Assembly: GCF_900109455.1 (NCBI RefSeq) | Contig: NZ_FOAG01000016.1 | Coordinates: 1-64,000 of the forward strand | Direction of reading: 5' to 3' | DNA from: Roseovarius azorensis | Lineage (GTDB): Bacteria; Pseudomonadota; Alphaproteobacteria; Rhodobacterales; Rhodobacteraceae | Length of the DNA stretch: 64,000 nt | Shown here: positions 1-64,000 of the stretch, in pieces | How the letters are laid out: every line of letters starts with the position of its first letter | How positions within the stretch are numbered: the stretch's first letter is position 1 | Translations under genes and position numbers: made by a program | Notes under the pieces: generated by a model | The model's input: only the letters and a program-made list of their open reading frames with translations | Databases searched by the model: none | What the model was told of the DNA's origin: nothing

Positions 1-1
1 A

Positions 2-55
2 GAGGCCGAAGAGAACTTCTATGCACAGCGCGACGTGCTCGATATGGTCGCGTGA
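2..55 (+). CDS. possible C-terminal tail of a truncated gene
   Basis: An open frame enters from the left edge and ends at a TGA at 53-55, giving a 17-residue acidic tail ending in DVLDMVA. Its composition looks protein-like, but there is too little to name it. If real, it belongs to the integrated element that starts at tRNA-Thr. Confidence 0.2.
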   Translation, partial: EAEENFYAQRDVLDMVA

Positions 56-584
56 AATGAAGCTATAGGTCTCCGACAAACCCGGAGCGATTCAGGACAA
101 TTACACGGCGACGAGTTGGTCCTGATGAAAGAGGCACGTGCGAACTTGTTATCGGCGCAATTTTAGGCGTGTTCGACCACAAGCGAGCGCAGGACAAACG
201 AGCGAACTAGGTATCGGCGCTTGCCAATTGCAGATAATCGGGGATACATTAGAGATACTCTCGGGGGAACACGAGGTTCTACAGGAACGAAATATGTAAA
301 TATTTCAATCTTGTAGAAGCTAGACGGGCCAGCTCCACGCGCCTACCGCCGGAGCCAAAAATGAGAACCGCTCTAGATGTCCCTCTCGGCTCAGCAGCGC
401 TGCTACCTTCTCCTGTGCTTCAGCAAGTCTTTGTCCTTAGACTGTGATCGCATTGCTTCGATATTCTCTTCACCCCGGCGCAACTGCCTAGGTGGTGGAC
501 TAATTCGAGAGACAGTCCTGCTCGGCGTTGGACGGTCTTTCAAGCATGACGGCGGAAGTGGAACTCGAGGCTCTCATGGTTCTC
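56..584. other. gene-poor, lower-G+C end of integrated element
   Basis: No convincing gene was found. G+C is visibly lower than in the core chromosome (about 53% in 181-240 by hand count). Two near-direct repeats of 19 bases lie at 140-158 and 202-220 (GCGAACTTGTTATCGGCGC and GCGAACTAGGTATCGGCGC, 3 mismatches, 62-bp period). A frame at 377-739 is open but has arginine- and serine-rich, low-complexity composition and no recognisable family, so it is not called. Confidence 0.5.
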
Positions 585-2099
585 TCAAGACACATCTATG
601 CGCGGCAGCTTGCAGATTTCCCGGTATAGCGTTTCGACCGGATATTCCCCGTAGTTCTCCCCAGCGGTGCGACCAGCGTGGCCTTGGATGGCCCCGAGGT
701 ATTCCGGCGCGATATCGGCATTGCGACCCACCGTCTTGAACCTATGTCTCCATGCATGGTTTGGCTGGATGCGCTCATCGGTGATACCGACGCTTTCCCG
801 CACCCAGACTGCAATCTTGTCTCTGGCGTTGCCTGAGCGTTTCTTGGCCTCTGCCGTGGTAGAGCCGCCCGAGTGGAAAAGATAACCGCTCTTAGCGCTT
901 GCGATGAAGTCCAGAAGGCCAATCTCCTGTAGGTGAGGGTGGACTGGCACGGCCCGATACATACCGGCTTTAACGCTTCCGGCCTCTGGCGTGATGGTGA
1001 GTTGTGGAATACCGTTCACGACGGTCAGGTCTTCTTTCCGAAGCTGGGTTATTTCGCCCGCCCTTGCTCCTGTATAGGCGCATATCCAAGGCACCCAACG
1101 GCATGCCAGCTTGTTATGGTGCGCCATGTTGGATGGGTGTTCAAAGACCTTGTTTGCAGCAGACAAGACGCATTTTGCCTCTGCTTCAGTGAACCCAGAC
1201 GACCGCGATTTGACCTTTGTAGGAATCTTGACGCTGACACTATTCGTCGGGTCGCTTTCTATGAGAAATTTGGAGTGCGCCAAACGGAAGACTGTCTTAA
1301 CCGCAGCTAGGTATTTCGCGCTGACGGTCTTTGGGTTCAGGCCTCTTTCGTGCCGCAGATAGTCCGTCCATTCGGATATTTCTCGCGGAGAGATGCGTTC
1401 AACATCCTCATGACCCAGATAATTTTTGAGGGCTTCCAACTTCTGGGCGAAGTCCTTGACCGTGTTCTCAGTTTTTCCGTTGGCGAGGTGATCTTTCTTC
1501 CACCTATCGAATAGGTCTGAAAGCGTCGACCCCGAAGCTGACTTTGGGGGTTTCTTTTCCGATGCCCATTCTGGGAACCGGTTGGCGTTCGGGTCGGGTG
1601 AGAAATCTCCCTGCGACCGCTTGTGCAGTTGTTCGGTGGCTTGTTCCCATGCGCGCTGAGTTTCTGTGATCAAACGCTTCCGCGATGTCTGATCAATGGC
1701 GATGCCCTCTTCGAACAAGACCTCGTCCACAGTCTGACCATACCACAGTTCCAACGCGCTATCGTCGCTCGCCGCCTGCTTGTTCAGTTGGGCAACGTGT
1801 TCCCAGATCGACGTTTCACCGGGTTCTTCATCCAAGGTTTCCATCAGGCGCTGATAGACTCGTCCTGACAAGCTAACGATTTGTTTGAGTGTTAGTGGTT
1901 CTGGTTTAGCCCGCAAGGCAGCCCAGCGGCATTGAAAGGCCGCATACTCGATAGCAAAGCGTTCCTTGGCTTCGGCAGGTTCGCGCGTTCGCAACGATTT
2001 CGATACTTCGGCGCGACCTACAGAGGCAGTGAGATCAGCCGGAACGCGCACGCGGATATAGTAGATTCCGCTATCCGGGTCTTTGACGGGACGGGGCAT
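585..2099 (-). CDS. tyrosine recombinase / site-specific integrase
   Basis: A 504-residue integrase of the phage and genomic-island type. It would catalyse site-specific recombination between an element attachment site and the neighbouring tRNA-Thr gene. The N-terminus (MPRPVKDPDSGIYYIRVRVP) matches the DUF6538-type arm region of island integrases. A central SAM-like core-binding segment follows (DLFDRWKKDHL ... YLGHEDVERISP). The catalytic domain shows the first arginine in YTGARAGEITQL, the H-x-x-R box in HAWRHRFKT, the second histidine in IQGHAG and the nucleophilic tyrosine in GENYGEY. An upstream start at 2141 is possible, but 2099 fits the family N-terminus better. The gene reads away from the tRNA, as is usual for tRNA-targeting islands. 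Confidence 0.9.
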   Translation of the reverse strand: MPRPVKDPDSGIYYIRVRVPADLTASVGRAEVSKSLRTREPAEAKERFAIEYAAFQCRWAALRAKPEPLTLKQIVSLSGRVYQRLMETLDEEPGETSIWEHVAQLNKQAASDDSALELWYGQTVDEVLFEEGIAIDQTSRKRLITETQRAWEQATEQLHKRSQGDFSPDPNANRFPEWASEKKPPKSASGSTLSDLFDRWKKDHLANGKTENTVKDFAQKLEALKNYLGHEDVERISPREISEWTDYLRHERGLNPKTVSAKYLAAVKTVFRLAHSKFLIESDPTNSVSVKIPTKVKSRSSGFTEAEAKCVLSAANKVFEHPSNMAHHNKLACRWVPWICAYTGARAGEITQLRKEDLTVVNGIPQLTITPEAGSVKAGMYRAVPVHPHLQEIGLLDFIASAKSGYLFHSGGSTTAEAKKRSGNARDKIAVWVRESVGITDERIQPNHAWRHRFKTVGRNADIAPEYLGAIQGHAGRTAGENYGEYPVETLYREICKLPRIDVS

Positions 2100-2190
2100 G
2101 ATAAGGGTCACTGTGTAGGACTCCTGTGTAGGAGTCGGCAAGCGTAGGGCGCTGATTTCGCGTAAATATTTGTGTTTGCTGGTGTTTTCA

Positions 2191-2236
2191 TGGTGCTGCT
2201 GGGGAGGATTGAACTCCCGACCTCACCCTTACCAAG
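2191..2236 (-). other. candidate attachment site (tRNA-Thr 3' half)
   Basis: The 3' half of tRNA-Thr is the likely recombination target of the integrase 91 bp away, because such enzymes usually use the anticodon or T-loop segment and restore the tRNA. The matching second copy should lie to the left, outside this window, so the exact core cannot be set here. Confidence 0.35.
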
Positions 2237-2265
2237 GGTGCGCTCTACCACTGAGCTACAGCAGC
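2191..2265 (-). tRNA. tRNA-Thr (GGT)
   Basis: The minus-strand sequence folds as a 75-nt cloverleaf. The acceptor stem is GCTGCTG/CAGCAGC with discriminator A and an encoded CCA (complement of 2191-2193). The D arm is TAGCTCAGTGGTAGAGC. The anticodon stem CACCC/GGGTG encloses loop TTGGTAA with anticodon GGT (threonine). The T arm contains GTTCAATC. The gene is intact although an integrated element adjoins its 3' end. Confidence 0.95.
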
Positions 2266-2351
2266 ACGTCGTGGCGCGCTGATTAGACGCTAATCCGCAA
2301 TGGCGCAAGGGGTAACTAGACGGTTTTTCACCGCTCCTGTAAAGAACCGGC

Positions 2352-2525
2352 ATGAGCAGGAAACAGACACCGGATGCAGGCGCGAAACAGGGCCAGAGCC
2401 GCGAGGACAGGCTGAAATCGGCATTGAAGGCCAATCTCGCGCGGCGTAAGGCACAGTCACGCGCGCGCGACGCGCAAGCGACACAGCCACCGGCAACCGC
2501 CGACAAGGGCAAGGACAAAGGGTAG
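2352..2525 (+). CDS. small basic conserved protein upstream of murA
   Basis: A 57-residue Lys/Arg/Gln-rich protein starting [10 protein letters not shown], with a helical core containing [20 protein letters not shown]. It lies just ahead of murA: its TAG ends 5 bases before the murA ATG, so the two are probably translated together. No domain or membrane segment is visible. Small basic proteins with a similar [11 protein letters not shown] core occur at this position in related genomes, from memory. Its function is unknown; a nucleic-acid-associated role is only a guess from charge. Confidence 0.65.
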
Positions 2526-2530
2526 AGCAG

Positions 2531-3799
2531 ATGGATTCGATCATCGTCACGGGCAATGGCCCCCTCCACGGGCAGATCCCGATCGCGGGCGCCAAGAACG
2601 CCTGCCTCACGCTGATGCCCGCAACCCTTCTAAGCGATGAGCCGCTGACCCTGACCAACGCGCCTCGGCTGTCGGACATCAAGACGATGACCACGCTCCT
2701 GCAATCGCTGGGGGCCGAGGTCTCGCAGTTGCAGGGCGGTCAGGTGCTGGCGATGTCCTCGCATGCGCTCGACAATCACGTCGCCGACTACGACATCGTG
2801 CGCAAGATGCGCGCCTCGATCCTCGTTCTGGGCCCGATGCTGGCGCGTCATGGACATGCGGTGGTCTCGCTGCCGGGCGGCTGCGCGATCGGCGCGCGCC
2901 CCGTCGATCTGCACCTCAGGGCGCTCGAGGCGATGGGGGCGGTGCTGGAACTGAAAGAGGGCTATGTCCACGCTACCGCGCCCGGCGGGCTCAGGGGCGG
3001 CGTGGTCGAGTTTCCCTTTGTTTCGGTCGGGGCTACGGAAAACGCGCTGATGGCGGCCACGCTGGCCAAGGGCACGACCGTGCTGAAGAACGCCGCGCGC
3101 GAACCCGAGATCGTCGACCTCGCGCAATGCCTGCGCAAGATGGGGGCCCAGATTGAGGGCGAGGGCACGCAGACGATCACCATTCAGGGGGTGGACCGGC
3201 TGGGCGGTGCGACCCATGCGGTCGTGGCCGACCGGATCGAGCTTGGTACCTACATGCTCGCCCCCGCGATCTGCGGCGGCGAGGTGGAACTGCTGGGCGG
3301 GCGGATGGATCTGGTGGGCGCGTTCTGCGAAAAACTCGACGCCGCCGGGATCAGCGTCTCGGACACCGGCAGGGGCCTCATGGTCAGCCGCAAGAACGGG
3401 CGCGTGCGCGCCGTCGACGTGGTGACCGAACCCTTCCCCGGTTTCCCGACCGACCTTCAGGCGCAGATGATGGCGCTGATGTGCACGGCCCAAGGCACCT
3501 CGGTGCTGGAAGAGCGGATTTTCGAAAACCGTTTCATGCACGCGCCGGAACTGATGCGCATGGGGGCCAGGATCGACGTGCATGGCGGCACCGCCACGGT
3601 GACCGGCGTCGAGCACCTCAAGGGCGCGCCGGTCATGGCGACCGATCTGCGCGCCAGCGTTTCGCTGATCCTCGCCGGGCTTGCCGCCGAGGGCGAAACC
3701 ATCGTCAACCGGGTCTACCACCTTGATCGCGGCTACGAGCGGGTCGAGGAAAAGCTGGGCAATGTCGGTGCCAGAATCGAGAGGATCAGCGGCCAATGA
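2531..3799 (+). CDS. murA: UDP-N-acetylglucosamine 1-carboxyvinyltransferase MurA
   Basis: 422 residues, normal length. This cytoplasmic enzyme transfers enolpyruvate from PEP to UDP-GlcNAc, the first committed step of peptidoglycan synthesis. The N-terminal substrate-binding lysine and asparagine lie in AGAKNACL (K22, N23). The PEP-reacting and fosfomycin-target cysteine is C118 in [16 protein letters not shown]. The C-terminus carries the family pattern [14 protein letters not shown] and [14 protein letters not shown]. It starts at ATG 2531 and overlaps the next gene by 4 bases (ATGA), so it heads a short operon with the DUF2948 gene. Confidence 0.97.
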
Positions 3800-4266
3800 C
3801 CCGGGACGCCACATTCGAGGACGGGCGCGAGGCCCCGCTCAATCTGGGTGCGATGGACGCCGATGACCTCCGGGTGATCTCCGGCCTCGTGCAGGACGCG
3901 GTCTTTCCGATCACGGAAATGACCTGGCGGCCGGGGCAGCGTCGCTTTGGCATGCTGCTCAACCGCTTTCGCTGGGAGGATGCGGGGCGCGAGCGGCATG
4001 GGCCTGAACGCGTGCAGTCGCTGCTCGTGGTGGACAATGTGCTGCGTGTGGCCAGCCAGGGGATCGACCGGCGGGACAAGGACACGATCCTGTCGCTTCT
4101 CGCGGCAGATTTCGAGCCAGGCGAGGATGGTGCGGGCGATGTCCTGCTGACGCTCGCGGGCGATGGCGCGCTGCGGCTCTCGGTTGAGGCGCTGGAGGTC
4201 ACGCTCAAGGATGTGACCCGACCATACCGCGCACCCTCCGGCAAGGTGCCCCGGCACGACGACTGA
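3796..4266 (+). CDS. DUF2948 family protein
   Basis: 156 residues. It matches the alphaproteobacterial DUF2948 family, with hallmarks [27 protein letters not shown] near the N-terminus and [17 protein letters not shown] near the C-terminus. Its start overlaps the murA stop by 4 bases and hisD follows after 98 bp. This murA - DUF2948 - hisD order is common in Rhodobacteraceae. It has no signal peptide, membrane segment or obvious catalytic motif. The function is unknown. Confidence 0.88.
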
Positions 4267-4364
4267 GCGCGGGGGCAGCGTCGGAACCGGGTATTTGCAC
4301 CAAGAAGAAACCAGGGCTTGAGACACATCCGCCACCCCGCTATGTCCCCGCGAAAGGAGCCGCC

Positions 4365-6867
<2,503 letters not shown>

Positions 6868-6899
6868 GACGCCCACCTTTTGACGAAAAGGGGGATCCT

Positions 6900-7811
6900 T
6901 TGGCAAGGGACCGAGGACAAGGCGACGATTACACCGGCCCGCTCAAGCGTCTGCTTCTGGGGGTTCTGGTCCTTTGCCTGATCGGCCTGTTCCTAGTCTG
7001 GCGTATCGACAGCCCGCGTGTCGAGCGGTTTCGGGCACAGGTGGTAGACCGGATCGTGCCCAACCTCGACTGGGCGATGGCACCGGTTACAAGCGCAGTG
7101 AACATCCTGCGCGATTTTCAGAGCTATCAGAGGATGTATCAGCAAAATCAGGATCTGCGCCGCGAGTTGCAGCAGATGAAGGCCTGGAAAGAGGCTGCGC
7201 TGCAACTCGAGCAGGAAAACGCGCGGCTGCTCGATCTCAACAACGTGCAACTCGATCCGCGCCTGACCTTCGTTACCGGCGTGGTGATGGCCGACAGCGG
7301 CTCGCCCTTCCGGCAATCGGTCCTGATCAACGTGGGCATGCGTGACGGGATCATGGATGGCTGGGCCGCGATGGACGGGCTGGGTCTGGTTGGGCGGGTC
7401 TCCGGGGTAGGGCGTAACACCGCACGGGTGATCCTGCTGACCGATACCTCCAGCCGCGTTCCGGTGACGATCCAGCCCTCCGGCCAGACGGCTCTGGTGG
7501 TGGGCGACAACAGTCTTGCGCCGCTCATCGACTTTGTCGAGGCCCCCGATCAGGTGCGGCCGGGCGACCGGGTGCTGACATCCGGGGATGGTGGGGTGTT
7601 CCCGGCGGGCCTGCTGGTCGGGCAACTGGCGACGGACCCGAGAGGACGGATGCGCCTGCGCATTGCCGCCGATTACGAACGGCTGGAATTCCTGCGCGTC
7701 CTGCGCAGCTACGGGCTGGAGGATCTGAGCGATCCCGGCCAGTTGATCGCGCCCGACCTCCTGCCGGACGACACAACCCCCGAAGCCGCCGCCGAGGCCG
7801 GCAATGGCTGA
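6900..7811 (+). CDS. mreC: rod-shape-determining protein MreC
   Basis: 303 residues. This bitopic inner-membrane protein of the elongasome activates PBP2. A cytoplasmic tail of about 17 residues is followed by a membrane segment (LLLGVLVLCLIGLFLVW, about 19-35), a coiled coil at about 65-110 (QNQDLRRELQQMKAWKEAAL), then the periplasmic beta-rich MreC domain (VVMADSGSPFRQSVLINVG; GLVGRVSGVG). It starts with TTG 6900 after GGGGGA. Its end overlaps the mreD start by 8 bases, which suggests translational coupling. Confidence 0.93.
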   Translation: MARDRGQGDDYTGPLKRLLLGVLVLCLIGLFLVWRIDSPRVERFRAQVVDRIVPNLDWAMAPVTSAVNILRDFQSYQRMYQQNQDLRRELQQMKAWKEAALQLEQENARLLDLNNVQLDPRLTFVTGVVMADSGSPFRQSVLINVGMRDGIMDGWAAMDGLGLVGRVSGVGRNTARVILLTDTSSRVPVTIQPSGQTALVVGDNSLAPLIDFVEAPDQVRPGDRVLTSGDGGVFPAGLLVGQLATDPRGRMRLRIAADYERLEFLRVLRSYGLEDLSDPGQLIAPDLLPDDTTPEAAAEAGNG

Positions 7812-8343
7812 TCGGCTGATCCCGCGGCACTGGCTGATGCGCATGCTCTACCTGGCACTGTGCCTCGTGCTGATCTTCACCCTGCTGCTGCCGCTCGACA
7901 TCCTGCCGCCTAGCTGGGCCGGACCCGATCTCATGCTGGCGCTCACCTGCGCCTGGGTGGTGCGCCGGCCGGAATATGTGCCTGCCGCTCTCATCGCGCT
8001 GGTCGCGCTGTCGATGGACCTGCTGCTGCAGCGCCCACCGGGCCTGTGGGCGGCTCTGGTCGTCGTCGGCGCGGAAACACTGCGCAATCGCGTGCTCATG
8101 CTGCGCGATCTCAGCTTCGCTGCGGAATGGGCCTCGGTCGCCAGCACGATGATCCTGATCACGCTGGGCTATCGCATCCTGCTCGCGCTTTTCATGGTCG
8201 ACCAGGCCCCGCTCGGCCTGTCCCTGATGCAGCTTCTCTCGACACTGATGGTCTACCCGTTCGTCGCCTTCGCTTCGCAAAGCCTGCTTGGTGTGCGCAA
8301 ACTGGCGCCGGGCGACCTTGACGCGATGGGCAAACGGCCATGA
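7804..8343 (+). CDS. mreD: rod-shape-determining membrane protein MreD
   Basis: 179 residues, strongly hydrophobic with about five membrane segments (for example MLYLALCLVLIFTLLLPLDI and WASVASTMILITLGY). It matches MreD in size and position. It is an integral inner-membrane partner of MreC. It overlaps mreC by 8 bases and mrdA by 4 bases (ATGA). Family assignment rests on hydropathy plus operon position, because MreD sequences diverge strongly. Confidence 0.88.
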   Translation: MADRLIPRHWLMRMLYLALCLVLIFTLLLPLDILPPSWAGPDLMLALTCAWVVRRPEYVPAALIALVALSMDLLLQRPPGLWAALVVVGAETLRNRVLMLRDLSFAAEWASVASTMILITLGYRILLALFMVDQAPLGLSLMQLLSTLMVYPFVAFASQSLLGVRKLAPGDLDAMGKRP

Positions 8344-10283
8344 GACGTCCGGGGCGCGAGAACACCGAGAGCCAGCGCCGGATCACCCGCCGAGGTCTGA
8401 TCCTGGGCGGGCTGCAGACTGGTGTGCTGGGGGTTCTGGCGCTCAGGATGCGGTTCATGCAGGTCGAACAGGCCGACCAGTTTCGCCTGCTCGCGGACGA
8501 AAACCGCATCAATATCCAGCTTATTCCGCCCACGCGCGGGCGCATATTCGACCGCAACGGTGCAATTATCGCCGACAACGTGCCCAGCTATCGCATCACC
8601 ATCGTGCGGGAACAGGCCGGTGATGTCGATTCCGTGATCACCCGCCTCGCGCAACTGATCGAACTTGACCCCGACGAACTGGAACGGGCCCGGCGTGACC
8701 TGCGTGAGTTGCGCGGCGACACGCCGGTCACCGTCGCCGACCGCGTCAGCTGGAGTGCGCTCAGCCGGGTCGCGGTCAATGCCCCCGCCCTGCCTGGCGT
8801 CCTGCCAGAGGTGGGCCTGTCCCGGCGCTATCCGGCGAAGGGCGACTATGCGCATGTGATCGGCTATGTCGGCCCGGTCAGCGAGCGCGACCTGGAAAAT
8901 ACCGATGCCCCCGAACAGCTGCTGCGACTGCCGCGGTTCCAGATCGGCAAGATTGGTCTCGAGGCACAGCGCGAGAACCTCCTGCGCGGCAGCGCTGGTA
9001 CCCGGCAGGTCGAGGTCAACGCCGCCGGGCGCGTCATGCGCGAACTGGACCGGCAAGAGGGACAGCCCGGCGCCGATCTGCAGACCACGCTCGACAACAG
9101 CCTTCAGGGCTATTGCAGTGCACGACTGGACGGCGAGAGCGCCGCCGTGGTGGTGCTCGACTGCGACAACGGCGATATTCTCGCCTGCGCTTCGTCGCCA
9201 AGCTATGACGCGAACCTCTTTGTGCGGGGCATCTCCTCGACCGATTACCGGGCGCTGCTGGAAAACCCCTATCGCCCGCTGCCCAACAAGGCGGTGCAGG
9301 GGATCTATCCGCCGGGATCGACCTTCAAGATGGTGACGGCGCTGGCGGCGCTGGAGGATGGCAAGATAGGCCTCGATGAAACCGTCTATTGCCCTGGCCA
9401 CCTGACGGTCAGCGGTCGTCGGTTCCATTGCTGGAAACGCGGCGGACACGGTAACATGGACCTGCACCGCTCGCTACGCGAAAGCTGCGACATCTATTAT
9501 TACGAACTGGCCCTGCGCACCGGCATCGAAAGGATCAGCGCCATGGCCGAGCGCCTTGGCCTCGGTGTGCAGTTCGACCTGCCGATGACCAGCGTGGCCA
9601 AGGGTCTCGCCCCAACGAAGGAATGGAAACTCTCCAATCGCGGCGAACCATGGGTGGTCGGTGACAGCGTCAACGCCGCCATCGGCCAGGGCTTCGTTCT
9701 GGCCTCACCCCTGCAACTGGCGGTGATGACCGCCCGCCTCGCCACCAGCCGCAGCGTGACGCCACGGCTGATCAAGTCGGTGGACGGCGTCGAACAACCG
9801 ACCGGTCATGGCGAGGATCTCGGCCTCAACGAGAACATGCTGCGTGAGATCCGCAACGCGATGTTCGCCGTGTCCAACAGCAATCGCGGCACCGCCTACA
9901 ACTCACGCATCGTCGAGGATGCCTTCCGCATGGCCGGCAAGACCGGCACCAGCCAGGTGCGCAATATCACGGCCACCGAGCGCGCGGGCGGCGTGATCAG
10001 CAACAAGAACCTGCCCCGCGAACAGCGCGATCACGCGCTCTTCGTCAATTTCGCGCCGTTCGACACCCCCAGGATCGCCGTCGCGGTCGTGGTCGAACAT
10101 GGCGGCGGCGGATCGACCGCGGCGGCGCCGATTGCCCGCGACATTACCCTGCAGGCGCTTTACAATGGCGATCCGCCGCTCGAGGCCTATCCGACCGCCG
10201 ACCGCCCGGCGGTCAAGGCCCGGCAGGAGCAGTTTCGCCGCACCCGCCCGCTACCGGATGCAGAGGCAAAAGACCGCGCATGA
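8340..10283 (+). CDS. mrdA: penicillin-binding protein 2 (elongasome transpeptidase)
   Basis: 647 residues. This class B PBP cross-links side-wall peptidoglycan as partner of RodA. A short cytoplasmic N-terminus and membrane anchor (LILGGLQTGVLGVLALRM) precede the dimerisation domain (PPTRGRIFDRNGAIIADN). The transpeptidase domain has the SxxK nucleophile at S327 in PPGSTFKM, the second motif S382-C-D, and K534-T-G-T in AGKTGTSQVR. The cysteine-containing second motif is a PBP2-family variant. It overlaps mreD and rodA by 4 bases each. Confidence 0.96.
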   Translation: MRRPGRENTESQRRITRRGLILGGLQTGVLGVLALRMRFMQVEQADQFRLLADENRINIQLIPPTRGRIFDRNGAIIADNVPSYRITIVREQAGDVDSVITRLAQLIELDPDELERARRDLRELRGDTPVTVADRVSWSALSRVAVNAPALPGVLPEVGLSRRYPAKGDYAHVIGYVGPVSERDLENTDAPEQLLRLPRFQIGKIGLEAQRENLLRGSAGTRQVEVNAAGRVMRELDRQEGQPGADLQTTLDNSLQGYCSARLDGESAAVVVLDCDNGDILACASSPSYDANLFVRGISSTDYRALLENPYRPLPNKAVQGIYPPGSTFKMVTALAALEDGKIGLDETVYCPGHLTVSGRRFHCWKRGGHGNMDLHRSLRESCDIYYYELALRTGIERISAMAERLGLGVQFDLPMTSVAKGLAPTKEWKLSNRGEPWVVGDSVNAAIGQGFVLASPLQLAVMTARLATSRSVTPRLIKSVDGVEQPTGHGEDLGLNENMLREIRNAMFAVSNSNRGTAYNSRIVEDAFRMAGKTGTSQVRNITATERAGGVISNKNLPREQRDHALFVNFAPFDTPRIAVAVVVEHGGGGSTAAAPIARDITLQALYNGDPPLEAYPTADRPAVKARQEQFRRTRPLPDAEAKDRA

Positions 10284-11419
10284 GCTATCTCGAATATACG
10301 GTCAAATCCACACCCACCGGCCCGGGCAAGATCCTCTATCTGAACTGGCCACTGATCATCCTGCTCTGCGCGGTGGCGGGCATCGGCACCCTGATGCTCT
10401 ACTCCGTCGCGGGCGGCTCGATGTCGCCATGGGCAGAGCCGCACATGAAGCGATTTGCGCTCGCCCTCGCCGGGATGTTCGTCGTCGCCATGGTGCCGAT
10501 ATGGTTTTGGCGCAACATATCGCTGCTGGCCTATCTTGTCTCGCTCGCACTGCTGGTTGCCGTTGCTCTTGTCGGCATCGAAGGCAAGGGGGCGCAGCGC
10601 TGGATTGATCTGGGCTTCATGCGGCTGCAGCCTTCGGAACTGGTCAAGATCACTCTCGTGATGCTGCTGGCGGCCTATTACGACTGGTTGCCGATGTCAC
10701 GTGTATCCCGACCCTTCTGGGTGCTGATCCCGGTTGCGTTGATCCTGGCCCCGGTGGCCCTCGTCCTGAAACAGCCCGATCTGGGCACCTCTATCCTGCT
10801 TCTGGCGGCAGGCGGGGTGATGATGTTCCTGGCAGGCGTCCACTGGGCCTATTTCGCGACCGTCATCCTGGCCATGGCAGGCGGTGTGTTCGCCGTCATC
10901 AAGAGCCGCGGCACAGACTGGCAACTGCTTGAAAACTATCAGTACCGGCGCATCGACACCTTTCTCAACCCGGAAAATGACCCGCTCGGCGCAGGCTATC
11001 ACATCACTCAGTCCAAGATCGCCCTCGGCTCGGGCGGCTGGACCGGGCGTGGCTTCATGCAGGGCACTCAGTCGCGGCTGAACTTCCTGCCAGAGAAACA
11101 CACAGATTTCATTTTCGTGACGCTGGCCGAGGAATTCGGCTTTGTCGGTGCGGTTTCCATTCTGGGCCTCTATGCGCTGATCCTCGTGTTCTGCATCGCC
11201 GCCGCATTGTCCAACCGTGATCGGTTCTCGTCTTTGCTCATCCTTGGCGTGGCGGTGACGTTCTTTTTGTTCTTCGCGGTGAACATGGCGATGGTCATGG
11301 GGCTGATGCCCGTCGTGGGCGTGCCGCTGCCGCTGATCAGCTATGGCGGTTCGGCGATGCTGGTGCTGATGGTGGGTTTCGGCCTTGTCCAGAGCGCGCA
11401 TATCCACAAACCAAGGTGA
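10280..11419 (+). CDS. rodA: peptidoglycan glycosyltransferase RodA
   Basis: 379 residues, SEDS family. It polymerises lipid II into glycan strands for rod elongation together with PBP2. About ten membrane segments are visible. SEDS signatures include GSMSPWAEPHMKRF, KGAQRWIDLGFMRLQPSEL, the catalytic-region LKQPDLGTS, FLPEKHTDFIF and the terminal GVPLPLISYGGSAML. Last gene of the mreBCD-mrdA-rodA operon, overlapping mrdA by 4 bases. Confidence 0.96.
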   Translation: MSYLEYTVKSTPTGPGKILYLNWPLIILLCAVAGIGTLMLYSVAGGSMSPWAEPHMKRFALALAGMFVVAMVPIWFWRNISLLAYLVSLALLVAVALVGIEGKGAQRWIDLGFMRLQPSELVKITLVMLLAAYYDWLPMSRVSRPFWVLIPVALILAPVALVLKQPDLGTSILLLAAGGVMMFLAGVHWAYFATVILAMAGGVFAVIKSRGTDWQLLENYQYRRIDTFLNPENDPLGAGYHITQSKIALGSGGWTGRGFMQGTQSRLNFLPEKHTDFIFVTLAEEFGFVGAVSILGLYALILVFCIAAALSNRDRFSSLLILGVAVTFFLFFAVNMAMVMGLMPVVGVPLPLISYGGSAMLVLMVGFGLVQSAHIHKPR

Positions 11420-11425
11420 TCCGAC

Positions 11426-12358
11426 ATGGCTGTGAACATCCTCTTCGCCGCCCACCCCGAGCGGTGGGACACATATCAGGCGCCGCTGGAAACCGCGCTG
11501 TCCAAGGCGGGCGTCGCGGCGCGCCTTTCCACCAGCCTGCCTGCCGAAGAGGTGGATTACATCGTCTATGCCCCCAACAGCGAGGTGCAGGACTTCACCC
11601 CCTTCACCCGTGCCAGGGCGGTGCTCAACCTCTGGGCCGGGGTCGAGGATGTGGTGGGCAATCCCACGCTGCGCATCCCGCTGGCGCGCATGGTCGATCA
11701 CGGGCTGACGCAGGGCATGATGGAATGGGTCACCGGCCATGTGCTGCGCCATCACCTGGGAATGGATGCGCATATCCACGGGCAGGACGGGGTCTGGCGC
11801 AAGACGATCCCGCCGCTGGCGCAGGACCGCCCGGTCACGGTGCTGGGCCTCGGCGCGCTCGGGCGGGCCTGCGCCGAGGCGCTGCGTGCCCTCGGCTTTG
11901 CCGTCACCGGCTGGAGCCGCAGCCCAAAGGACATTCCCGGCATCAACTGCCTTGCGGGGGATGCGGGCCTGCGCGACGCGCTGCGAACGGCCGAAATCCT
12001 GGTGCTTCTGCTGCCGCTGACGGCGCAAACCGAGAACCTGCTGAACACCGCAAGGCTGGCGCTTCTGCCGCGCGGCGCGGTGATCGTGAATCCGGGGCGC
12101 GGACCGCTGATCGACGACGATGCACTGCTTGACGCCCTCGACGCGGGTCATGTCGGCCACGCCACGCTCGACGTCTTCCGGGTCGAGCCGCTACCCCCCG
12201 ACCACCCTTACTGGGCGCACCCCCGCGTGACGGTGACGCCGCATATCGCCTCCGAGACCCGCCCCGACACCGCCGCCCAGGTGATCGCCGAAAACATCCG
12301 TCGCGGCGAGGCGCGAGAGCCGTTCCTGCATCTGGTGGACCGCAAGACCGGCTATTGA
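11426..12358 (+). CDS. D-isomer 2-hydroxyacid dehydrogenase, GhrA-like
   Basis: 310 residues, resembling glyoxylate/hydroxypyruvate reductase A. It would reduce glyoxylate or hydroxypyruvate with NAD(P)H in the cytoplasm. The Rossmann fold motif GLGALG begins at residue 141, and GWSRSPK ends the second strand with serine-arginine, which suggests NADPH preference. The catalytic arginine lies in IVNPGRGPLID, the glutamate in VFRVEPLP, and the histidine in VTPHIASETRP. It begins 6 bp after rodA and may be read through from the shape operon, but its role is metabolic. The exact substrate is not provable from sequence. Confidence 0.85.
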   Translation: MAVNILFAAHPERWDTYQAPLETALSKAGVAARLSTSLPAEEVDYIVYAPNSEVQDFTPFTRARAVLNLWAGVEDVVGNPTLRIPLARMVDHGLTQGMMEWVTGHVLRHHLGMDAHIHGQDGVWRKTIPPLAQDRPVTVLGLGALGRACAEALRALGFAVTGWSRSPKDIPGINCLAGDAGLRDALRTAEILVLLLPLTAQTENLLNTARLALLPRGAVIVNPGRGPLIDDDALLDALDAGHVGHATLDVFRVEPLPPDHPYWAHPRVTVTPHIASETRPDTAAQVIAENIRRGEAREPFLHLVDRKTGY

Positions 12359-12371
12359 ACGCGCCACCTGA

Positions 12372-13157
12372 CTACCTCAGACGCGGCGGTCTATCCGGGT
12401 CCATGCCGGTTGCCGCGCGCGGTTCGGGCGCTGCCGGTTGCGGCAGATCGAACCGCAGCCCCGCCGCCGCAAGACGCGCCGCCGCCGGATCATCCGCCGA
12501 CAGGAACGCCACATCAAGCGCCGCCGCCTCCAGTTCGGAAAAGATCAACACCTCCGAAACCGCCCGCGCCAGAGCGGCCCTTGCACCGGGCACTGCATCG
12601 ACAAAGCCCAGCATATGCCCCCGCGCGCCGCCTTCATAGGTCACACCCACCAGATAGGCCAGTCGCGCCAGCCCCGCCGCAGAGGCCAGCCGTGCATCGA
12701 GCGCCAGCATGAAATTCTCGGGCAACCCCCTTGGGGCCGTGAATTTCTCCGGTCGCGCCTCGATTTCCGACGGCTCCTGCCCCAGCGTCTCGGACAGCCA
12801 GTCAACAGCTTCGGGCGGGATCAGGATCGACGAGGGCGCGCCATCAAGATTGACACCAAGCCCAACCCCCTGTCCGGCCAGCAGGCTGGCGATCATCCGG
12901 CCCGAAAGCGCGGCATAGGGCACCGCCCGACCGGCAAAGACCCCCAGACGGTCTTCGCGGTCGAACACGAGGACATAGGAATGATCCGACAATTCGAACA
13001 GGTCCGGGTCGATCCTGTCACCTTCCACTTCGGATTTCAGCAGCAGATACAACTCGCTCGCCGCCAGTGTCTCATAAAAGCGCAAGCGTGCGCTCGCGTC
13101 ATCCGGGGTCGCCTCCATCTCGGCATGGGCGACATCGAGGCGCGTGAGGTCAGTCAT
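12372..13157 (-). CDS. SseB family protein
   Basis: 261 residues. The N-terminal two thirds fit the SseB N-terminal domain (FYETLAASELYLLLKSE; SYVLVFDREDRLGVFAG; YAALSGRMIASLLAGQGVGL). It is soluble with no signal peptide. The biochemical role of chromosomal SseB-domain proteins is not established. It is the last gene of a minus-strand operon pncA - uracil-DNA glycosylase - sseB, starting inside the previous gene by 8 bases, so it is translationally coupled. Confidence 0.75.
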   Translation of the reverse strand: MTDLTRLDVAHAEMEATPDDASARLRFYETLAASELYLLLKSEVEGDRIDPDLFELSDHSYVLVFDREDRLGVFAGRAVPYAALSGRMIASLLAGQGVGLGVNLDGAPSSILIPPEAVDWLSETLGQEPSEIEARPEKFTAPRGLPENFMLALDARLASAAGLARLAYLVGVTYEGGARGHMLGFVDAVPGARAALARAVSEVLIFSELEAAALDVAFLSADDPAAARLAAAGLRFDLPQPAAPEPRAATGMDPDRPPRLR

Positions 13158-13749
13158 GAATAACCCTTTGAACGGCTGCGCGTAATTCGGGCAGCACCTC
13201 GGCTTCGAACCACGGATTCTTCTTCAGCCATGCGGTATTGCGCCACGACGGATGCGGCAAGACGAAAAGACGCGGTGCATGGTCGCGCCAGCCGCGCACC
13301 GTCTCGGTCACCCCGGTCGTGACACCAAGATGATATTTATGGGCATGGCCCCCGACAAGCACGGTCAGCGCCACGTTCTCAAGGGTTTGCATGACCCCCT
13401 CATGCCAGGTGCGCCCGCAGATGCGCGGTGGCGGCAGGTCCGCGCCCTTCGCGTCGTAACCGGGAAAGCAGAACGCCATCGGCACGATCGCCACACGCGA
13501 TCTGTCGTAGAATTCCGCCTCCCCCAGCCCCAGCCAGTCGCGCAGCCGCTCGCCCGAGGGATCATCGAACGGCTTGCCCGAGCGGTGCACCCGCATCCCC
13601 GGCGCCTGACCGGCGATCAGCAGACGCGCCGACGACCGGAACCAGACCACCGGGCGCGGCGCATGCGCGGTCCGCGTGGCGGCAAAGCGGTCCGCGCAGA
13701 GACGGCAAGCGCGGATGCGCGTTGCGATATCGCCGCCCGCGTCATGCAA
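13150..13749 (-). CDS. uracil-DNA glycosylase family protein
   Basis: 199 residues. It matches a small branch of the UDG superfamily. The N-terminal C-x2-C (CRLCADRF) is followed by motif A (LIAGQAPGMRVHRSGKPFDD), a central IVPMAFCFPGYDAKG, a strand VLVGGHAHKYHLG, and the DNA-intercalation motif LPHPSWRNTAWLKKNPWF. It would be expected to act on deaminated bases, but the substrate of this branch is uncertain and the catalytic acid is not obvious. It overlaps pncA by 8 bases and the SseB gene by 8 bases. Confidence 0.78.
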   Translation of the reverse strand: MHDAGGDIATRIRACRLCADRFAATRTAHAPRPVVWFRSSARLLIAGQAPGMRVHRSGKPFDDPSGERLRDWLGLGEAEFYDRSRVAIVPMAFCFPGYDAKGADLPPPRICGRTWHEGVMQTLENVALTVLVGGHAHKYHLGVTTGVTETVRGWRDHAPRLFVLPHPSWRNTAWLKKNPWFEAEVLPELRAAVQRVIHD

Positions 13750-14338
13750 GCGTCACCCCCGCCGCCCGCATCCCCGCCTCCGCCGCCGCACCCGAACCAT
13801 CAAGGTCGATGGCGCGGCACAGATCGCGGCGCACGGTGGCGCGATAGCCATGCCATGCCGCGTCCACCGCCGAATAGTTGACGCAGAAATCGGTGGCCAG
13901 CCCGACAAAGGTCAGATCAGTCAGACCGCGGGTCTGAAGATAGCCATGCAGCCCGGTGGGCGTTTCGCGGTCATTCTCGAAAAACGCCGAATAGCTGTCG
14001 ATGCCGGGATGATATCCCTTGCGCAGGATCAGATCGGCGCGGGTCGTGTCGAGATCCTTTTGAAACGCTGCCCCGTCACTGCCCTGCACACAGTGATCGG
14101 GCCAGAGTACCTGCGCGCCATAGGGCATCTCGACCGTCCCGAACGGGGCCTTGCCGGGATGCGCCGAGGCGAAAGAAGAATGGCCCGCCGGATGCCAGTC
14201 CTGCGTCAGGATCACCGCAGGGAATTCCGCCATGAGCGCATTGATTCCCGCGACAATCTCGTCGCCGCCGGGCACGGCAAGCGCGCCACCGGGGCAGAAA
14301 TCGTTTTGCATGTCGATCACGATCAGTGCCTGGGTCAT
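13742..14338 (-). CDS. pncA: nicotinamidase PncA
   Basis: 198 residues. It hydrolyses nicotinamide to nicotinate for NAD salvage. The catalytic triad of the cysteine hydrolase fold is visible: D9 in VIDMQNDF, K107 in LRKGYHPG and C152 in [10 protein letters not shown]. Metal ligands are D47 and H49 in TQDWHPAGH, with a further histidine near PDHC. First gene of the overlapping trio with the uracil-DNA glycosylase and the SseB gene. The 106 bp upstream separates it from divergent trhO and must hold both promoters. Confidence 0.93.
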
Positions 14339-14444
14339 GGCGGGTCTCCTTTACCCCTCTATGGGTAGGGGGCGGGGCAATCGGCGTCAATGGCGGCGCA
14401 TTGCCCCCTTGCGGGGCGGCCTGCGCGGGCGTAAATCGCGGCCC

Positions 14445-15359
14445 ATGTATCGGATTGCCGCCCTCTACCACTTTACCCGGTTCGAAAACCCCGCCGCGCT
14501 GCGCGCACCGCTTCTGGCGCTCTGCAAGGCCGAACGGATCAGCGGCTCGCTCTTGCTGGCCCGCGAGGGGATCAACGGCACCATCGCCGGACCGCATGAC
14601 GGCATCGGCAGGGTGCTGGCGCATGTCCGCGTCCTGCCCGGCTGCGCGGATCTGGAATGGAAGGAAAGCCAGAGCGCCGCGCAGCCCTTTCGCCGGATGA
14701 AAGTGCGCCTGAAACGCGAAATTGTCACAATGGGCCAGCCCGATGTCGATCCGCGCGCGCGCGTCGGGCACTATGTCGAACCCGACCAGTGGAACGACCT
14801 GATCCGCGCGCCGGACGTGGCGGTGATCGACACGCGCAACGATTACGAGGTGGCGATCGGCACGTTTCATGGCGCGGTGGACCCCGGGACCGCCAGCTTC
14901 CGCGACTTTCCGACATGGTGGGAGAACAACAAGCACCGCTTTCACAACAAGAGGATCGCGATGTTCTGCACCGGCGGCATCCGCTGCGAGAAATCCACCA
15001 ACTACCTGCTGGGACAAGGGGTGGAAGAGGTCTATCACCTCAAGGGCGGCATCCTGAAATACCTCGAAGAGGTGCCCGAGACCGACAGCATCTGGCAGGG
15101 CGACTGTTTCGTCTTTGACGGGCGCGTATCGGTCGGGCACGGGCTAAGGGAAGGCCCGCACCTCTTGTGCCACGCCTGTCGCCGCCCGATCCTGCCCGAG
15201 GACCGCACCCGCCCCGAATACGAGGAGGGCGTCGCCTGTCATCATTGCGCGCATGAGACCAGCGACGACGACAAGGCGCGGTTCCGCGAGCGGCAAAAAC
15301 AGATGGCGCTGGCCGAAGCGCGCGGCGCGCGACATATCAAGGTGGTCCACGAGGGCTGA
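14445..15359 (+). CDS. trhO: tRNA uridine(34) hydroxylase TrhO (rhodanese-like)
   Basis: 304 residues. It is the oxygen-dependent enzyme that makes 5-hydroxyuridine at tRNA wobble position 34 (formerly YceA). An N-terminal acylphosphatase-like domain ([13 protein letters not shown]) is followed by a rhodanese domain with [15 protein letters not shown] and an active loop [11 protein letters not shown] carrying C175 and C181. The C-terminus has two C-x2-C pairs (CHACRRPI and CHHC), a possible metal site. ATG 14445 ([10 protein letters not shown]) gives the family start; the open frame runs further upstream without support. Confidence 0.92.
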
Positions 15360-15457
15360 GCCCCGGACCGGCGCGCGGGCGGAGCCGCCCGATATTCGAG
15401 TATTGGCAGAACAGTGAAAGGGCAGAGCGGTCGCGTAGCCCGCCTGCGATGGCCCGC

Positions 15458-18400
15458 TCAGCCGCCGCCCTGCAACGGCATCACCTTCAGTTCCCCCTCC
15501 TGCCGCGCCTTGATGGCGAGGGCCGCGGCATGCGATCCGGCCAGCGTGGTGAAATAGGGGATCTTGTCATATAGCGCGACCGAGCGGATCTCGCGGCTGT
15601 CCTCGATGGCCTGCGCCCCCTCGGTCGTGTTCATCACCAGAACGATCTGGTCGTCCTTCATCATGTCCACGATATTGGGGCGGCCCTCATAGACCTTGTT
15701 GACCACCTCGCAAGCCATGCCATGTTCCTGCACGAACGCCGCCGTGCCGCGCGTCGCCACCAGTTCGAATCCCAGATCGACCAGCACCTGCGCCGCCTCG
15801 ACCAGTTGCGGCTGCTTGTCGGAATCCTTGATCGACACGAACACCTTGCCGCCCTCCGGCAGATCGACCCCCGCGCCCATCTGCGCCTTGAGAAAGGCGC
15901 GCGGGAACGACACGTCCCACCCCATCACCTCGCCGGTCGAGCGCATCTCGGGGCCAAGGATCGTATCGACCCCCGGAAAGCGCGCGAATGGCAGCACCGC
16001 CTCCTTGACCGAGAACCACGGCATGTTGGGATCGGCCAGCGTCATCTGATCGGCCATCGGCAGGGTGCCGGGCTTGGTATCCTTGGGATATGGGCCGCGA
16101 TAGGCAAAGTCGTCCAACGTCTCGCCCGCCATCAGCCGTGCGGCAATCGCGGCAATGGCTGAATCCGTGGCCTTGGCGACAAATGGCACTGTGCGGCTGG
16201 CGCGCGGGTTGACCTCGATCAGATAGATGTCCTCGCCCTTGACCGCGAACTGCACGTTCATCAGCCCCACGACGTTGAGCGCCAGCGCCAGCGCCTCGGT
16301 CTGTTTCTTGATCTCGGCAATGGTGGCCTCGCTCAGCGAATAGGGCGGCAGCGAACAGGCCGAATCGCCGGAATGCACACCGGCCTCCTCGATATGCTGC
16401 ATGATGCCCGCCACATGCACGCGGCGGCCATCGCAGAGCGCGTCCACATCGCATTCGATAGCGCCCGACAGATAGCTGTCCAGCAACACCGGACTGTCGC
16501 CCGAGACCACCACCGCCTCGTTGATGTAACGCTCCAGATGCGCCATGTCGCGCACGATCTCCATCGCGCGTCCGCCCAGCACATAGGACGGGCGGATAAC
16601 CAGCGGAAAACCGATCTCCTCCGCAATCGCCAGCGCCTGCGCATCGGTGCTGGCAATCCCGTTGCGCGGCTGCTTCAGACCCAGCCGGTTGACCAGCGCC
16701 TGAAACCGCTCGCGGTCCTCGGCCAGGTCGATGGCATCGGGCGTGGTGCCCAGTATCGGAATCCCCTCCGCCTCCAGCGCGCGCGCGAGTTTCAGCGGTG
16801 TCTGCCCGCCAAATTGCACGATCACCCCGTGCAGCGTGCCGTTTTCCTGCTCCTTGGTCAGGATTTCCATCACATGCTCGAATGTCAGCGGCTCGAAATA
16901 CAGCCGGTCGGATGTGTCGTAATCCGTGCTCACCGTTTCCGGGTTGCAGTTGATCATGATCGTCTCATAGCCCGCCTTGCTCAGCGAGAAACAGGCGTGA
17001 CAGCAGCAATAGTCAAACTCGATCCCCTGCCCGATCCGGTTCGGCCCGCCGCCAAGGATCACCACCTTCTTGCGGCCCGAGGGGCGCGCCTCGCATTCCA
17101 CCTCGCCCATCATCGGGGCCTCGTAGGTGGAATACATATAGGGCGTCTGCGCCTCGAACTCGGCGGCGCAGGTGTCGATCCGCTTGAACACGGCACGCAC
17201 CCCCAGGTTGGCGCGCGCCCGGCGCACCTGCCCCTCGTCCCGGCCCGTTAGCCTAGCCAGGCGCGCATCGGTAAAGCCCATCATCTTGAGCCTGCGCAGC
17301 CCCTCTTCGGTCATCGGCAGGCCGTCGCGACGGATGCGCTCCTCGGCCTCGACAATCTCTCGGATACGGGCCAGAAACCACGGATCATAGGCGGTAGCGG
17401 CGTTGATCTCGTCATCCGACAGCCCGTGGCGCATCGCCTGCGCGATGGTGCGCATCCGGTCGGGCGTCGCCACCGACAGCGCACGGATCACGGCGGCCTT
17501 GTCGGGCGCGCCCTCGATGATGATTTCGTCAAAACCGCTCAGGCCGGTTTCCATGCTGGCCAGCGCCTTTTGCAGGCTCTCGTGAATGGTCCGGCCAATC
17601 GCCATCGCCTCGCCCACCGATTTCATCGCGGTGGTCAGATGCGGCTTGGAGCCGGGGAATTTTTCGAAGGCAAAACGCGGGATCTTGGTCACTACATAAT
17701 CAATAGTCGGCTCGAACGAGGCTGGCGTCACCTTGGTGATGTCATTGTCCAGCTCATCCAGCGTATAGCCCACCGCCAGCTTGGCCGCGATCTTGGCGAT
17801 CGGAAACCCCGTCGCCTTGGACGCCAGCGCCGAAGAACGCGACACGCGCGGGTTCATCTCGATCACCACCATGCGCCCGTCGGCAGGGTTCACCGCCCAT
17901 TGCACGTTCGACCCACCAGTCTCGACCCCGATCTCGCGCAGCACGGCGATGCTGCCGTTGCGCATGATCTGATACTCCTTGTCGGTCAGCGTCAGCGCCG
18001 GGGCCACGGTGATCGAATCGCCGGTATGCACGCCCATCGGATCGACATTCTCGATGGAACAGACGATGATCGCGTTATCCGCCTTGTCGCGGACCACCTC
18101 CATCTCGTATTCCTTCCAGCCCAGCAGGCTCTCGTCGATCAGGATCTGGCTCACGGGCGAGGCATCGAGGCCCGACTTGCAGTAATGCACGTAATCATCC
18201 CGGTTATAGGCCACGCCGCCGCCGGTGCCGCCAAGGGTGAAGGCCGGGCGGATGATCGCGGGCAGGCCCACGTAATCAATCGCCGCCATGCACTCGTCCA
18301 TGTTGTTGGCAATCGTCGCCTTGGGGTTTTCCAGCCCCAGCCGGTCCATCGCCTCACGAAAGAGCTTGCGGTCCTCGGCCATCTCTATGGCCTGCCGGTT

Positions 18401-18754
18401 CGCCCCGATCAGCTCGACCCCGAATTTCTCCAGCACGCCCATGTCGGCCACCGCCAGCGCGGTGTTCAGACCCGTCTGCCCGCCCATCGTGGGCAACAGC
18501 GCGTCGGGGCGTTCCTTTTCGATGATCCGGGCGACGACCTCGGGCGTGATCGGCTCGATATAGGTGGCGTCGGCCAGTTCCGGGTCGGTCATGATCGTCG
18601 CCGGGTTGGAATTGACCAGAATGACGCGATATCCCTCTTCGCGCAGCGCCTTGCAGGCCTGTGCGCCGGAATAGTCGAACTCGCAGGCCTGTCCGATGAT
18701 GATTGGCCCCGCTCCGATGATCATGATGGATGAAATATCGGTTCTTTTCGGCAT
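15458..18754 (-). CDS. carB: carbamoyl phosphate synthase large subunit CarB
   Basis: 1098 residues. It makes carbamoyl phosphate from bicarbonate, ammonia supplied by CarA, and two ATP, for pyrimidine and arginine synthesis. Two homologous ATP-grasp halves are visible, starting at [20 protein letters not shown] and [20 protein letters not shown]. The oligomerisation region lies between, and the C-terminal MGS-like allosteric domain ([19 protein letters not shown]) ends the protein. carA is not adjacent in this window. Slightly longer than the E. coli enzyme, as usual in alphaproteobacteria. Confidence 0.97.
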
Positions 18755-18939
18755 AATCGGTCCCCGGACATCTGACGTCTGCTCGCGGGATCGACCCGCG
18801 CGCGCAAATTGGTGGGGTTATAGCCATGTCATGCCCCGGCGCAAGGGGCATCGCAAAACCGGGCTGCAACGACGCTTTTGTGGGTGTGTTTTACCCGTGG
18901 CAGGCCTAAATATCGCAGCAGCACGCAAGGGGATGCGCA

Positions 18940-20064
18940 TTGCAGATTCGTTTTGACCACGGACCGACGGGGACCGCCTGCACCTTTGCACAGGCGGCGC
19001 GGCTGATCGTGGCCGAAACCCCGGCAGAGGTGCCCGCCGCTCTCGCCGCGCTGGATCAGGCCCGCACCGAGGGTCACTGGCTGGCCGGCTTCGCCAGTTA
19101 CGAGCTTGGCCATGCCCTCGAACCGCGGCTTGCATCCTGCATGCCCGCCCGTCGCCGCCTGCCGCTCCTGCAATTCGGCGCCTATGCCACACCGCGTGAC
19201 GCCGCACCGCTGGCCCCCGGCCCCGCCACTCTTGGCGATATGACCCCCGGCTGGGACCAGCCCCGCTATGGCCGCGCGTTTCAGACCGTGCATGACTATA
19301 TCTGCGCGGGCGATATCTATCAGGCCAACCTGACCTTTCCCCTGACGTTGACCGCCACCGGCAGCCCGCAGGCGCTCCATGCCGCGCTGGCGCGCGTCCA
19401 GCCGGTGCGCCACGGCGCGCTGATCGAGGCCCCCGGCCTACCCGCGATCCTGTCACGCTCGCCGGAACTGTTCTTTCGCACCCATGCCGACGGGCGGATC
19501 GAAACCCGCCCGATGAAGGGCACGCAGCCGCGTTCGCCCGACCCCGCAGAGGACGCCCGCCGCCGCCAATTCCTGCAATCGGACGCCAAGAACCGCGCCG
19601 AGAACCTGATGATCGTCGACCTTCTCCGAAATGACATCTCGCGGATCAGCCTGCCGGGATCGGTGCGCGTGCCGGAGCTATTTTCGGTCGAAACCTACGA
19701 GACGGTGTATCAGATGACCTCGCGCATAACGGCGCAGATGCAGCCGGGCACGGGCCTCTCGGACATCCTGCGCGCCCTCTTTCCCTGCGGTTCGATCACC
19801 GGCGCGCCCAAACTGCGCGCCATGCAGATCCTCGCCCAACTCGAAAACCGCTCCCGCGACATCTATTGCGGCACCATCGGCTGGGCCGCCCCCGACGGGC
19901 GGGCGGAATTCAACGTGGCCATCCGCACCCTGATGATCGAGGATGGCCGCGCCACACTCAACGTGGGCGGCGGCGTCGTCTATGACAGCACGGCGGCAGG
20001 CGAATACGAAGAGGCGCTCTGGAAGGCGCGCTTTGCCCGCGCCCTCATCCCCGCCTGCGCGTGA
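18940..20064 (+). CDS. pabB: aminodeoxychorismate synthase component I PabB
   Basis: 374 residues, chorismate-binding family. It aminates chorismate to 4-amino-4-deoxychorismate for folate synthesis. PabB-specific features are the lysine nucleophile in RPMKGTQPR (anthranilate synthases lack this lysine), AGDIYQANLT, RAENLMIVDLLRNDI, FPCGSITGAPK and the terminal VGGGVVYDSTAAGEYEE. The start is TTG 18940 preceded by AAGGGGA; a nearby ATG at 18933 is out of frame and hits a stop. The aminodeoxychorismate lyase gene (pabC) that often follows is absent here. Confidence 0.9.
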   Translation: MQIRFDHGPTGTACTFAQAARLIVAETPAEVPAALAALDQARTEGHWLAGFASYELGHALEPRLASCMPARRRLPLLQFGAYATPRDAAPLAPGPATLGDMTPGWDQPRYGRAFQTVHDYICAGDIYQANLTFPLTLTATGSPQALHAALARVQPVRHGALIEAPGLPAILSRSPELFFRTHADGRIETRPMKGTQPRSPDPAEDARRRQFLQSDAKNRAENLMIVDLLRNDISRISLPGSVRVPELFSVETYETVYQMTSRITAQMQPGTGLSDILRALFPCGSITGAPKLRAMQILAQLENRSRDIYCGTIGWAAPDGRAEFNVAIRTLMIEDGRATLNVGGGVVYDSTAAGEYEEALWKARFARALIPACA

Positions 20065-20071
20065 CGACGCC

Positions 20072-21304
20072 TCACTCCGCCGCGTGGCGCAGCCCGCCAT
20101 CCTCCCCGCAATAGAGGTAATCGCGCGTCAGCGGCACCGCATCCTGTTTCGGCGTCAGTTGAAACTGGAACACCACCTGATTGTTGAGCCGGAACGTCAA
20201 CTCGCTGGCGATCAGGTAATAGCGCCACATCCGGCAGAACCGGTCATCGTAGAGCGCGCGCACCTTGTCGATATTGGCCTCGAACCGCTCGCGCCAGTGG
20301 CGCAGCGTCTCGGCATAATGCAGCCGCCACACCTCGACATCGGCGGTGACCAGCCCGTGTCGTTCGACAGCCGCGACCGCCTCTGACATGGCCGGGCAAT
20401 AGCCGCCCGGAAAGATGTATTTCAGAATCCACGGGCTTGTCGCCCCCGGCGGTCCGGCCCGCCCGATGGTGTGAATGAGCGCGATGCCGTCCGGCGCCAG
20501 CAGCCGCCGCACGCTGTCAAAATAGGTGTCATACTGCGGCACGCCTACATGCTCGAACATGCCGACCGATACGATCCGGTCGAACTGTCCCGCGACGTCC
20601 CGGTAATCCATCAGATGAAACCGCGCCTTGTCCGCCAGCCCGGCCTTTTCGGCGCGCTGATTGGCCACCCTGTGCTGTTCCTGCGAGAGGGTGATCCCGG
20701 TCACCTGCGCGCCGAAATCCCGCGCCAGCGTCAGCCCCATGCCTCCCCAACCGCACCCGATATCCAACACCCGCATCCCCGGCTTGATCAGCAGCTTTGC
20801 GGCGATATGCGCCTTCTTGGCCGCCTGCGCCTCGTCCAGCGTCATGTCGGGGCGCGCGAAATAGGCGCAGGAATATTGCCGGTCCGCATCCAGGAACAGA
20901 TCGTACAGCTCGCCCGACAGATCATAGTGATGCGCCACATTGGCTCGCGACCGCCCCACCGGGTTGAACTGATCGAACCGCCGCTTGAGCCAGCGCAGCG
21001 TCTCCAGCGGACGCCGAAACCACGGCTGCCCCTGTGCCGCGATATTCATGATCGCCAGACTGAGAAAGCCGTAGACATCATCGCCCTCGATGGTCAGCCG
21101 GCCATCCATGTAACCTTCGCCCACCGCCATGTCGGGCGAGATCACGATCCGGCGCGGCAGGTTCTCGTCATGCAGGGTGATCGCCACCTCCGGCCCACCC
21201 GCGCCGCTGCCGTAAACCCGCGTATCCCCACCCGGAAAGGTCACGCTCAGCCGACCCTGCTTGAACAGATGGCTCAGCAACCTGTTCAGTGCCCTGGCCC
21301 ACAT
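20072..21304 (-). CDS. cfa: cyclopropane-fatty-acyl-phospholipid synthase family protein
   Basis: 410 residues. It would add a methylene group from S-adenosylmethionine to unsaturated acyl chains of membrane phospholipids. The N-terminal lipid-binding region is followed by [23 protein letters not shown] and the SAM-binding motif [20 protein letters not shown]. Family motifs [17 protein letters not shown] and [10 protein letters not shown] follow. Convergent with pabB (7 bp between stops) and divergent from aspS. A paralogue acting on another lipid cannot be excluded. Confidence 0.9.
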
Positions 21305-21465
21305 CTTTCACCCCCTTGTCGCGCGCCCACCCCGGCGCATCTCAACGGTGTCCGGAACCTGCCGTTCGGCCGGTCTATTCGGGCCTGACGGCGGGTGCAG
21401 GCGGCATTTTTACCCAAATCCCATTCTGTGTAAACGGTTTTGCCCCGGCGCCGCCCCCCGCACCC

Positions 21466-21494
21466 TTGACTTTGCCGCCCCGCCAATGTGTATC
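21466..21494 (+). promoter_or_regulatory. candidate promoter for aspS
   Basis: TTGACT (21466-21471) and TGTATC (21489-21494) are separated by 17 bp and lie 48 bp ahead of the aspS ATG. The -35 is near consensus and the -10 weak. Pattern match only. Confidence 0.4.
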
Positions 21495-21542
21495 ACCCCG
21501 GACCCGTCACACACCCCAAGGCCCCGGCCCGGAGAGCATATC

Positions 21543-23525
21543 ATGCACGCATATCGCAGCCATACCTGCGCGGATCTCGGAAAATCCAATGTCGGCCAGA
21601 CCATCCGCCTCGCGGGCTGGGTCCACCGCATCCGCGATCATGGCGGGGTTCTGTTCATCGACCTGCGCGATCACTATGGCGTGACACAGCTGATCTGCGA
21701 CCCCGACAGCCCGGTTTTCGCCGCCGCCGAGCGGCTGCGCAGCGAATACTGCATCCGAATCGACGGGGCGGTAAAGGCGCGCGATGCGGGCCTTGTGAAC
21801 CCCAAGCTGCCCACCGGCGAGATCGAGGTCTATATCCACGACCTCGAAGTACTCGGCGCGGCGGGGGAACTGCCGCTTCAGGTCTTTGGCGATCAGGAAT
21901 ACCCCGAGGAAACCCGCCTGCGCTATCGCTATCTCGATCTGCGCCGCGAGGCGATGCAGCGCAACATGACGCTGCGATCGGACGTTGTGGCCTCATTGCG
22001 CCGCCGCATGTGGGATCGCGGTTTCCGCGAATTCCAGACGCCGATCATCACCGCCTCCTCCCCCGAGGGCGCGCGCGATTTTCTGGTGCCCTCGCGCCTG
22101 CATCCGGGCAGGTTCTACGCCCTGCCGCAGGCGCCGCAGCAGTTCAAGCAGCTCATCATGGTCTCGGGTTTCGACAAGTATTTCCAGATCGCGCCCTGCT
22201 TTCGCGACGAGGACCCGCGCGCCGACCGCTCGCCCACCGATTTCTATCAATTGGACATGGAAATGTCCTTTGTCACGCAACAGGACGTGTTCGACACCAT
22301 CGCCCCGGTGATCGCGGGCGTGTTCGAGGAATTCGCCGACGGCAAGACGGTCGATGCGCCCGAGGAGTGGTCGCAGATTTCCTATGCCGACTCCGCCCTC
22401 TGGTATGGCACCGACAAGCCCGACCTGCGCAACCCGATCAGGATGCAGGACGTGTCAGAGCATTTCCGGGGCAGCGGCTTTGCCATCTTCGCCAGGCTGC
22501 TCGAACAGGAGGGCACCCAGATCCGCGCCATCCCCGCGCCCACAGGCGGCAGCCGCAAGTTCTGCGACCGCATGAACGCCTTTGCCCAGAAAGAGGGGCT
22601 GCCGGGGATGGGGTATATCTTCTGGCGGGAGGCAAAAAAAGCCTACATTCGCGGCAATTCAAAGCTGGCGGACATGCTTTGGGATCTTTGTGATGGTAAT
22701 GAATCCAGGAAAAAGATCGACCTCCTTATAAAGGAATTCAGGCCAAGTGAAGAAAGCGATGCCCTTCAGGTGCTCGCATACCTCGATTCTGATCGTCCCG
22801 ATCAGGCTCAGCCCGCAATCGTCGAATTGTTTGGGCAGTCTATCCCCGAAGCCGCAGGCCCGCTCGCCAAGAACATCGGCCCCGAACGCACCGAGGCGAT
22901 CCGCCAGCAACTCGGCCTTGGCGTAGGCGATGCCGCCTTCTTCCTCGGCGGCAAACCCCAGACGTTCGAGCGGGTGGCGGGCAAGGCGCGCAACGTGATC
23001 GGCGAGGAACTCGGCCTGACGGACGAAAACCGCTTCGCCTTTGCCTGGATCGTCGATTTCCCGATGTATGAGGCGGACGAGGAAACCGGCAAGGTCGATT
23101 TCTCGCACAACCCCTTCTCAATGCCCCAGGGCGGAATCGACGCCCTCGACGGCGACCCGCTCAGGGTGCTGGGCTATCAGTATGACCTCGCCTGCAACGG
23201 CTATGAACTCGTGTCCGGCGCGATCCGCAACCACAAACCCGAGATCATGTTCAAGGCGTTCGCCCTCGCCGGCTACGGCGAGGACGAGGTGCGCAAGCGC
23301 TTCGGCGGCATGGTCAACGCCTTTCAATACGGCGCGCCCCCGCACGGCGGCTGTGCTGCGGGCATCGACCGCATCGTCATGCTCTTGGCGGGCACCTCGA
23401 ACATCCGCGAGGTCATCATGTTCCCGATGAACCAGCGCGCCGAGGACCTGATGATGAACGCCCCCTCCGATCCAACCAGCGATCAGCTGATGGAACTGGG
23501 GCTAAGGGTCATCCCGCAGGAGTGA
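21543..23525 (+). CDS. aspS: aspartyl-tRNA synthetase with in-frame insertion
   Basis: 660 residues; bacterial enzymes are usually near 590. It charges tRNA-Asp. The N-terminal OB fold binds the anticodon ([22 protein letters not shown]33 sits where a histidine is linked to non-discriminating enzymes such as that of Pseudomonas). The class II core shows FGDQEYPEE, motif 2 F220-R-D-E-D, and motif 3 GIDR ending at R610. The GAD domain lies between. Residues about 365-435 (22635-22847) are extra: the normal frame would run from WREA almost directly into [12 protein letters not shown] 21543 (MHAYRSHTC) gives the family start. All catalytic motifs are intact and the frame is open, so the enzyme is probably functional. 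Confidence 0.95.
22635..22847 (+). other. in-frame low-G+C insertion within aspS
   Basis: 213 bases, exactly 71 codons, absent from AspRS as I know it. By hand count it holds 104 G+C (about 49%), against 41 of 60 (about 68%) in 22861-22920. It uses AAA, ATA, AGG, AGT and AAT codons that neighbours avoid. The encoded peptide is hydrophilic and helical ([40 protein letters not shown]) and matches no family I recognise. It contains a 7-bp stem CTGATCG-tcc-CGATCAG at 22789-22805. No intein splice residues are present. Origin unknown; could be a protein-tolerated mobile repeat or a domain acquired by transfer. Confidence 0.7.
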
Positions 23526-23527
23526 TT

Positions 23528-24241
23528 CTACTCCGGTGTGATATTGCCCGGCAGTATCCCGAAAACCAGAACCGGACAGCCGCCACTGCGCCCTGCGGCT
23601 ATCCGGCTGATGAGCTTATGGGTGCCTGTCGTGCTCGCCCCGAATTTCGCCGCGACCGTGCTGGCGGTCTCATTGCCGTGCTTGTCCAGGCAATATCCAA
23701 GCGACTGAAAGAACTCCTGCGACAACTCGCGTGTGACGATAACCCCGACGTCAATCACACCCGCCTCGAAGAAACTGCGAAACGCATAAAGATCGCGGTC
23801 ATAGGTCTGATCCTTGCTGTTCCATTCGTAGTCAAACGCAACCCGACCGCGCCAGAAATCGACCAGATGGTTATGTATGTAATCCTCGCGCAGGATACGG
23901 TCGATTTCCGGTGCCTTGTCGCCCTTGCCTTCGCGAAGTTTCACCAGCAGATCGGCCTCGATCCTGACCTCCTGATGAAATCCCTCCGCCGCAGCCAGAT
24001 CGGCGAACCGGGTCGTTGCCGACATCCGGTTGCCACCCGGCGAACGGATCTCGGTGCGGCTTATCGTGAACCCGTCAAGAATGCGCAGGATTGACGCCAG
24101 TTCATCCGGCGCGCGCTGTGCGAGCACCGCAGCGGCACTCCTGTAGCTGGTAACGGAATAGCGTCCTGCCAGGCTCCAGCCGATCTGCGATCTCACCAGC
24201 GCCGGCTCGTCAAACACGGCGTCCTCGACGCGACGTGCCAT
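23528..24241 (-). CDS. type II restriction endonuclease, BglII/BstYI-like
   Basis: 237 residues. It resembles nucleases of the BglII/BstYI group, which cut GATC-centred sites such as AGATCT or RGATCY. The signature lies in VAFDYEWNSKDQTYDRD followed by LYAFRSFFEAGVIDVGVIVT. D128, D137 and E139 have the spacing of the BglII catalytic acids (D-x8-E-x-Q), an inference by eye. It follows the MT-A70 methylase gene after 1 bp, so the two form a restriction-modification operon. Its stop lies 2 bp from the aspS stop, convergent. The exact recognition sequence is unproven. Confidence 0.8.
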   Translation of the reverse strand: MARRVEDAVFDEPALVRSQIGWSLAGRYSVTSYRSAAAVLAQRAPDELASILRILDGFTISRTEIRSPGGNRMSATTRFADLAAAEGFHQEVRIEADLLVKLREGKGDKAPEIDRILREDYIHNHLVDFWRGRVAFDYEWNSKDQTYDRDLYAFRSFFEAGVIDVGVIVTRELSQEFFQSLGYCLDKHGNETASTVAAKFGASTTGTHKLISRIAAGRSGGCPVLVFGILPGNITPE

Positions 24242-24242
24242 G

Positions 24243-24911
24243 CTATTCAGCCGCTACGCCTGAATTGTAGGAATACGTCTTCCAGCTCGGTTTGTAATCC
24301 GCATCCGCCTGATTGCCCCAGACTGTCCAGCCTTCGCGCACGCCGCGCCCGAACAGTTCCAGATAGGGGCCCCAGGAACATCCCTCGATCAGATCGTATT
24401 GCTCATCCGGTTTGCGCGAGTGTTCGCGCTTGCGGGTCTGCACCATGTTCACCTGACGTCGTCCGGGGGCAAGGGTGCGCGCATTCCTGCCCCGCGTCCC
24501 GAACAGCAGAATCTCGGTCACATTGCGAAAATAGAACCCCACACCGCGCCCGTCACTGCCGCCATCCTTGCGAACCTTGTGCCAGATGATGTTCGACTTG
24601 TAGTCGAACCCCCATGCCATCAGAACCTGCAACCCCTCGGGCAAAAGCGCATTCGGCACCCAGAGGTAACAATGCGCCGCATCCTCCAGATGCTCGGCGA
24701 CCGGCAGCGCGCATATATCCTCCAGCGTCATCGTCGGATAGCGCGACAGCCGCTTGTGTTCCGGGGCAACCTTGCCGGTGCGGTTGGTAAAGCGCCACGG
24801 CGGATCGGCCAGCACACAGCCGAACCGGTCACCCCCGAGAAACCTGCGCAGGTCTTGTGTTGCGGATTGTCCCATATCCAACATATTGAAGAACTCCACC
24901 CGGCTTGTCAT
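24243..24911 (-). CDS. MT-A70 family adenine-N6 DNA methyltransferase
   Basis: 222 residues from ATG 24911 (a TTG at 24920 would add three). The MT-A70 catalytic motif D36-PPW occurs in VLADPPWRF. Family features YPTMTLEDICALPV, HCYLWVPNALLPEGL, KSNIIWHKVRKDGG, EILLFGTRG and the SAM-pocket segment LELFGRG...GWTVWG follow. It is expected to methylate adenine in the site cut by the adjacent nuclease. No clear ribosome site precedes either start. Methylase first and nuclease second is a common protective order. Confidence 0.87.
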   Translation of the reverse strand: MTSRVEFFNMLDMGQSATQDLRRFLGGDRFGCVLADPPWRFTNRTGKVAPEHKRLSRYPTMTLEDICALPVAEHLEDAAHCYLWVPNALLPEGLQVLMAWGFDYKSNIIWHKVRKDGGSDGRGVGFYFRNVTEILLFGTRGRNARTLAPGRRQVNMVQTRKREHSRKPDEQYDLIEGCSWGPYLELFGRGVREGWTVWGNQADADYKPSWKTYSYNSGVAAE

Positions 24912-25024
24912 GGTGAACAATACTGGAACATAGCCCTTTCCATCCGGTTAACACAAGCGCGGTTTCGCATCCCGCTCACACCATTCACTTGGCGACCCCG
25001 CCACGGCAGGATAAACCGTCACAC

Positions 25025-25729
25025 ATGACCGATGACCGCCCCCTCGCCGATTGGCGCCCCCCGCCCCCGCCCGACGGATCGCCTCTTGCCGGGCGCTATG
25101 CACGCCTCGAACGGCTCGATGCCGACCGGCACGCCGCAGATCTGCACGCCGCGAATTGCGCCGACGACGCGATCTGGGATTATCTGCCCTACGGCCCGTT
25201 TTCCTCGGCTGCGCAATATCACCGCTGGGCGCGGCAGATGGCGGCGGGCAGCGATCCGCTGTTCTACGCGATCACCGATCTGGACAGCGGCCAGTTGGGC
25301 GGCGTTGCCAGCTATCTGCGCATCATGCCCGCATCAGGCAGCATCGAGGTGGGCCATATCAATTTCGCCCCGGCACTCAAGCGCACCCGCGCCGCGACCG
25401 AGGCGATCTACCTGATGATGCAATGGGCCTTTCAGGCAGGCTATCGCCGGTTCGAATGGAAATGCGATGCGCGCAACCTGCCCTCGCGCCGCGCGGCACA
25501 GCGCCTGGGGCTGAGCTATGAGGGGGTGTTCCGGCAGGCCACCGTGGTCAAGGGCCGCAACCGCGACACCGCCTGGTTCGCCGCCATCGACGCCGAATGG
25601 CTCGCGCTGCAAGAGGCGTTCAGCCTCTGGCTCGATCCGGCGAATTTCGACGGCGCGGGTCGGCAACGCGAACGTCTCGGCAATCTCACCCGCCATGTGC
25701 GCGCGGCCTCCGATCCCGCGCTGGGCTAG
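25025..25729 (+). CDS. GNAT family N-acetyltransferase (RimJ/RimL-like)
   Basis: 234 residues. It transfers acetyl from acetyl-CoA to an amino group. The fold is seen in ARLERLDADRHAADLHAA, a central strand GSIEVGHINFAPALKRTRAA with the acetyl-CoA-binding region, and the last motif NLPSRRAAQRLGLSYEGVFR. It resembles RimJ/RimL-type enzymes, which act on protein N-termini or small molecules; the substrate cannot be read. ATG 25025 follows AGGATAA. It lies beside the restriction-modification pair but looks like an ordinary core gene in composition. Confidence 0.82.
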   Translation: MTDDRPLADWRPPPPPDGSPLAGRYARLERLDADRHAADLHAANCADDAIWDYLPYGPFSSAAQYHRWARQMAAGSDPLFYAITDLDSGQLGGVASYLRIMPASGSIEVGHINFAPALKRTRAATEAIYLMMQWAFQAGYRRFEWKCDARNLPSRRAAQRLGLSYEGVFRQATVVKGRNRDTAWFAAIDAEWLALQEAFSLWLDPANFDGAGRQRERLGNLTRHVRAASDPALG

Positions 25730-26427
25730 ATCGCCATCCGCGCGGCCAGCCGCGCCTTGATCAACCCGCTCACCCGGGCAATCCCGGCCCCGGACCCATG
25801 CCCGGTCAGCGCTTCGGCGGCCTGCGCCAGCGCACGGTCCCCCGCCGCGCGCGCCACACCGCTCAGGAATTGCGCCACATAGGCCAGCACGGCGGCACTC
25901 TGCCCGCTCTCCATCAGGCTCTGCACATGCTCCAGATCGTCGCGATAGGCCAGCGGATCGGGGCTGACCACCTCGTCGCTGACGCCGTAGGGTCCGACCG
26001 GGCAGCGCTCGGGCGGCAGGTGGCGCAGCACCGCCTGCTGAAACGCCCCCAGACTTTCCACCGGCTTGGGCAAAAATCCGTCCGCCCCCGCCGCCAGCGC
26101 CGCCACACCCGCCGACGCATCGCCGCTGATCGCCAGAATCACGCCGACGCGCGGGCGTGCCTGATCCAGATCGGCGATCAGATTAACCCCCGACCCGTCC
26201 GGCAGACCCAGATCAATGATCACCACCGAGGGGCGGTAGACCTGCAGATGTCGCCGTGCCGACACCAGGCAATCGGCGCGCCGGATCCGCGCCCCGCTGC
26301 GCAGACACATCAGCCGCAACGCCTCTGACGCATAGCGGCTGTCCTCGACCGCCAGCACGGTCATGCCCAGAAGCGGGCGCTGGGCACTGGGCGCGCGCAA
26401 CGGCGCAAGGCTGTCAACATCACTCAT
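25726..26427 (-). CDS. response regulator receiver-domain protein
   Basis: 233 residues. The N-terminal receiver domain carries acidic residues in AVEDS, the phospho-acceptor D72 in VIIDLGLPDGSG and the conserved K121 in GFLPKP. The C-terminal roughly 100 residues (YRDDLEHVQSLMESGQSAAV; LSGVARAAGDRALAQAAEAL) are alpha-helical, with no DNA-binding or enzymatic motif recognised. No histidine kinase is adjacent, so it is an orphan. Its end overlaps that of the GNAT gene by 4 bp (convergent). Confidence 0.83.
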   Translation of the reverse strand: MSDVDSLAPLRAPSAQRPLLGMTVLAVEDSRYASEALRLMCLRSGARIRRADCLVSARRHLQVYRPSVVIIDLGLPDGSGVNLIADLDQARPRVGVILAISGDASAGVAALAAGADGFLPKPVESLGAFQQAVLRHLPPERCPVGPYGVSDEVVSPDPLAYRDDLEHVQSLMESGQSAAVLAYVAQFLSGVARAAGDRALAQAAEALTGHGSGAGIARVSGLIKARLAARMAI

Positions 26428-26576
26428 GGCGCTGATCCTTCTCGTGATCCTCAGGCCATCAGCATGGCGCGGCTTTGGTGAACGTCAGGTTAATGCGCGG
26501 ATTGCGGCCGCCTGTCGCTTGTCACAGTCGCGCATCACCCCCATAACAGGACCAGACCAGACGAAAGGACCGCCCC

Positions 26577-26981
26577 ATGATCGGACGCCTCAACCACGTG
26601 GCCATCGCCGTGCCCGACCTGACAGCCGCCGCTGACCAGTATCGCACCGCATTGGGTGCCCGTGTAGGTCCGCCGCAGGACGAACCCGATCACGGCGTCA
26701 CGGTCGTTTTCATCGAACTACCCAACACCAAGATCGAATTGCTCTATCCCCTCGGAGAAAACAGCCCGATCAACGGCTTTCTGGAAAAGAACCCCTCGGG
26801 CGGCATCCACCATGTCTGCTACGAGGTCGAGGATATCATCGCCGCGCGCGACCACCTGAAATCCACCGGCGCGCGCGTTCTGGGCAACGGCGAGCCAAAG
26901 ATCGGCGCGCATGGCAAGCCGGTGCTCTTCCTGCATCCCAAGGATTTCAACGGCTGCCTCGTGGAACTGGAGCAGGTCTGA
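26577..26981 (+). CDS. mce: methylmalonyl-CoA epimerase
   Basis: 134 residues, vicinal-oxygen-chelate fold. It interconverts (S)- and (R)-methylmalonyl-CoA in propionate and ethylmalonyl-CoA metabolism. Metal and substrate motifs are LNHVAIAVPDL (metal His), VVFIELPNTKIELLYPLGE, GGIHHVCYEVEDI and the terminal FLHPKDFNGCLVELEQV. A good ribosome site (GAAAGGA) precedes ATG 26577. It shares a TGATG stop-start with the following DUF1467 gene, a pairing common in alphaproteobacteria. Confidence 0.94.
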   Translation: MIGRLNHVAIAVPDLTAAADQYRTALGARVGPPQDEPDHGVTVVFIELPNTKIELLYPLGENSPINGFLEKNPSGGIHHVCYEVEDIIAARDHLKSTGARVLGNGEPKIGAHGKPVLFLHPKDFNGCLVELEQV

Positions 26982-27265
26982 TGGGCATCACCTCCGCCAT
27001 CGTCCTCTTCGCGGTGATCTGGTTCATGACCTTCTTCGTCGTGCTGCCGATTCGCATCCAGACCCAAGGCGATCTGGGCAAGGTCACCCCCGGCACCCAT
27101 GCAGGCTCCCCCGAACATCACCACCTCAGGAAAAAGGCCTGGATCACCACCGGCATCGCCCTCGTGCTCTGGATCATCATCGGCGGCACGATCATTTCCG
27201 GCGCGATCACCGTGCGCGATCTCGACATGTTCAACCGGATGGGGCCCGCGACCGCGACTGAATAG
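26981..27265 (+). CDS. DUF1467 family small membrane protein
   Basis: 94 residues with two membrane segments (ITSAIVLFAVIWFMTFFVVL and WITTGIALVLWIIIGGTII) separated by a polar loop rich in Gly/His (GTHAGSPEHHHLRKK). It is coupled to mce by TGATG. The function is unknown; the conserved link to mce suggests a role tied to the same expression unit rather than a proven pathway step. Its last 35 bases overlap the convergent EI24 gene. Confidence 0.88.
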   Translation: MGITSAIVLFAVIWFMTFFVVLPIRIQTQGDLGKVTPGTHAGSPEHHHLRKKAWITTGIALVLWIIIGGTIISGAITVRDLDMFNRMGPATATE

Positions 27266-27950
27266 CGTGATGGATATGGGTGAACGTGGCCGCGCCCAGA
27301 ATTGGTATGAGCAGGTTTACCAGCGGCACCGAGAGCGGCATCGCCATCAGCACCCCCGCCGCCCAGATCGTCATCCGGTGCCTGCGGCGCAGCGCCCGCG
27401 CCTCCGCCCGCCCCACCCGGCGCATCGCGGCCAGCTGGAAATACTCCATTCCCAGCAGATACCCGTTCAACCCCCAGAAGATGAAGAGCGCGAAGGGCGA
27501 GAGGATCACGTAGAGAAAGAGCGCGAGGATGTTCGCGCCGATGATCACACCGAGAAAATTCACCGTGTCGCGCAGCGCCTCACCAAACGGCACGTTTGGC
27601 GCGGGCGGCAGGCCGGGATAATGGCGGTCCTCCACCGCCTGCGCCACCTCGTCGAGAAACATCGAGGTGATCGCAGAGGCCACCGGCACCATCAGGAAAA
27701 CCGACAGCATCAGCATGACCAGCAGCGACCCCGCGCTCAGCAGATCGCCCAGCCACGTCACCTCGCCCAGAAGCGGCAGGCTGGTGCTGTCGCCCACCGT
27801 CCATTGGATCACCCAGAGCACCGCCGCATAGACCGCGATCAAGAGCGCCAGCGTCAATCCGACGCCCAGGATCAGAACCCGGCGGAACCGGGGATCGCCG
27901 ACCTGCCCGACAGCCTTGAGGAAACTGGCGAAAATCATTCCGAAACCCAT
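27231..27950 (-). CDS. EI24 domain-containing membrane protein (CysZ-like)
   Basis: 239 residues. It has about four long membrane spans (ILGVGLTLALLIAVYAAVL; LLVMLMLSVFLMVPVASAIT; LGVIIGANILALFLYVILSP; plus a C-terminal pair), with the EI24/CysZ hallmark YPGLPPAPN and FWGLNGYLLGMEYFQLAA. CysZ members import sulfate, but this remote branch is uncharacterised. The start at 27950 is uncertain; ATG 27938 (MIFASFLKA) is an equally good alternative. It overlaps the nitroreductase gene by 16 bases upstream. Confidence 0.8.
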   Translation of the reverse strand: MGFGMIFASFLKAVGQVGDPRFRRVLILGVGLTLALLIAVYAAVLWVIQWTVGDSTSLPLLGEVTWLGDLLSAGSLLVMLMLSVFLMVPVASAITSMFLDEVAQAVEDRHYPGLPPAPNVPFGEALRDTVNFLGVIIGANILALFLYVILSPFALFIFWGLNGYLLGMEYFQLAAMRRVGRAEARALRRRHRMTIWAAGVLMAMPLSVPLVNLLIPILGAATFTHIHHAIQSRSRAPSG

Positions 27951-28513
27951 GTGGTGATCGCGTCGATATCCGGGCGCGGGCGCTCGGGCGGCGCGACGCC
28001 TTCGCTGCCGATATGGATGAGCCCGGCCACCCGCTCATGCTCCGCCAGCCCCAGGGCGGCCCCGGCGAAATCCCGGTCCTGGCTCGCCCAGCCGGTCAGC
28101 CAGTTGGCCCCCCAGCCGGCGGCAAGCGCGGCGTTGAGCAGCCCCAGACAGACGCAGGCCGCCGAATACATCTGCTCGATGGCGGGGATCTTCTCGGATG
28201 GCTTCGGACTCTCGATCACCGCCACCGCCAGATGTGCATCCGCAAACTGTGAAACCTGCTTGGCGATATCCTCGGGCCCCTTGCCCAGCCGCGCGCCGAC
28301 CGAAGGCACCAGCCCCGCCAGCCGCAAGAGTGCCGCACGCTCCAGCACGATCATCCGCCACGGCTCCAGCTTGCCGTGATCGGGGCTGCGCGCGGCGGCG
28401 ATCAGCAGCGGGCGCAGGGCCGCGCGATCCGGCACCGGCAGGATCAGCGTCTTTGCCGGCCGTGACCGGCGGGTTTGCAGGAATTCCAATGCGGCTTGGT
28501 TGGGCTGGGGCAT
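27935..28513 (-). CDS. nitroreductase family protein (YdjA-like)
   Basis: 192 residues, FMN-dependent NAD(P)H oxidoreductase fold of the short YdjA type. Motifs are FLQTRRSRPAKTL at the N-terminus (FMN phosphate contact), ARSPDHGKLEPWRMIV, and GWGANWLTGWASQD near the end. The physiological electron acceptor is unknown. ATG 28513 is preferred over an upstream in-frame start because GAGAAAGAG lies just ahead and MPQPNQAALEFL is the family start. Coupled with the EI24 gene. Confidence 0.87.
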   Translation of the reverse strand: MPQPNQAALEFLQTRRSRPAKTLILPVPDRAALRPLLIAAARSPDHGKLEPWRMIVLERAALLRLAGLVPSVGARLGKGPEDIAKQVSQFADAHLAVAVIESPKPSEKIPAIEQMYSAACVCLGLLNAALAAGWGANWLTGWASQDRDFAGAALGLAEHERVAGLIHIGSEGVAPPERPRPDIDAITTWVSE

Positions 28514-28628
28514 GGTGCTCTTTCTCACTCGGGACGCCCCCACATGTCGGCAAAGCCGCGCCCGGGGTCAAGGGCCAAGCGGCGGAAACCGCGTTGAACC
28601 GCACAGTCCCCCCGGCTAGGCATATGCC

Positions 28629-28883
28629 ATGGACATCCCCGATCTCAGCTCCCTTGCCCGGCCCGGCACGCGCATCGCCCTGCGCGTCACCCCCAGGGCA
28701 TCGCGCAACCGGATCGTGGCCGAGGGCGATACCCTGCGCGTCTATGTCACCACCCCGCCCGAGGACGGCAAGGCCAACGCCGCCGTGCTCAAACTGCTGG
28801 CCAAGGCGCTCGGCCTGCCCAAATCACGGCTGACGCTGATCCACGGGCAAACCTCGCGCGACAAGGTGTTTCAGGTCTCGTAG
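28629..28883 (+). CDS. DUF167 / YggU family protein
   Basis: 84 residues, normal length for the family. Signature residues are RVTPRASRNRI, TTPPEDGKANAAVLKLLAKA and SRLTLIHGQTSRDKVFQV. It is a small soluble alpha/beta protein of unknown function. It is convergent with kdsD, with 21 bp between the stops that hold a REP-like hairpin. Confidence 0.9.
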   Translation: MDIPDLSSLARPGTRIALRVTPRASRNRIVAEGDTLRVYVTTPPEDGKANAAVLKLLAKALGLPKSRLTLIHGQTSRDKVFQVS

Positions 28884-28884
28884 A

Positions 28885-28900
28885 CCGGGCTTCAGCCCGG
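28885..28900. repeat. REP-like hairpin between convergent genes
   Basis: CCGGGCT-TC-AGCCCGG, a perfect 7-bp stem. It resembles the GCCGGGCTTTGGCCCGGC units found between rpoB and rpoC. It fills the gap between the DUF167 and kdsD stops and may end transcription in both directions, though no T-run follows. Confidence 0.5.
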
Positions 28901-28904
28901 CGCC

Positions 28905-29864
28905 CTACGCCACCCCCGCCCGCAGCGCGTCATGGATATGCACCAGCCCGCGCAGCATCCCGTCCTCATCCACCGCGAAAAGCGCGCTGATCTTGTAGGT
29001 GTTCATCACGCCCAACGCCTCGGACAACAGCGCCTCGGGCGCAATGCTGCGCGGATTGCGGGTGGCGACCTCTCCGGCGCTGCGCGCCATCAGATCCGAC
29101 AGGTTGCGCCGCAGGTCGCCATCGGTGATGACACCTAACAGCCGCCCGCCCTCGGCCACCGCCGCCACACCAAACCCCTTGGCGGTCATCTCTATCAGCG
29201 TCTCCCCCATCGGCGTCGCCTCCCGCACCACCGGCAGCGCGGCGCCGGTATGCATGACCGACGACACCCGCAATAGCTGCGCCCCCAGCGTGCCGCCGGG
29301 ATGAAAAGCCAGGAAATTCTCGCGCTCGAAACCGCGCAGACGCATCATCGCCACCGCCAGCGCATCGCCCAGCGCCATCGTGCAGGTCGTGCTGGTGGTG
29401 GGCGCCATGCCGATGGCGCAGGCCTCGGGTGCATCGGGCAGTTGCAACAGATGATCGGCCTGCTGCGCCAGCGTGCTGTCCGCCTTCTTGGTGATCGCGA
29501 TCAGCGGAATGGCAAAACGGCGGGTATGGGCGATGATATCGGCCAACTCGCGCGTCTCGCCGGAATTCGAGATCAGGATCACCGCATCCTGATCCGTGAT
29601 CATTCCCAGATCGCCATGACTCGCCTCGCCGGGATGGACGTATTGCGCCGGACTGCCGGTGCTGGCCATGGTTGCGGCGATCTTGGCGGCGATATGCCCC
29701 GACTTGCCCATGCCCGAGACGATCACCCGCCCCCGCACCTGCAAGAGCCGCGCCACCACCGCGTCGAAATCCGCGGGCAACGCCGCCTGCATCGCCACAA
29801 GCGCCTCGGCCTCGATTCTGATCACCTCGCGGGCGATCTGGGTGGACGTCTGTGTCGCTGACAT
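28905..29864 (-). CDS. kdsD: arabinose-5-phosphate isomerase KdsD (KpsF/GutQ family)
   Basis: 319 residues. It converts ribulose-5-phosphate to arabinose-5-phosphate, the Kdo precursor for lipopolysaccharide. The SIS domain is seen in RVIVSGMGKSGHIAAKIAAT, GEASHGDLGMI, ILISNSGETREL and MAPTTSTTCTMALGDALA. Two CBS repeats occupy about residues 195-319 (SSVMHTGAALPVVREATPM; VATRNPRSIAPEALLSEALG). ATG 29864 follows AGGAGCCCTGTCA. An upstream open frame lacks family support. Confidence 0.93.
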   Translation of the reverse strand: MSATQTSTQIAREVIRIEAEALVAMQAALPADFDAVVARLLQVRGRVIVSGMGKSGHIAAKIAATMASTGSPAQYVHPGEASHGDLGMITDQDAVILISNSGETRELADIIAHTRRFAIPLIAITKKADSTLAQQADHLLQLPDAPEACAIGMAPTTSTTCTMALGDALAVAMMRLRGFERENFLAFHPGGTLGAQLLRVSSVMHTGAALPVVREATPMGETLIEMTAKGFGVAAVAEGGRLLGVITDGDLRRNLSDLMARSAGEVATRNPRSIAPEALLSEALGVMNTYKISALFAVDEDGMLRGLVHIHDALRAGVA

Positions 29865-30021
29865 TGACAGGGCTCCTATATGCGTTCGCACTGATAGCGC
29901 GACGCGGGCGCGAGGCCAAGCGACAGGATGCCGGGGCCGGGTATTTCCGCCGGACACAACCTGCAATCTCTCACGATTTTGCTACTGGTCACCGCCCGCG
30001 CACCGCCATAACGTCGCCACC

Positions 30022-31245
30022 ATGAGCCCCGATACCGCAATCCTCGACAGCCGCTATGCCTGGACACGCCTCGCGCTGTCGCTGGTCATCGCCACCGTGG
30101 GCAGCGCCGGGATCTGGTCGATCGTCGTCGTCATGCCCGCCATTCAGGCCGATTTCGGCGTGGCGCGCGGCGATGTCTCGCTGCCCTATACGCTGACCAT
30201 GCTGGGCTTTGCGCTCGGCAACCTCGTGATCGGGCGAATCGTTGACCGCTTTGGCATCACCGTCACCCTGATCGCCTCGGCGCTGCTGATTGCCGCCGCC
30301 ACCGGCATGGCGGCGCTCAGCCCATCTGTGCCGGTGCTTACCGGCCTGCAATTCGTGATCGGCTTCGGCAGCGCCGTCGGCTTTGGCCCGCTCATCGCGG
30401 ATGTGTCGCAATGGTTTCTCCGACGACGCGGGATCGCCGTGGCGATCGCGGCCAGTGGCAACTACCTCGCCGGGGCGGTCTGGCCGGTGATCCTCGCAGG
30501 GGTTCTCGCCGGGCAGGGCTGGCGCGCCGTCTACCTGGTGCTGGCCGCCTCCACCCTCGCCATCGTCATCCCGCTGGCGTTTTTCCTGCGCCGCCGCGTG
30601 CCGCTGGCCGCGCGCGCCCATGCCGACACATTGTCCATCGCCCGCGCCAGCGCCACCGGCCTCTCGCCGCGCATGCTCATGCTGCTGCTGGGGCTGGCCG
30701 GGATCGGCTGCTGCGTCGCCATGTCCATGCCGCAGGTCCATATCGTCAGCTATTGCGTCGATCTGGGCTATGGACCCGCCGTCGGCTCGCAGATGCTGTC
30801 GCTGATGCTGTTGGGCGGGGTTGCCTCGCGGCTGGTCTCGGGGCTGCTGGCCGACCGGCTGGGCGGTGTGCGCACGCTGCTGATCGGCTCGGGTCTGCAA
30901 TGCCTGGCACTCTTTCTCTACCTGCCCTCGGACGGGCTGACATCGCTCTATATCGTCAGCCTCGTCTTTGGTCTGGCGCAGGGCGGCATCGTGCCCAGCT
31001 ACGCGGTCATCGTGCGCGAATACATGCCCAGCGAAGAGGCCGGCCGCCGTGTCGGTTTCGTGCTCATGGGCACCATCCTCGGCATGGCCTTGGGCGGCTG
31101 GATGTCGGGCTGGATCTATGACCTGACCGGCAGCTACAAGATGGCGTTCCTCAACGGCATCGCCTGGAATTTCCTCAATATCGGGATCATGGTCCTGATC
31201 CTGATGCGCACCCGGACACGCAGCCCGAGCCCTTTGCCCGCCTGA
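30022..31245 (+). CDS. major facilitator superfamily transporter
   Basis: 407 residues with twelve predicted membrane spans. The MFS loop-2/3 motif is seen in NLVIGRIVDRFGITVTL and repeated in the second half as SRLVSGLLADRLGGVRTLL. The central loop carries RRRVPLAARAHADTLS. It is a single-component secondary transporter in the inner membrane. The substrate cannot be read from sequence; the N-terminus DFGVARGDVSLPYTLTMLG resembles MFS monocarboxylate-type carriers. ATG 30022 is chosen because the upstream frame overlaps kdsD. Confidence 0.88.
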   Translation: MSPDTAILDSRYAWTRLALSLVIATVGSAGIWSIVVVMPAIQADFGVARGDVSLPYTLTMLGFALGNLVIGRIVDRFGITVTLIASALLIAAATGMAALSPSVPVLTGLQFVIGFGSAVGFGPLIADVSQWFLRRRGIAVAIAASGNYLAGAVWPVILAGVLAGQGWRAVYLVLAASTLAIVIPLAFFLRRRVPLAARAHADTLSIARASATGLSPRMLMLLLGLAGIGCCVAMSMPQVHIVSYCVDLGYGPAVGSQMLSLMLLGGVASRLVSGLLADRLGGVRTLLIGSGLQCLALFLYLPSDGLTSLYIVSLVFGLAQGGIVPSYAVIVREYMPSEEAGRRVGFVLMGTILGMALGGWMSGWIYDLTGSYKMAFLNGIAWNFLNIGIMVLILMRTRTRSPSPLPA

Positions 31246-31432
31246 ACCCTCCTGCCGTTTTCAGACCCTGAATATCCGGTTTTCTCCGCTATGTCCTGAC
31301 TGCGCAGGTGAGTTGCAAATGCCGCATGGATTTTCCGCGCTTTACCCCTTGCGCCATGGCAAAAATCCAATATGTGCGGGGCGTGGCTGGTGATCCGGCC
31401 CCGATCGCAACCCTTTATGATGGAGGCAAGCC

Positions 31433-31552
31433 ATGACCCGCGACGAACTGAACCGCGAACTGCGCGCACATAGTGCCTCCTGGCAGGCCGTGCTGATCGT
31501 CTATGGAATGATCGTCGGCACCATGGTGCTGTCGGCCATGGCGATCCTGTAA
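31433..31552 (+). CDS. 39-residue single-span membrane protein
   Basis: A short gene with ATG 31433, strong ribosome site GGAGGCAAG and TAA stop. A polar, charged N-terminus (MTRDELNRELRAHSASW) is followed by one hydrophobic segment (AVLIVYGMIVGTMVLSAMAI). The layout matches small bitopic proteins. No family recognised. A weak TTGCGC/TATGTG pair with 16-bp spacing lies at 31349-31376, so it may be independently transcribed. Confidence 0.6.
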   Translation: MTRDELNRELRAHSASWQAVLIVYGMIVGTMVLSAMAIL

Positions 31553-31618
31553 CCGCCGAGACGCCCGCAGAATTCAGACCGGATCAGCGGTGGAGGGGTT
31601 ACCCCTCCCCGCCCGGTG

Positions 31619-33310
31619 TCAGGCATTGGCGCCCGTAACCTTGGGATCGTTCGGGTCGATCCGCGCCGATGCGGCATCGCCCACATTGTCCACCCCGCGC
31701 TCCTCCAGCAACGTGGTCAGCCAGTTGGGATCCATCTCCGGCACCGAACTCAGCAACAGATCCGTATAGGGATGATGCGGCGGCTTGAACATCTCGTCCT
31801 TGGGACCCTGTTCAACCACCTTGCCATGCTGCATCACCACAACCTCATCGGCGATCGAGCGTACCGTGGCCAGATCGTGGGTGATGAACATATAGGCCAG
31901 GTTCATCTCGTTCTGCAGCCGGTCCAGAAGGCGCAGGATGCCCTCCGCCACAAGCTGATCCAGCGCCGATGTCACCTCGTCGCAGACGATGAACGTAGGT
32001 TCCGCCGCCAGAGCACGGGCAATCCCGATGCGCTGCTTCTGCCCGCCTGACAGTTCCGGCGGATAGCGGTTGTAATATTGCGACGGCTCCAGCTCGATCA
32101 GGTCGAGCAACTCATCCACCCGGTTCTTGAGCGCGACCCCCTTGAGGCCCGAATAGAACGCGGCGGGCCGCCCGATGATCTCGGAAATCCGCACCTTGGG
32201 ATTGAGTGCGGTATCGGCCATCTGATAGATCATCTGACATTGCCGCAACTGATCCTTGGTGCGATCCCTGTAGCTGGCCGGAAACGGCTTGCCCTTGAAC
32301 AGTACCTCGCCCTTCATCGGCGGCAAAAGGCCGGTGATCACCCGCGCGGTGGTGGATTTGCCGGAACCGGATTCGCCGACCACCGCCACCGTCATCCCCT
32401 CGTAGATATCGAAACTCACGTCATCCAGCACCTTTTCCCCGCCGGTATAGGCGGCATCGACATTGCGTACCGAAATCAGCGGCACGCCATCCTTGGGCCG
32501 ATAACGCTGCGGACTCTCGAAACTGCGCACCGCCCAGAGCGATTTGGTGTAATCCTCCTTGGGGTTGTCGAGCATCTCCTTGGTCGAGGCTTCCTCGACC
32601 TCTTCGCCCTTGAGCAGCACCTTGATCGTATCGGCCATCTGCGCCACGACGGCCAGATCATGGGTGATGTAGATCGCGGCGGTGTTGAACTGTTCCACGA
32701 TGTCGCGGATCGCGGCAAGAACCTCGATCTGCGTGGTCACGTCGAGCGCCGTCGTCGGCTCGTCAAAGATGATGAGATCCGGGCGGCACGCCATCGCCAT
32801 CGCCGTCATCGCCCGCTGCAATTGCCCACCCGACACCTGGTGCGGATAGCGGAATCCGATTTCCTGCGGATTGGGCAGGCGCAGCCGCTCATACAGATCC
32901 ATCGCATCCTCCTGCGCCTCCAGCCGCTTTTTCAGCCGGTATTGCAGCGGGGCCTCGGTGTGCTGGTCGATGATCTTGTGCGCCGGGTTGAACGACGCCG
33001 CCGCCGACTGCGCCACATAGGCGATGCGCGACCCGCGCAGCGCGCGCCGCTCGCTCTCCGACGCCGTGGTCAGTTCCATCCCGTCGAACTCGATCGAGCC
33101 TTCCGAGATGCGCGTGCCGTCGCGGGCATAGCCCATGCAGGCCGCGCCGATGGTGGATTTCCCAGCACCCGATTCACCGATCAGCCCCATCACCTCGCCG
33201 CGATGCAGGGTCAGATCGACACCCTTGATGATGTCGATCCAGGTTTCATCCGAATAGCCCTGGATTTTCAGGTCACGGATTTTCAGCAGAACTTCTTTTT
33301 TCTTGGTCAT
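31619..33310 (-). CDS. peptide-type ABC transporter, fused double ATPase
   Basis: 563 residues carrying two ABC domains in one chain, equivalent to a DppD-DppF fusion. The first has Walker A GESGAGKST, signature VSGGQLQR and Walker B LIIFDEPTTALD. The second (from about residue 280) has GESGSGKST, LSGGQKQRIGIA and FIVCDEVTSALD. It energises uptake of peptides or similar solutes by the two permeases upstream. The C-terminal HPYTDLLLSSVPEMD is typical of oligopeptide ATPases. It starts 5 bp after the permease gene. Confidence 0.92.
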   Translation of the reverse strand: MTKKKEVLLKIRDLKIQGYSDETWIDIIKGVDLTLHRGEVMGLIGESGAGKSTIGAACMGYARDGTRISEGSIEFDGMELTTASESERRALRGSRIAYVAQSAAASFNPAHKIIDQHTEAPLQYRLKKRLEAQEDAMDLYERLRLPNPQEIGFRYPHQVSGGQLQRAMTAMAMACRPDLIIFDEPTTALDVTTQIEVLAAIRDIVEQFNTAAIYITHDLAVVAQMADTIKVLLKGEEVEEASTKEMLDNPKEDYTKSLWAVRSFESPQRYRPKDGVPLISVRNVDAAYTGGEKVLDDVSFDIYEGMTVAVVGESGSGKSTTARVITGLLPPMKGEVLFKGKPFPASYRDRTKDQLRQCQMIYQMADTALNPKVRISEIIGRPAAFYSGLKGVALKNRVDELLDLIELEPSQYYNRYPPELSGGQKQRIGIARALAAEPTFIVCDEVTSALDQLVAEGILRLLDRLQNEMNLAYMFITHDLATVRSIADEVVVMQHGKVVEQGPKDEMFKPPHHPYTDLLLSSVPEMDPNWLTTLLEERGVDNVGDAASARIDPNDPKVTGANA

Positions 33311-33315
33311 GACGG

Positions 33316-34554
33316 TTACACCTTCAGGCCAGAGGAACGGTAGAGCATCCAGTCCACCACGAAATTGACCGCGACGGTCAACAGCGCGATGGCCGCCGCA
33401 GGAATGAGCGGAGTGATGTCACCGAACGAGATCAGCGTCGCATTTTCGCGCACCATGGATCCCCAGTCAGCGGTCGGTGGCTGAATGCCCAGACCAAGGA
33501 AACTCAGGCCGGCGATGAGCAGGAACACGAAACAGAATTCCAGCCCGAATTCCGCCACCAGCGGTGCCGTGGAATTGGGCAGGATCTCGCGCCGGATCAG
33601 ATACCACGTCCGCTCACCCCGCAGCTTGGCGGCCTCGATGTAATCCATGACCACCACATTACCCGCCACCGCCCGCGTAAGGCGAAAGACGCGCGGGCTG
33701 TAGATTACCGCGACGACGAGAACCAGAATGATCTCGGACGGGTTGAAGATGATCAGCATGGCACCGGCAAAGACGACCGCCACGCCCACCAGAACCGTAA
33801 TGCCTATCAGCCAGCCGATCACGCTGCGCTCCGATACCGCCGAAACCACCAGCAGCCCGGTGAGAATGGCGAAACCAGTCAGCAGATAGAAACTCGTCGT
33901 GTCATTGGCCAGTTCCCCGCCAAAGATCGACAGCATCAACAGCGCGAAGATCAGCGAGGGGATCGACATGATCACATCCGAGGTGCGGGCGATGACCTGA
34001 TCGAACCAGCCACCGCTCGTCGCCGCCAGCAACCCCGCCAGCGCGCCCAGCGTGAACGCCAGCACCGTGCCCATGAGCGCCAGCGCCACCGTGTTGCGCG
34101 CGCCGTAGACCAGTCGGCTGAACATGTCGCGGCCCAACTGATCCGCCCCCAGCAGCATGTTCTCGTCCGCCGGGGCAAAGGCCGACGAGATCACCTGTGC
34201 CTCACCGAACGGGGCGATGAAAGGCGCAAATATCCCGGCAATCGCAACGGTGAAGATCACGAACATCCCGAAGGCTGCAGTCAGCGGCGCGGTGCGCAAC
34301 TCCTTGGCCATGTTCTGCGAGGCGATGACGATCAGGAACTCGCGGAACGCATAGGCCACCATCGCCGACAACGCCAGCAGCCCCGCCGCGATCGCCACGA
34401 TTCTGAGCGCCGCAACCCCGCCGATGATCCCCAGAACGAACGAGACCAGCGTCAGCGAAAACAACAACAGAAACGCCGCTCGCTTGTTGAAATAGGCCGC
34501 AAGGCAGGACGCGCCGAGAAGCAGAGTATAGTAGAGGATGACGAAAACACTCAT
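33316..34554 (-). CDS. peptide-type ABC transporter permease (DppC-like, extended)
   Basis: 412 residues, longer than the usual 280-300. The core carries the OppC-type region (LLGADQLGRDMFSRLVYGAR) and the EAA-like coupling loop (YIEAAKLRGERTWYLIRREI). Extra parts are about 90 N-terminal residues with three or four membrane spans (LLGASCLAAYFNKRAAFLLL) and a mid-protein hydrophobic insert (FYLLTGFAILTGLLVVSAVS ... WLIGITVLVGVAVVFAGAML). It pairs with the DppB-like permease 11 bp upstream. Confidence 0.88.
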   Translation of the reverse strand: MSVFVILYYTLLLGASCLAAYFNKRAAFLLLFSLTLVSFVLGIIGGVAALRIVAIAAGLLALSAMVAYAFREFLIVIASQNMAKELRTAPLTAAFGMFVIFTVAIAGIFAPFIAPFGEAQVISSAFAPADENMLLGADQLGRDMFSRLVYGARNTVALALMGTVLAFTLGALAGLLAATSGGWFDQVIARTSDVIMSIPSLIFALLMLSIFGGELANDTTSFYLLTGFAILTGLLVVSAVSERSVIGWLIGITVLVGVAVVFAGAMLIIFNPSEIILVLVVAVIYSPRVFRLTRAVAGNVVVMDYIEAAKLRGERTWYLIRREILPNSTAPLVAEFGLEFCFVFLLIAGLSFLGLGIQPPTADWGSMVRENATLISFGDITPLIPAAAIALLTVAVNFVVDWMLYRSSGLKV

Positions 34555-34565
34555 GTCTCTGCCCC

Positions 34566-35522
34566 TTATTTCGGATGCCGCAGGCGCGGGTTGGTCAGAA
34601 TCGCACCCACATCCGCCGCCAGATTGAGCAGGATGAAGGTCGCGGCAAAGATCAGGCAGCAGGCCTGTACCACCGGGAAATCACGCTTGCTGACCGCGTC
34701 GACCAGCGCCTGTCCGATGCCGGGATAGACAAACACCACCTCGACCAGCACAACGCCGGTGATCAGATAGGCAAGGTTCAGGGCGACCACGTTGATGATC
34801 GGCGCCCAGGCATTGGGCAGGGCATGCCGCACGATCACCTTCCAGGGCGGCGTGCCCTTGAGCCGCGCCATCTCTATATAAGGACTGGCCAGCAGGTTGA
34901 TGATCGCCGCGCGGGTCATGCGCATCATATGCGCCGTCACCACCAGCACCAGCGTGAGCGCGGGCAGAAAGGTGCGGTGCAGCAGATCGACAAAGCTCAT
35001 GTCGGCCCTGAGACTGGCAATCGCCGGAAACATGCCCCAGTTCACCGCGAAATAGAGGATCAGGATATAGCCCAGAAAGAACTCGGGCGACGAAATCGAG
35101 GTGAGCGTCGCCACATTCGCCACCCGATCAAAGATCGAGTTGCGCAGCAGCGCGACCAGAACCCCCAGAACGATCGACACCGGCACCGCGATCACCGCCG
35201 CATAGGTTGCCAGAAACAGCGTATTGGCGAACCGCTCGCCGATGGTCTCAGAAACGCTCGCCCCGGTCACGATGGAATTGCCGAAATCGAACACCACCGC
35301 GCCCTTGAGCCAACCCAGATAGCGGACGACAGCGGGCTGATCGAGCCCCATCTCTTTGCGCAGCGCAGCAAGGTTTTCAGGCGTCGCTCCCTGACCCAGA
35401 ACCGCTTGCGCGATATCGCCGGGCAAAAGCTCAACCATGAAAAATATGATGACCGAGATGACCAGTAGAATGATCAACCCCAGTCCGAGCCGTTTTGCAA
35501 CGAGCCCCAGGATGTCCCCCAT
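34566..35522 (-). CDS. peptide-type ABC transporter permease (DppB-like)
   Basis: 318 residues, six membrane spans. The OppB-type N-terminus (RLGLGLIILLVISVIIFFMV and LLPGDIAQAVLGQGATPENL) and the EAA loop (YIEMARLKGTPPWKVIVRHA) are clear, as is VFVYPGIGQALVDAVSKRDFP. It forms the translocation pore with the following permease. The gene lies downstream of the binding-protein gene after a 178-bp gap containing a terminator-like hairpin. Confidence 0.92.
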   Translation of the reverse strand: MGDILGLVAKRLGLGLIILLVISVIIFFMVELLPGDIAQAVLGQGATPENLAALRKEMGLDQPAVVRYLGWLKGAVVFDFGNSIVTGASVSETIGERFANTLFLATYAAVIAVPVSIVLGVLVALLRNSIFDRVANVATLTSISSPEFFLGYILILYFAVNWGMFPAIASLRADMSFVDLLHRTFLPALTLVLVVTAHMMRMTRAAIINLLASPYIEMARLKGTPPWKVIVRHALPNAWAPIINVVALNLAYLITGVVLVEVVFVYPGIGQALVDAVSKRDFPVVQACCLIFAATFILLNLAADVGAILTNPRLRHPK

Positions 35523-35659
35523 CTTTCCCTCCTGCTGTTGTTGCCTGCCGCCTTGTTCCGGCGGGGCCTTTTCGGCTCAGGCTAACAGTATTTCATGCCA
35601 CGACGGCAATTATTTTCATGACTCCGGACACCGGTCGTCAAACCCCGTCCCGACAACGG

Positions 35660-35688
35660 AAAAACCCGGCACCGTAAGAGATGCCGGG
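35660..35688 (-). terminator. intrinsic terminator or attenuator after binding-protein gene
   Basis: On the minus strand CCCGGCA - 10 nt - TGCCGGG (35688-35682 and 35671-35665) is followed by a run of five T (35664-35660). It lies 13 bp past the binding-protein stop and before the permease genes, a placement that would make the binding protein more abundant than the membrane parts. Confidence 0.75.
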
Positions 35689-35700
35689 CTTATCATTGCG

Positions 35701-37311
35701 TCACGCCGCGAACCACCAGCGGCTGGCGGCGCGCGCGCCGTCACAGCCCCAACTCGCCGCGACATTCTCGGGGCGCTCCACGCCTTTACCGCGGGCATAG
35801 ACCCAGTTGTTGAAGAACGGCAACAGCGTGCCACCGTCATCGCGCATCAGCATGCACATTTCGCGATACATCTCGGCCCGCAGATTCTGATCCAGCTCCG
35901 CCTTGGCCTGCAGCAGCAACTCGTTGAACCGCTCGTTCTGCCAGCGGGTCTCGTTCCAGGCGGCGTCATCCTTGTAGGCCAGCGTGAACATCACGTCTGG
36001 CGTCGGGCGCGCGCCCCAGGATACGGCGCTGAACGGCTTTTTCAGCCAGACATCGGAATAGTAACCGTCCGACGGTTCGCGCACGACGTTGATGTTGATC
36101 CCCGCCGCCTTGGCCTGTTCGGCGTAGAGCACGCACATGTCCACCGCGCCAGTATAGACGCTTTCGGCGACCGAGATATTGACCCTCAGCCCTTCCTGGC
36201 CGGCTTCACGCAACAGAGATTTCGCCTGATCCGGGTCATATTCGCGCTGCGGGATATCGTCGGGCCAGTAGGGCTGCACCGGCGACAGGTGGAAATCGTT
36301 ACCCTTGGTCGCAGCACCAAACGAGATCTTCTCGATGATCTCGTCGCGGTCGATCGCCAGCTTCAGCGCGGTGCGCACCCGCACATCGTCGAACGGGACA
36401 GTGTCGCAATGCATCGGCATGGTGATCGCTCCACCCGATGGGATATTGTCCACCGAGATGTCGGGATTGCGCTGCAAAAGCGCCAGAGTCTTGAGCTCGA
36501 TCAGCGACACACAATCCACATCGCCCGTCACCAGCGCCGTCTGGCGCGCGTTCGGATCGTTGAGGATGATCATGCTCACCTGATCGAAATAGGCGCCGTC
36601 CAGATGCCAGCCGTCATGACGGCTGAGCGCCCACTGGATGCCGAATTCGCCCGAGTCGATCTTGTAGGGGCCAGACCCGTCGCCGGATTGCCAGTTGATC
36701 GTGCCATCGCCGTTCGACGGGCAGATCGCAAAGTGATAGTCGGTCATCAGCCAAGGCAAATCGGCATTGCCGCGCGCCAGCGTGATCACCACCGTATGAT
36801 CGCCATCGGCGGTAATATCCGTCACATCAGTCAACAGCGCCTTGGCCGCCGAGGTCGAGGCATCGCCGCGGTGATGGTTTAGGCTGTCGATGACATCCTG
36901 CGAGGTGACCGGCTTGCCACTGTGGAAGGATGCGTTGGGGTTCAGTTCGAACGTCCACTGCTTCGCGTCCGGCGTCGCCTCCCAGCTCAACGCGATATCC
37001 GGGCCGAGCGTGTTGTCCGGCTCGATCAGCGTCAGATAGCTGCGATGGGTGTGCGCCAGAAAGATCATCTGCCGCGTCACATAGGTGCCCGGATCATGCG
37101 TGTCCGAGGTGTTGCCGTCATGCACGCCCCAGCGGAACGTGCCGCCGCGGCTCGGGTTGGCGGCGGCGGACGTGCCCCATAGGCCAGTGGCAGCAGAGGC
37201 CGTGATCCCCGCGGCAGCGGCAAAATGCATGAACGACCGGCGCGAGATGTCGCCCCTGCGTGCGGCATCGGCCAGCCTGTCCAGAAGGACCTGATCGGTT
37301 TTCTTTGTCAT
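35701..37311 (-). CDS. ABC transporter substrate-binding protein, family 5, Tat-exported
   Basis: 536 residues. This periplasmic receptor delivers peptides or related solutes to the two permeases. It has a twin-arginine signal (SRRSFMHFAAAAG, R24-R25) with probable cleavage near A51 (SAAANPS). Family-5 features are DTHDPGTYVTRQMIF, LSWEATPDAKQWTFELNPNA, FDDVRVRTALKLAIDRDEI and YDPDQAKSLLREAG. ATG 37311 follows GGGAAGTCTC; the open frame extends upstream into AT-rich DNA that more likely holds the promoter. First gene of the transporter operon. Confidence 0.92.
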   Translation of the reverse strand: MTKKTDQVLLDRLADAARRGDISRRSFMHFAAAAGITASAATGLWGTSAAANPSRGGTFRWGVHDGNTSDTHDPGTYVTRQMIFLAHTHRSYLTLIEPDNTLGPDIALSWEATPDAKQWTFELNPNASFHSGKPVTSQDVIDSLNHHRGDASTSAAKALLTDVTDITADGDHTVVITLARGNADLPWLMTDYHFAICPSNGDGTINWQSGDGSGPYKIDSGEFGIQWALSRHDGWHLDGAYFDQVSMIILNDPNARQTALVTGDVDCVSLIELKTLALLQRNPDISVDNIPSGGAITMPMHCDTVPFDDVRVRTALKLAIDRDEIIEKISFGAATKGNDFHLSPVQPYWPDDIPQREYDPDQAKSLLREAGQEGLRVNISVAESVYTGAVDMCVLYAEQAKAAGININVVREPSDGYYSDVWLKKPFSAVSWGARPTPDVMFTLAYKDDAAWNETRWQNERFNELLLQAKAELDQNLRAEMYREMCMLMRDDGGTLLPFFNNWVYARGKGVERPENVAASWGCDGARAASRWWFAA

Positions 37312-37527
37312 GAGACTTCCCTGTTTTGTGGTTGATGTGTCATTGGAGAGCCCGCTTGACCGGACTTCTCCCAAAGCTTCCTTTTCAGAGGACCTGCAAG
37401 GATGCTCAAATACGACATATTGAAAACAAAACACGAAACGACCCACGTTTCCAGCCTCTATTCCGGAAATCACCAAAGATTTAAAGGTCAGAAATACTGA
37501 GGTTTTTTGGTTCAGGATGACGAAAAC

Positions 37528-38835
37528 CTACGTCCGACGTGCCCGCAGCCTGGAAAAGTAATCGAGTCGTTTTTTGAGCTCGCGCTCGAATCCGCGCTCG
37601 ACCGGCTGATAGAGAACGGGCCGTTTCATGCCCTCGGGAAAATAGTTCTGCCCCGAAAATCCGTCCTCGGCATCATGGTCATAGGCGTACCCCTCGCCAT
37701 AGCCCTGCTCCTTCATCAGCCGGGTCGGCGCATTGAGGATATGCTTGGGCGGCGGCTCGCTGCCGGTCCTCTTGGCCTCCTGCATCGCCGCCTTGTAGGC
37801 GCCATAACCGGCATTCGATTTCGGCGCGAGTGCCAGATAGGTCACCGCCTGCGCCAGCGCCAGTTCGCCCTCCGGACTGCCCAGACGCTCGTAGATCTCC
37901 CAGGCATGCAGACAGACGGACTGTGCCTGCGGATCTGCCAGCCCGATATCCTCGATCGCCATCCGGGTGATCCGTCGCGCCAGGTAGCGCGGATCCTCGC
38001 CCCCCGTCAGCATCCGAGCCAGCCAGTAGAGCGCGGCGTCGGGATCCGACCCGCGCACCGACTTGTGCAGCGCGGAAATCAGGTTGTAATGCTCGTCGCC
38101 CGACTTGTCGTACTTGGCCGCGCGTTTCATCAGGCGCCCCGCCAACGCGGCGCTGTCCAGCTTGTCCTCGACACGCCATGCCGTCACCTGCTCGATCAGG
38201 TTCAACAGCGCACGCCCGTCGCCGTCGGCCATTTCCAGCAGCGCCTCGCGCGCCGGACCGTCCAGCGGCAGGGCGCGGCCCAGATCCTTCTCCGCCCGCT
38301 GTGCCAGCCGTTCCAGATCCACCAGATCAAGCCGCGTCAGCACCAGCACCTGCGCGCGGCTCAGCAGCGCCGCGTTCAACTCGAACGATGGGTTCTCCGT
38401 CGTCGCCCCCACCAGCAGGATCGTGCCATCCTCCATATGCGGCAGAAACCCGTCCTGCTGCGCCTTGTTGAACCGGTGAATCTCATCGACGAACAGCAGC
38501 GTGCCCTGCCCGTTGCCGCGCCGGTGCTTTGCCTCCTCGAACACCCGGCGCAACTCCGGCACGCCGGTAAAGATCGCGCTGATCTGCACGAAATGCAGAT
38601 CGGTCTCATCCGCCAATAACCGCGCGATGGTGGTCTTGCCCACACCGGGCGGCCCCCAGAAGATCAGCGATCCCAGGCTGCCCGAGGCCAGCATCACCCC
38701 AAGCGGCGCGTCAGGCCCCAGCACCTGATCCTGCCCGATCACATCGCCCAGCACACGCGGGCGCAGCCGGTCGGCCAGCGGACGCGGGGCGGTGCCGGAC
38801 GGGGGCGTTGCACCACTGTCGAAAAGATCCGCCAT
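37528..38835 (-). CDS. rarA: replication-associated recombination protein RarA
   Basis: 435 residues, AAA+ ATPase of the RarA/MgsA/WRNIP1 family. It acts at stalled replication forks. Walker A is G61-PPGVGKTT and Walker B is LLFVDEIHRF (D117, E118). Sensor region VGATTENPSFELNAALLSR and the C-terminal tetramerisation part (SGDEHYNLISALHKSVRGSD; YFPEGMKRPVLYQPVERGFE) are typical. It starts 3 bp after the Deg protease stop, so the two are probably one transcript, an order seen in related genomes. Confidence 0.94.
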   Translation of the reverse strand: MADLFDSGATPPSGTAPRPLADRLRPRVLGDVIGQDQVLGPDAPLGVMLASGSLGSLIFWGPPGVGKTTIARLLADETDLHFVQISAIFTGVPELRRVFEEAKHRRGNGQGTLLFVDEIHRFNKAQQDGFLPHMEDGTILLVGATTENPSFELNAALLSRAQVLVLTRLDLVDLERLAQRAEKDLGRALPLDGPAREALLEMADGDGRALLNLIEQVTAWRVEDKLDSAALAGRLMKRAAKYDKSGDEHYNLISALHKSVRGSDPDAALYWLARMLTGGEDPRYLARRITRMAIEDIGLADPQAQSVCLHAWEIYERLGSPEGELALAQAVTYLALAPKSNAGYGAYKAAMQEAKRTGSEPPPKHILNAPTRLMKEQGYGEGYAYDHDAEDGFSGQNYFPEGMKRPVLYQPVERGFERELKKRLDYFSRLRARRT

Positions 38836-38838
38836 ACC

Positions 38839-40215
38839 TCAGATCCGCAGCCGCAGCATCACGCGCTGCGACCCGCGCTGCACCTCCAGCGCAAGGCTGC
38901 GACCGGCGTTGTTCAACGCGGTCACGGCGCTGGCGCTGTCCGGTGTCGCAACCCCGTTGACCGCGCGCAGGATATCGCCCGCCCGCAGACCCGCCCGCGC
39001 GCCATAAGGCCCCGGATCCTCGACGATCGTCCCCTCGGCCATCAGCGGCAGACGATACTGGTCGATCACCGCCGGGTTGACGGTCGACAGCGTCAGCCCC
39101 GGCAGCGCGGCGCGCGGGCCGGTCTCGACCGTCGCACGCGGTGGCTCGTCCGGGGCGGCGATCATCGGCACCTCGACCTGTGCCGCCTCGCCGTCACGCA
39201 GGCGGGTGATGACGGCGCTGTTGCCGATACCCGCCAGCGACATGCGATAGACCATCTCGGCGGGGCTGCCCACCGGCTGACCGCCCACCTGCGAGATCAC
39301 ATCGCCGGGTCGGATGTGACCGGCAAAACTGCTCATCGGATGCACCTGAGAAATCACGATCCCGTCGGGTCGCACAAGGCCCAGCCCCTCGGCCACATCT
39401 GGCGTCACCGGCTGACCGCCCAACCCCGCCCAGGGCCGCTCGAACGCGGTCTTGCCCGCCTGCGCCTGCGCCACGAACTGCGCCACCAGCGCCGAGGGAA
39501 TAGCAAAACCGATCCCGTTGGATCCACCAGAACGCGACAGGATAGCCGTGTTGATGCCGATCAGATCGCCATTCACATCAACCAGCGCGCCACCCGAATT
39601 GCCGGGATTGATTGGCGCGTCGGTCTGGATGAAGTAGCCGCGCGCATTGCCCATCGCGGTGCCCGACCGTGCAAGCCCCGAAACGATACCGCTGCTGACG
39701 GTCTGCCCCACGCCAAACGGATTGCCGATCGCCAGCACCAGTTCGCCCACCTGCACGCTGTCGCTGTCGCGCAGGTTCAATGCAGGCAGATCCGGCGCAT
39801 CCTCGATCTGCAACACCGCAAGATCGGCCTCTTCATCGCCCAAAAGAACCTTTGCCGCATATTCGCGCCGGTCGTTCAGAACCACGCGGATATCCGTGGC
39901 CTCACCCACCACGTGATAGTTCGACACCACGATACCATCCGCCGACAGGATCACGCCCGACCCGAGCGAATTCTGCACCTGCGGGCGACCAGCCCCGAAA
40001 TCGTTGAAGAACCGCTCAAAGAACGGATCCCCCCGGAACGGGCTACGCTGCGCCTCGACCACGCGGCGGGCATAGATATTTACCACCGCCGGGGCCGCCT
40101 GCCGCACCACGGGGGCAAAACCAAGCTGGATCTCGGATTGCGTCACCGGCACACGGGTCTCGGCCACGGCCGGACCCGCAAGCGCGATCAGGAACATACA
40201 GAGAATGCGGATCAA
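38839..40215 (-). CDS. Do-family periplasmic serine protease (Deg)
   Basis: 458 residues. A Sec signal (IRILCMFLIALAGPAVAET) ends at AVA, residue 18. The trypsin-like domain has H101 (VSNYHVVGE), D131 (EEADLAVLQI) and S207 (NPGNSGGAL). Two PDZ domains follow (GHIRPGDVISQVGGQPV; ARAGLRAGDILRAVNGVATP). It degrades misfolded envelope proteins. The start is TTG 40215, chosen because GGAGG lies 5 nt ahead and the signal peptide begins there. A longer frame to 40323 has no ribosome site. Confidence 0.9.
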   Translation of the reverse strand: MIRILCMFLIALAGPAVAETRVPVTQSEIQLGFAPVVRQAAPAVVNIYARRVVEAQRSPFRGDPFFERFFNDFGAGRPQVQNSLGSGVILSADGIVVSNYHVVGEATDIRVVLNDRREYAAKVLLGDEEADLAVLQIEDAPDLPALNLRDSDSVQVGELVLAIGNPFGVGQTVSSGIVSGLARSGTAMGNARGYFIQTDAPINPGNSGGALVDVNGDLIGINTAILSRSGGSNGIGFAIPSALVAQFVAQAQAGKTAFERPWAGLGGQPVTPDVAEGLGLVRPDGIVISQVHPMSSFAGHIRPGDVISQVGGQPVGSPAEMVYRMSLAGIGNSAVITRLRDGEAAQVEVPMIAAPDEPPRATVETGPRAALPGLTLSTVNPAVIDQYRLPLMAEGTIVEDPGPYGARAGLRAGDILRAVNGVATPDSASAVTALNNAGRSLALEVQRGSQRVMLRLRI

Positions 40216-40323
40216 TCTGGCCTCCACGCATCTTGACTGTCCGCCACAGGATATGCGGGGGCGGCACGGCCAATGCAAGCCTCCGCTGTTTCCTCCCAGC
40301 GGCAAGAACCCGATCCGCCACAT

Positions 40324-40353
40324 GCAAAGGCCCCCGCCGGTGAAGGCAGGGGC
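40324..40353 (-). terminator. terminator downstream of rplQ
   Basis: On the minus strand GCCCCTGCC - TTCACC - GGCGGGGGC forms a 9-bp stem (one G-U pair) followed by CTTT, starting 29 bp past the rplQ stop. It ends the alpha operon before the protease gene. Confidence 0.65.
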
Positions 40354-40381
40354 AAAACGTCAACCAACTGATGTGGTTGTA

Positions 40382-40804
40382 TTATTCTTCGTCAGCCATC
40401 TCTTCGGCGGCAAGGCGGGCACGATCGCCGGCGCCCTTGGCGTCGACATCGCGATCGACGAATTCGATGATTGCCATCGGCGCCATGTCGCCATAGCGGA
40501 ACCCGGCCTTGAGCACGCGGACATAACCGCCCTGACGCTCCGCGTAGCGGGGGCCGAGAACGTCGAACAGTTTGGTCACATGGGCATCCTGTTTCAGTTG
40601 TGCAGCAGCCTGACGGCGGGCGTGCAAATCGCCGCGCTTGCCCAATGTGATCAGTTTTTCAACGATCCGGCGCAGTTCCTTGGCCTTGGGCAGGGTGGTC
40701 TTGATCTGCTCATGTTCGATGAGCGAGCCGGCCATGTTCGCCCACAGTGCCTTGCGGTGCTCCTGGGTGCGATTGAGGCGGCGGTATCCTCTGGCGTGAC
40801 GCAT
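40382..40804 (-). CDS. rplQ: 50S ribosomal protein L17
   Basis: 140 residues. Large-subunit protein near the exit tunnel. The family core is complete: [40 protein letters not shown] and [20 protein letters not shown]. An acidic C-terminal tail (EMADEE) is typical of alphaproteobacteria. It is last in the rpsM-rpsK-rpoA-rplQ group, separated from rpoA by 139 bp that hold a palindromic repeat. Confidence 0.98.
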
Positions 40805-40886
40805 TTTCTATCTCCTTCGCGTTTTGCTTTGTCCGGCGGTCCGATGCGTGTCGCACCGCTCTCCTTGGGGCGGGATTGCCCGGGGT

Positions 40887-40938
40887 GGTGGGTTGGCACC
40901 CACCCTACGTTCCTGCCGTAGGGTGGGTGAAACCCACC
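40887..40938. repeat. long imperfect palindrome between rpoA and rplQ
   Basis: GGTGGGTTGGCACCCACC followed by CTACG at 40887-40909 is answered by CGTAG followed by GGTGGGTGAAACCCACC at 40917-40938. The arms are reverse complements except in the centre of each, and each arm also folds on itself. GTAGGGTGGGTGAAACCCACC-type elements are known as dispersed REP-like repeats in proteobacteria. Confidence 0.75.
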
Positions 40939-40943
40939 ATGTC

Positions 40944-41960
40944 TCAAAAGGCGTCTTCGAATTTCTTGGCCAGATCCTCGATATTGTCGGGCGGCCAGTC
41001 TTCGACATCCATACCCAGATGCAGCCCCATTCCGCTGAGCACTTCCTTGATCTCGTTCAGCGACTTGCGACCAAAGTTCGGGGTGCGCAGCATCTCGGCT
41101 TCGGTTTTCTGGATCAGATCGCCGATATAGACGATATTGTCGTTCTTCAGACAGTTGGCCGAACGTACCGACAATTCCAGCTCGTCCACTTTCTTGAGCA
41201 GCAGCGGGTTGAACTCCAGCCCGTCATCGTCATCCTGACGGCTGGCCGATTCCGGCTCGTCGAAATTGACAAAGATCGACAGCTGATCCTGCAGGATGCG
41301 CGCAGCATAGGCTACGGCGTCATCCGGCGTCAGCGAACCGTCGGTCTCGATCTTCATGGTCAGCTTGTCATAGTCCAGAACCTGTCCCTCGCGGGTTGGT
41401 TGCACGTCATAGCTGACCTTGGTGATCGGCGAATAGATCGCGTCAATCGGGATAAGGCCGATGGGCGCATCCTCGGGCCGGTTGCGGTCGGCCGAAACAT
41501 AGCCCTTGCCGGTATTCACGGTCAGTTCCATGAACAGATCGGCGCCCTCGTCCAGATGGCAGATTACGTGATCCTTGTTCAGGATCTCGATGCCCGCGCT
41601 GTCCGAAATATCACCGGCTGTCACGACACCCGGTCCCTTGGCGTTGACTGACAGGCGCTTGGGACCGTCCACTTCCATGCGGATCGCGACACCCTTGAGG
41701 TTCAGGACGATGTCGGTGACATCCTCGCGCACCCCGGCAACCGATGAAAATTCGTGCAGCACATTGTCGATCTGCACTGCGGTGATGGCTGCACCCTGCA
41801 ACGACGACAACAGCACGCGGCGCAGCGCGTTGCCCAGCGTCAGACCAAAGCCGCGCTCCAGCGGCTCGGCGATCACCACGGCCTGACGCAGCGGGTCATT
41901 GCCCGGTTTAACGTCAAGCTGCGTCGGCTTGATCAGTTCAGCCCAGTTCTTGTGGATCAT
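40944..41960 (-). CDS. rpoA: RNA polymerase alpha subunit RpoA
   Basis: 338 residues. Alpha dimer nucleates polymerase assembly. The N-terminal domain shows [20 protein letters not shown] and [20 protein letters not shown]. The linker ([10 protein letters not shown]) leads to the C-terminal DNA- and activator-binding domain ([39 protein letters not shown]). ATG 41960 ([12 protein letters not shown]) is the family start; a longer upstream frame is not credible. Confidence 0.98.
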
Positions 41961-42031
41961 GCGTCCCTCCATTCCAGTTCTGTCCCCATGTCCAAAGGTC
42001 CAGAACGCCCGAGGATGTAAAATGACGAAAG

Positions 42032-42057
42032 GGGACCGCACGAAAATGCGCGGTCCC
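42032..42057 (-). terminator. hairpin in rpsK-rpoA gap (attenuator or processing site)
   Basis: On the minus strand GGGACCGC - GCATTTTCGT - GCGGTCCC is a perfect 8-bp stem followed by CTTTCGTC. It starts 19 bp after the rpsK stop. There is no strong T-run, so it may be a processing or pausing site rather than a full stop. Confidence 0.5.
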
Positions 42058-42075
42058 GCTTGGATTTCTGCCGGA

Positions 42076-42465
42076 TCAAACCCGACGACGTTTCGGCGGG
42101 CGGCAGCCGTTATGCGCCATCGGCGTCACGTCACGGATCGAGGTGATGTTGAACCCGACCGCCGCCAGCGCGCGCAGCGCCGATTCGCGACCCGAGCCGG
42201 GGCCCTGCACCTCGACCTCAAGCGAGCGCATGCCATGTTCCTGCGCCTTGCGGCCCGCATCCTCTGCGGCCATCTGCGCGGCATAGGGCGTGGATTTGCG
42301 CGATCCCTTGAACCCCATGGTCCCGGCCGAGGACCAGGCAATCGCATTGCCCTGCACGTCCGAGATCAGGATCTTGGTGTTGTTGAAGGACGAGTTAACA
42401 TGAGCAACGCCGGTGGCGATGTTCTTGGAAACCTTTTTCTTGGTGCGTTTTGTATCGCGTGCCAT
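42076..42465 (-). CDS. rpsK: 30S ribosomal protein S11
   Basis: 129 residues. Platform protein of the small subunit that lines the mRNA exit. Complete family sequence: [51 protein letters not shown] and the terminal [11 protein letters not shown]. It lies 15 bp after rpsM. Confidence 0.98.
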
Positions 42466-42480
42466 ATCTGCTGCCCTCCC

Positions 42481-42849
42481 TTATTTCTTCTTGCCGGCAA
42501 TGGCCTTTGCGGGGCCTTTGCGGGTGCGGGCATTGGTATGGGTGCGCTGACCGCGCACCGGCAGGTTGCGGCGGTGACGCAGACCGCGATAGCAACCCAG
42601 ATCCATCAGTCGCTTGATGTTCATCTGGGTGTCGCGCCGCAGGTCGCCTTCGACGGTGTAATTCGCGTCGATATGTTCGCGCAGGGCCAGCGCCTCGGCA
42701 TCCGACAGCTCGTTGACGCGACGCGATGCGTCGATGTTCACGGCTTCACAGATGGCCTTGGCCGAGGCATGGCCGATTCCGGTGATATAGGTGAGGGCGA
42801 TGGGTACCCGTTTGTTGGTCGGGATATTGACGCCGGCGATACGTGCCAA
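42481..42849 (-). CDS. rpsM: 30S ribosomal protein S13
   Basis: 122 residues. Small-subunit head protein contacting the A and P sites. The sequence begins [15 protein letters not shown], with [20 protein letters not shown], the linker [20 protein letters not shown] and a basic tail ([14 protein letters not shown]). The start is TTG 42849, preceded by AAGGAAA; longer frames upstream do not fit the family start. Confidence 0.97.
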
Positions 42850-43008
42850 GTGCAGTTTCCTTTTCGTTGCGGTTCCGTAGCACCAGAACCTTTTTTCACA
42901 ACGCAAGCCCGAGGCGCTATCGCTCCGGGCCGCAGCTGAATTCGGATTATCGATTCACGTCCCGGATGCGCACCCGGAAGAGAATCAATCTCATGGTCGA
43001 GATAGGGC

Positions 43009-43037
43009 TGGTTATGGGGAAATCAAAGGGGCGTCAA
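43009..43037 (-). promoter_or_regulatory. candidate promoter for rpsM-rpsK-rpoA-rplQ
   Basis: On the minus strand TTGACG (43037-43032) and TAACCA (43014-43009) are separated by 17 bp in the 199-bp adk-rpsM gap. The -35 is close to consensus and the -10 weak. It overlaps the adk hairpin, so only one of the two readings may be right. Confidence 0.4.
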
Positions 43038-43042
43038 GCCCC
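43020..43042 (-). terminator. hairpin just after adk
   Basis: On the minus strand GGGGC - TTGAC - GCCCC is followed by TTTGATTT, 6 bp past the adk stop. A short but T-followed stem, possibly a leaky terminator separating adk from rpsM. Confidence 0.45.
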
Positions 43043-43048
43043 CCACCT

Positions 43049-43693
43049 CTATTTGTCCAACGCCTCTGCAATCGCCGCCTTTACCGCGTCTATATCGCCC
43101 AGCCCATCGACCGAGAAGAGCTGGCCATGCGCATAGTAATAGCCGATCAGCGGCGAGGTTTTCTTGTAATATTCCATCAGTCGATTGCGCAGCGATTCCT
43201 CGTTGTCATCCGCCCGGCGCCTGACCTCGGTGCTGCCGCATCTGGCACATTTGCCGTCCGCGGGCCAGGGCTTGGTGATGTCGTTGTAGACTTCACCACA
43301 GCCGCCACAGGTCGAACGCGCGGTGATGCGGCTGACCAGAGCCTCGTCATCGACGCGCAATTCGATCACCGCGTCCAGCGTCTGTTCCTGCTCTTCCAGC
43401 AGATCGGCCAGCGCATCGGCCTGTGCCAGCGTGCGCGGAAACCCGTCAAAGATAAAACCGCCACGCCGGTCACCCTGCAACTTCTCGCGGATCAGACCGA
43501 TCACGATCTCGTCGGTCACCAGATCGCCACGCGCCATCACCCCGGCCACGACGCGCCCCATTTCCGATCCGCTGTCCTTGGCCTCGCGCAACATGTCGCC
43601 GGTGCTGAGCTGGATCATGTCGCGGGTTTCGACCAGATGATGCGCCTGCGTACCCTTTCCCGCCCCCGGCGGCCCCAGTAGTATGATATTCAT
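43049..43693 (-). CDS. adk: adenylate kinase
   Basis: 214 residues. It equilibrates ATP, ADP and AMP. P-loop GPPGAGKGT starts at residue 7; AMP region [24 protein letters not shown]. The LID domain carries two C-x2-C pairs (CGGC ... CARC) and so binds zinc, the common form in Rhodobacteraceae. It overlaps the secY stop by 4 bases (ATGA), so the two are translationally coupled. Confidence 0.97.
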
Positions 43694-45054
43694 CGGCGCG
43701 CTGCCCCCCCTCTGCGCGTGCGTTTCTTGCCCTTGCCGCTCAACTGCGACTTCTCGATCAGCCCCTCATACTGATGCGCCAGCAGATGCGACTGAACCTG
43801 CTGGATCGTGTCCATGGTCACCGAGACCACGATCAGCACCGAGGTACCGCCGAAATAGAACGGAATGGCGAACTGATCGCGCAGGATTTCCGGCAGCAGC
43901 ATGACCGCCACCAGATAGGCAGAACCTAGCACCAGAATGCGGTTGACCACGTAGTCAAGATATTCCGCCGTGCGCTTGCCTGGCCGAATGCCAGGCACAA
44001 AACCGTTCTGGTTCTTCAGGTTCTCGGCCACGTCATCGGTCTTGAACGACACGTTGAACGTGTAAAAATACGTGAAGAACACGATCATCACGGTAAAGAA
44101 CAGCAGATAGAGCGGTTGACCGGGGCCGAAATAGGCCATGATCGCGGACATCACCGGGCTGGCGTGATTGCCCGAAAACGTGCTCACCGTGGCCGGCAGC
44201 AAGAGCAGCGAGGAGGCAAAGATCGCCGGTATCACGCCCGCCGGGTTGACCTTGACCGGCAGGTGGCTGCTACCGCCGTCATAGACCTTCATGCCCACTT
44301 GGCGGCGCGGATACTGGATGTGGATCTTGCGAAGGCTGCGTTCCATGAAGACCACGAAGCCGATCACCACCACCACCATCACCATCACCCCGATGATCAC
44401 CGCCGGGCTGATCGCACCGGATCGGCCAGAAGCAAAGAACTGCGCCAGGGCGGCGGGCACCTCGGCGATGATGCCGACAAAGATGATCAGCGAAATCCCG
44501 TTGCCGATGCCGCGCGCCGTGATCTGCTCGCCCAGCCACATCAGGAACATGGTGCCGCCCACAAGCGTGATCATGCAGGACGCGATAAAGAATGCGCCGG
44601 GCGTGGTCACGATATCGCCCGCCTGCAGACTGACCGCCAGACCATAGGACTGCAGCGTCGCCAGGAACACCGTGCCATAGCGGGTATACTGGTTGATCTT
44701 CTTGCGCCCCTGTTCGCCCTCTTTCTTGAGTTGTTCGAGCGCGGGCACCATCGCGGTCAGCAACTGCACGATGATCGAGGCCGAAATATAAGGCATGATC
44801 CCCAGGGCAAAGATGCCCATCCGCCCGAGCGCGCCGCCGGTGAACATGCTGAGCATCCCGCCGATACTGGCCTGCGCGCCCTCCATGAATTCGCGCAGCG
44901 CCACGCCGTCGATACCGGGCACCGGAATGAAAGTACCCAGCCGGTAGACGATCAGCAAACCCAGCGTGAACAGGATACGTTTGCGAAGATCGGTGGCCTT
45001 ACCCAGCGCCGACCAGCTTGTATTGGCGGCCATTTGCTCTGCTGCAGATACCAT
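43690..45054 (-). CDS. secY: protein translocase subunit SecY
   Basis: 454 residues, ten membrane spans. Channel subunit of the SecYEG translocon. Family markers: [60 protein letters not shown] and [13 protein letters not shown]. The C-terminus is basic ([15 protein letters not shown]). It lies 111 bp after rplO with a strong stem-loop ahead of its start. Partner gene secE also lies in this window. Confidence 0.98.
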
Positions 45055-45077
45055 TGGCGGGTCTCTTTCATGTATGA

Positions 45078-45113
45078 ACGCCGCCTCGGGCTGTTTTCCA
45101 GCTCAGGCGGCGT
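45078..45113 (-). promoter_or_regulatory. RNA stem-loop in rplO-secY gap
   Basis: ACGCCGCCT and AGGCGGCGT form a perfect 9-bp outer stem (45113-45105 with 45086-45078), with an inner GCTG/CAGC stem at 45102-45099 and 45093-45090 closing a 5-nt loop. It ends 24 nt ahead of the secY ATG and has no T-run, so translational control or RNA processing is more likely than termination. Confidence 0.55.
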
Positions 45114-45165
45114 CAAGGGAAAACTCGAAGCATATGTAAGCGGCACAGAGGCCGCTCACAACCTC

Positions 45166-45639
45166 TTATTCGGCCACCTGCGCGGTTGTGACCGTCAGGC
45201 TGCCGCCCGCCTTCTCCACCGCTTCGATGGCGGCGCGCGAGGCGCCGGTCACGGCAATGTCGAGCTTGGCGGTGACATCACCCTTGGCCAGGACCCGGAT
45301 ACCGTCCAGTTTGCGGCGCACCAGGCCCGAGGCCACCAGCGCGTCCTCGGTGATCGCGGCCGAGGCGTCGAGTTTCTTGGCGTCGACGAATTTCTGGATC
45401 AGGCCAAGGTTGATCACCGCATACGACTTGCGGTTCGGCTTGGTAAAGCCACGCTTGGGCAGACGCTGATAGAGCGGCATCTGGCCGCCCTCATAGCCGC
45501 CGATGGCCACGCCCGAACGGGATTTCTGGCCCTTGACGCCACGCCCGGCGGTTTTGCCCATGCCGGAACCGGGACCACGGCCAACGCGTTTCTTGCGCTT
45601 GGTCGCACCGGGATTGTCGTGCAGTTCATGCAGTTTCAT
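45166..45639 (-). CDS. rplO: 50S ribosomal protein L15
   Basis: 157 residues. Assembly protein of the large subunit. The start [20 protein letters not shown] and the glycine-rich RNA-binding part ([39 protein letters not shown]) fit the family. ATG 45639 follows AGAGGAGAAG. The usual upstream neighbour rpmD is missing: an isomerase gene and a promoter-like sequence stand there instead. Confidence 0.97.
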
Positions 45640-45732
45640 TGTCGCTTCTCCTCTTGCCGGATGCGGCCCCCAGCGACGGGAGCGGCCGAACGCGGCGTGT
45701 CTGGTTGAGTCGGGCCACATGGCCACCGGGGG

Positions 45733-45761
45733 CGTATAGACGCCCGACGCGTCGGGATCAA
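45733..45761 (-). promoter_or_regulatory. candidate promoter for rplO-secY-adk
   Basis: On the minus strand TTGATC (45761-45756) and TATACG (45738-45733) are separated by 17 bp. It lies directly past the isomerase stop and about 95 bp ahead of the rplO ATG. A local promoter is needed if this operon has lost its normal upstream part. Confidence 0.5.
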
Positions 45762-45772
45762 GGGCCAAGCGA

Positions 45773-46411
45773 TCAGCCCACCAGCGGGTTGCGCCAGCCG
45801 GACGGCGAGAAGGGGCACATCAACGCTCGCTCCACGAGATCGAGCCGGTCCTGCCCATAGAACGGATCGCCCCCGACGAAATAGGTGGGCGAGCCAAAGA
45901 CCGACCGCGCGATCGCCTCGGCGGTATTGGCGTCGTGGATGGCCTGCACCGGCCCCGACATCGCCGCAGCCAGCAGCCCACCGGGATCAATCCCGCAGCC
46001 CGCGATCAGCGGCGCGAGGGTGGCGGGGTCGGCGATATCCGCACCGTCCCGCCAATGCGCGCCGAGGATGGCATGGGCCAGCGCATCCGCCCCCCGCCCC
46101 GCCTCTTGTGCCGCGATGATCACCCCATTGGGCAGCGTGAGCGAATTGTCGTGATGCGTCGGGCGGTGGCGGATCACCTCGACTCCGCGAAACTCGGCCC
46201 AATGCTCGATATCGCGGCCAAAGAAATAATCCACATGCGCCTGCGTGCGACCGGCAAAGGACAGGCCACCCACCGCCTCGACCACCGGCGACAGGTATAT
46301 CGGCTTGTGAACCAGCCGCGCGCCATGCGCGGCGCAGATCTCCATCAGACGCGCAGAGCCCAGCCAGGCAAAGGCGGAATGGGCGGAATAGAAATACTCG
46401 ATATCGGTCAT
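45773..46411 (-). CDS. 2-hydroxychromene-2-carboxylate isomerase family (DsbA/GST-kappa fold)
   Basis: 212 residues. Thioredoxin-fold protein: [20 protein letters not shown] replaces the DsbA CxxC by SAHSAF, as in glutathione-dependent isomerases. Further motifs are [34 protein letters not shown] and the C-terminal [20 protein letters not shown]. In naphthalene degraders the family isomerises hydroxychromene carboxylate, but the substrate here is unknown. It sits alone between rpoC and rplO, an unexpected place inside the ribosomal block. Confidence 0.85.
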
Positions 46412-46717
46412 GTCCCGAACCTAATGCGCCCGGCGCCCGTCCCGCAAGCGCCCCCTCACCCCCGCACAGACGGTGTTCTCGTGACACGACACGCCGGCCA
46501 CCTGTAGTGATCCGTCGTCGCCCCCGCGCAGGCCGGGATCAGACTGCCGGCGAAGGTAGCAGGCGCTGAAATCCACCCCGTCTTCACGCTACGTTCAGGG
46601 AACGGAATCGCAGCGGGAACATTTCCCGGGCTTTCGGGGGCTGCTCCGGGGGGCAGGATTTCTCCACGCTTTGAGGCCCCACCATCGGCGGGGCCTTTCA
46701 ATCCGTCATGCTGGGGA
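46412..46717. other. non-coding gap between isomerase gene and rpoC
   Basis: 306 bp with no credible gene. It holds a degenerate REP-like sequence around 46514-46540 (CGCCCCCGCGCAGGCCGGG) and the rpoC terminator-like stem at 46675-46695. rpsL, normally downstream of rpoC, is not here. Confidence 0.6.
46675..46695 (-). terminator. hairpin after rpoC
   Basis: On the minus strand GGCCCCGCC - GAT - GGTGGGGCC forms a 9-bp stem with one G-U pair, 22 bp past the rpoC stop. It is stable but lacks a T-run. Confidence 0.45.
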
Positions 46718-50965
<4,248 letters not shown>

Positions 50966-50997
50966 TTTCAAATCCTTAGAGGCTGGCGGTGGAGGAT

Positions 50998-51050
50998 GCC
51001 GGGCCAAAGCCCGGCCTACCGAGTTGGCGCATGCCGGGCTTTGGCCCGGC
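50998..51050. repeat. REP-like inverted pair between rpoB and rpoC
   Basis: Two 18-base units, GCCGGGCCAAAGCCCGGC (50998-51015) and GCCGGGCTTTGGCCCGGC (51033-51050), are exact reverse complements. Each also folds alone. Spacer of 17 bp. This is the layout of a paired REP (BIME-like) element, placed in the 92-bp rpoB-rpoC gap. Confidence 0.8.
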
Positions 51051-51057
51051 GTTGCGC

Positions 51058-54000
51058 TTACTCATCCTCCTCCGCATCCAGGAGTTCCATGTTGAGGCCG
51101 AGGCCCCGGACCTCTTTGACGAGAACGTTGAACGATTCCGGCACGCCGGCTTCGAAATTGTCCTCACCCTTGACGATCGACTCGTAGACCTTGGTGCGAC
51201 CTGCCACGTCGTCTGACTTGACGGTCAGCATCTCCTGCAGGGTGTAGGCGGCGCCATAGGCCTCAAGCGCCCAGACCTCCATTTCCCCGAACCGCTGTCC
51301 GCCGAACTGCGCCTTGCCGCCCAGAGGCTGCTGTGTCACCAGGCTGTAAGGCCCGGTCGAGCGCGCGTGGATCTTGTCGTCCACCAAGTGATGCAGCTTG
51401 AGCAGGTACTTGATGCCCACGGTCACGGGCCGCGCGAACTGCTCGCCGGTGCGCCCGTCAAAGAGCGCCGACTGGCCGCTCTCGTCAAAGCCCGCGCGCC
51501 GGAGCGCGTCGTTCACGTCCTGCTCCTTGGCCCCATCAAAAACCGGGGTGGCAATCGGCACGCCGCGTGTCACCGTGCCGGCCGATTCGATCAGCGTCTC
51601 CTCGTCCATGCCCTCGATACCCTCGGCGTAGACATCGTCGCCATAGGCAATGCGCATCGCCTCGCGCACCGGCGTGAGATCGCCCGAGCGGCGGTATTCC
51701 TGCAATGCCTCGTCGATCCTGAGGCCCAGCGCGCGCGCCGCCCAACCCATGTGGGTTTCCAGAATCTGGCCCACGTTCATCCGGCTGGGAACGCCAAGCG
51801 GATTGAGACAGATATCGACTGGCGTGCCATCGGCGAGGAACGGCATGTCCTCCATCGGGATCACCTTGGAGATGACACCCTTGTTGCCGTGCCGCCCCGC
51901 CATCTTGTCGCCCGGCTGCAGCTTGCGTTTAACGGCGATGAAGACCTTGACCATCTTCATCACGCCCGGTGGCAGATCATCGCCCCGGCGGACCTTTTCG
52001 ACCTTGTCCTCGAACCGCGCATCCAGCGTGCGCTTTTGCGCCTCGTACTGGTCATGCAGCGCCTCGACGATCTGCGCGTCGGCCTCGTCCTTGAGTGCCA
52101 GTTGCCACCATTGGCCCCTGGTCAGGGTCGCAAGCAGATCCTCGGAGATCTCGGAATTCGGCTTGATGCCTTTCGGGCCCTTGACCGCAACCTTGCCCAG
52201 AATGAGCGTCCGCAGGCGGGCATAGATGTTGCGATCGAGAATCGCCAGTTCGTCATCCCGGTCACGCGCCAGACGTTCGACTTCCTCACGCTCGATCTGC
52301 AGGGCGCGCTCGTCCTTTTCAACCCCGTGGCGGTTGAAGACGCGCACCTCGACGACCGTGCCATAGTCACCCGGTTTCACCCGCAGCGAGGTGTCGCGCA
52401 CGTCGCTGGCCTTTTCGCCAAAAATCGCGCGCAGCAGTTTCTCTTCCGGTGTCATCGGGCTTTCGCCCTTGGGGGTGATCTTGCCCACCAGGATATCGCC
52501 CGGCTGCACATCTGCCCCGATATAGACGATACCCGCCTCGTCGAGATTGCGCAGCGCCTCTTCGCCCACGTTGGGAATGTCGCGGGTGATCTCTTCGGGC
52601 CCCAGTTTGGTGTCGCGAGCAGCCACCTCGAATTCCTCGATATGGATCGAGGTGAACACGTCATCGCGCACGATGCGTTCCGAGATCAGGATCGAATCCT
52701 CGTAGTTGTAGCCATTCCACGGCATGAAGGCAGTGATAACGTTCTTGCCAAGCGCCAGCTCGCCCATGTCGGTGCAGGGACCGTCGGCGATCACCTCACC
52801 TTTCTGCACGGTATCGCCCACCTTGACCAGCGGTTGCTGGTTGATACAGCTGTTCTGGTTCGAGCGCTGGAACTTGCGCATCCGGTAGATGTCCACGCCC
52901 GGATCGCCGATTTCCAGATCCTCGGTGGCGCGCACCACGATCCGCGCGGCATCGACCTGGTCGATCACCCCGGCGCGGCGCGCCATGATGGCCGCGCCTG
53001 AATCGCGAGCCACGACGCCCTCGATCCCGGTACCCACCAGCGGCGCCTCGGCGCGCAGCGTCGGCACCGCCTGGCGCTGCATGTTCGAGCCCATGAGGGC
53101 GCGGTTGGCGTCGTCATTTTCCAGGAACGGAATGAGCGAGGCCGCCACGGAGACAAGCTGCTTCGGGCTCACGTCGATCAGATCCACGCTCTCGCGTGGG
53201 GCCAGCATGTATTCGCCCGACTGGCGGGTTGAGACCAGATCGTTGACGAAATGCCCGCTGTCATCGAGTTTGGCGTTTGCCTGCGCGACCGTGTGGCGCA
53301 TTTCCTCGGTGGCGGACATGTATTGCACCTGATCCGTCACCTTGCCGTTGACCACCTTGCGATAGGGGGTCTCGATAAAGCCGTATTTGTTGACCCGCGC
53401 AAAGGTGGCGAGGCTGTTGATCAGGCCGATGTTCGGACCTTCCGGCGTTTCAATGGGGCACATCCGGCCATAATGGGTCGGGTGAACGTCGCGCACCTCG
53501 AAGCCTGCGCGCTCGCGCGTGAGGCCGCCCGGCCCGAGCGCCGAGAGGCGGCGCTTGTGGGTGACTTCGGACAGCGGGTTTGTCTGGTCCATGAACTGCG
53601 ACAGCTGCGAGGAACCAAAGAATTCGCGCACCGCCGCCGCCGCCGGTTTGGCGTTGATCAGATCCTGCGGCATCACCGTGTCGATTTCCACGCTCGACAT
53701 GCGTTCCTTGATCGCGCGCTCCATCCGCAGCAGACCGACGCGATACTGGTTCTCCATCAGTTCGCCGACCGAGCGCACCCGGCGGTTGCCGAGGTGGTCG
53801 ATATCGTCGATATCGCCCTTGCCGTCGCGCAGTTCCGTCAACGCCTTGACGCAGGCCACGATATCGTCGCGGTCCAGCGTTCGTTGCGTGTCCGGCTTGT
53901 CCAGATCGAGCCGCATGTTCATCTTGACCCGGCCCACGGCGCTGAGATCATAGCGCTCGGCGTCAAAGAACAGCGTCTCGAACAGCGCGGCAGAGGCCTC

Positions 54001-55194
54001 TTCGGTGGGCGGCTCGCCGGGGCGCATCACGCGGTAGATATCCATGAGCGCGCTTTCGCGGTTCATGTTCTTGTCGGCGGCCATGGTGTTGCGGATGTAG
54101 GGGCCGACATTGATGTTGTCGATGTCGAGCACCGGGATGTCGATGATCCCGGCATCCAGCAGATCCTGCAACGTACCGCCAGAAATCTCGCCATCCTTGC
54201 CATATTCCAGTGTCAGCTCGTCGCCCGCCTCGACATAGATCGCGCCGGTTTCCTCGTCGATGATGTCGCGGGCGACAAATTTGCCCACGATATGCTCGAA
54301 CGGCACCAACAGTTCCTTGACCTTGCCCTCGTCGATCATCTGCTTGACCGCGCGCGGCGTCACCTTCTTGCCGGCCTCGGCGATCACTTCGCCGGTTTTC
54401 GCGTCGATCAGATCATAGGTCGGGCGGGTGCCGCGCACCCGCTCGGGGAAGAACTTGGTGACCCAGCCCTTTTTCTTTTTCAGCTTGTATTCGACCGTAT
54501 CGTAATAGGCCGTCATGATCGCTTCCTGATCGAGACCAAGCGCGTAGAGCAGCGTCGTCACCGGCAGTTTACGGCGACGGTCGATGCGGGCAAATACGAT
54601 GTCCTTGGCGTCGAACTCGAAATCGAGCCAGGAGCCGCGATAGGGAATGATCCGGCAGGTAAAGAGCAGCTTGCCCGAGGAATGGGTCTTGCCCTTGTCG
54701 TGGTCAAAGAACACGCCGGGGCTGCGGTGCATCTGGCTGACGACCACGCGCTCGGTGCCGTTGACGACAAAGGTGCCGTTGGGCGTCATCAGGGGCATGT
54801 CGCCCATGAACACGTCCTGCTCCTTGATATCCTTGACGGATTTCGCGCCGGTATCCTCATCGACATCGAACACGATCAGCCGCAGCTTGACCTTGAGCGG
54901 CGCGGCATAGGTCATGTCGCGCTGCATGCATTCCTCGACGTCGTATTTCGGTTTCTCCAGATCGTAGCTGACGAATTCCAGCACGCTAGTCTCGTTGAAA
55001 TCCTTGATCGGGAAAACCGACTGGAATACGCCCTTGATCCCCTCGCCGTCCATCGGCTGAGGCTGGTCGCCCGATTTCAGGAAGAGATCATAAGAGGATT
55101 TCTGCACCTCGATGAGGTTCGGCATTTCCAGCACTTCGCGGATCTTGCCGTAATATCTGCGCAAACGTTTCTGGCCGAGGAAGGTCTGAGCCAT
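51058..55194 (-). CDS. rpoB: RNA polymerase beta subunit RpoB
   Basis: 1378 residues. The start [20 protein letters not shown] matches alphaproteobacteria and follows AAAGGTG; a GTG at 55206 is an unlikely alternative. The rifampicin region reads [30 protein letters not shown] when joined, with the wild-type-like D, H and S positions present except that the usual serine after [10 protein letters not shown] is followed by LTRERAGFE as normal. The C-terminus [20 protein letters not shown] is intact. Confidence 0.98.
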
Positions 55195-55284
55195 GGTCGA
55201 TGTCACCTTTCATTTCTCACCGGTCGCGCGCTGTCGGGGTCCAGCGCCACGGCCATCAGAGAGGGCAGGGTTTGATCCATTCAT

Positions 55285-55306
55285 GGCCGTCGTCCCAATG
55301 ACGGCC
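55285..55306 (-). repeat. inverted repeat in rplL-rpoB gap (rpoB-proximal)
   Basis: GGCCGTC - GTCCCAAT - GACGGCC, a perfect 7-bp stem, about 90 bp ahead of rpoB. A candidate RNA processing or attenuation element. Confidence 0.4.
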
Positions 55307-55375
55307 TCCCGATCACGTAAACCTTGCCTGAGAAAAGCCCCGGCACCGCAGGGCCTCTCTGAGACAGGTTTGGCC

Positions 55376-55395
55376 GGACCCGGGATTCCGGGTCC
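55376..55395 (-). repeat. inverted repeat in rplL-rpoB gap (rplL-proximal)
   Basis: GGACCCGG - GATT - CCGGGTCC, a perfect 8-bp stem with a tetraloop, 36 bp past the rplL stop. In E. coli this gap holds an attenuator and an RNase III site; a similar role here is inference. Confidence 0.5.
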
Positions 55396-55431
55396 AGCCG
55401 TAAAATCCTGTCCGGGTTTCCCCGGCGTGGA

Positions 55432-55815
55432 TTACTTGATTTCGACTTCGGCGCCAGCTGCTTCCAGCTTGGCCTTGATGTCGTCTGCTTCGTCCTTCGA
55501 GACCTGCTCCTTGACGGCCTTGCCGCCGGCATCGACCAGATCCTTGGCTTCTTTCAGCCCCAGACCGGTGATGGCGCGCACCTCCTTGATGACGTTGATC
55601 TTCGACGCACCGGCCGATTTCAGGATCACGTCAAATTCGGTCTGCTCTTCGGCAGCCGCGCCACCGGCGTCGCCGCCTGCGGGGCCGGCCATCATGACCG
55701 CGCCGCCAGCGGCGGGTTCGATGCCGTACTCGTCTTTCAGGATGGTTTTCAGTTCTTGTGCTTCGAGAAGCGTCAGACCAACGATCTCTTCTGCCAGTTT
55801 CTTCAGATCAGCCAT
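55432..55815 (-). CDS. rplL: 50S ribosomal protein L7/L12
   Basis: 127 residues. Stalk protein that recruits translation GTPases. The N-terminal dimerisation helices ([20 protein letters not shown]), a Gly/Ala hinge ([15 protein letters not shown]) and the factor-binding C-terminal domain ([34 protein letters not shown]) are in order. It lies 73 bp after rplJ. Confidence 0.98.
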
Positions 55816-55888
55816 TTGTGACTCTTTCCGTTATCTAGATGTGTTCCAACGTCGGGAAGTAAACCCTACGCGGATATTACAGTTTGCC

Positions 55889-56407
55889 TTACGCGGCTTC
55901 GGCCTTTTCTACGATGGTCGAAAGGATGCCCGCGATGTTCGAAGCAGGTGCGCCAATTGCCCCGGCGATGTTCGAAGCAGGTGCGCCGATACAGCCCACG
56001 ATCGAAGCAATAAGCTCGTCACGCGAAGGCATTTTCGACACGGCCTCGACACCGGCCCGGTTCAGCGCCGTGTCTCCCATTGCCCCGCCAAGGATCTCGT
56101 ATTTCTTGTTAACCTTGGCAAAGTCCTCGGCCACCTTGGCTGCTGCCACGGGGTCCTCGGAATAGGTGAGCACGGTCATGCCCGAGAGGTATTCAGCAAT
56201 GCTTGCGCAGGGCTTGCCCTCAAGGGCGATCTTGGCGAGCCTGTTCTTGGCAACGCGGACTGATGCCTCTGCCGCACGGGCGCGGGCACGCAAATCCTGC
56301 ATTTCGGCAACTGTAAGACCCGTGTAGTGGGCCACCACTACAACGCCAGAGCTTTCAAAGATCTGGCCGAGTTCCTCGACCACTTTCTCTTTCTGGGCTC
56401 TATCCAC
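55889..56407 (-). CDS. rplJ: 50S ribosomal protein L10
   Basis: 172 residues. Anchors L7/L12 to the ribosome. The RNA-binding domain is [38 protein letters not shown] and [14 protein letters not shown]. The C-terminal stalk helix carries a tandem 11-residue repeat ([22 protein letters not shown]), mirrored by a near-identical 33-bp DNA repeat at about 55932-55993. The start is GTG 56407 after GGAG. Confidence 0.95.
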
Positions 56408-56658
56408 AGTTTTACTCCAAATTTGGGGGTCTCCCCCCGGCTCAGTTCTGCCACCCCGACGGGGCGGCGTTCGGGTCCAAAACAAGGGTCCCGAGGCCAA
56501 GATCACCCGAGTGCGGTCGCCCGCGCCGGAAATCTCATCTCGTTCCCCATCTCAGGAAGGAATTATTCAGGCGACCGCCTGAACCCTCCGTCTCGGACAG
56601 GACAGGGCCGGATTGAGGCCCCGCCTATTCGCCCCGGACCGTGGCCCGGAGCAAATTC
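56408..56658 (-). promoter_or_regulatory. rplJ-rplL leader region
   Basis: 250 bp between rplA and rplJ, the position of the autoregulatory L10 leader in other bacteria. It contains a perfect 8-bp inverted repeat TTCAGGCG-AC-CGCCTGAA at 56566-56583 and further G/C-rich pairable stretches. An L10-binding leader is inferred from position, not from a full fold. Confidence 0.45.
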
Positions 56659-57357
56659 TTATTCGGTGACCGCGCTGTTGATGTCGACCGACACGCCCGC
56701 GCCCATTGTGGACGATAGCGAGATCTTCTTGACATAGGTGCCCTTGGCACCGGCGGGTTTGGCCTTTTGCACGGCCGACACGAAGGCGCGGACGTTCTCG
56801 GCCAGCTTGGCCGCGTCGAACGACGCCTTGCCGACGCCGGCATGCACGACCCCGGCCTTTTCGGCCTTGAACTGCACTTCGCCGCCTTTGGCGTTCTTGA
56901 CGGCCTGCGCCACATCCATCGTCACCGTACCCACCTTGGGGTTCGGCATCAGGTTGCGCGGGCCCAGCACCTTGCCCAGACGGCCCACTACGGGCATCAT
57001 GTCGGGCGTGGCGATGCATCGGTCGAATTCGATCTTGCCGCCCTGCACGATTTCCATCAGATCCTCGGCGCCGACAATGTCGGCCCCTGCGGCCTGCGCC
57101 TCATCGGCCTTGGCACCGCGGGCAAAGACTGCGACGCGCACGGTCTTGCCGGTGCCGTTGGGCAGACCTACAACGCCGCGGACCATCTGGTCTGCGTGAC
57201 GCGGATCGACGCCGAGATTCATCGAAATCTCGACGGTCTCGTCGAATTTCGCGGTGGCATTGCCTTTGATCAGGGCAATTGCGTCCTCGACGCTGAGATT
57301 GTCCTTGCCAGCAAAGGCTTCGCGCAGGGTGCGGGTCCGTTTTCCAAGCTTTGCCAT
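56659..57357 (-). CDS. rplA: 50S ribosomal protein L1
   Basis: 232 residues. L1-stalk protein and typical translational repressor of its own operon. [20 protein letters not shown], the domain [40 protein letters not shown] and the closing [20 protein letters not shown] are all present. It starts 1 bp after rplK. Confidence 0.98.
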
Positions 57358-57358
57358 C

Positions 57359-57784
57359 TTACTTCACCTCGATGCCCATGGAACGCGCGCTGCCCAGAAT
57401 GATCTGCATGGCGGCGTCGATATCGTTCGCGTTCAGATCTTTCCACTTGGCTTCGGCGATCTCGCGCACCTGCTTGGTGGTGACTGTGCCAGCGGTGGAG
57501 CGACCCGGGGTTTTCGCCCCCGACTGCAGCTTGGCGGCCTTTTTCAGAAAATAGGACGCGGGCGGCGTCTTGATCTCCAGATCAAAGGATTTGTCCTGAT
57601 AATAGGAAATCACCACCGGGCAGGGCGCGCCCGGCTCCATGTCTGCGGTTCTGGCGTTGAACGCCTTGCAGAATTCCATGATGTTGATGCCGCGCTGGCC
57701 CAGTGCGGGGCCGACGGGCGGGCTGGGATTGGCTTGCCCGGCTTTCACCTGCAGCTTGAGCGTCCCGATAAGTTTCTTGGCCAT
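57359..57784 (-). CDS. rplK: 50S ribosomal protein L11
   Basis: 141 residues, exact family length. GTPase-centre protein. [40 protein letters not shown] and the C-terminal RNA-binding part ([20 protein letters not shown]) are complete. It lies 108 bp after nusG; the gap holds two perfect palindromes. Confidence 0.98.
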
Positions 57785-57813
57785 CCGGCCTCTCCTTTGC
57801 TTCCAACACCTTC

Positions 57814-57870
57814 GGGGCGCGCCCCTCTGGCTCTCTTGTTGTGTGGTCCGGTCCGGCGACCGCGGTCGCC
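57814..57870. repeat. two perfect palindromes in nusG-rplK gap
   Basis: GGGGCGCGCCCC (57814-57825) and GGCGACCGCGGTCGCC (57855-57870) are both self-complementary. They could act as protein-binding sites, processing stems or leader elements for rplKA. Function not shown. Confidence 0.5.
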
Positions 57871-57892
57871 TCGCCTCCCACGGCTCACATCA

Positions 57893-58426
57893 TCAGGCCT
57901 GTTTGCTGACCTGTGTGAATTCCAGTTCGACCGGGGTTTCCCGGCCAAAGATCGACACCGACACCTTGAGGCGCTGGTTGTCCTCGTCCACTTCCTCGAC
58001 CATGCCATCGAAATCCTCGAACGGGCCGTCGTTGACCTTGACCTTTTCGCCGATCTCGAAATGAATCAGGGTGCGCGGGCTTTCCTCGCCCTCCTGCACG
58101 CGGTTCAGGATCGCGTTCACCTCGGCATCGCGCATCGGCATCGGACGGCCCTGCGGCCCGAGAAACCCGGTCACCCGATTGATCGAGTTTATCAGGTGAT
58201 AGCCCCTGTCCGACATTTCCATATGCACCAGCACATAGCCCGGCATGAAACGGCGCTCTGCGGTCACCTTCTTGCCGCGGCGGATCTCGATCACCTCTTC
58301 GGTGGGCACCAGAACCTCGTCGATCTCATTCTCGAGACCCTGTTCGGCGACCGATGCCCTGATCTGCTCGGCTATCTTCTTCTCGAAATTCGAGAGAACG
58401 CTGACCGAGTACCACCGCTTTGCCAT
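57893..58426 (-). CDS. nusG: transcription termination/antitermination protein NusG
   Basis: 177 residues. The N-terminal NGN domain binds polymerase ([40 protein letters not shown]) and the C-terminal KOW domain ([20 protein letters not shown]) binds Rho or S10. ATG 58426 is the family start. It follows secE after 191 bp that contain an intrinsic terminator. Confidence 0.97.
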
Positions 58427-58509
58427 ACTGACCTTTGCCTTTGTTCTTACCGGCGCGGGGCCGGAATTTCCGTCATGTTTCAGACGCTTGGGCCTGAACC
58501 CTCTGAAAC

Positions 58510-58543
58510 AAAAATCGGCGCGCAACCCGAATCGCCGCGCGCC
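58510..58543 (-). terminator. intrinsic terminator between secE and nusG
   Basis: On the minus strand GGCGCGC - 13 nt - GCGCGCC is followed by GATTTTTG (five T at 58514-58510). It lies 75 bp past the secE stop and 84 bp ahead of nusG, so nusG needs read-through or its own promoter. TTGACA occurs at 58565-58560 but without a fitting -10. Confidence 0.7.
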
Positions 58544-58617
58544 ATATTCCGAAGTGTGGTGTCAACTACCTTTGATTGACTGCGATTTCAAGGGTCAGTC
58601 CGCGATTTTGTGCCGGC

Positions 58618-58815
58618 TCAGCCAAACAATCCCAGCACCGCCTGAAGCCCGCCACGGATCGCCAGATCAATCAGCGCAAAGAAAATAGCGGTGATCGTGG
58701 CCATGATGAAAACCATCACCGTGGTCAGCAGCACCTCGCGACGGGTGGGCCAGACCACCTTGGCCACTTCCGAGCGGACCTGCTGAATGAACTGGAGCGG
58801 ATTCGTATGTGCCAT
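58618..58815 (-). CDS. secE: preprotein translocase subunit SecE
   Basis: 65 residues with one membrane span (LLTTVMVFIMATITAIFFAL), the short alphaproteobacterial form. The amphipathic helix motif QFIQQVRSEVAKVVWPTRRE is the SecE signature. Gene of the SecYEG channel, upstream of nusG as usual. Confidence 0.95.
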   Translation of the reverse strand: MAHTNPLQFIQQVRSEVAKVVWPTRREVLLTTVMVFIMATITAIFFALIDLAIRGGLQAVLGLFG

Positions 58816-58922
58816 CTGCGCTGTCTTCTCTTATCTCGCCATGATGCGCACATACGCGGCCCGGCTCGCGAGTTCAAGGGCAGACGATCAACTGCCCTGT
58901 TATCCGCAGCCGCGCACCGTCG

Positions 58923-59453
58923 TCAATGGCGCATACGGTCCGCATCATATCCGTTTCGCCGCGGCATCCAGCGGCGGGGCACAAGAGCGAGCGCCGCATC
59001 GCACAGCCGCCGCACCCGCGCATCGCCAAAGATCACATGCCCAATCAGGACAAGCCAGAAGCCGATGAACAGCGTAACCAGCACGATCACCGGCTGCCAA
59101 AGCACCAGCACAAAGGCGATTGCCCAGAACAGATGCCATGTGCCCGGACGAAAACCCTTCAAACGGTTCAATAGATCGTCGAAGCGGTGCCTGCCCCCTG
59201 AACGATGGCGGTCCCAGACCTGACCCGACAGCGGTTCAAGGTAGTCCTCGGATACCTGCGGCGCAAGCTCCGGCAGCGCGCGCCGACTGGCCTTGCGCCG
59301 TTCCTCGGTCAGAATTTCGCGGATCGTCTGCTTTGCGTTTTCAACCGCAATTTCTGTCGATGCAGCATCAACTGGTGGATGACCTTCAAATTCCGTATCG
59401 TCATGTGATAAAAAAACCTGCGGGTTCTGGCCCCGCGAAAAATACGTTTCCAT
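58923..59453 (-). CDS. hypothetical membrane protein
   Basis: 176 residues. An acidic, charged N-terminal half (ENAKQTIREILTEERRKASR) is followed by one or two hydrophobic segments (HLFWAIAFVLVLWQPVIVLV and TLFIGFWLVLIGHVIFG) and a basic tail. No domain is recognised. A C-terminal anchoring in the inner membrane with a cytoplasmic N-terminal part is the likely layout. The ribosome site is weak. It stands between the FkbM gene and secE. Confidence 0.6.
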   Translation of the reverse strand: METYFSRGQNPQVFLSHDDTEFEGHPPVDAASTEIAVENAKQTIREILTEERRKASRRALPELAPQVSEDYLEPLSGQVWDRHRSGGRHRFDDLLNRLKGFRPGTWHLFWAIAFVLVLWQPVIVLVTLFIGFWLVLIGHVIFGDARVRRLCDAALALVPRRWMPRRNGYDADRMRH

Positions 59454-59663
59454 AGTGGCACAAACTCTCTAACACCCACGCCCCCACGCGGATCGGCGAT
59501 AATCTCCCCCAGATCACCAGACCGATTAGTGTTAAGGATGCGGCGCAATTAAGGCAAAATGATGGCAAAGACACGTCAAAATCACGACATGTCCCATTTT
59601 AACCACATTTAAGGCCAATTTTGGATGCAACCTGCTGCTGTAATGTCAGACGACGCAGCGCCG

Positions 59664-60368
59664 CTAAAAATAGGTCATGCGCTGGAATTCGGGTCGCGTG
59701 AGCGGCTGGAAATATAGATCCATCTGCCAGAAACAGCCGTCCCCGGGCCGCCAGAGCGGATCGGAAATGTCAACCACGCCAAAACCGCGCTCGCGCATAT
59801 AGGCGACCATCTCGTGAAACAGCAGCGCCTCGGGCGCGATTCGGAATCCGTAGGTCTCGATGATGACCAGCGCCGCCTCTGACAGACAGCGCCCAGCCCC
59901 TTCCAGAATCGGCACCTCGTAGCCATGCGTATCGAGCTTGACCAGGAACGGACCCTCGCCCGGTTGCGTGATGTCATCAAGCCGCACCGCATCGACCTCG
60001 ATTGCCGCCTGATCCTCTCCGGGTTCGGCCTTGCCGCCGAACGGGTCGTCCGCGTTGAATCGGAGTTTCTGCGCCTTGTTGCTGGCCGCCGCCAGAACAA
60101 ATCGGCTGCGCGGGTGGTTACGGCAAAACACCTCAAGCGCGGGTTCGTGATGCGGATTGGCCTCGACCAGAACGTATTGCGCGTCCGGGATGTAATCCAT
60201 CGCCTGCGCCGACCACCGCCCGTCAGAGGCACCCACGTCGATCACCGTGCCGACGTTCAGACCGCGCCCCGTGATACGTTTCAGGGCCGCCAGCATATGC
60301 GTACGCTTTGTTTCATGCACCTGTCGCCGCCACGAGGCGGGGACCGCCCTTTTCAGAAGGCTTTTCAT
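59664..60368 (-). CDS. FkbM family methyltransferase
   Basis: 234 residues. SAM-dependent O-methyltransferase fold: motif I in VGTVIDVGASDGRWSAQAMD, motif II acidic VLVEANPHHEPAL, then VRLDDITQ, FLVKLDTHGYEVPILEGA and VIIETYGF. FkbM proteins often methylate sugars or polyketides; the acceptor here is unknown. ATG 60368 is chosen for its family N-terminus. It sits 98 bp from tRNA-Trp, with a 210-bp AT-rich gap (59454-59663) on its other side, which suggests an accessory insertion. Confidence 0.87.
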   Translation of the reverse strand: MKSLLKRAVPASWRRQVHETKRTHMLAALKRITGRGLNVGTVIDVGASDGRWSAQAMDYIPDAQYVLVEANPHHEPALEVFCRNHPRSRFVLAAASNKAQKLRFNADDPFGGKAEPGEDQAAIEVDAVRLDDITQPGEGPFLVKLDTHGYEVPILEGAGRCLSEAALVIIETYGFRIAPEALLFHEMVAYMRERGFGVVDISDPLWRPGDGCFWQMDLYFQPLTRPEFQRMTYF

Positions 60369-60466
60369 GAAATCCCCTGTCAAATCCAGTCGGACGACAC
60401 TATCCGGCCATCCCTCGGCACACAAGATGCACGCGGCTCGGCCCGTCTCTGACGCTATCTGGAAAA

Positions 60467-60542
60467 TGGCAGGGGCAGCAGGGCTCGAACCCGCGACCTA
60501 CGGTTTTGGAGACCGTCGCTCTACCAGCTGAGCTATACCCCT
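60467..60542 (-). tRNA. tRNA-Trp (CCA)
   Basis: 76 nt on the minus strand. Acceptor AGGGGTA pairs with the 3' arm TGCCCCT, discriminator G and encoded CCA (complement of 60467-60469). The D arm is TAGCTCAGCTGGTAGAGC. Anticodon stem ACGGT/ACCGT encloses CTCCAAA, anticodon CCA (tryptophan). T arm GCGGGTTCGAGCCCTGC. tRNA-Trp ahead of secE-nusG is a familiar alphaproteobacterial order. Confidence 0.95.
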
Positions 60543-60650
60543 GTGGCCGAAGGTGGGATTACGCCAGCTTGGCACGGGAATCAAGCGCTCTCGGACGATT
60601 TCGGCGGCGCGGGCGGCAAATATCCCGACCCGCCAGCCCGAGATGCCCGC

Positions 60651-61889
60651 TCAGGCCGCCCGACGCGCGGCGCGGCCCGGACCTTGCACGACACCGCTGT
60701 CGAACAACCGGGCGATCTCGGCATCGCCAAGGCCCAGCACATCGCCAAGTATTTCTTCGGTATGCGCCCCCAGCCGCGGGGCGGATTGCGGATCCTGCCG
60801 GTGATGCCCGGAGAATACCGCCGGATGCCCTGGCACCGGAAACCGGCCCAGACCGGGCTGATCCAGCAGGCGGAACATCGGGTTGTCCTCGCTCAGGTCC
60901 GGGTCTTCGGCCAGCGCCTCGCGCACCGAGCGGAACACTGACCAGGTGAGGCCGACCGCGTCGAAATCTCCCGCGAAATCCGCCACCGTGCGCGCCGCGA
61001 ACCAGGGGCGCAGGATTGCCGTGATGTCGTGCCGCAATTCCCACCGCACGCCCTCGTCGTTCAAGTCGCGCCCGCTGCGCGCCGCCAGATCCGCCATTGC
61101 CGCAGCGCTGTCCGTGGCCTTGACCAGCCCTCGCCACTGCCGGTGCGTGAGGCCGATCACCATCACCCGCCGCCCGCAGGCGCAGAGAAAATCCTGCCCG
61201 TAGGCCCCATAAAGCGCATTGCCGGACTTGCCGCGCTCGGCCTCGTTCACCACCGCATCGCCGATCAGCCCCAGGTGGCCGATCGCCGCCGCCGCCACAT
61301 CCTTGAGCGACAGTTCCACCTCCTGCCCCCTGCCCCGGCGCAGACGCTCGCGTTCCGCCGCCAGAAGCGAGGACACCACCAGTTGCCCCGCCACCAGATC
61401 CCAGGCGGGCAGCGCATGCGCCACCGGCTCTGGCCAACCCTCAGGGCCGGTCATCTCGGGGATGCCAAGTGCCGGATTGACCGTGTAATCCACCGCCGGG
61501 CGACCGTGGCGGTCACCCATCAGCGTGACCATGATCAGATCCTCGCGGCGTTGTTTCAGGGTGTCATAGTCCATCCAGCCCCGCACCCGCAGATTGGTCA
61601 GGAAAAGCCCCGCATCCTCGCCCGGAGCCGTCACGATCCGGGTGATCAACTCCCGCCCCTCCGGACGGCTCATGTCCACGGCGATGGATTTCTTGCCCTT
61701 GTTCAGCCCAGCCCAGAACAGGCTCTGCCCCGAGGGCGCCAGCGGCCAGCGTCCGGCATCAAGCCCACCGCCGATGCGGTCGAACCGGATCACCTCTGCC
61801 CCCATCTGTGCCAGGGTCATCCCCGCCAGCGGCACTGCGACAAAGGCCGATCCTTCGACTACCCGCATACCTTTTAGAATTCCACTCAT
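60651..61889 (-). CDS. CaiB/BaiF family CoA-transferase (class III), Mct-like
   Basis: 412 residues. It transfers CoA between carboxylic acids. Motifs: MRVVEGSAFVAVPLAGMTLA, LAQMGAEVIRFDRIGGGLD, NKGKKSIAVDMSRPEGRE, and the candidate catalytic aspartate D164 in PAWDLVAGQL. The pairing with a downstream-type hydratase gene (start overlaps the stop by 4 bases) recalls mesaconyl-C1/C4-CoA transferase plus mesaconyl-C4-CoA hydratase. That assignment is inference. ATG 61889 follows GGGAGGGCAAGCA. Confidence 0.82.
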   Translation of the reverse strand: MSGILKGMRVVEGSAFVAVPLAGMTLAQMGAEVIRFDRIGGGLDAGRWPLAPSGQSLFWAGLNKGKKSIAVDMSRPEGRELITRIVTAPGEDAGLFLTNLRVRGWMDYDTLKQRREDLIMVTLMGDRHGRPAVDYTVNPALGIPEMTGPEGWPEPVAHALPAWDLVAGQLVVSSLLAAERERLRRGRGQEVELSLKDVAAAAIGHLGLIGDAVVNEAERGKSGNALYGAYGQDFLCACGRRVMVIGLTHRQWRGLVKATDSAAAMADLAARSGRDLNDEGVRWELRHDITAILRPWFAARTVADFAGDFDAVGLTWSVFRSVREALAEDPDLSEDNPMFRLLDQPGLGRFPVPGHPAVFSGHHRQDPQSAPRLGAHTEEILGDVLGLGDAEIARLFDSGVVQGPGRAARRAA

Positions 61890-62746
61890 TGCTTGCCCTC
61901 CCAGGTCGCCTTGGCCTGTGTGCATTGATGCCCCGCCTGCCCGGCGAAGAGCGTCAGAGCGCCGCCTTCGCCCCCGGTTGCCATGAGGTCGATCTGCGGG
62001 CTTTCGCCGCTGACCAGCAGCATCGGATGAACGCCGCGAAAATCGAACCCCGTGGGCCAGCGGCCCCGCACCTTATGGGCCAGCTGCATGAGCCAGGTGG
62101 CCTGCAACGGCCCATGCACCACAAGGCCGGGATAACGCTCGACCTGTTGTGCATAGGATAGGTCGATATGGATGCGATGCGCGTTGAAGGTCAGCGCCGA
62201 GTAGCGAAAGAGCAGCACTTCGCTCGCCGTCCGCGTATCATGCAAGAGCGGTGTCTCCGGCATCGACTGCTTGCGCGGCGGGCTGAACGTGGCGGGAATG
62301 TCGAGATAGACGATGTTCTGCTCTTCCTCGATTGCCAGCCCGTCCTCACCATGCAACTCATGCGCGAGCGTGACCAGAACCAGCGGGCCCGAAGCGCCCG
62401 CCTTTTCCTGCAGGTTACGGATGGTGGAGTGACGGGTCAGCCTCTCGCCCACATGCAGAGGGCGCAGAAACCGCAGGCTGGCGCTGGCCCACATCCGTCG
62501 CTGCAACGGGACCGGCGGCAGGAAGCCACCCAGCCTGGGGTGCCCGTCGCGAGCCAGATCATCCGTCGGCACTGTCGGCACGAAGGCGCACCAGTGCCAA
62601 AGCGGCGGCATCGGATCGCCTTGGCCCGGCGGCGGCATCTGCGCCGTGCCCAGGGTCGCATGGATTTGCGCAGCCTGCTGAACCGAGATACAGCTCACCT
62701 GCGTCTCGCTGCGACCGATCCAGCTTGCGATGTTGAGCCAGTCCAT
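61886..62746 (-). CDS. MaoC/FAS1-dehydratase-type hydratase, mesaconyl-C4-CoA hydratase-like
   Basis: 286 residues, double hot-dog dehydratase. The N-terminal FAS1-dehydratase-like half (PLWHWCAFVPTVPTDDLARD; RRMWASASLRFLRPLHVGER) and the C-terminal MaoC-like half (LLFRYSALTFNAHRIHIDLS; YPGLVVHGPLQATWLMQLAH) match fungal HTD2- and Meh-like proteins. The hydratase residues N and H in FNAHRIH are present. ATG 62746 follows GGGGAGGC; a longer frame lacks one. It heads a two-gene operon with the CoA-transferase. Confidence 0.82.
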   Translation of the reverse strand: MDWLNIASWIGRSETQVSCISVQQAAQIHATLGTAQMPPPGQGDPMPPLWHWCAFVPTVPTDDLARDGHPRLGGFLPPVPLQRRMWASASLRFLRPLHVGERLTRHSTIRNLQEKAGASGPLVLVTLAHELHGEDGLAIEEEQNIVYLDIPATFSPPRKQSMPETPLLHDTRTASEVLLFRYSALTFNAHRIHIDLSYAQQVERYPGLVVHGPLQATWLMQLAHKVRGRWPTGFDFRGVHPMLLVSGESPQIDLMATGGEGGALTLFAGQAGHQCTQAKATWEGKQ

Positions 62747-62825
62747 TCCAACGCCTCCCCGCGTCATGACCCAGCCTGCCGCGATCTCGAAAAAAGTCAA
62801 GATATCAATAGCTTAATTGAATACC

Positions 62826-62837
62826 ATTGCATGCAAT
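62826..62837. promoter_or_regulatory. candidate operator palindrome
   Basis: ATTGCATGCAAT, a perfect 12-bp palindrome in AT-rich DNA 80 bp upstream of the hydratase gene. Its form resembles sites bound by GntR-type (FCD) repressors. No regulator gene is adjacent in the window. Confidence 0.4.
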
Positions 62838-62992
62838 TCCGATGCTGCGGGCGCAGCCGCCGTCAGCGATCCAGATTTTCATGGAAAACCAGCGCGCGCG
62901 CCCTCTGGGCCGCCGCGCGCGCTGCGCATGCAATCCCTGTCTCGTTCCCGGAAAACAGGCGCGGCAGATTGCCCCAGAGCGGCGCAGCCTAC

Positions 62993-64000
62993 TCACTCGA
63001 TCAGGAACCCGCCCGATTGCCGCGCCCAGAGCCGTGCGTACAGCCCGCCCTGCGCCAGCAGCGCGTCATGCGCGCCTTGTTCGACGATGCGCCCCGCATC
63101 CATCACCACCAGCCGGTCCATCGCCGCGATGGTCGAGAGGCGGTGTGCAATGGCGATCACCGTCTTGCCCTGCATGAGGCGATAGAGTTGCGTCTGAATG
63201 GCCGCCTCAACCTCTGAGTCGAGCGCCGATGTCGCCTCGTCCAGCACCAGGATCGGCGCATCCTTGAGTGCCGCGCGCGCGATCGCGATCCGTTGCCGCT
63301 GCCCACCCGAGAGCTTGACGCCCCGCTCGCCCACGTGCGCGGCGAGGCCGCGACGGCCCTTTGCATCCTCCAGCCCGGCAATGAACTCGCGCGCTTCGGC
63401 CAGATCGGCGGCGGCCAGAACCTCCGCCTCGGAGGCGCCGGGGCGACCATAGGCGATGTTGTCGCGCACCGAGCGGTGCAACAGCGCCGTGTCCTGCGTC
63501 ACCACGCCGATGGCGGCCCGCAGGCTTTGCTGATTGACCTGCGAAATATCCTGACCGTCGATCAGGATACGTCCCGAACTCAGATCGTAGAACCGCAGCA
63601 GCAGATTGACCAATGTCGACTTCCCGGCCCCCGAGCGCCCGACAAGCCCGACCTTCTCGCCCGGCGCTAGCGTCAGATCGAGGCCGTCGATCACCGCCGG
63701 TCTCTGCTCGCCTGCCCCGGCATAGACAAAGCGGACAGTCTCGAACCGCACCTCGCCTCTTGTCACCGTCAGGGGCCGGGCCTTTGGCACATCCTGCACA
63801 GCGCGCGGCAGCGACAGCGTCGAAAGCCCGTCGCGAACCGTGCCGACATTCTCGAAGAGCGCGGCGAATTCCCACATGATCCAGTGCGACATGTTCCCCA
63901 GCCGGAGCGCCAGCGGAATCGCCACCGCCAATGCGCCCAGATCAATCCGCCCCCCAAGCCACAGCCACAGACCCAGCGCCGTGACCGCGCCGGTCAGCAG
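62993..64000 (-). CDS. ABC exporter-type ATPase/permease (5' end beyond window)
   Basis: 336 residues visible; the frame stays open to the right edge, so the N-terminal membrane part is cut off. The tail of the membrane domain (LLTGAVTALGLWLWLGGRID; FAALFENVGTVRDGLSTL) is followed by a nucleotide-binding domain: Walker A GRSGAGKST, Q-loop VVTQDTALLH, signature VKLSGGQRQRIAIA, Walker B ILVLDEATSALD, H-loop IAHRLST. It belongs to the MsbA/half-transporter type. Substrate unknown. Confidence 0.92.
   Translation of the reverse strand: MLTGAVTALGLWLWLGGRIDLGALAVAIPLALRLGNMSHWIMWEFAALFENVGTVRDGLSTLSLPRAVQDVPKARPLTVTRGEVRFETVRFVYAGAGEQRPAVIDGLDLTLAPGEKVGLVGRSGAGKSTLVNLLLRFYDLSSGRILIDGQDISQVNQQSLRAAIGVVTQDTALLHRSVRDNIAYGRPGASEAEVLAAADLAEAREFIAGLEDAKGRRGLAAHVGERGVKLSGGQRQRIAIARAALKDAPILVLDEATSALDSEVEAAIQTQLYRLMQGKTVIAIAHRLSTIAAMDRLVVMDAGRIVEQGAHDALLAQGGLYARLWARQSGGFLIE

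Follow-up and report, generated by a model that had tools for sequence, protein, structure and literature searches.

The aspS gene and its insert

The window, by which we mean the whole analysed stretch of 64,000 nucleotides from Roseovarius azorensis, carries aspS, the gene for a bacterial-type aspartyl-tRNA synthetase (AspRS; Table 1). The protein exceeds the curated NCBIfam cut-off for the bacterial family aspS_bact (570 bits, cut-off 374). The Pfam matches to the OB fold (residues 22-104) and to tRNA-synt_2 (residues 122-631) are both over cut-off, and the match to the GAD domain is under it (18 bits, cut-off 23.4) and consists of two stretches split by an insert. The gene has one match in its own genome at E up to 0.001.

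An earlier note on this DNA had described a 71-codon in-frame insertion within the GAD domain, with a normal AspRS up to WREA and again from EAAGPLAKN. These boundaries could be confirmed and are the same in the loops of relatives; exactly 213 nt lie, in frame and stop-free, between YIFWREA and EAAGPLAKN. The insertion is codon-exact and in frame, as stated there, and comprises 71 codons. The nearest relatives with a short loop have 4 other residues at this place (READGAMEAA), so that the net gain is 67 codons. Judged from these loops, the inserted piece replaces the loop tip and is not a clean insertion. AspRS from E. coli (1c0a/1eqr) and P. aeruginosa (4wj3) is the same enzyme with the same loop, and phmmer alignments break there; at the insert site of the E. 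coli enzyme there is a short loop, NERAKGLEGINS, with about 12 residues.

The insert has a G+C content of 0.488, in agreement with an earlier estimate by hand of about 49%, compared with 0.642 in the remainder of aspS. The intergenic stretch immediately upstream has 0.660, so that the insert is more AT-rich than its non-coding neighbour as well. The region just downstream, thought to have about 68%, has 0.65 over 300 nt. The codons AAA, ATA, AGG and AGT do occur within the insert, and the G+C content at third codon positions (GC3) is 0.51 in the loop and 0.88 in the flanking parts of aspS. With its low G+C and low GC3 relative to the flanks, the piece does look foreign, as had been said, in a surface loop of an essential gene. 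It is the deepest GC3 dip among those mechanical ORFs of the window that have a GC3 of at least 0.75. When 511 such ORFs from the same genome were scanned (two 400-kb stretches and the window, 864 kb or about 22% of the genome; ORFs with a GC3 of 0.75 or more), it ranked first with a dip of -0.33, followed by -0.28. Two of the next three ORFs we take, by eye, to show conserved parts of valyl-tRNA synthetase and of an ABC-F protein.

A type II restriction-modification pair is located directly downstream of aspS. It consists of a BglII-family endonuclease (PF09195, E 2e-55) and an MT-A70 methyltransferase (PF05063; PADLOC MTase_II). Among 218 loci, many of them without that flank, the endonuclease is otherwise found beside aspS only at L021 and L115, so the pair looks accessory and not linked to the insert.

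Table 1. Features of the aspS locus (positions in the window).
Feature	Position	Strand	Basis or remark
aspS, bacterial-type aspartyl-tRNA synthetase	21543-23525	+	660 aa including insert; TIGR00459 and Pfam
GAD beta strand before the insert, residues 357-362, YIFW; conserved codons form the left flank	22611-22628	+	AlphaFold2
Whole variable loop REA...EAA, 77 residues (10-12 in most relatives)	22626-22856	+	
Insert cassette, 71 codons, residues 365-435, G+C 0.488	22635-22847	+	
Insert helix 1, residues 373-383	22659-22691	+	AlphaFold2
Insert helix 2, residues 389-396	22707-22730	+	AlphaFold2
Insert helix 3, residues 401-415, first arm of the hairpin of the long class	22743-22787	+	AlphaFold2
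Insert helix 4, residues 419-430, second arm; corresponds to A.FL..AYFG of other members, degenerate here	22797-22832	+	AlphaFold2
GAD beta strand after the insert, residues 436-438, EAA; right flank EAAGPLAKN	22848-22856	+	AlphaFold2
Type II restriction-modification pair	23528-24920	-	

The insert is predicted to fold as a helical domain

The earlier note had proposed a fold prediction, and AlphaFold2 predicts a four-helix domain. For the AspRS of the window (48 rows) the mean pLDDT is 82 and the four helices have block means of 73-89; they sit on a beta-hairpin of the GAD domain that is formed by the strands on either side of the insert. Folded alone, the insert again gives four helices with a mean pLDDT of 77. 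A Foldseek search with it returned no meaningful match (best E 1.8 in PDB, 1.0 in the viral models of BFVD).

Similarly long inserts at the same position in other species share a C-terminal helical hairpin, I..xL..GD...A.FL..AYFG, just before EAAG. The first nine long loops could be aligned only poorly apart from this motif, and the pattern holds with 35 rows. The median identity of these 35 inserts is 0.26, compared with 0.81 for the cores of the same proteins (595 pairs), and it is 0.25 over 861 pairs when seven other inserts are added.

One position, several kinds of loop

The same site of aspS holds many different inserts across Rhodobacteraceae, which becomes visible only with relatives at hand. 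Within the genus, aspS was matched in 82 of 84 genomes and the loop could be read in 80 (G039, G051, G053 and G063, with no or a partial match, were left out). All 80 loops have the same boundaries. They comprise 64 short loops of 10-12 residues, 7 long ones (the window and L010-L015), 5 of a class with 35 residues (HTH35) and 4 others that are unrelated (L024, L025, L045 and L047), so that the insert is absent from most close relatives, an outcome that the earlier note had named as support. The pattern used to read the loops accepts only stop-free ones, and there are no stops inside the aspS matches listed.

To cover the family, 394 genomes were drawn at about one per genus from collections that hold one genome per species; the long inserts of this sample therefore lie in different genera by design. 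The long-class model gave E of at most 1e-4 in 34 of them including the window's own, and all 30 loci that were fetched (one being the window) are aspS with an insert. Weaker matches confined to model positions 58-81 are meaningless because the model contains the constant flank EAAGPLAKN. A profile without most of this flank matched 22 of 388 relatives at E up to 0.001; 19 belong to the family and are places already read or aspS by eye, and 3 are from other families of the class and are not aspS.

Class HTH35, REKTADAVAQELGITVKEAQAKLKSGEVEGGMEAA, has two subtypes and occupies the same slot (L037, L046, L081, L089-L102, L169-L178 and others). By eye alone it resembles a small helix-turn-helix; in Pfam nothing is above cut-off (two families at E 0.062-0.089), and TIGR02675 (E 0.021) is also below. 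Among the 394 family genomes, its profile has strong matches only in frames of aspS size: E is below 1e-13 in 44 genomes, in each case in an open frame of 617-816 codons, and the next match has E 7e-4. We read ten of these, and each proved to be aspS.

Loci from the named collections were picked by similarity to the protein of the window and are thus a biased sample; 60 of 80 loops could be read (37 short, 17 HTH35, 4 other, 2 long). Overall, the loop pattern missed 20 of the 160 loci L009-L168, none from the same genus. At least five of these are Rhodobacteraceae or Paracoccaceae by title (L105, L109, L111, L123, L135), and the rest are mostly from other orders. With a looser pattern, L105 has a long loop while L109, L115, L123 and L135 have short ones; these lie outside the class counts. 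Twelve aspS loci were found on IMG/VR contigs, and the two loops that were read there are both short. The possibility raised earlier that the insert is simply conserved in most AspRS of the family does not hold among the relatives read.

Some individual loci deserve mention. L125, a MAG labelled Afipia sp. and thus from another order, has an AspRS that seems to carry an extra helical stretch in the same GAD loop, so the slot may not be confined to Rhodobacteraceae. Genome G044 contains two different aspS pieces, one a gene with a short loop (L030, contig C355) and the other a cut gene with a long insert (L274, contig C23), which represent either a mixed MAG or a real polymorphism within the population. 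In L047 (G079), next to an unrelated loop of 51 residues, a normally conserved stretch of 15 residues reads GPLSKNIGFMRTEAI. Compared with L069, the DNA identity of L047 falls for about 120 bases downstream of the loop; this is perhaps the edge of a transferred tract.

Long inserts do not follow the tree of their host gene

On a tree of 139 AspRS cores, computed without the loop, at least 27 changes between short loop and insert are required, and starred branches make 12 of these unavoidable. For the long label, 14 changes are needed, compared with a mean of 15.4 after shuffling (61 of 500 as low), so that it is hardly clustered. HTH35 also needs 14 changes, with the unrelated 35-residue loop of L045 counted as HTH35, and is clustered (shuffled mean 21.6). 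A core DNA tree of 78 genus rows requires at least 11 changes between short loop and insert, and grouping the seven long rows of the genus as one clade is rejected, as it costs 762 log-likelihood units (p-AU 0.0014, with a quick tree).

The clearest individual case is L012, with a loop of 79 residues. Its sisters L026 and L031 carry the short consensus loop RDQGDGMEAA, share 95-98% DNA identity with L012 in 60-nt windows beside the slot and are its nearest relatives in both neighbouring genes among 12 loci compared. A simple deletion of the insert is hardly expected to bring back the consensus loop, so a recombination event that replaced the loop is the more straightforward explanation.

For 33 long rows, with L182 and L204 left out for their odd flanks, insert distances do not correlate with core distances (Mantel r -0.08; 1637 of 2000 permutations as high; with L182 kept, r is -0.05 over 34 rows). 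The control of upstream against downstream flank gives r 0.52 (0 of 2000). Saturation of the inserts at about 26% identity would by itself lower this correlation and contributes to the result. Four pairs of inserts from different genera are nevertheless recognisable, being 65% (L013/L186, the latter from G411, an incomplete assembly at 76%), 50% (L187/L196), 48% (L201/L203) and 46% (L185/L191) identical, and in these pairs the partner ranks only 7 to 31 of 33 by core. A further apparent case, L011/L182 with 75%, was left out of the count as the flank of L182 is odd. L014 and L015 are near to each other in both insert and core. HTH35 partly tracks the core (Mantel r 0.40, 17 of 2000), and each of its two subtypes is found in this genus and in other genera.

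Both flanks of the slot are strongly conserved at the protein level, and they are the most alike of all DNA windows (mean identity 0.86 left and 0.81 right, compared with 0.54-0.76 elsewhere; windows were compared ungapped, so that far ones are underestimated). No clear edges of recombination tracts were seen in the aspS flanks. A conserved DNA target beside the slot was not found either, synonymous codons there being no more conserved than elsewhere. Constant flanks, a variable centre and a relatedness of the inserts that is decoupled from the flanks are the features of a diversifying cassette, and all three are found here, the third with the caveat of saturation.

Inserts appear to be kept as proteins

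For long inserts, dN/dS could be computed in three of six pairs and amounts to 0.06, 0.19 and 0.25, which is rough as dS is 2.0-2.7; the remaining three have dS out of range. In HTH35, dN/dS is 0-0.06 in five of seven pairs and 0.14 in a close pair, with one pair not computable, and the protein is nearly invariant at high dS. The computable pairs thus point to purifying selection, and the inserts look like maintained proteins, even if the numbers are rough. No positive selection is indicated by these pairs.

Synonymous divergence is higher in the loop than in the core in all six long pairs. This fits alleles that would be older than their present surroundings; different codon usage and the partial cores of L182 and L186 may also raise it. 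GC3 is 0.48 +- 0.07 in the 35 long inserts while their flanks average 0.82 (Wilcoxon p 6e-11), and it is 0.49 compared with 0.81 in eight unrelated inserts. HTH35 is near its host (0.67 compared with 0.73). Insert and host GC3 are weakly correlated (Spearman 0.38, p 0.02), which is compatible with slow amelioration.

Searches outside aspS

The expectation that peptide and DNA would resemble nothing known was borne out in the libraries searched. The insert occurs only once in its own genome, where the next DNA match has E 0.27. There is no match by tblastn in plasmid and phage collections and no Pfam family at E up to 10. PHROGs (best E 0.13), NCBIfam and PDB sequences gave no meaningful match, nor did a 9-row loop profile against PDB, where the best hit (E 0.017) is to a molecule named dAID23.4L. 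The insert of L015 matches X-Tfes_XVIPCD with E 0.0039, which is below the cut-off of that family and was treated as chance. There is no inverted repeat inside the window's insert, as the single pair found lies in the left flank, and its RNA fold is not unusual (z -0.80). Other reading frames were checked for a hidden endonuclease: the two other forward frames are stop-free in 0 of 35 inserts and the three reverse frames in 7, 3 and 2.

The earlier note had also considered that the same peptide may be embedded in unrelated genes, and no convincing copy of the peptide family was found outside aspS. Weak profile matches elsewhere have E of 4e-4 to 0.03. Eight such places were fetched. Six are GntR/FCD regulators as confirmed by Pfam (L250-L253, L255, L257); at L249 the ORF of the match is absent among those shown, and at L254 no ORF met the filter. 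Of three class-level matches, L278 lies in DUF4175 (Pfam, a part of 620 residues), L277 looks alike, and L279 is a contig with a gene that by eye looks like dnaA. There is a weak resemblance between the two final helices of the long inserts and both the C-terminal helical hairpin of the GntR/FCD regulators and the DUF4175 stretch. As a helical hairpin is the only common feature, these places were rejected as true copies of the insert; the resemblance is either generic or a hint at origin.

AspRS and its possible partners

No genome of the genus has asnS over cut-off (0 of 84) while 79 of 84 have gatB, so AspRS probably serves tRNA-Asn in addition to tRNA-Asp. The five exceptions are G037 and G075, which have no match and are 76% and 84% complete, and G044, G053 and G059, where gatB is partial or split; their loops, where read, are of mixed classes. 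Synthetases of this kind hand on their product within a transamidosome (passages of PMC7373986). The presence of gatB and the absence of asnS are the same with or without insert, so the known partner GatCAB does not explain the patchiness of the inserts.

Comparison with known systems

The earlier note had seen a likeness in principle to Rickettsia palindromic elements, and the aspS insert does share with them that it is short, in frame, tolerated within a gene and expressed as a peptide in the host protein. These elements are repeats present in many unrelated genes (passages of PMC10969869). In contrast, the aspS inserts are found in one gene at one site and belong to a domain class that is conserved and predicted to fold; with neither a palindrome, an unusual RNA fold nor a second genomic copy, the likeness does not hold up. 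Insertions of the ShiLan type in a phage methylase are stop-free, in frame and at one site, with intein-like evolutionary patterns (passages of PMC11855218). The aspS insert resembles them in being an in-frame, stop-free insertion at one site, but it has no hidden HNH ORF, a low dN/dS in the host frame and many unlike sequences at its site. An intein was rejected as there is no splicing (Hint) domain in only 71 codons. The usual intein splice residues are absent at the insert ends.

As with the BEAN and HABAS insertional domains of RNA polymerase, a domain (here a predicted one) is inserted into an essential housekeeping protein. The distributions of those domains follow the Tree of Life (passages of PMC11515920), whereas the aspS inserts do not follow the core gene tree.

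Hypervariable cassette loci, such as the specificity domains of restriction enzymes and surface antigens, have a variable centre between constant flanks, undergo homologous recombination and share alleles across species. The aspS slot appears to be like them in all these features. Those loci code for surface or defence proteins, however, while AspRS is a cytoplasmic and essential enzyme of translation. Both domain insertion and diversifying cassette exchange are thus known as kinds. In the passages of the open-licence PMC literature at hand, we found no description of AspRS as a place for them, nor of its slot or inserts.

Proposed mechanism and alternatives

We consider it probable, on balance, that the insert is a functional domain cassette which is exchanged horizontally and kept under diversifying selection in the apparent sole synthetase that charges for both Asp and Asn. 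The tip of one GAD beta-hairpin would be an exchangeable slot, filled in most cases by the loop of 10-12 residues and otherwise by the conserved 35-residue loop, a divergent helical domain of 60-100 residues or an unrelated insert. The sequence comparisons give good support to the view that alleles pass from species to species, each cassette as one unit, and that homologous recombination in the conserved flanks brings this about. These flanks appear alike enough for cassettes of 100-300 bases to be exchanged between species, and the cassettes may plausibly be carried by the gene transfer agents of Alphaproteobacteria (PMC7296036). The insert should leave aminoacylation as such unchanged, since the core of the enzyme around it is conserved. 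While the swapping of cassettes between bacteria is well supported, it is less certain that selection keeps up the diversity, most likely through a varying binder at the GAD tip. We infer that this selecting agent is either an antagonist, such as a protein of a phage or competitor, or a variable partner of AspRS; the present searches identified neither partner nor antagonist nor donor. As the apparent sole enzyme for both charging reactions, AspRS would be a good target for an antagonist and a good partner for GatCAB.

The hairpin shared by the long inserts of many lineages and the low dN/dS are the reasons to prefer such a binder over a slot without selection, in which the hairpin tip tolerates any folded peptide and AT-richer foreign DNA is captured and later lost by recombination. 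A merely permissive loop would agree with the site, a surface loop of the GAD domain, with the foreign composition and with eight inserts (L024, L025, L045, L047, L106, L112, L116, L121) that are not clearly similar either among themselves or to the long class. A neutral slot should, however, fill with unrelated peptides and decay, but dN/dS is well under 1 in the scorable pairs, HTH35 is nearly invariant at high dS, and no comparable insert stands out among the ORFs scanned in about 22% of the genome; we therefore regard it as rather unlikely. We are equally doubtful about a domain that docks to a cellular partner, e.g. GatCAB in the Asn transamidosome, a tRNA or a regulator, that diverges with this partner and is present only where the partner is. 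The predicted fold, the low dN/dS of computable pairs and the role of AspRS as sole candidate found for charging tRNA-Asn in the genus would suit it, but gatB is present and asnS absent irrespective of the insert, and no co-varying gene was found among the two compared.

A selfish in-frame element, be it a Rickettsia palindromic element, a homing insert of the ShiLan type or a decayed intein that uses aspS as its site, would account for the single exact position in an essential and conserved gene, for the open frame, patchiness and foreign composition, and for horizontal spread. It is very unlikely, as the insert has no inverted repeat, no unusual RNA fold, no Pfam family and no strong copies elsewhere, of 35 inserts at most 7 are open in any one alternative frame and none in the two other forward frames, and a single slot holds many unlike sequences. 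An assembly or sequencing artefact, which the earlier note had kept in mind, might be suspected from the deviating composition and because several relatives are MAGs. It can practically be discounted: the frames are open, the boundaries recur in dozens of separate assemblies, including a contig of 4.19 Mb (G068:C1, L014), and the own genome is 99.97% complete and 0.08% contaminated.

A more specific form of the preferred reading, selection on exchanged cassettes, is a tentative one, and we hold it to be possible rather than probable. AspRS might be a battlefield protein, the GAD tip being where an antagonist from a phage or competitor docks, and Rhodobacteraceae might share a horizontally circulating pool of old and unalike tip domains. 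By analogy, this would amount to an allotype system like MHC or restriction specificity, located inside an essential enzyme of translation.

Implications

One would expect an essential housekeeping enzyme to show little variation and to be passed on by vertical descent. In this tRNA synthetase, a single spot varies from one sister species to the next, has domain alleles that are common to several genera and has a base composition unlike that of its hosts. The enzyme that carries the slot is apparently the sole supplier of the precursors of both Asp- and Asn-tRNA. The literature passages at hand (open-licence PMC) name no function for the GAD domain; if selection drives the diversity, AspRS has a so far unrecognised binder at this domain. 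In addition, the slot is a place at which AspRS naturally accepts the insertion of whole domains. Since even close relatives have an entirely different domain at this one fixed spot, or none at all, our results suggest that bacteria of this family keep exchanging an extra domain of AspRS among themselves.
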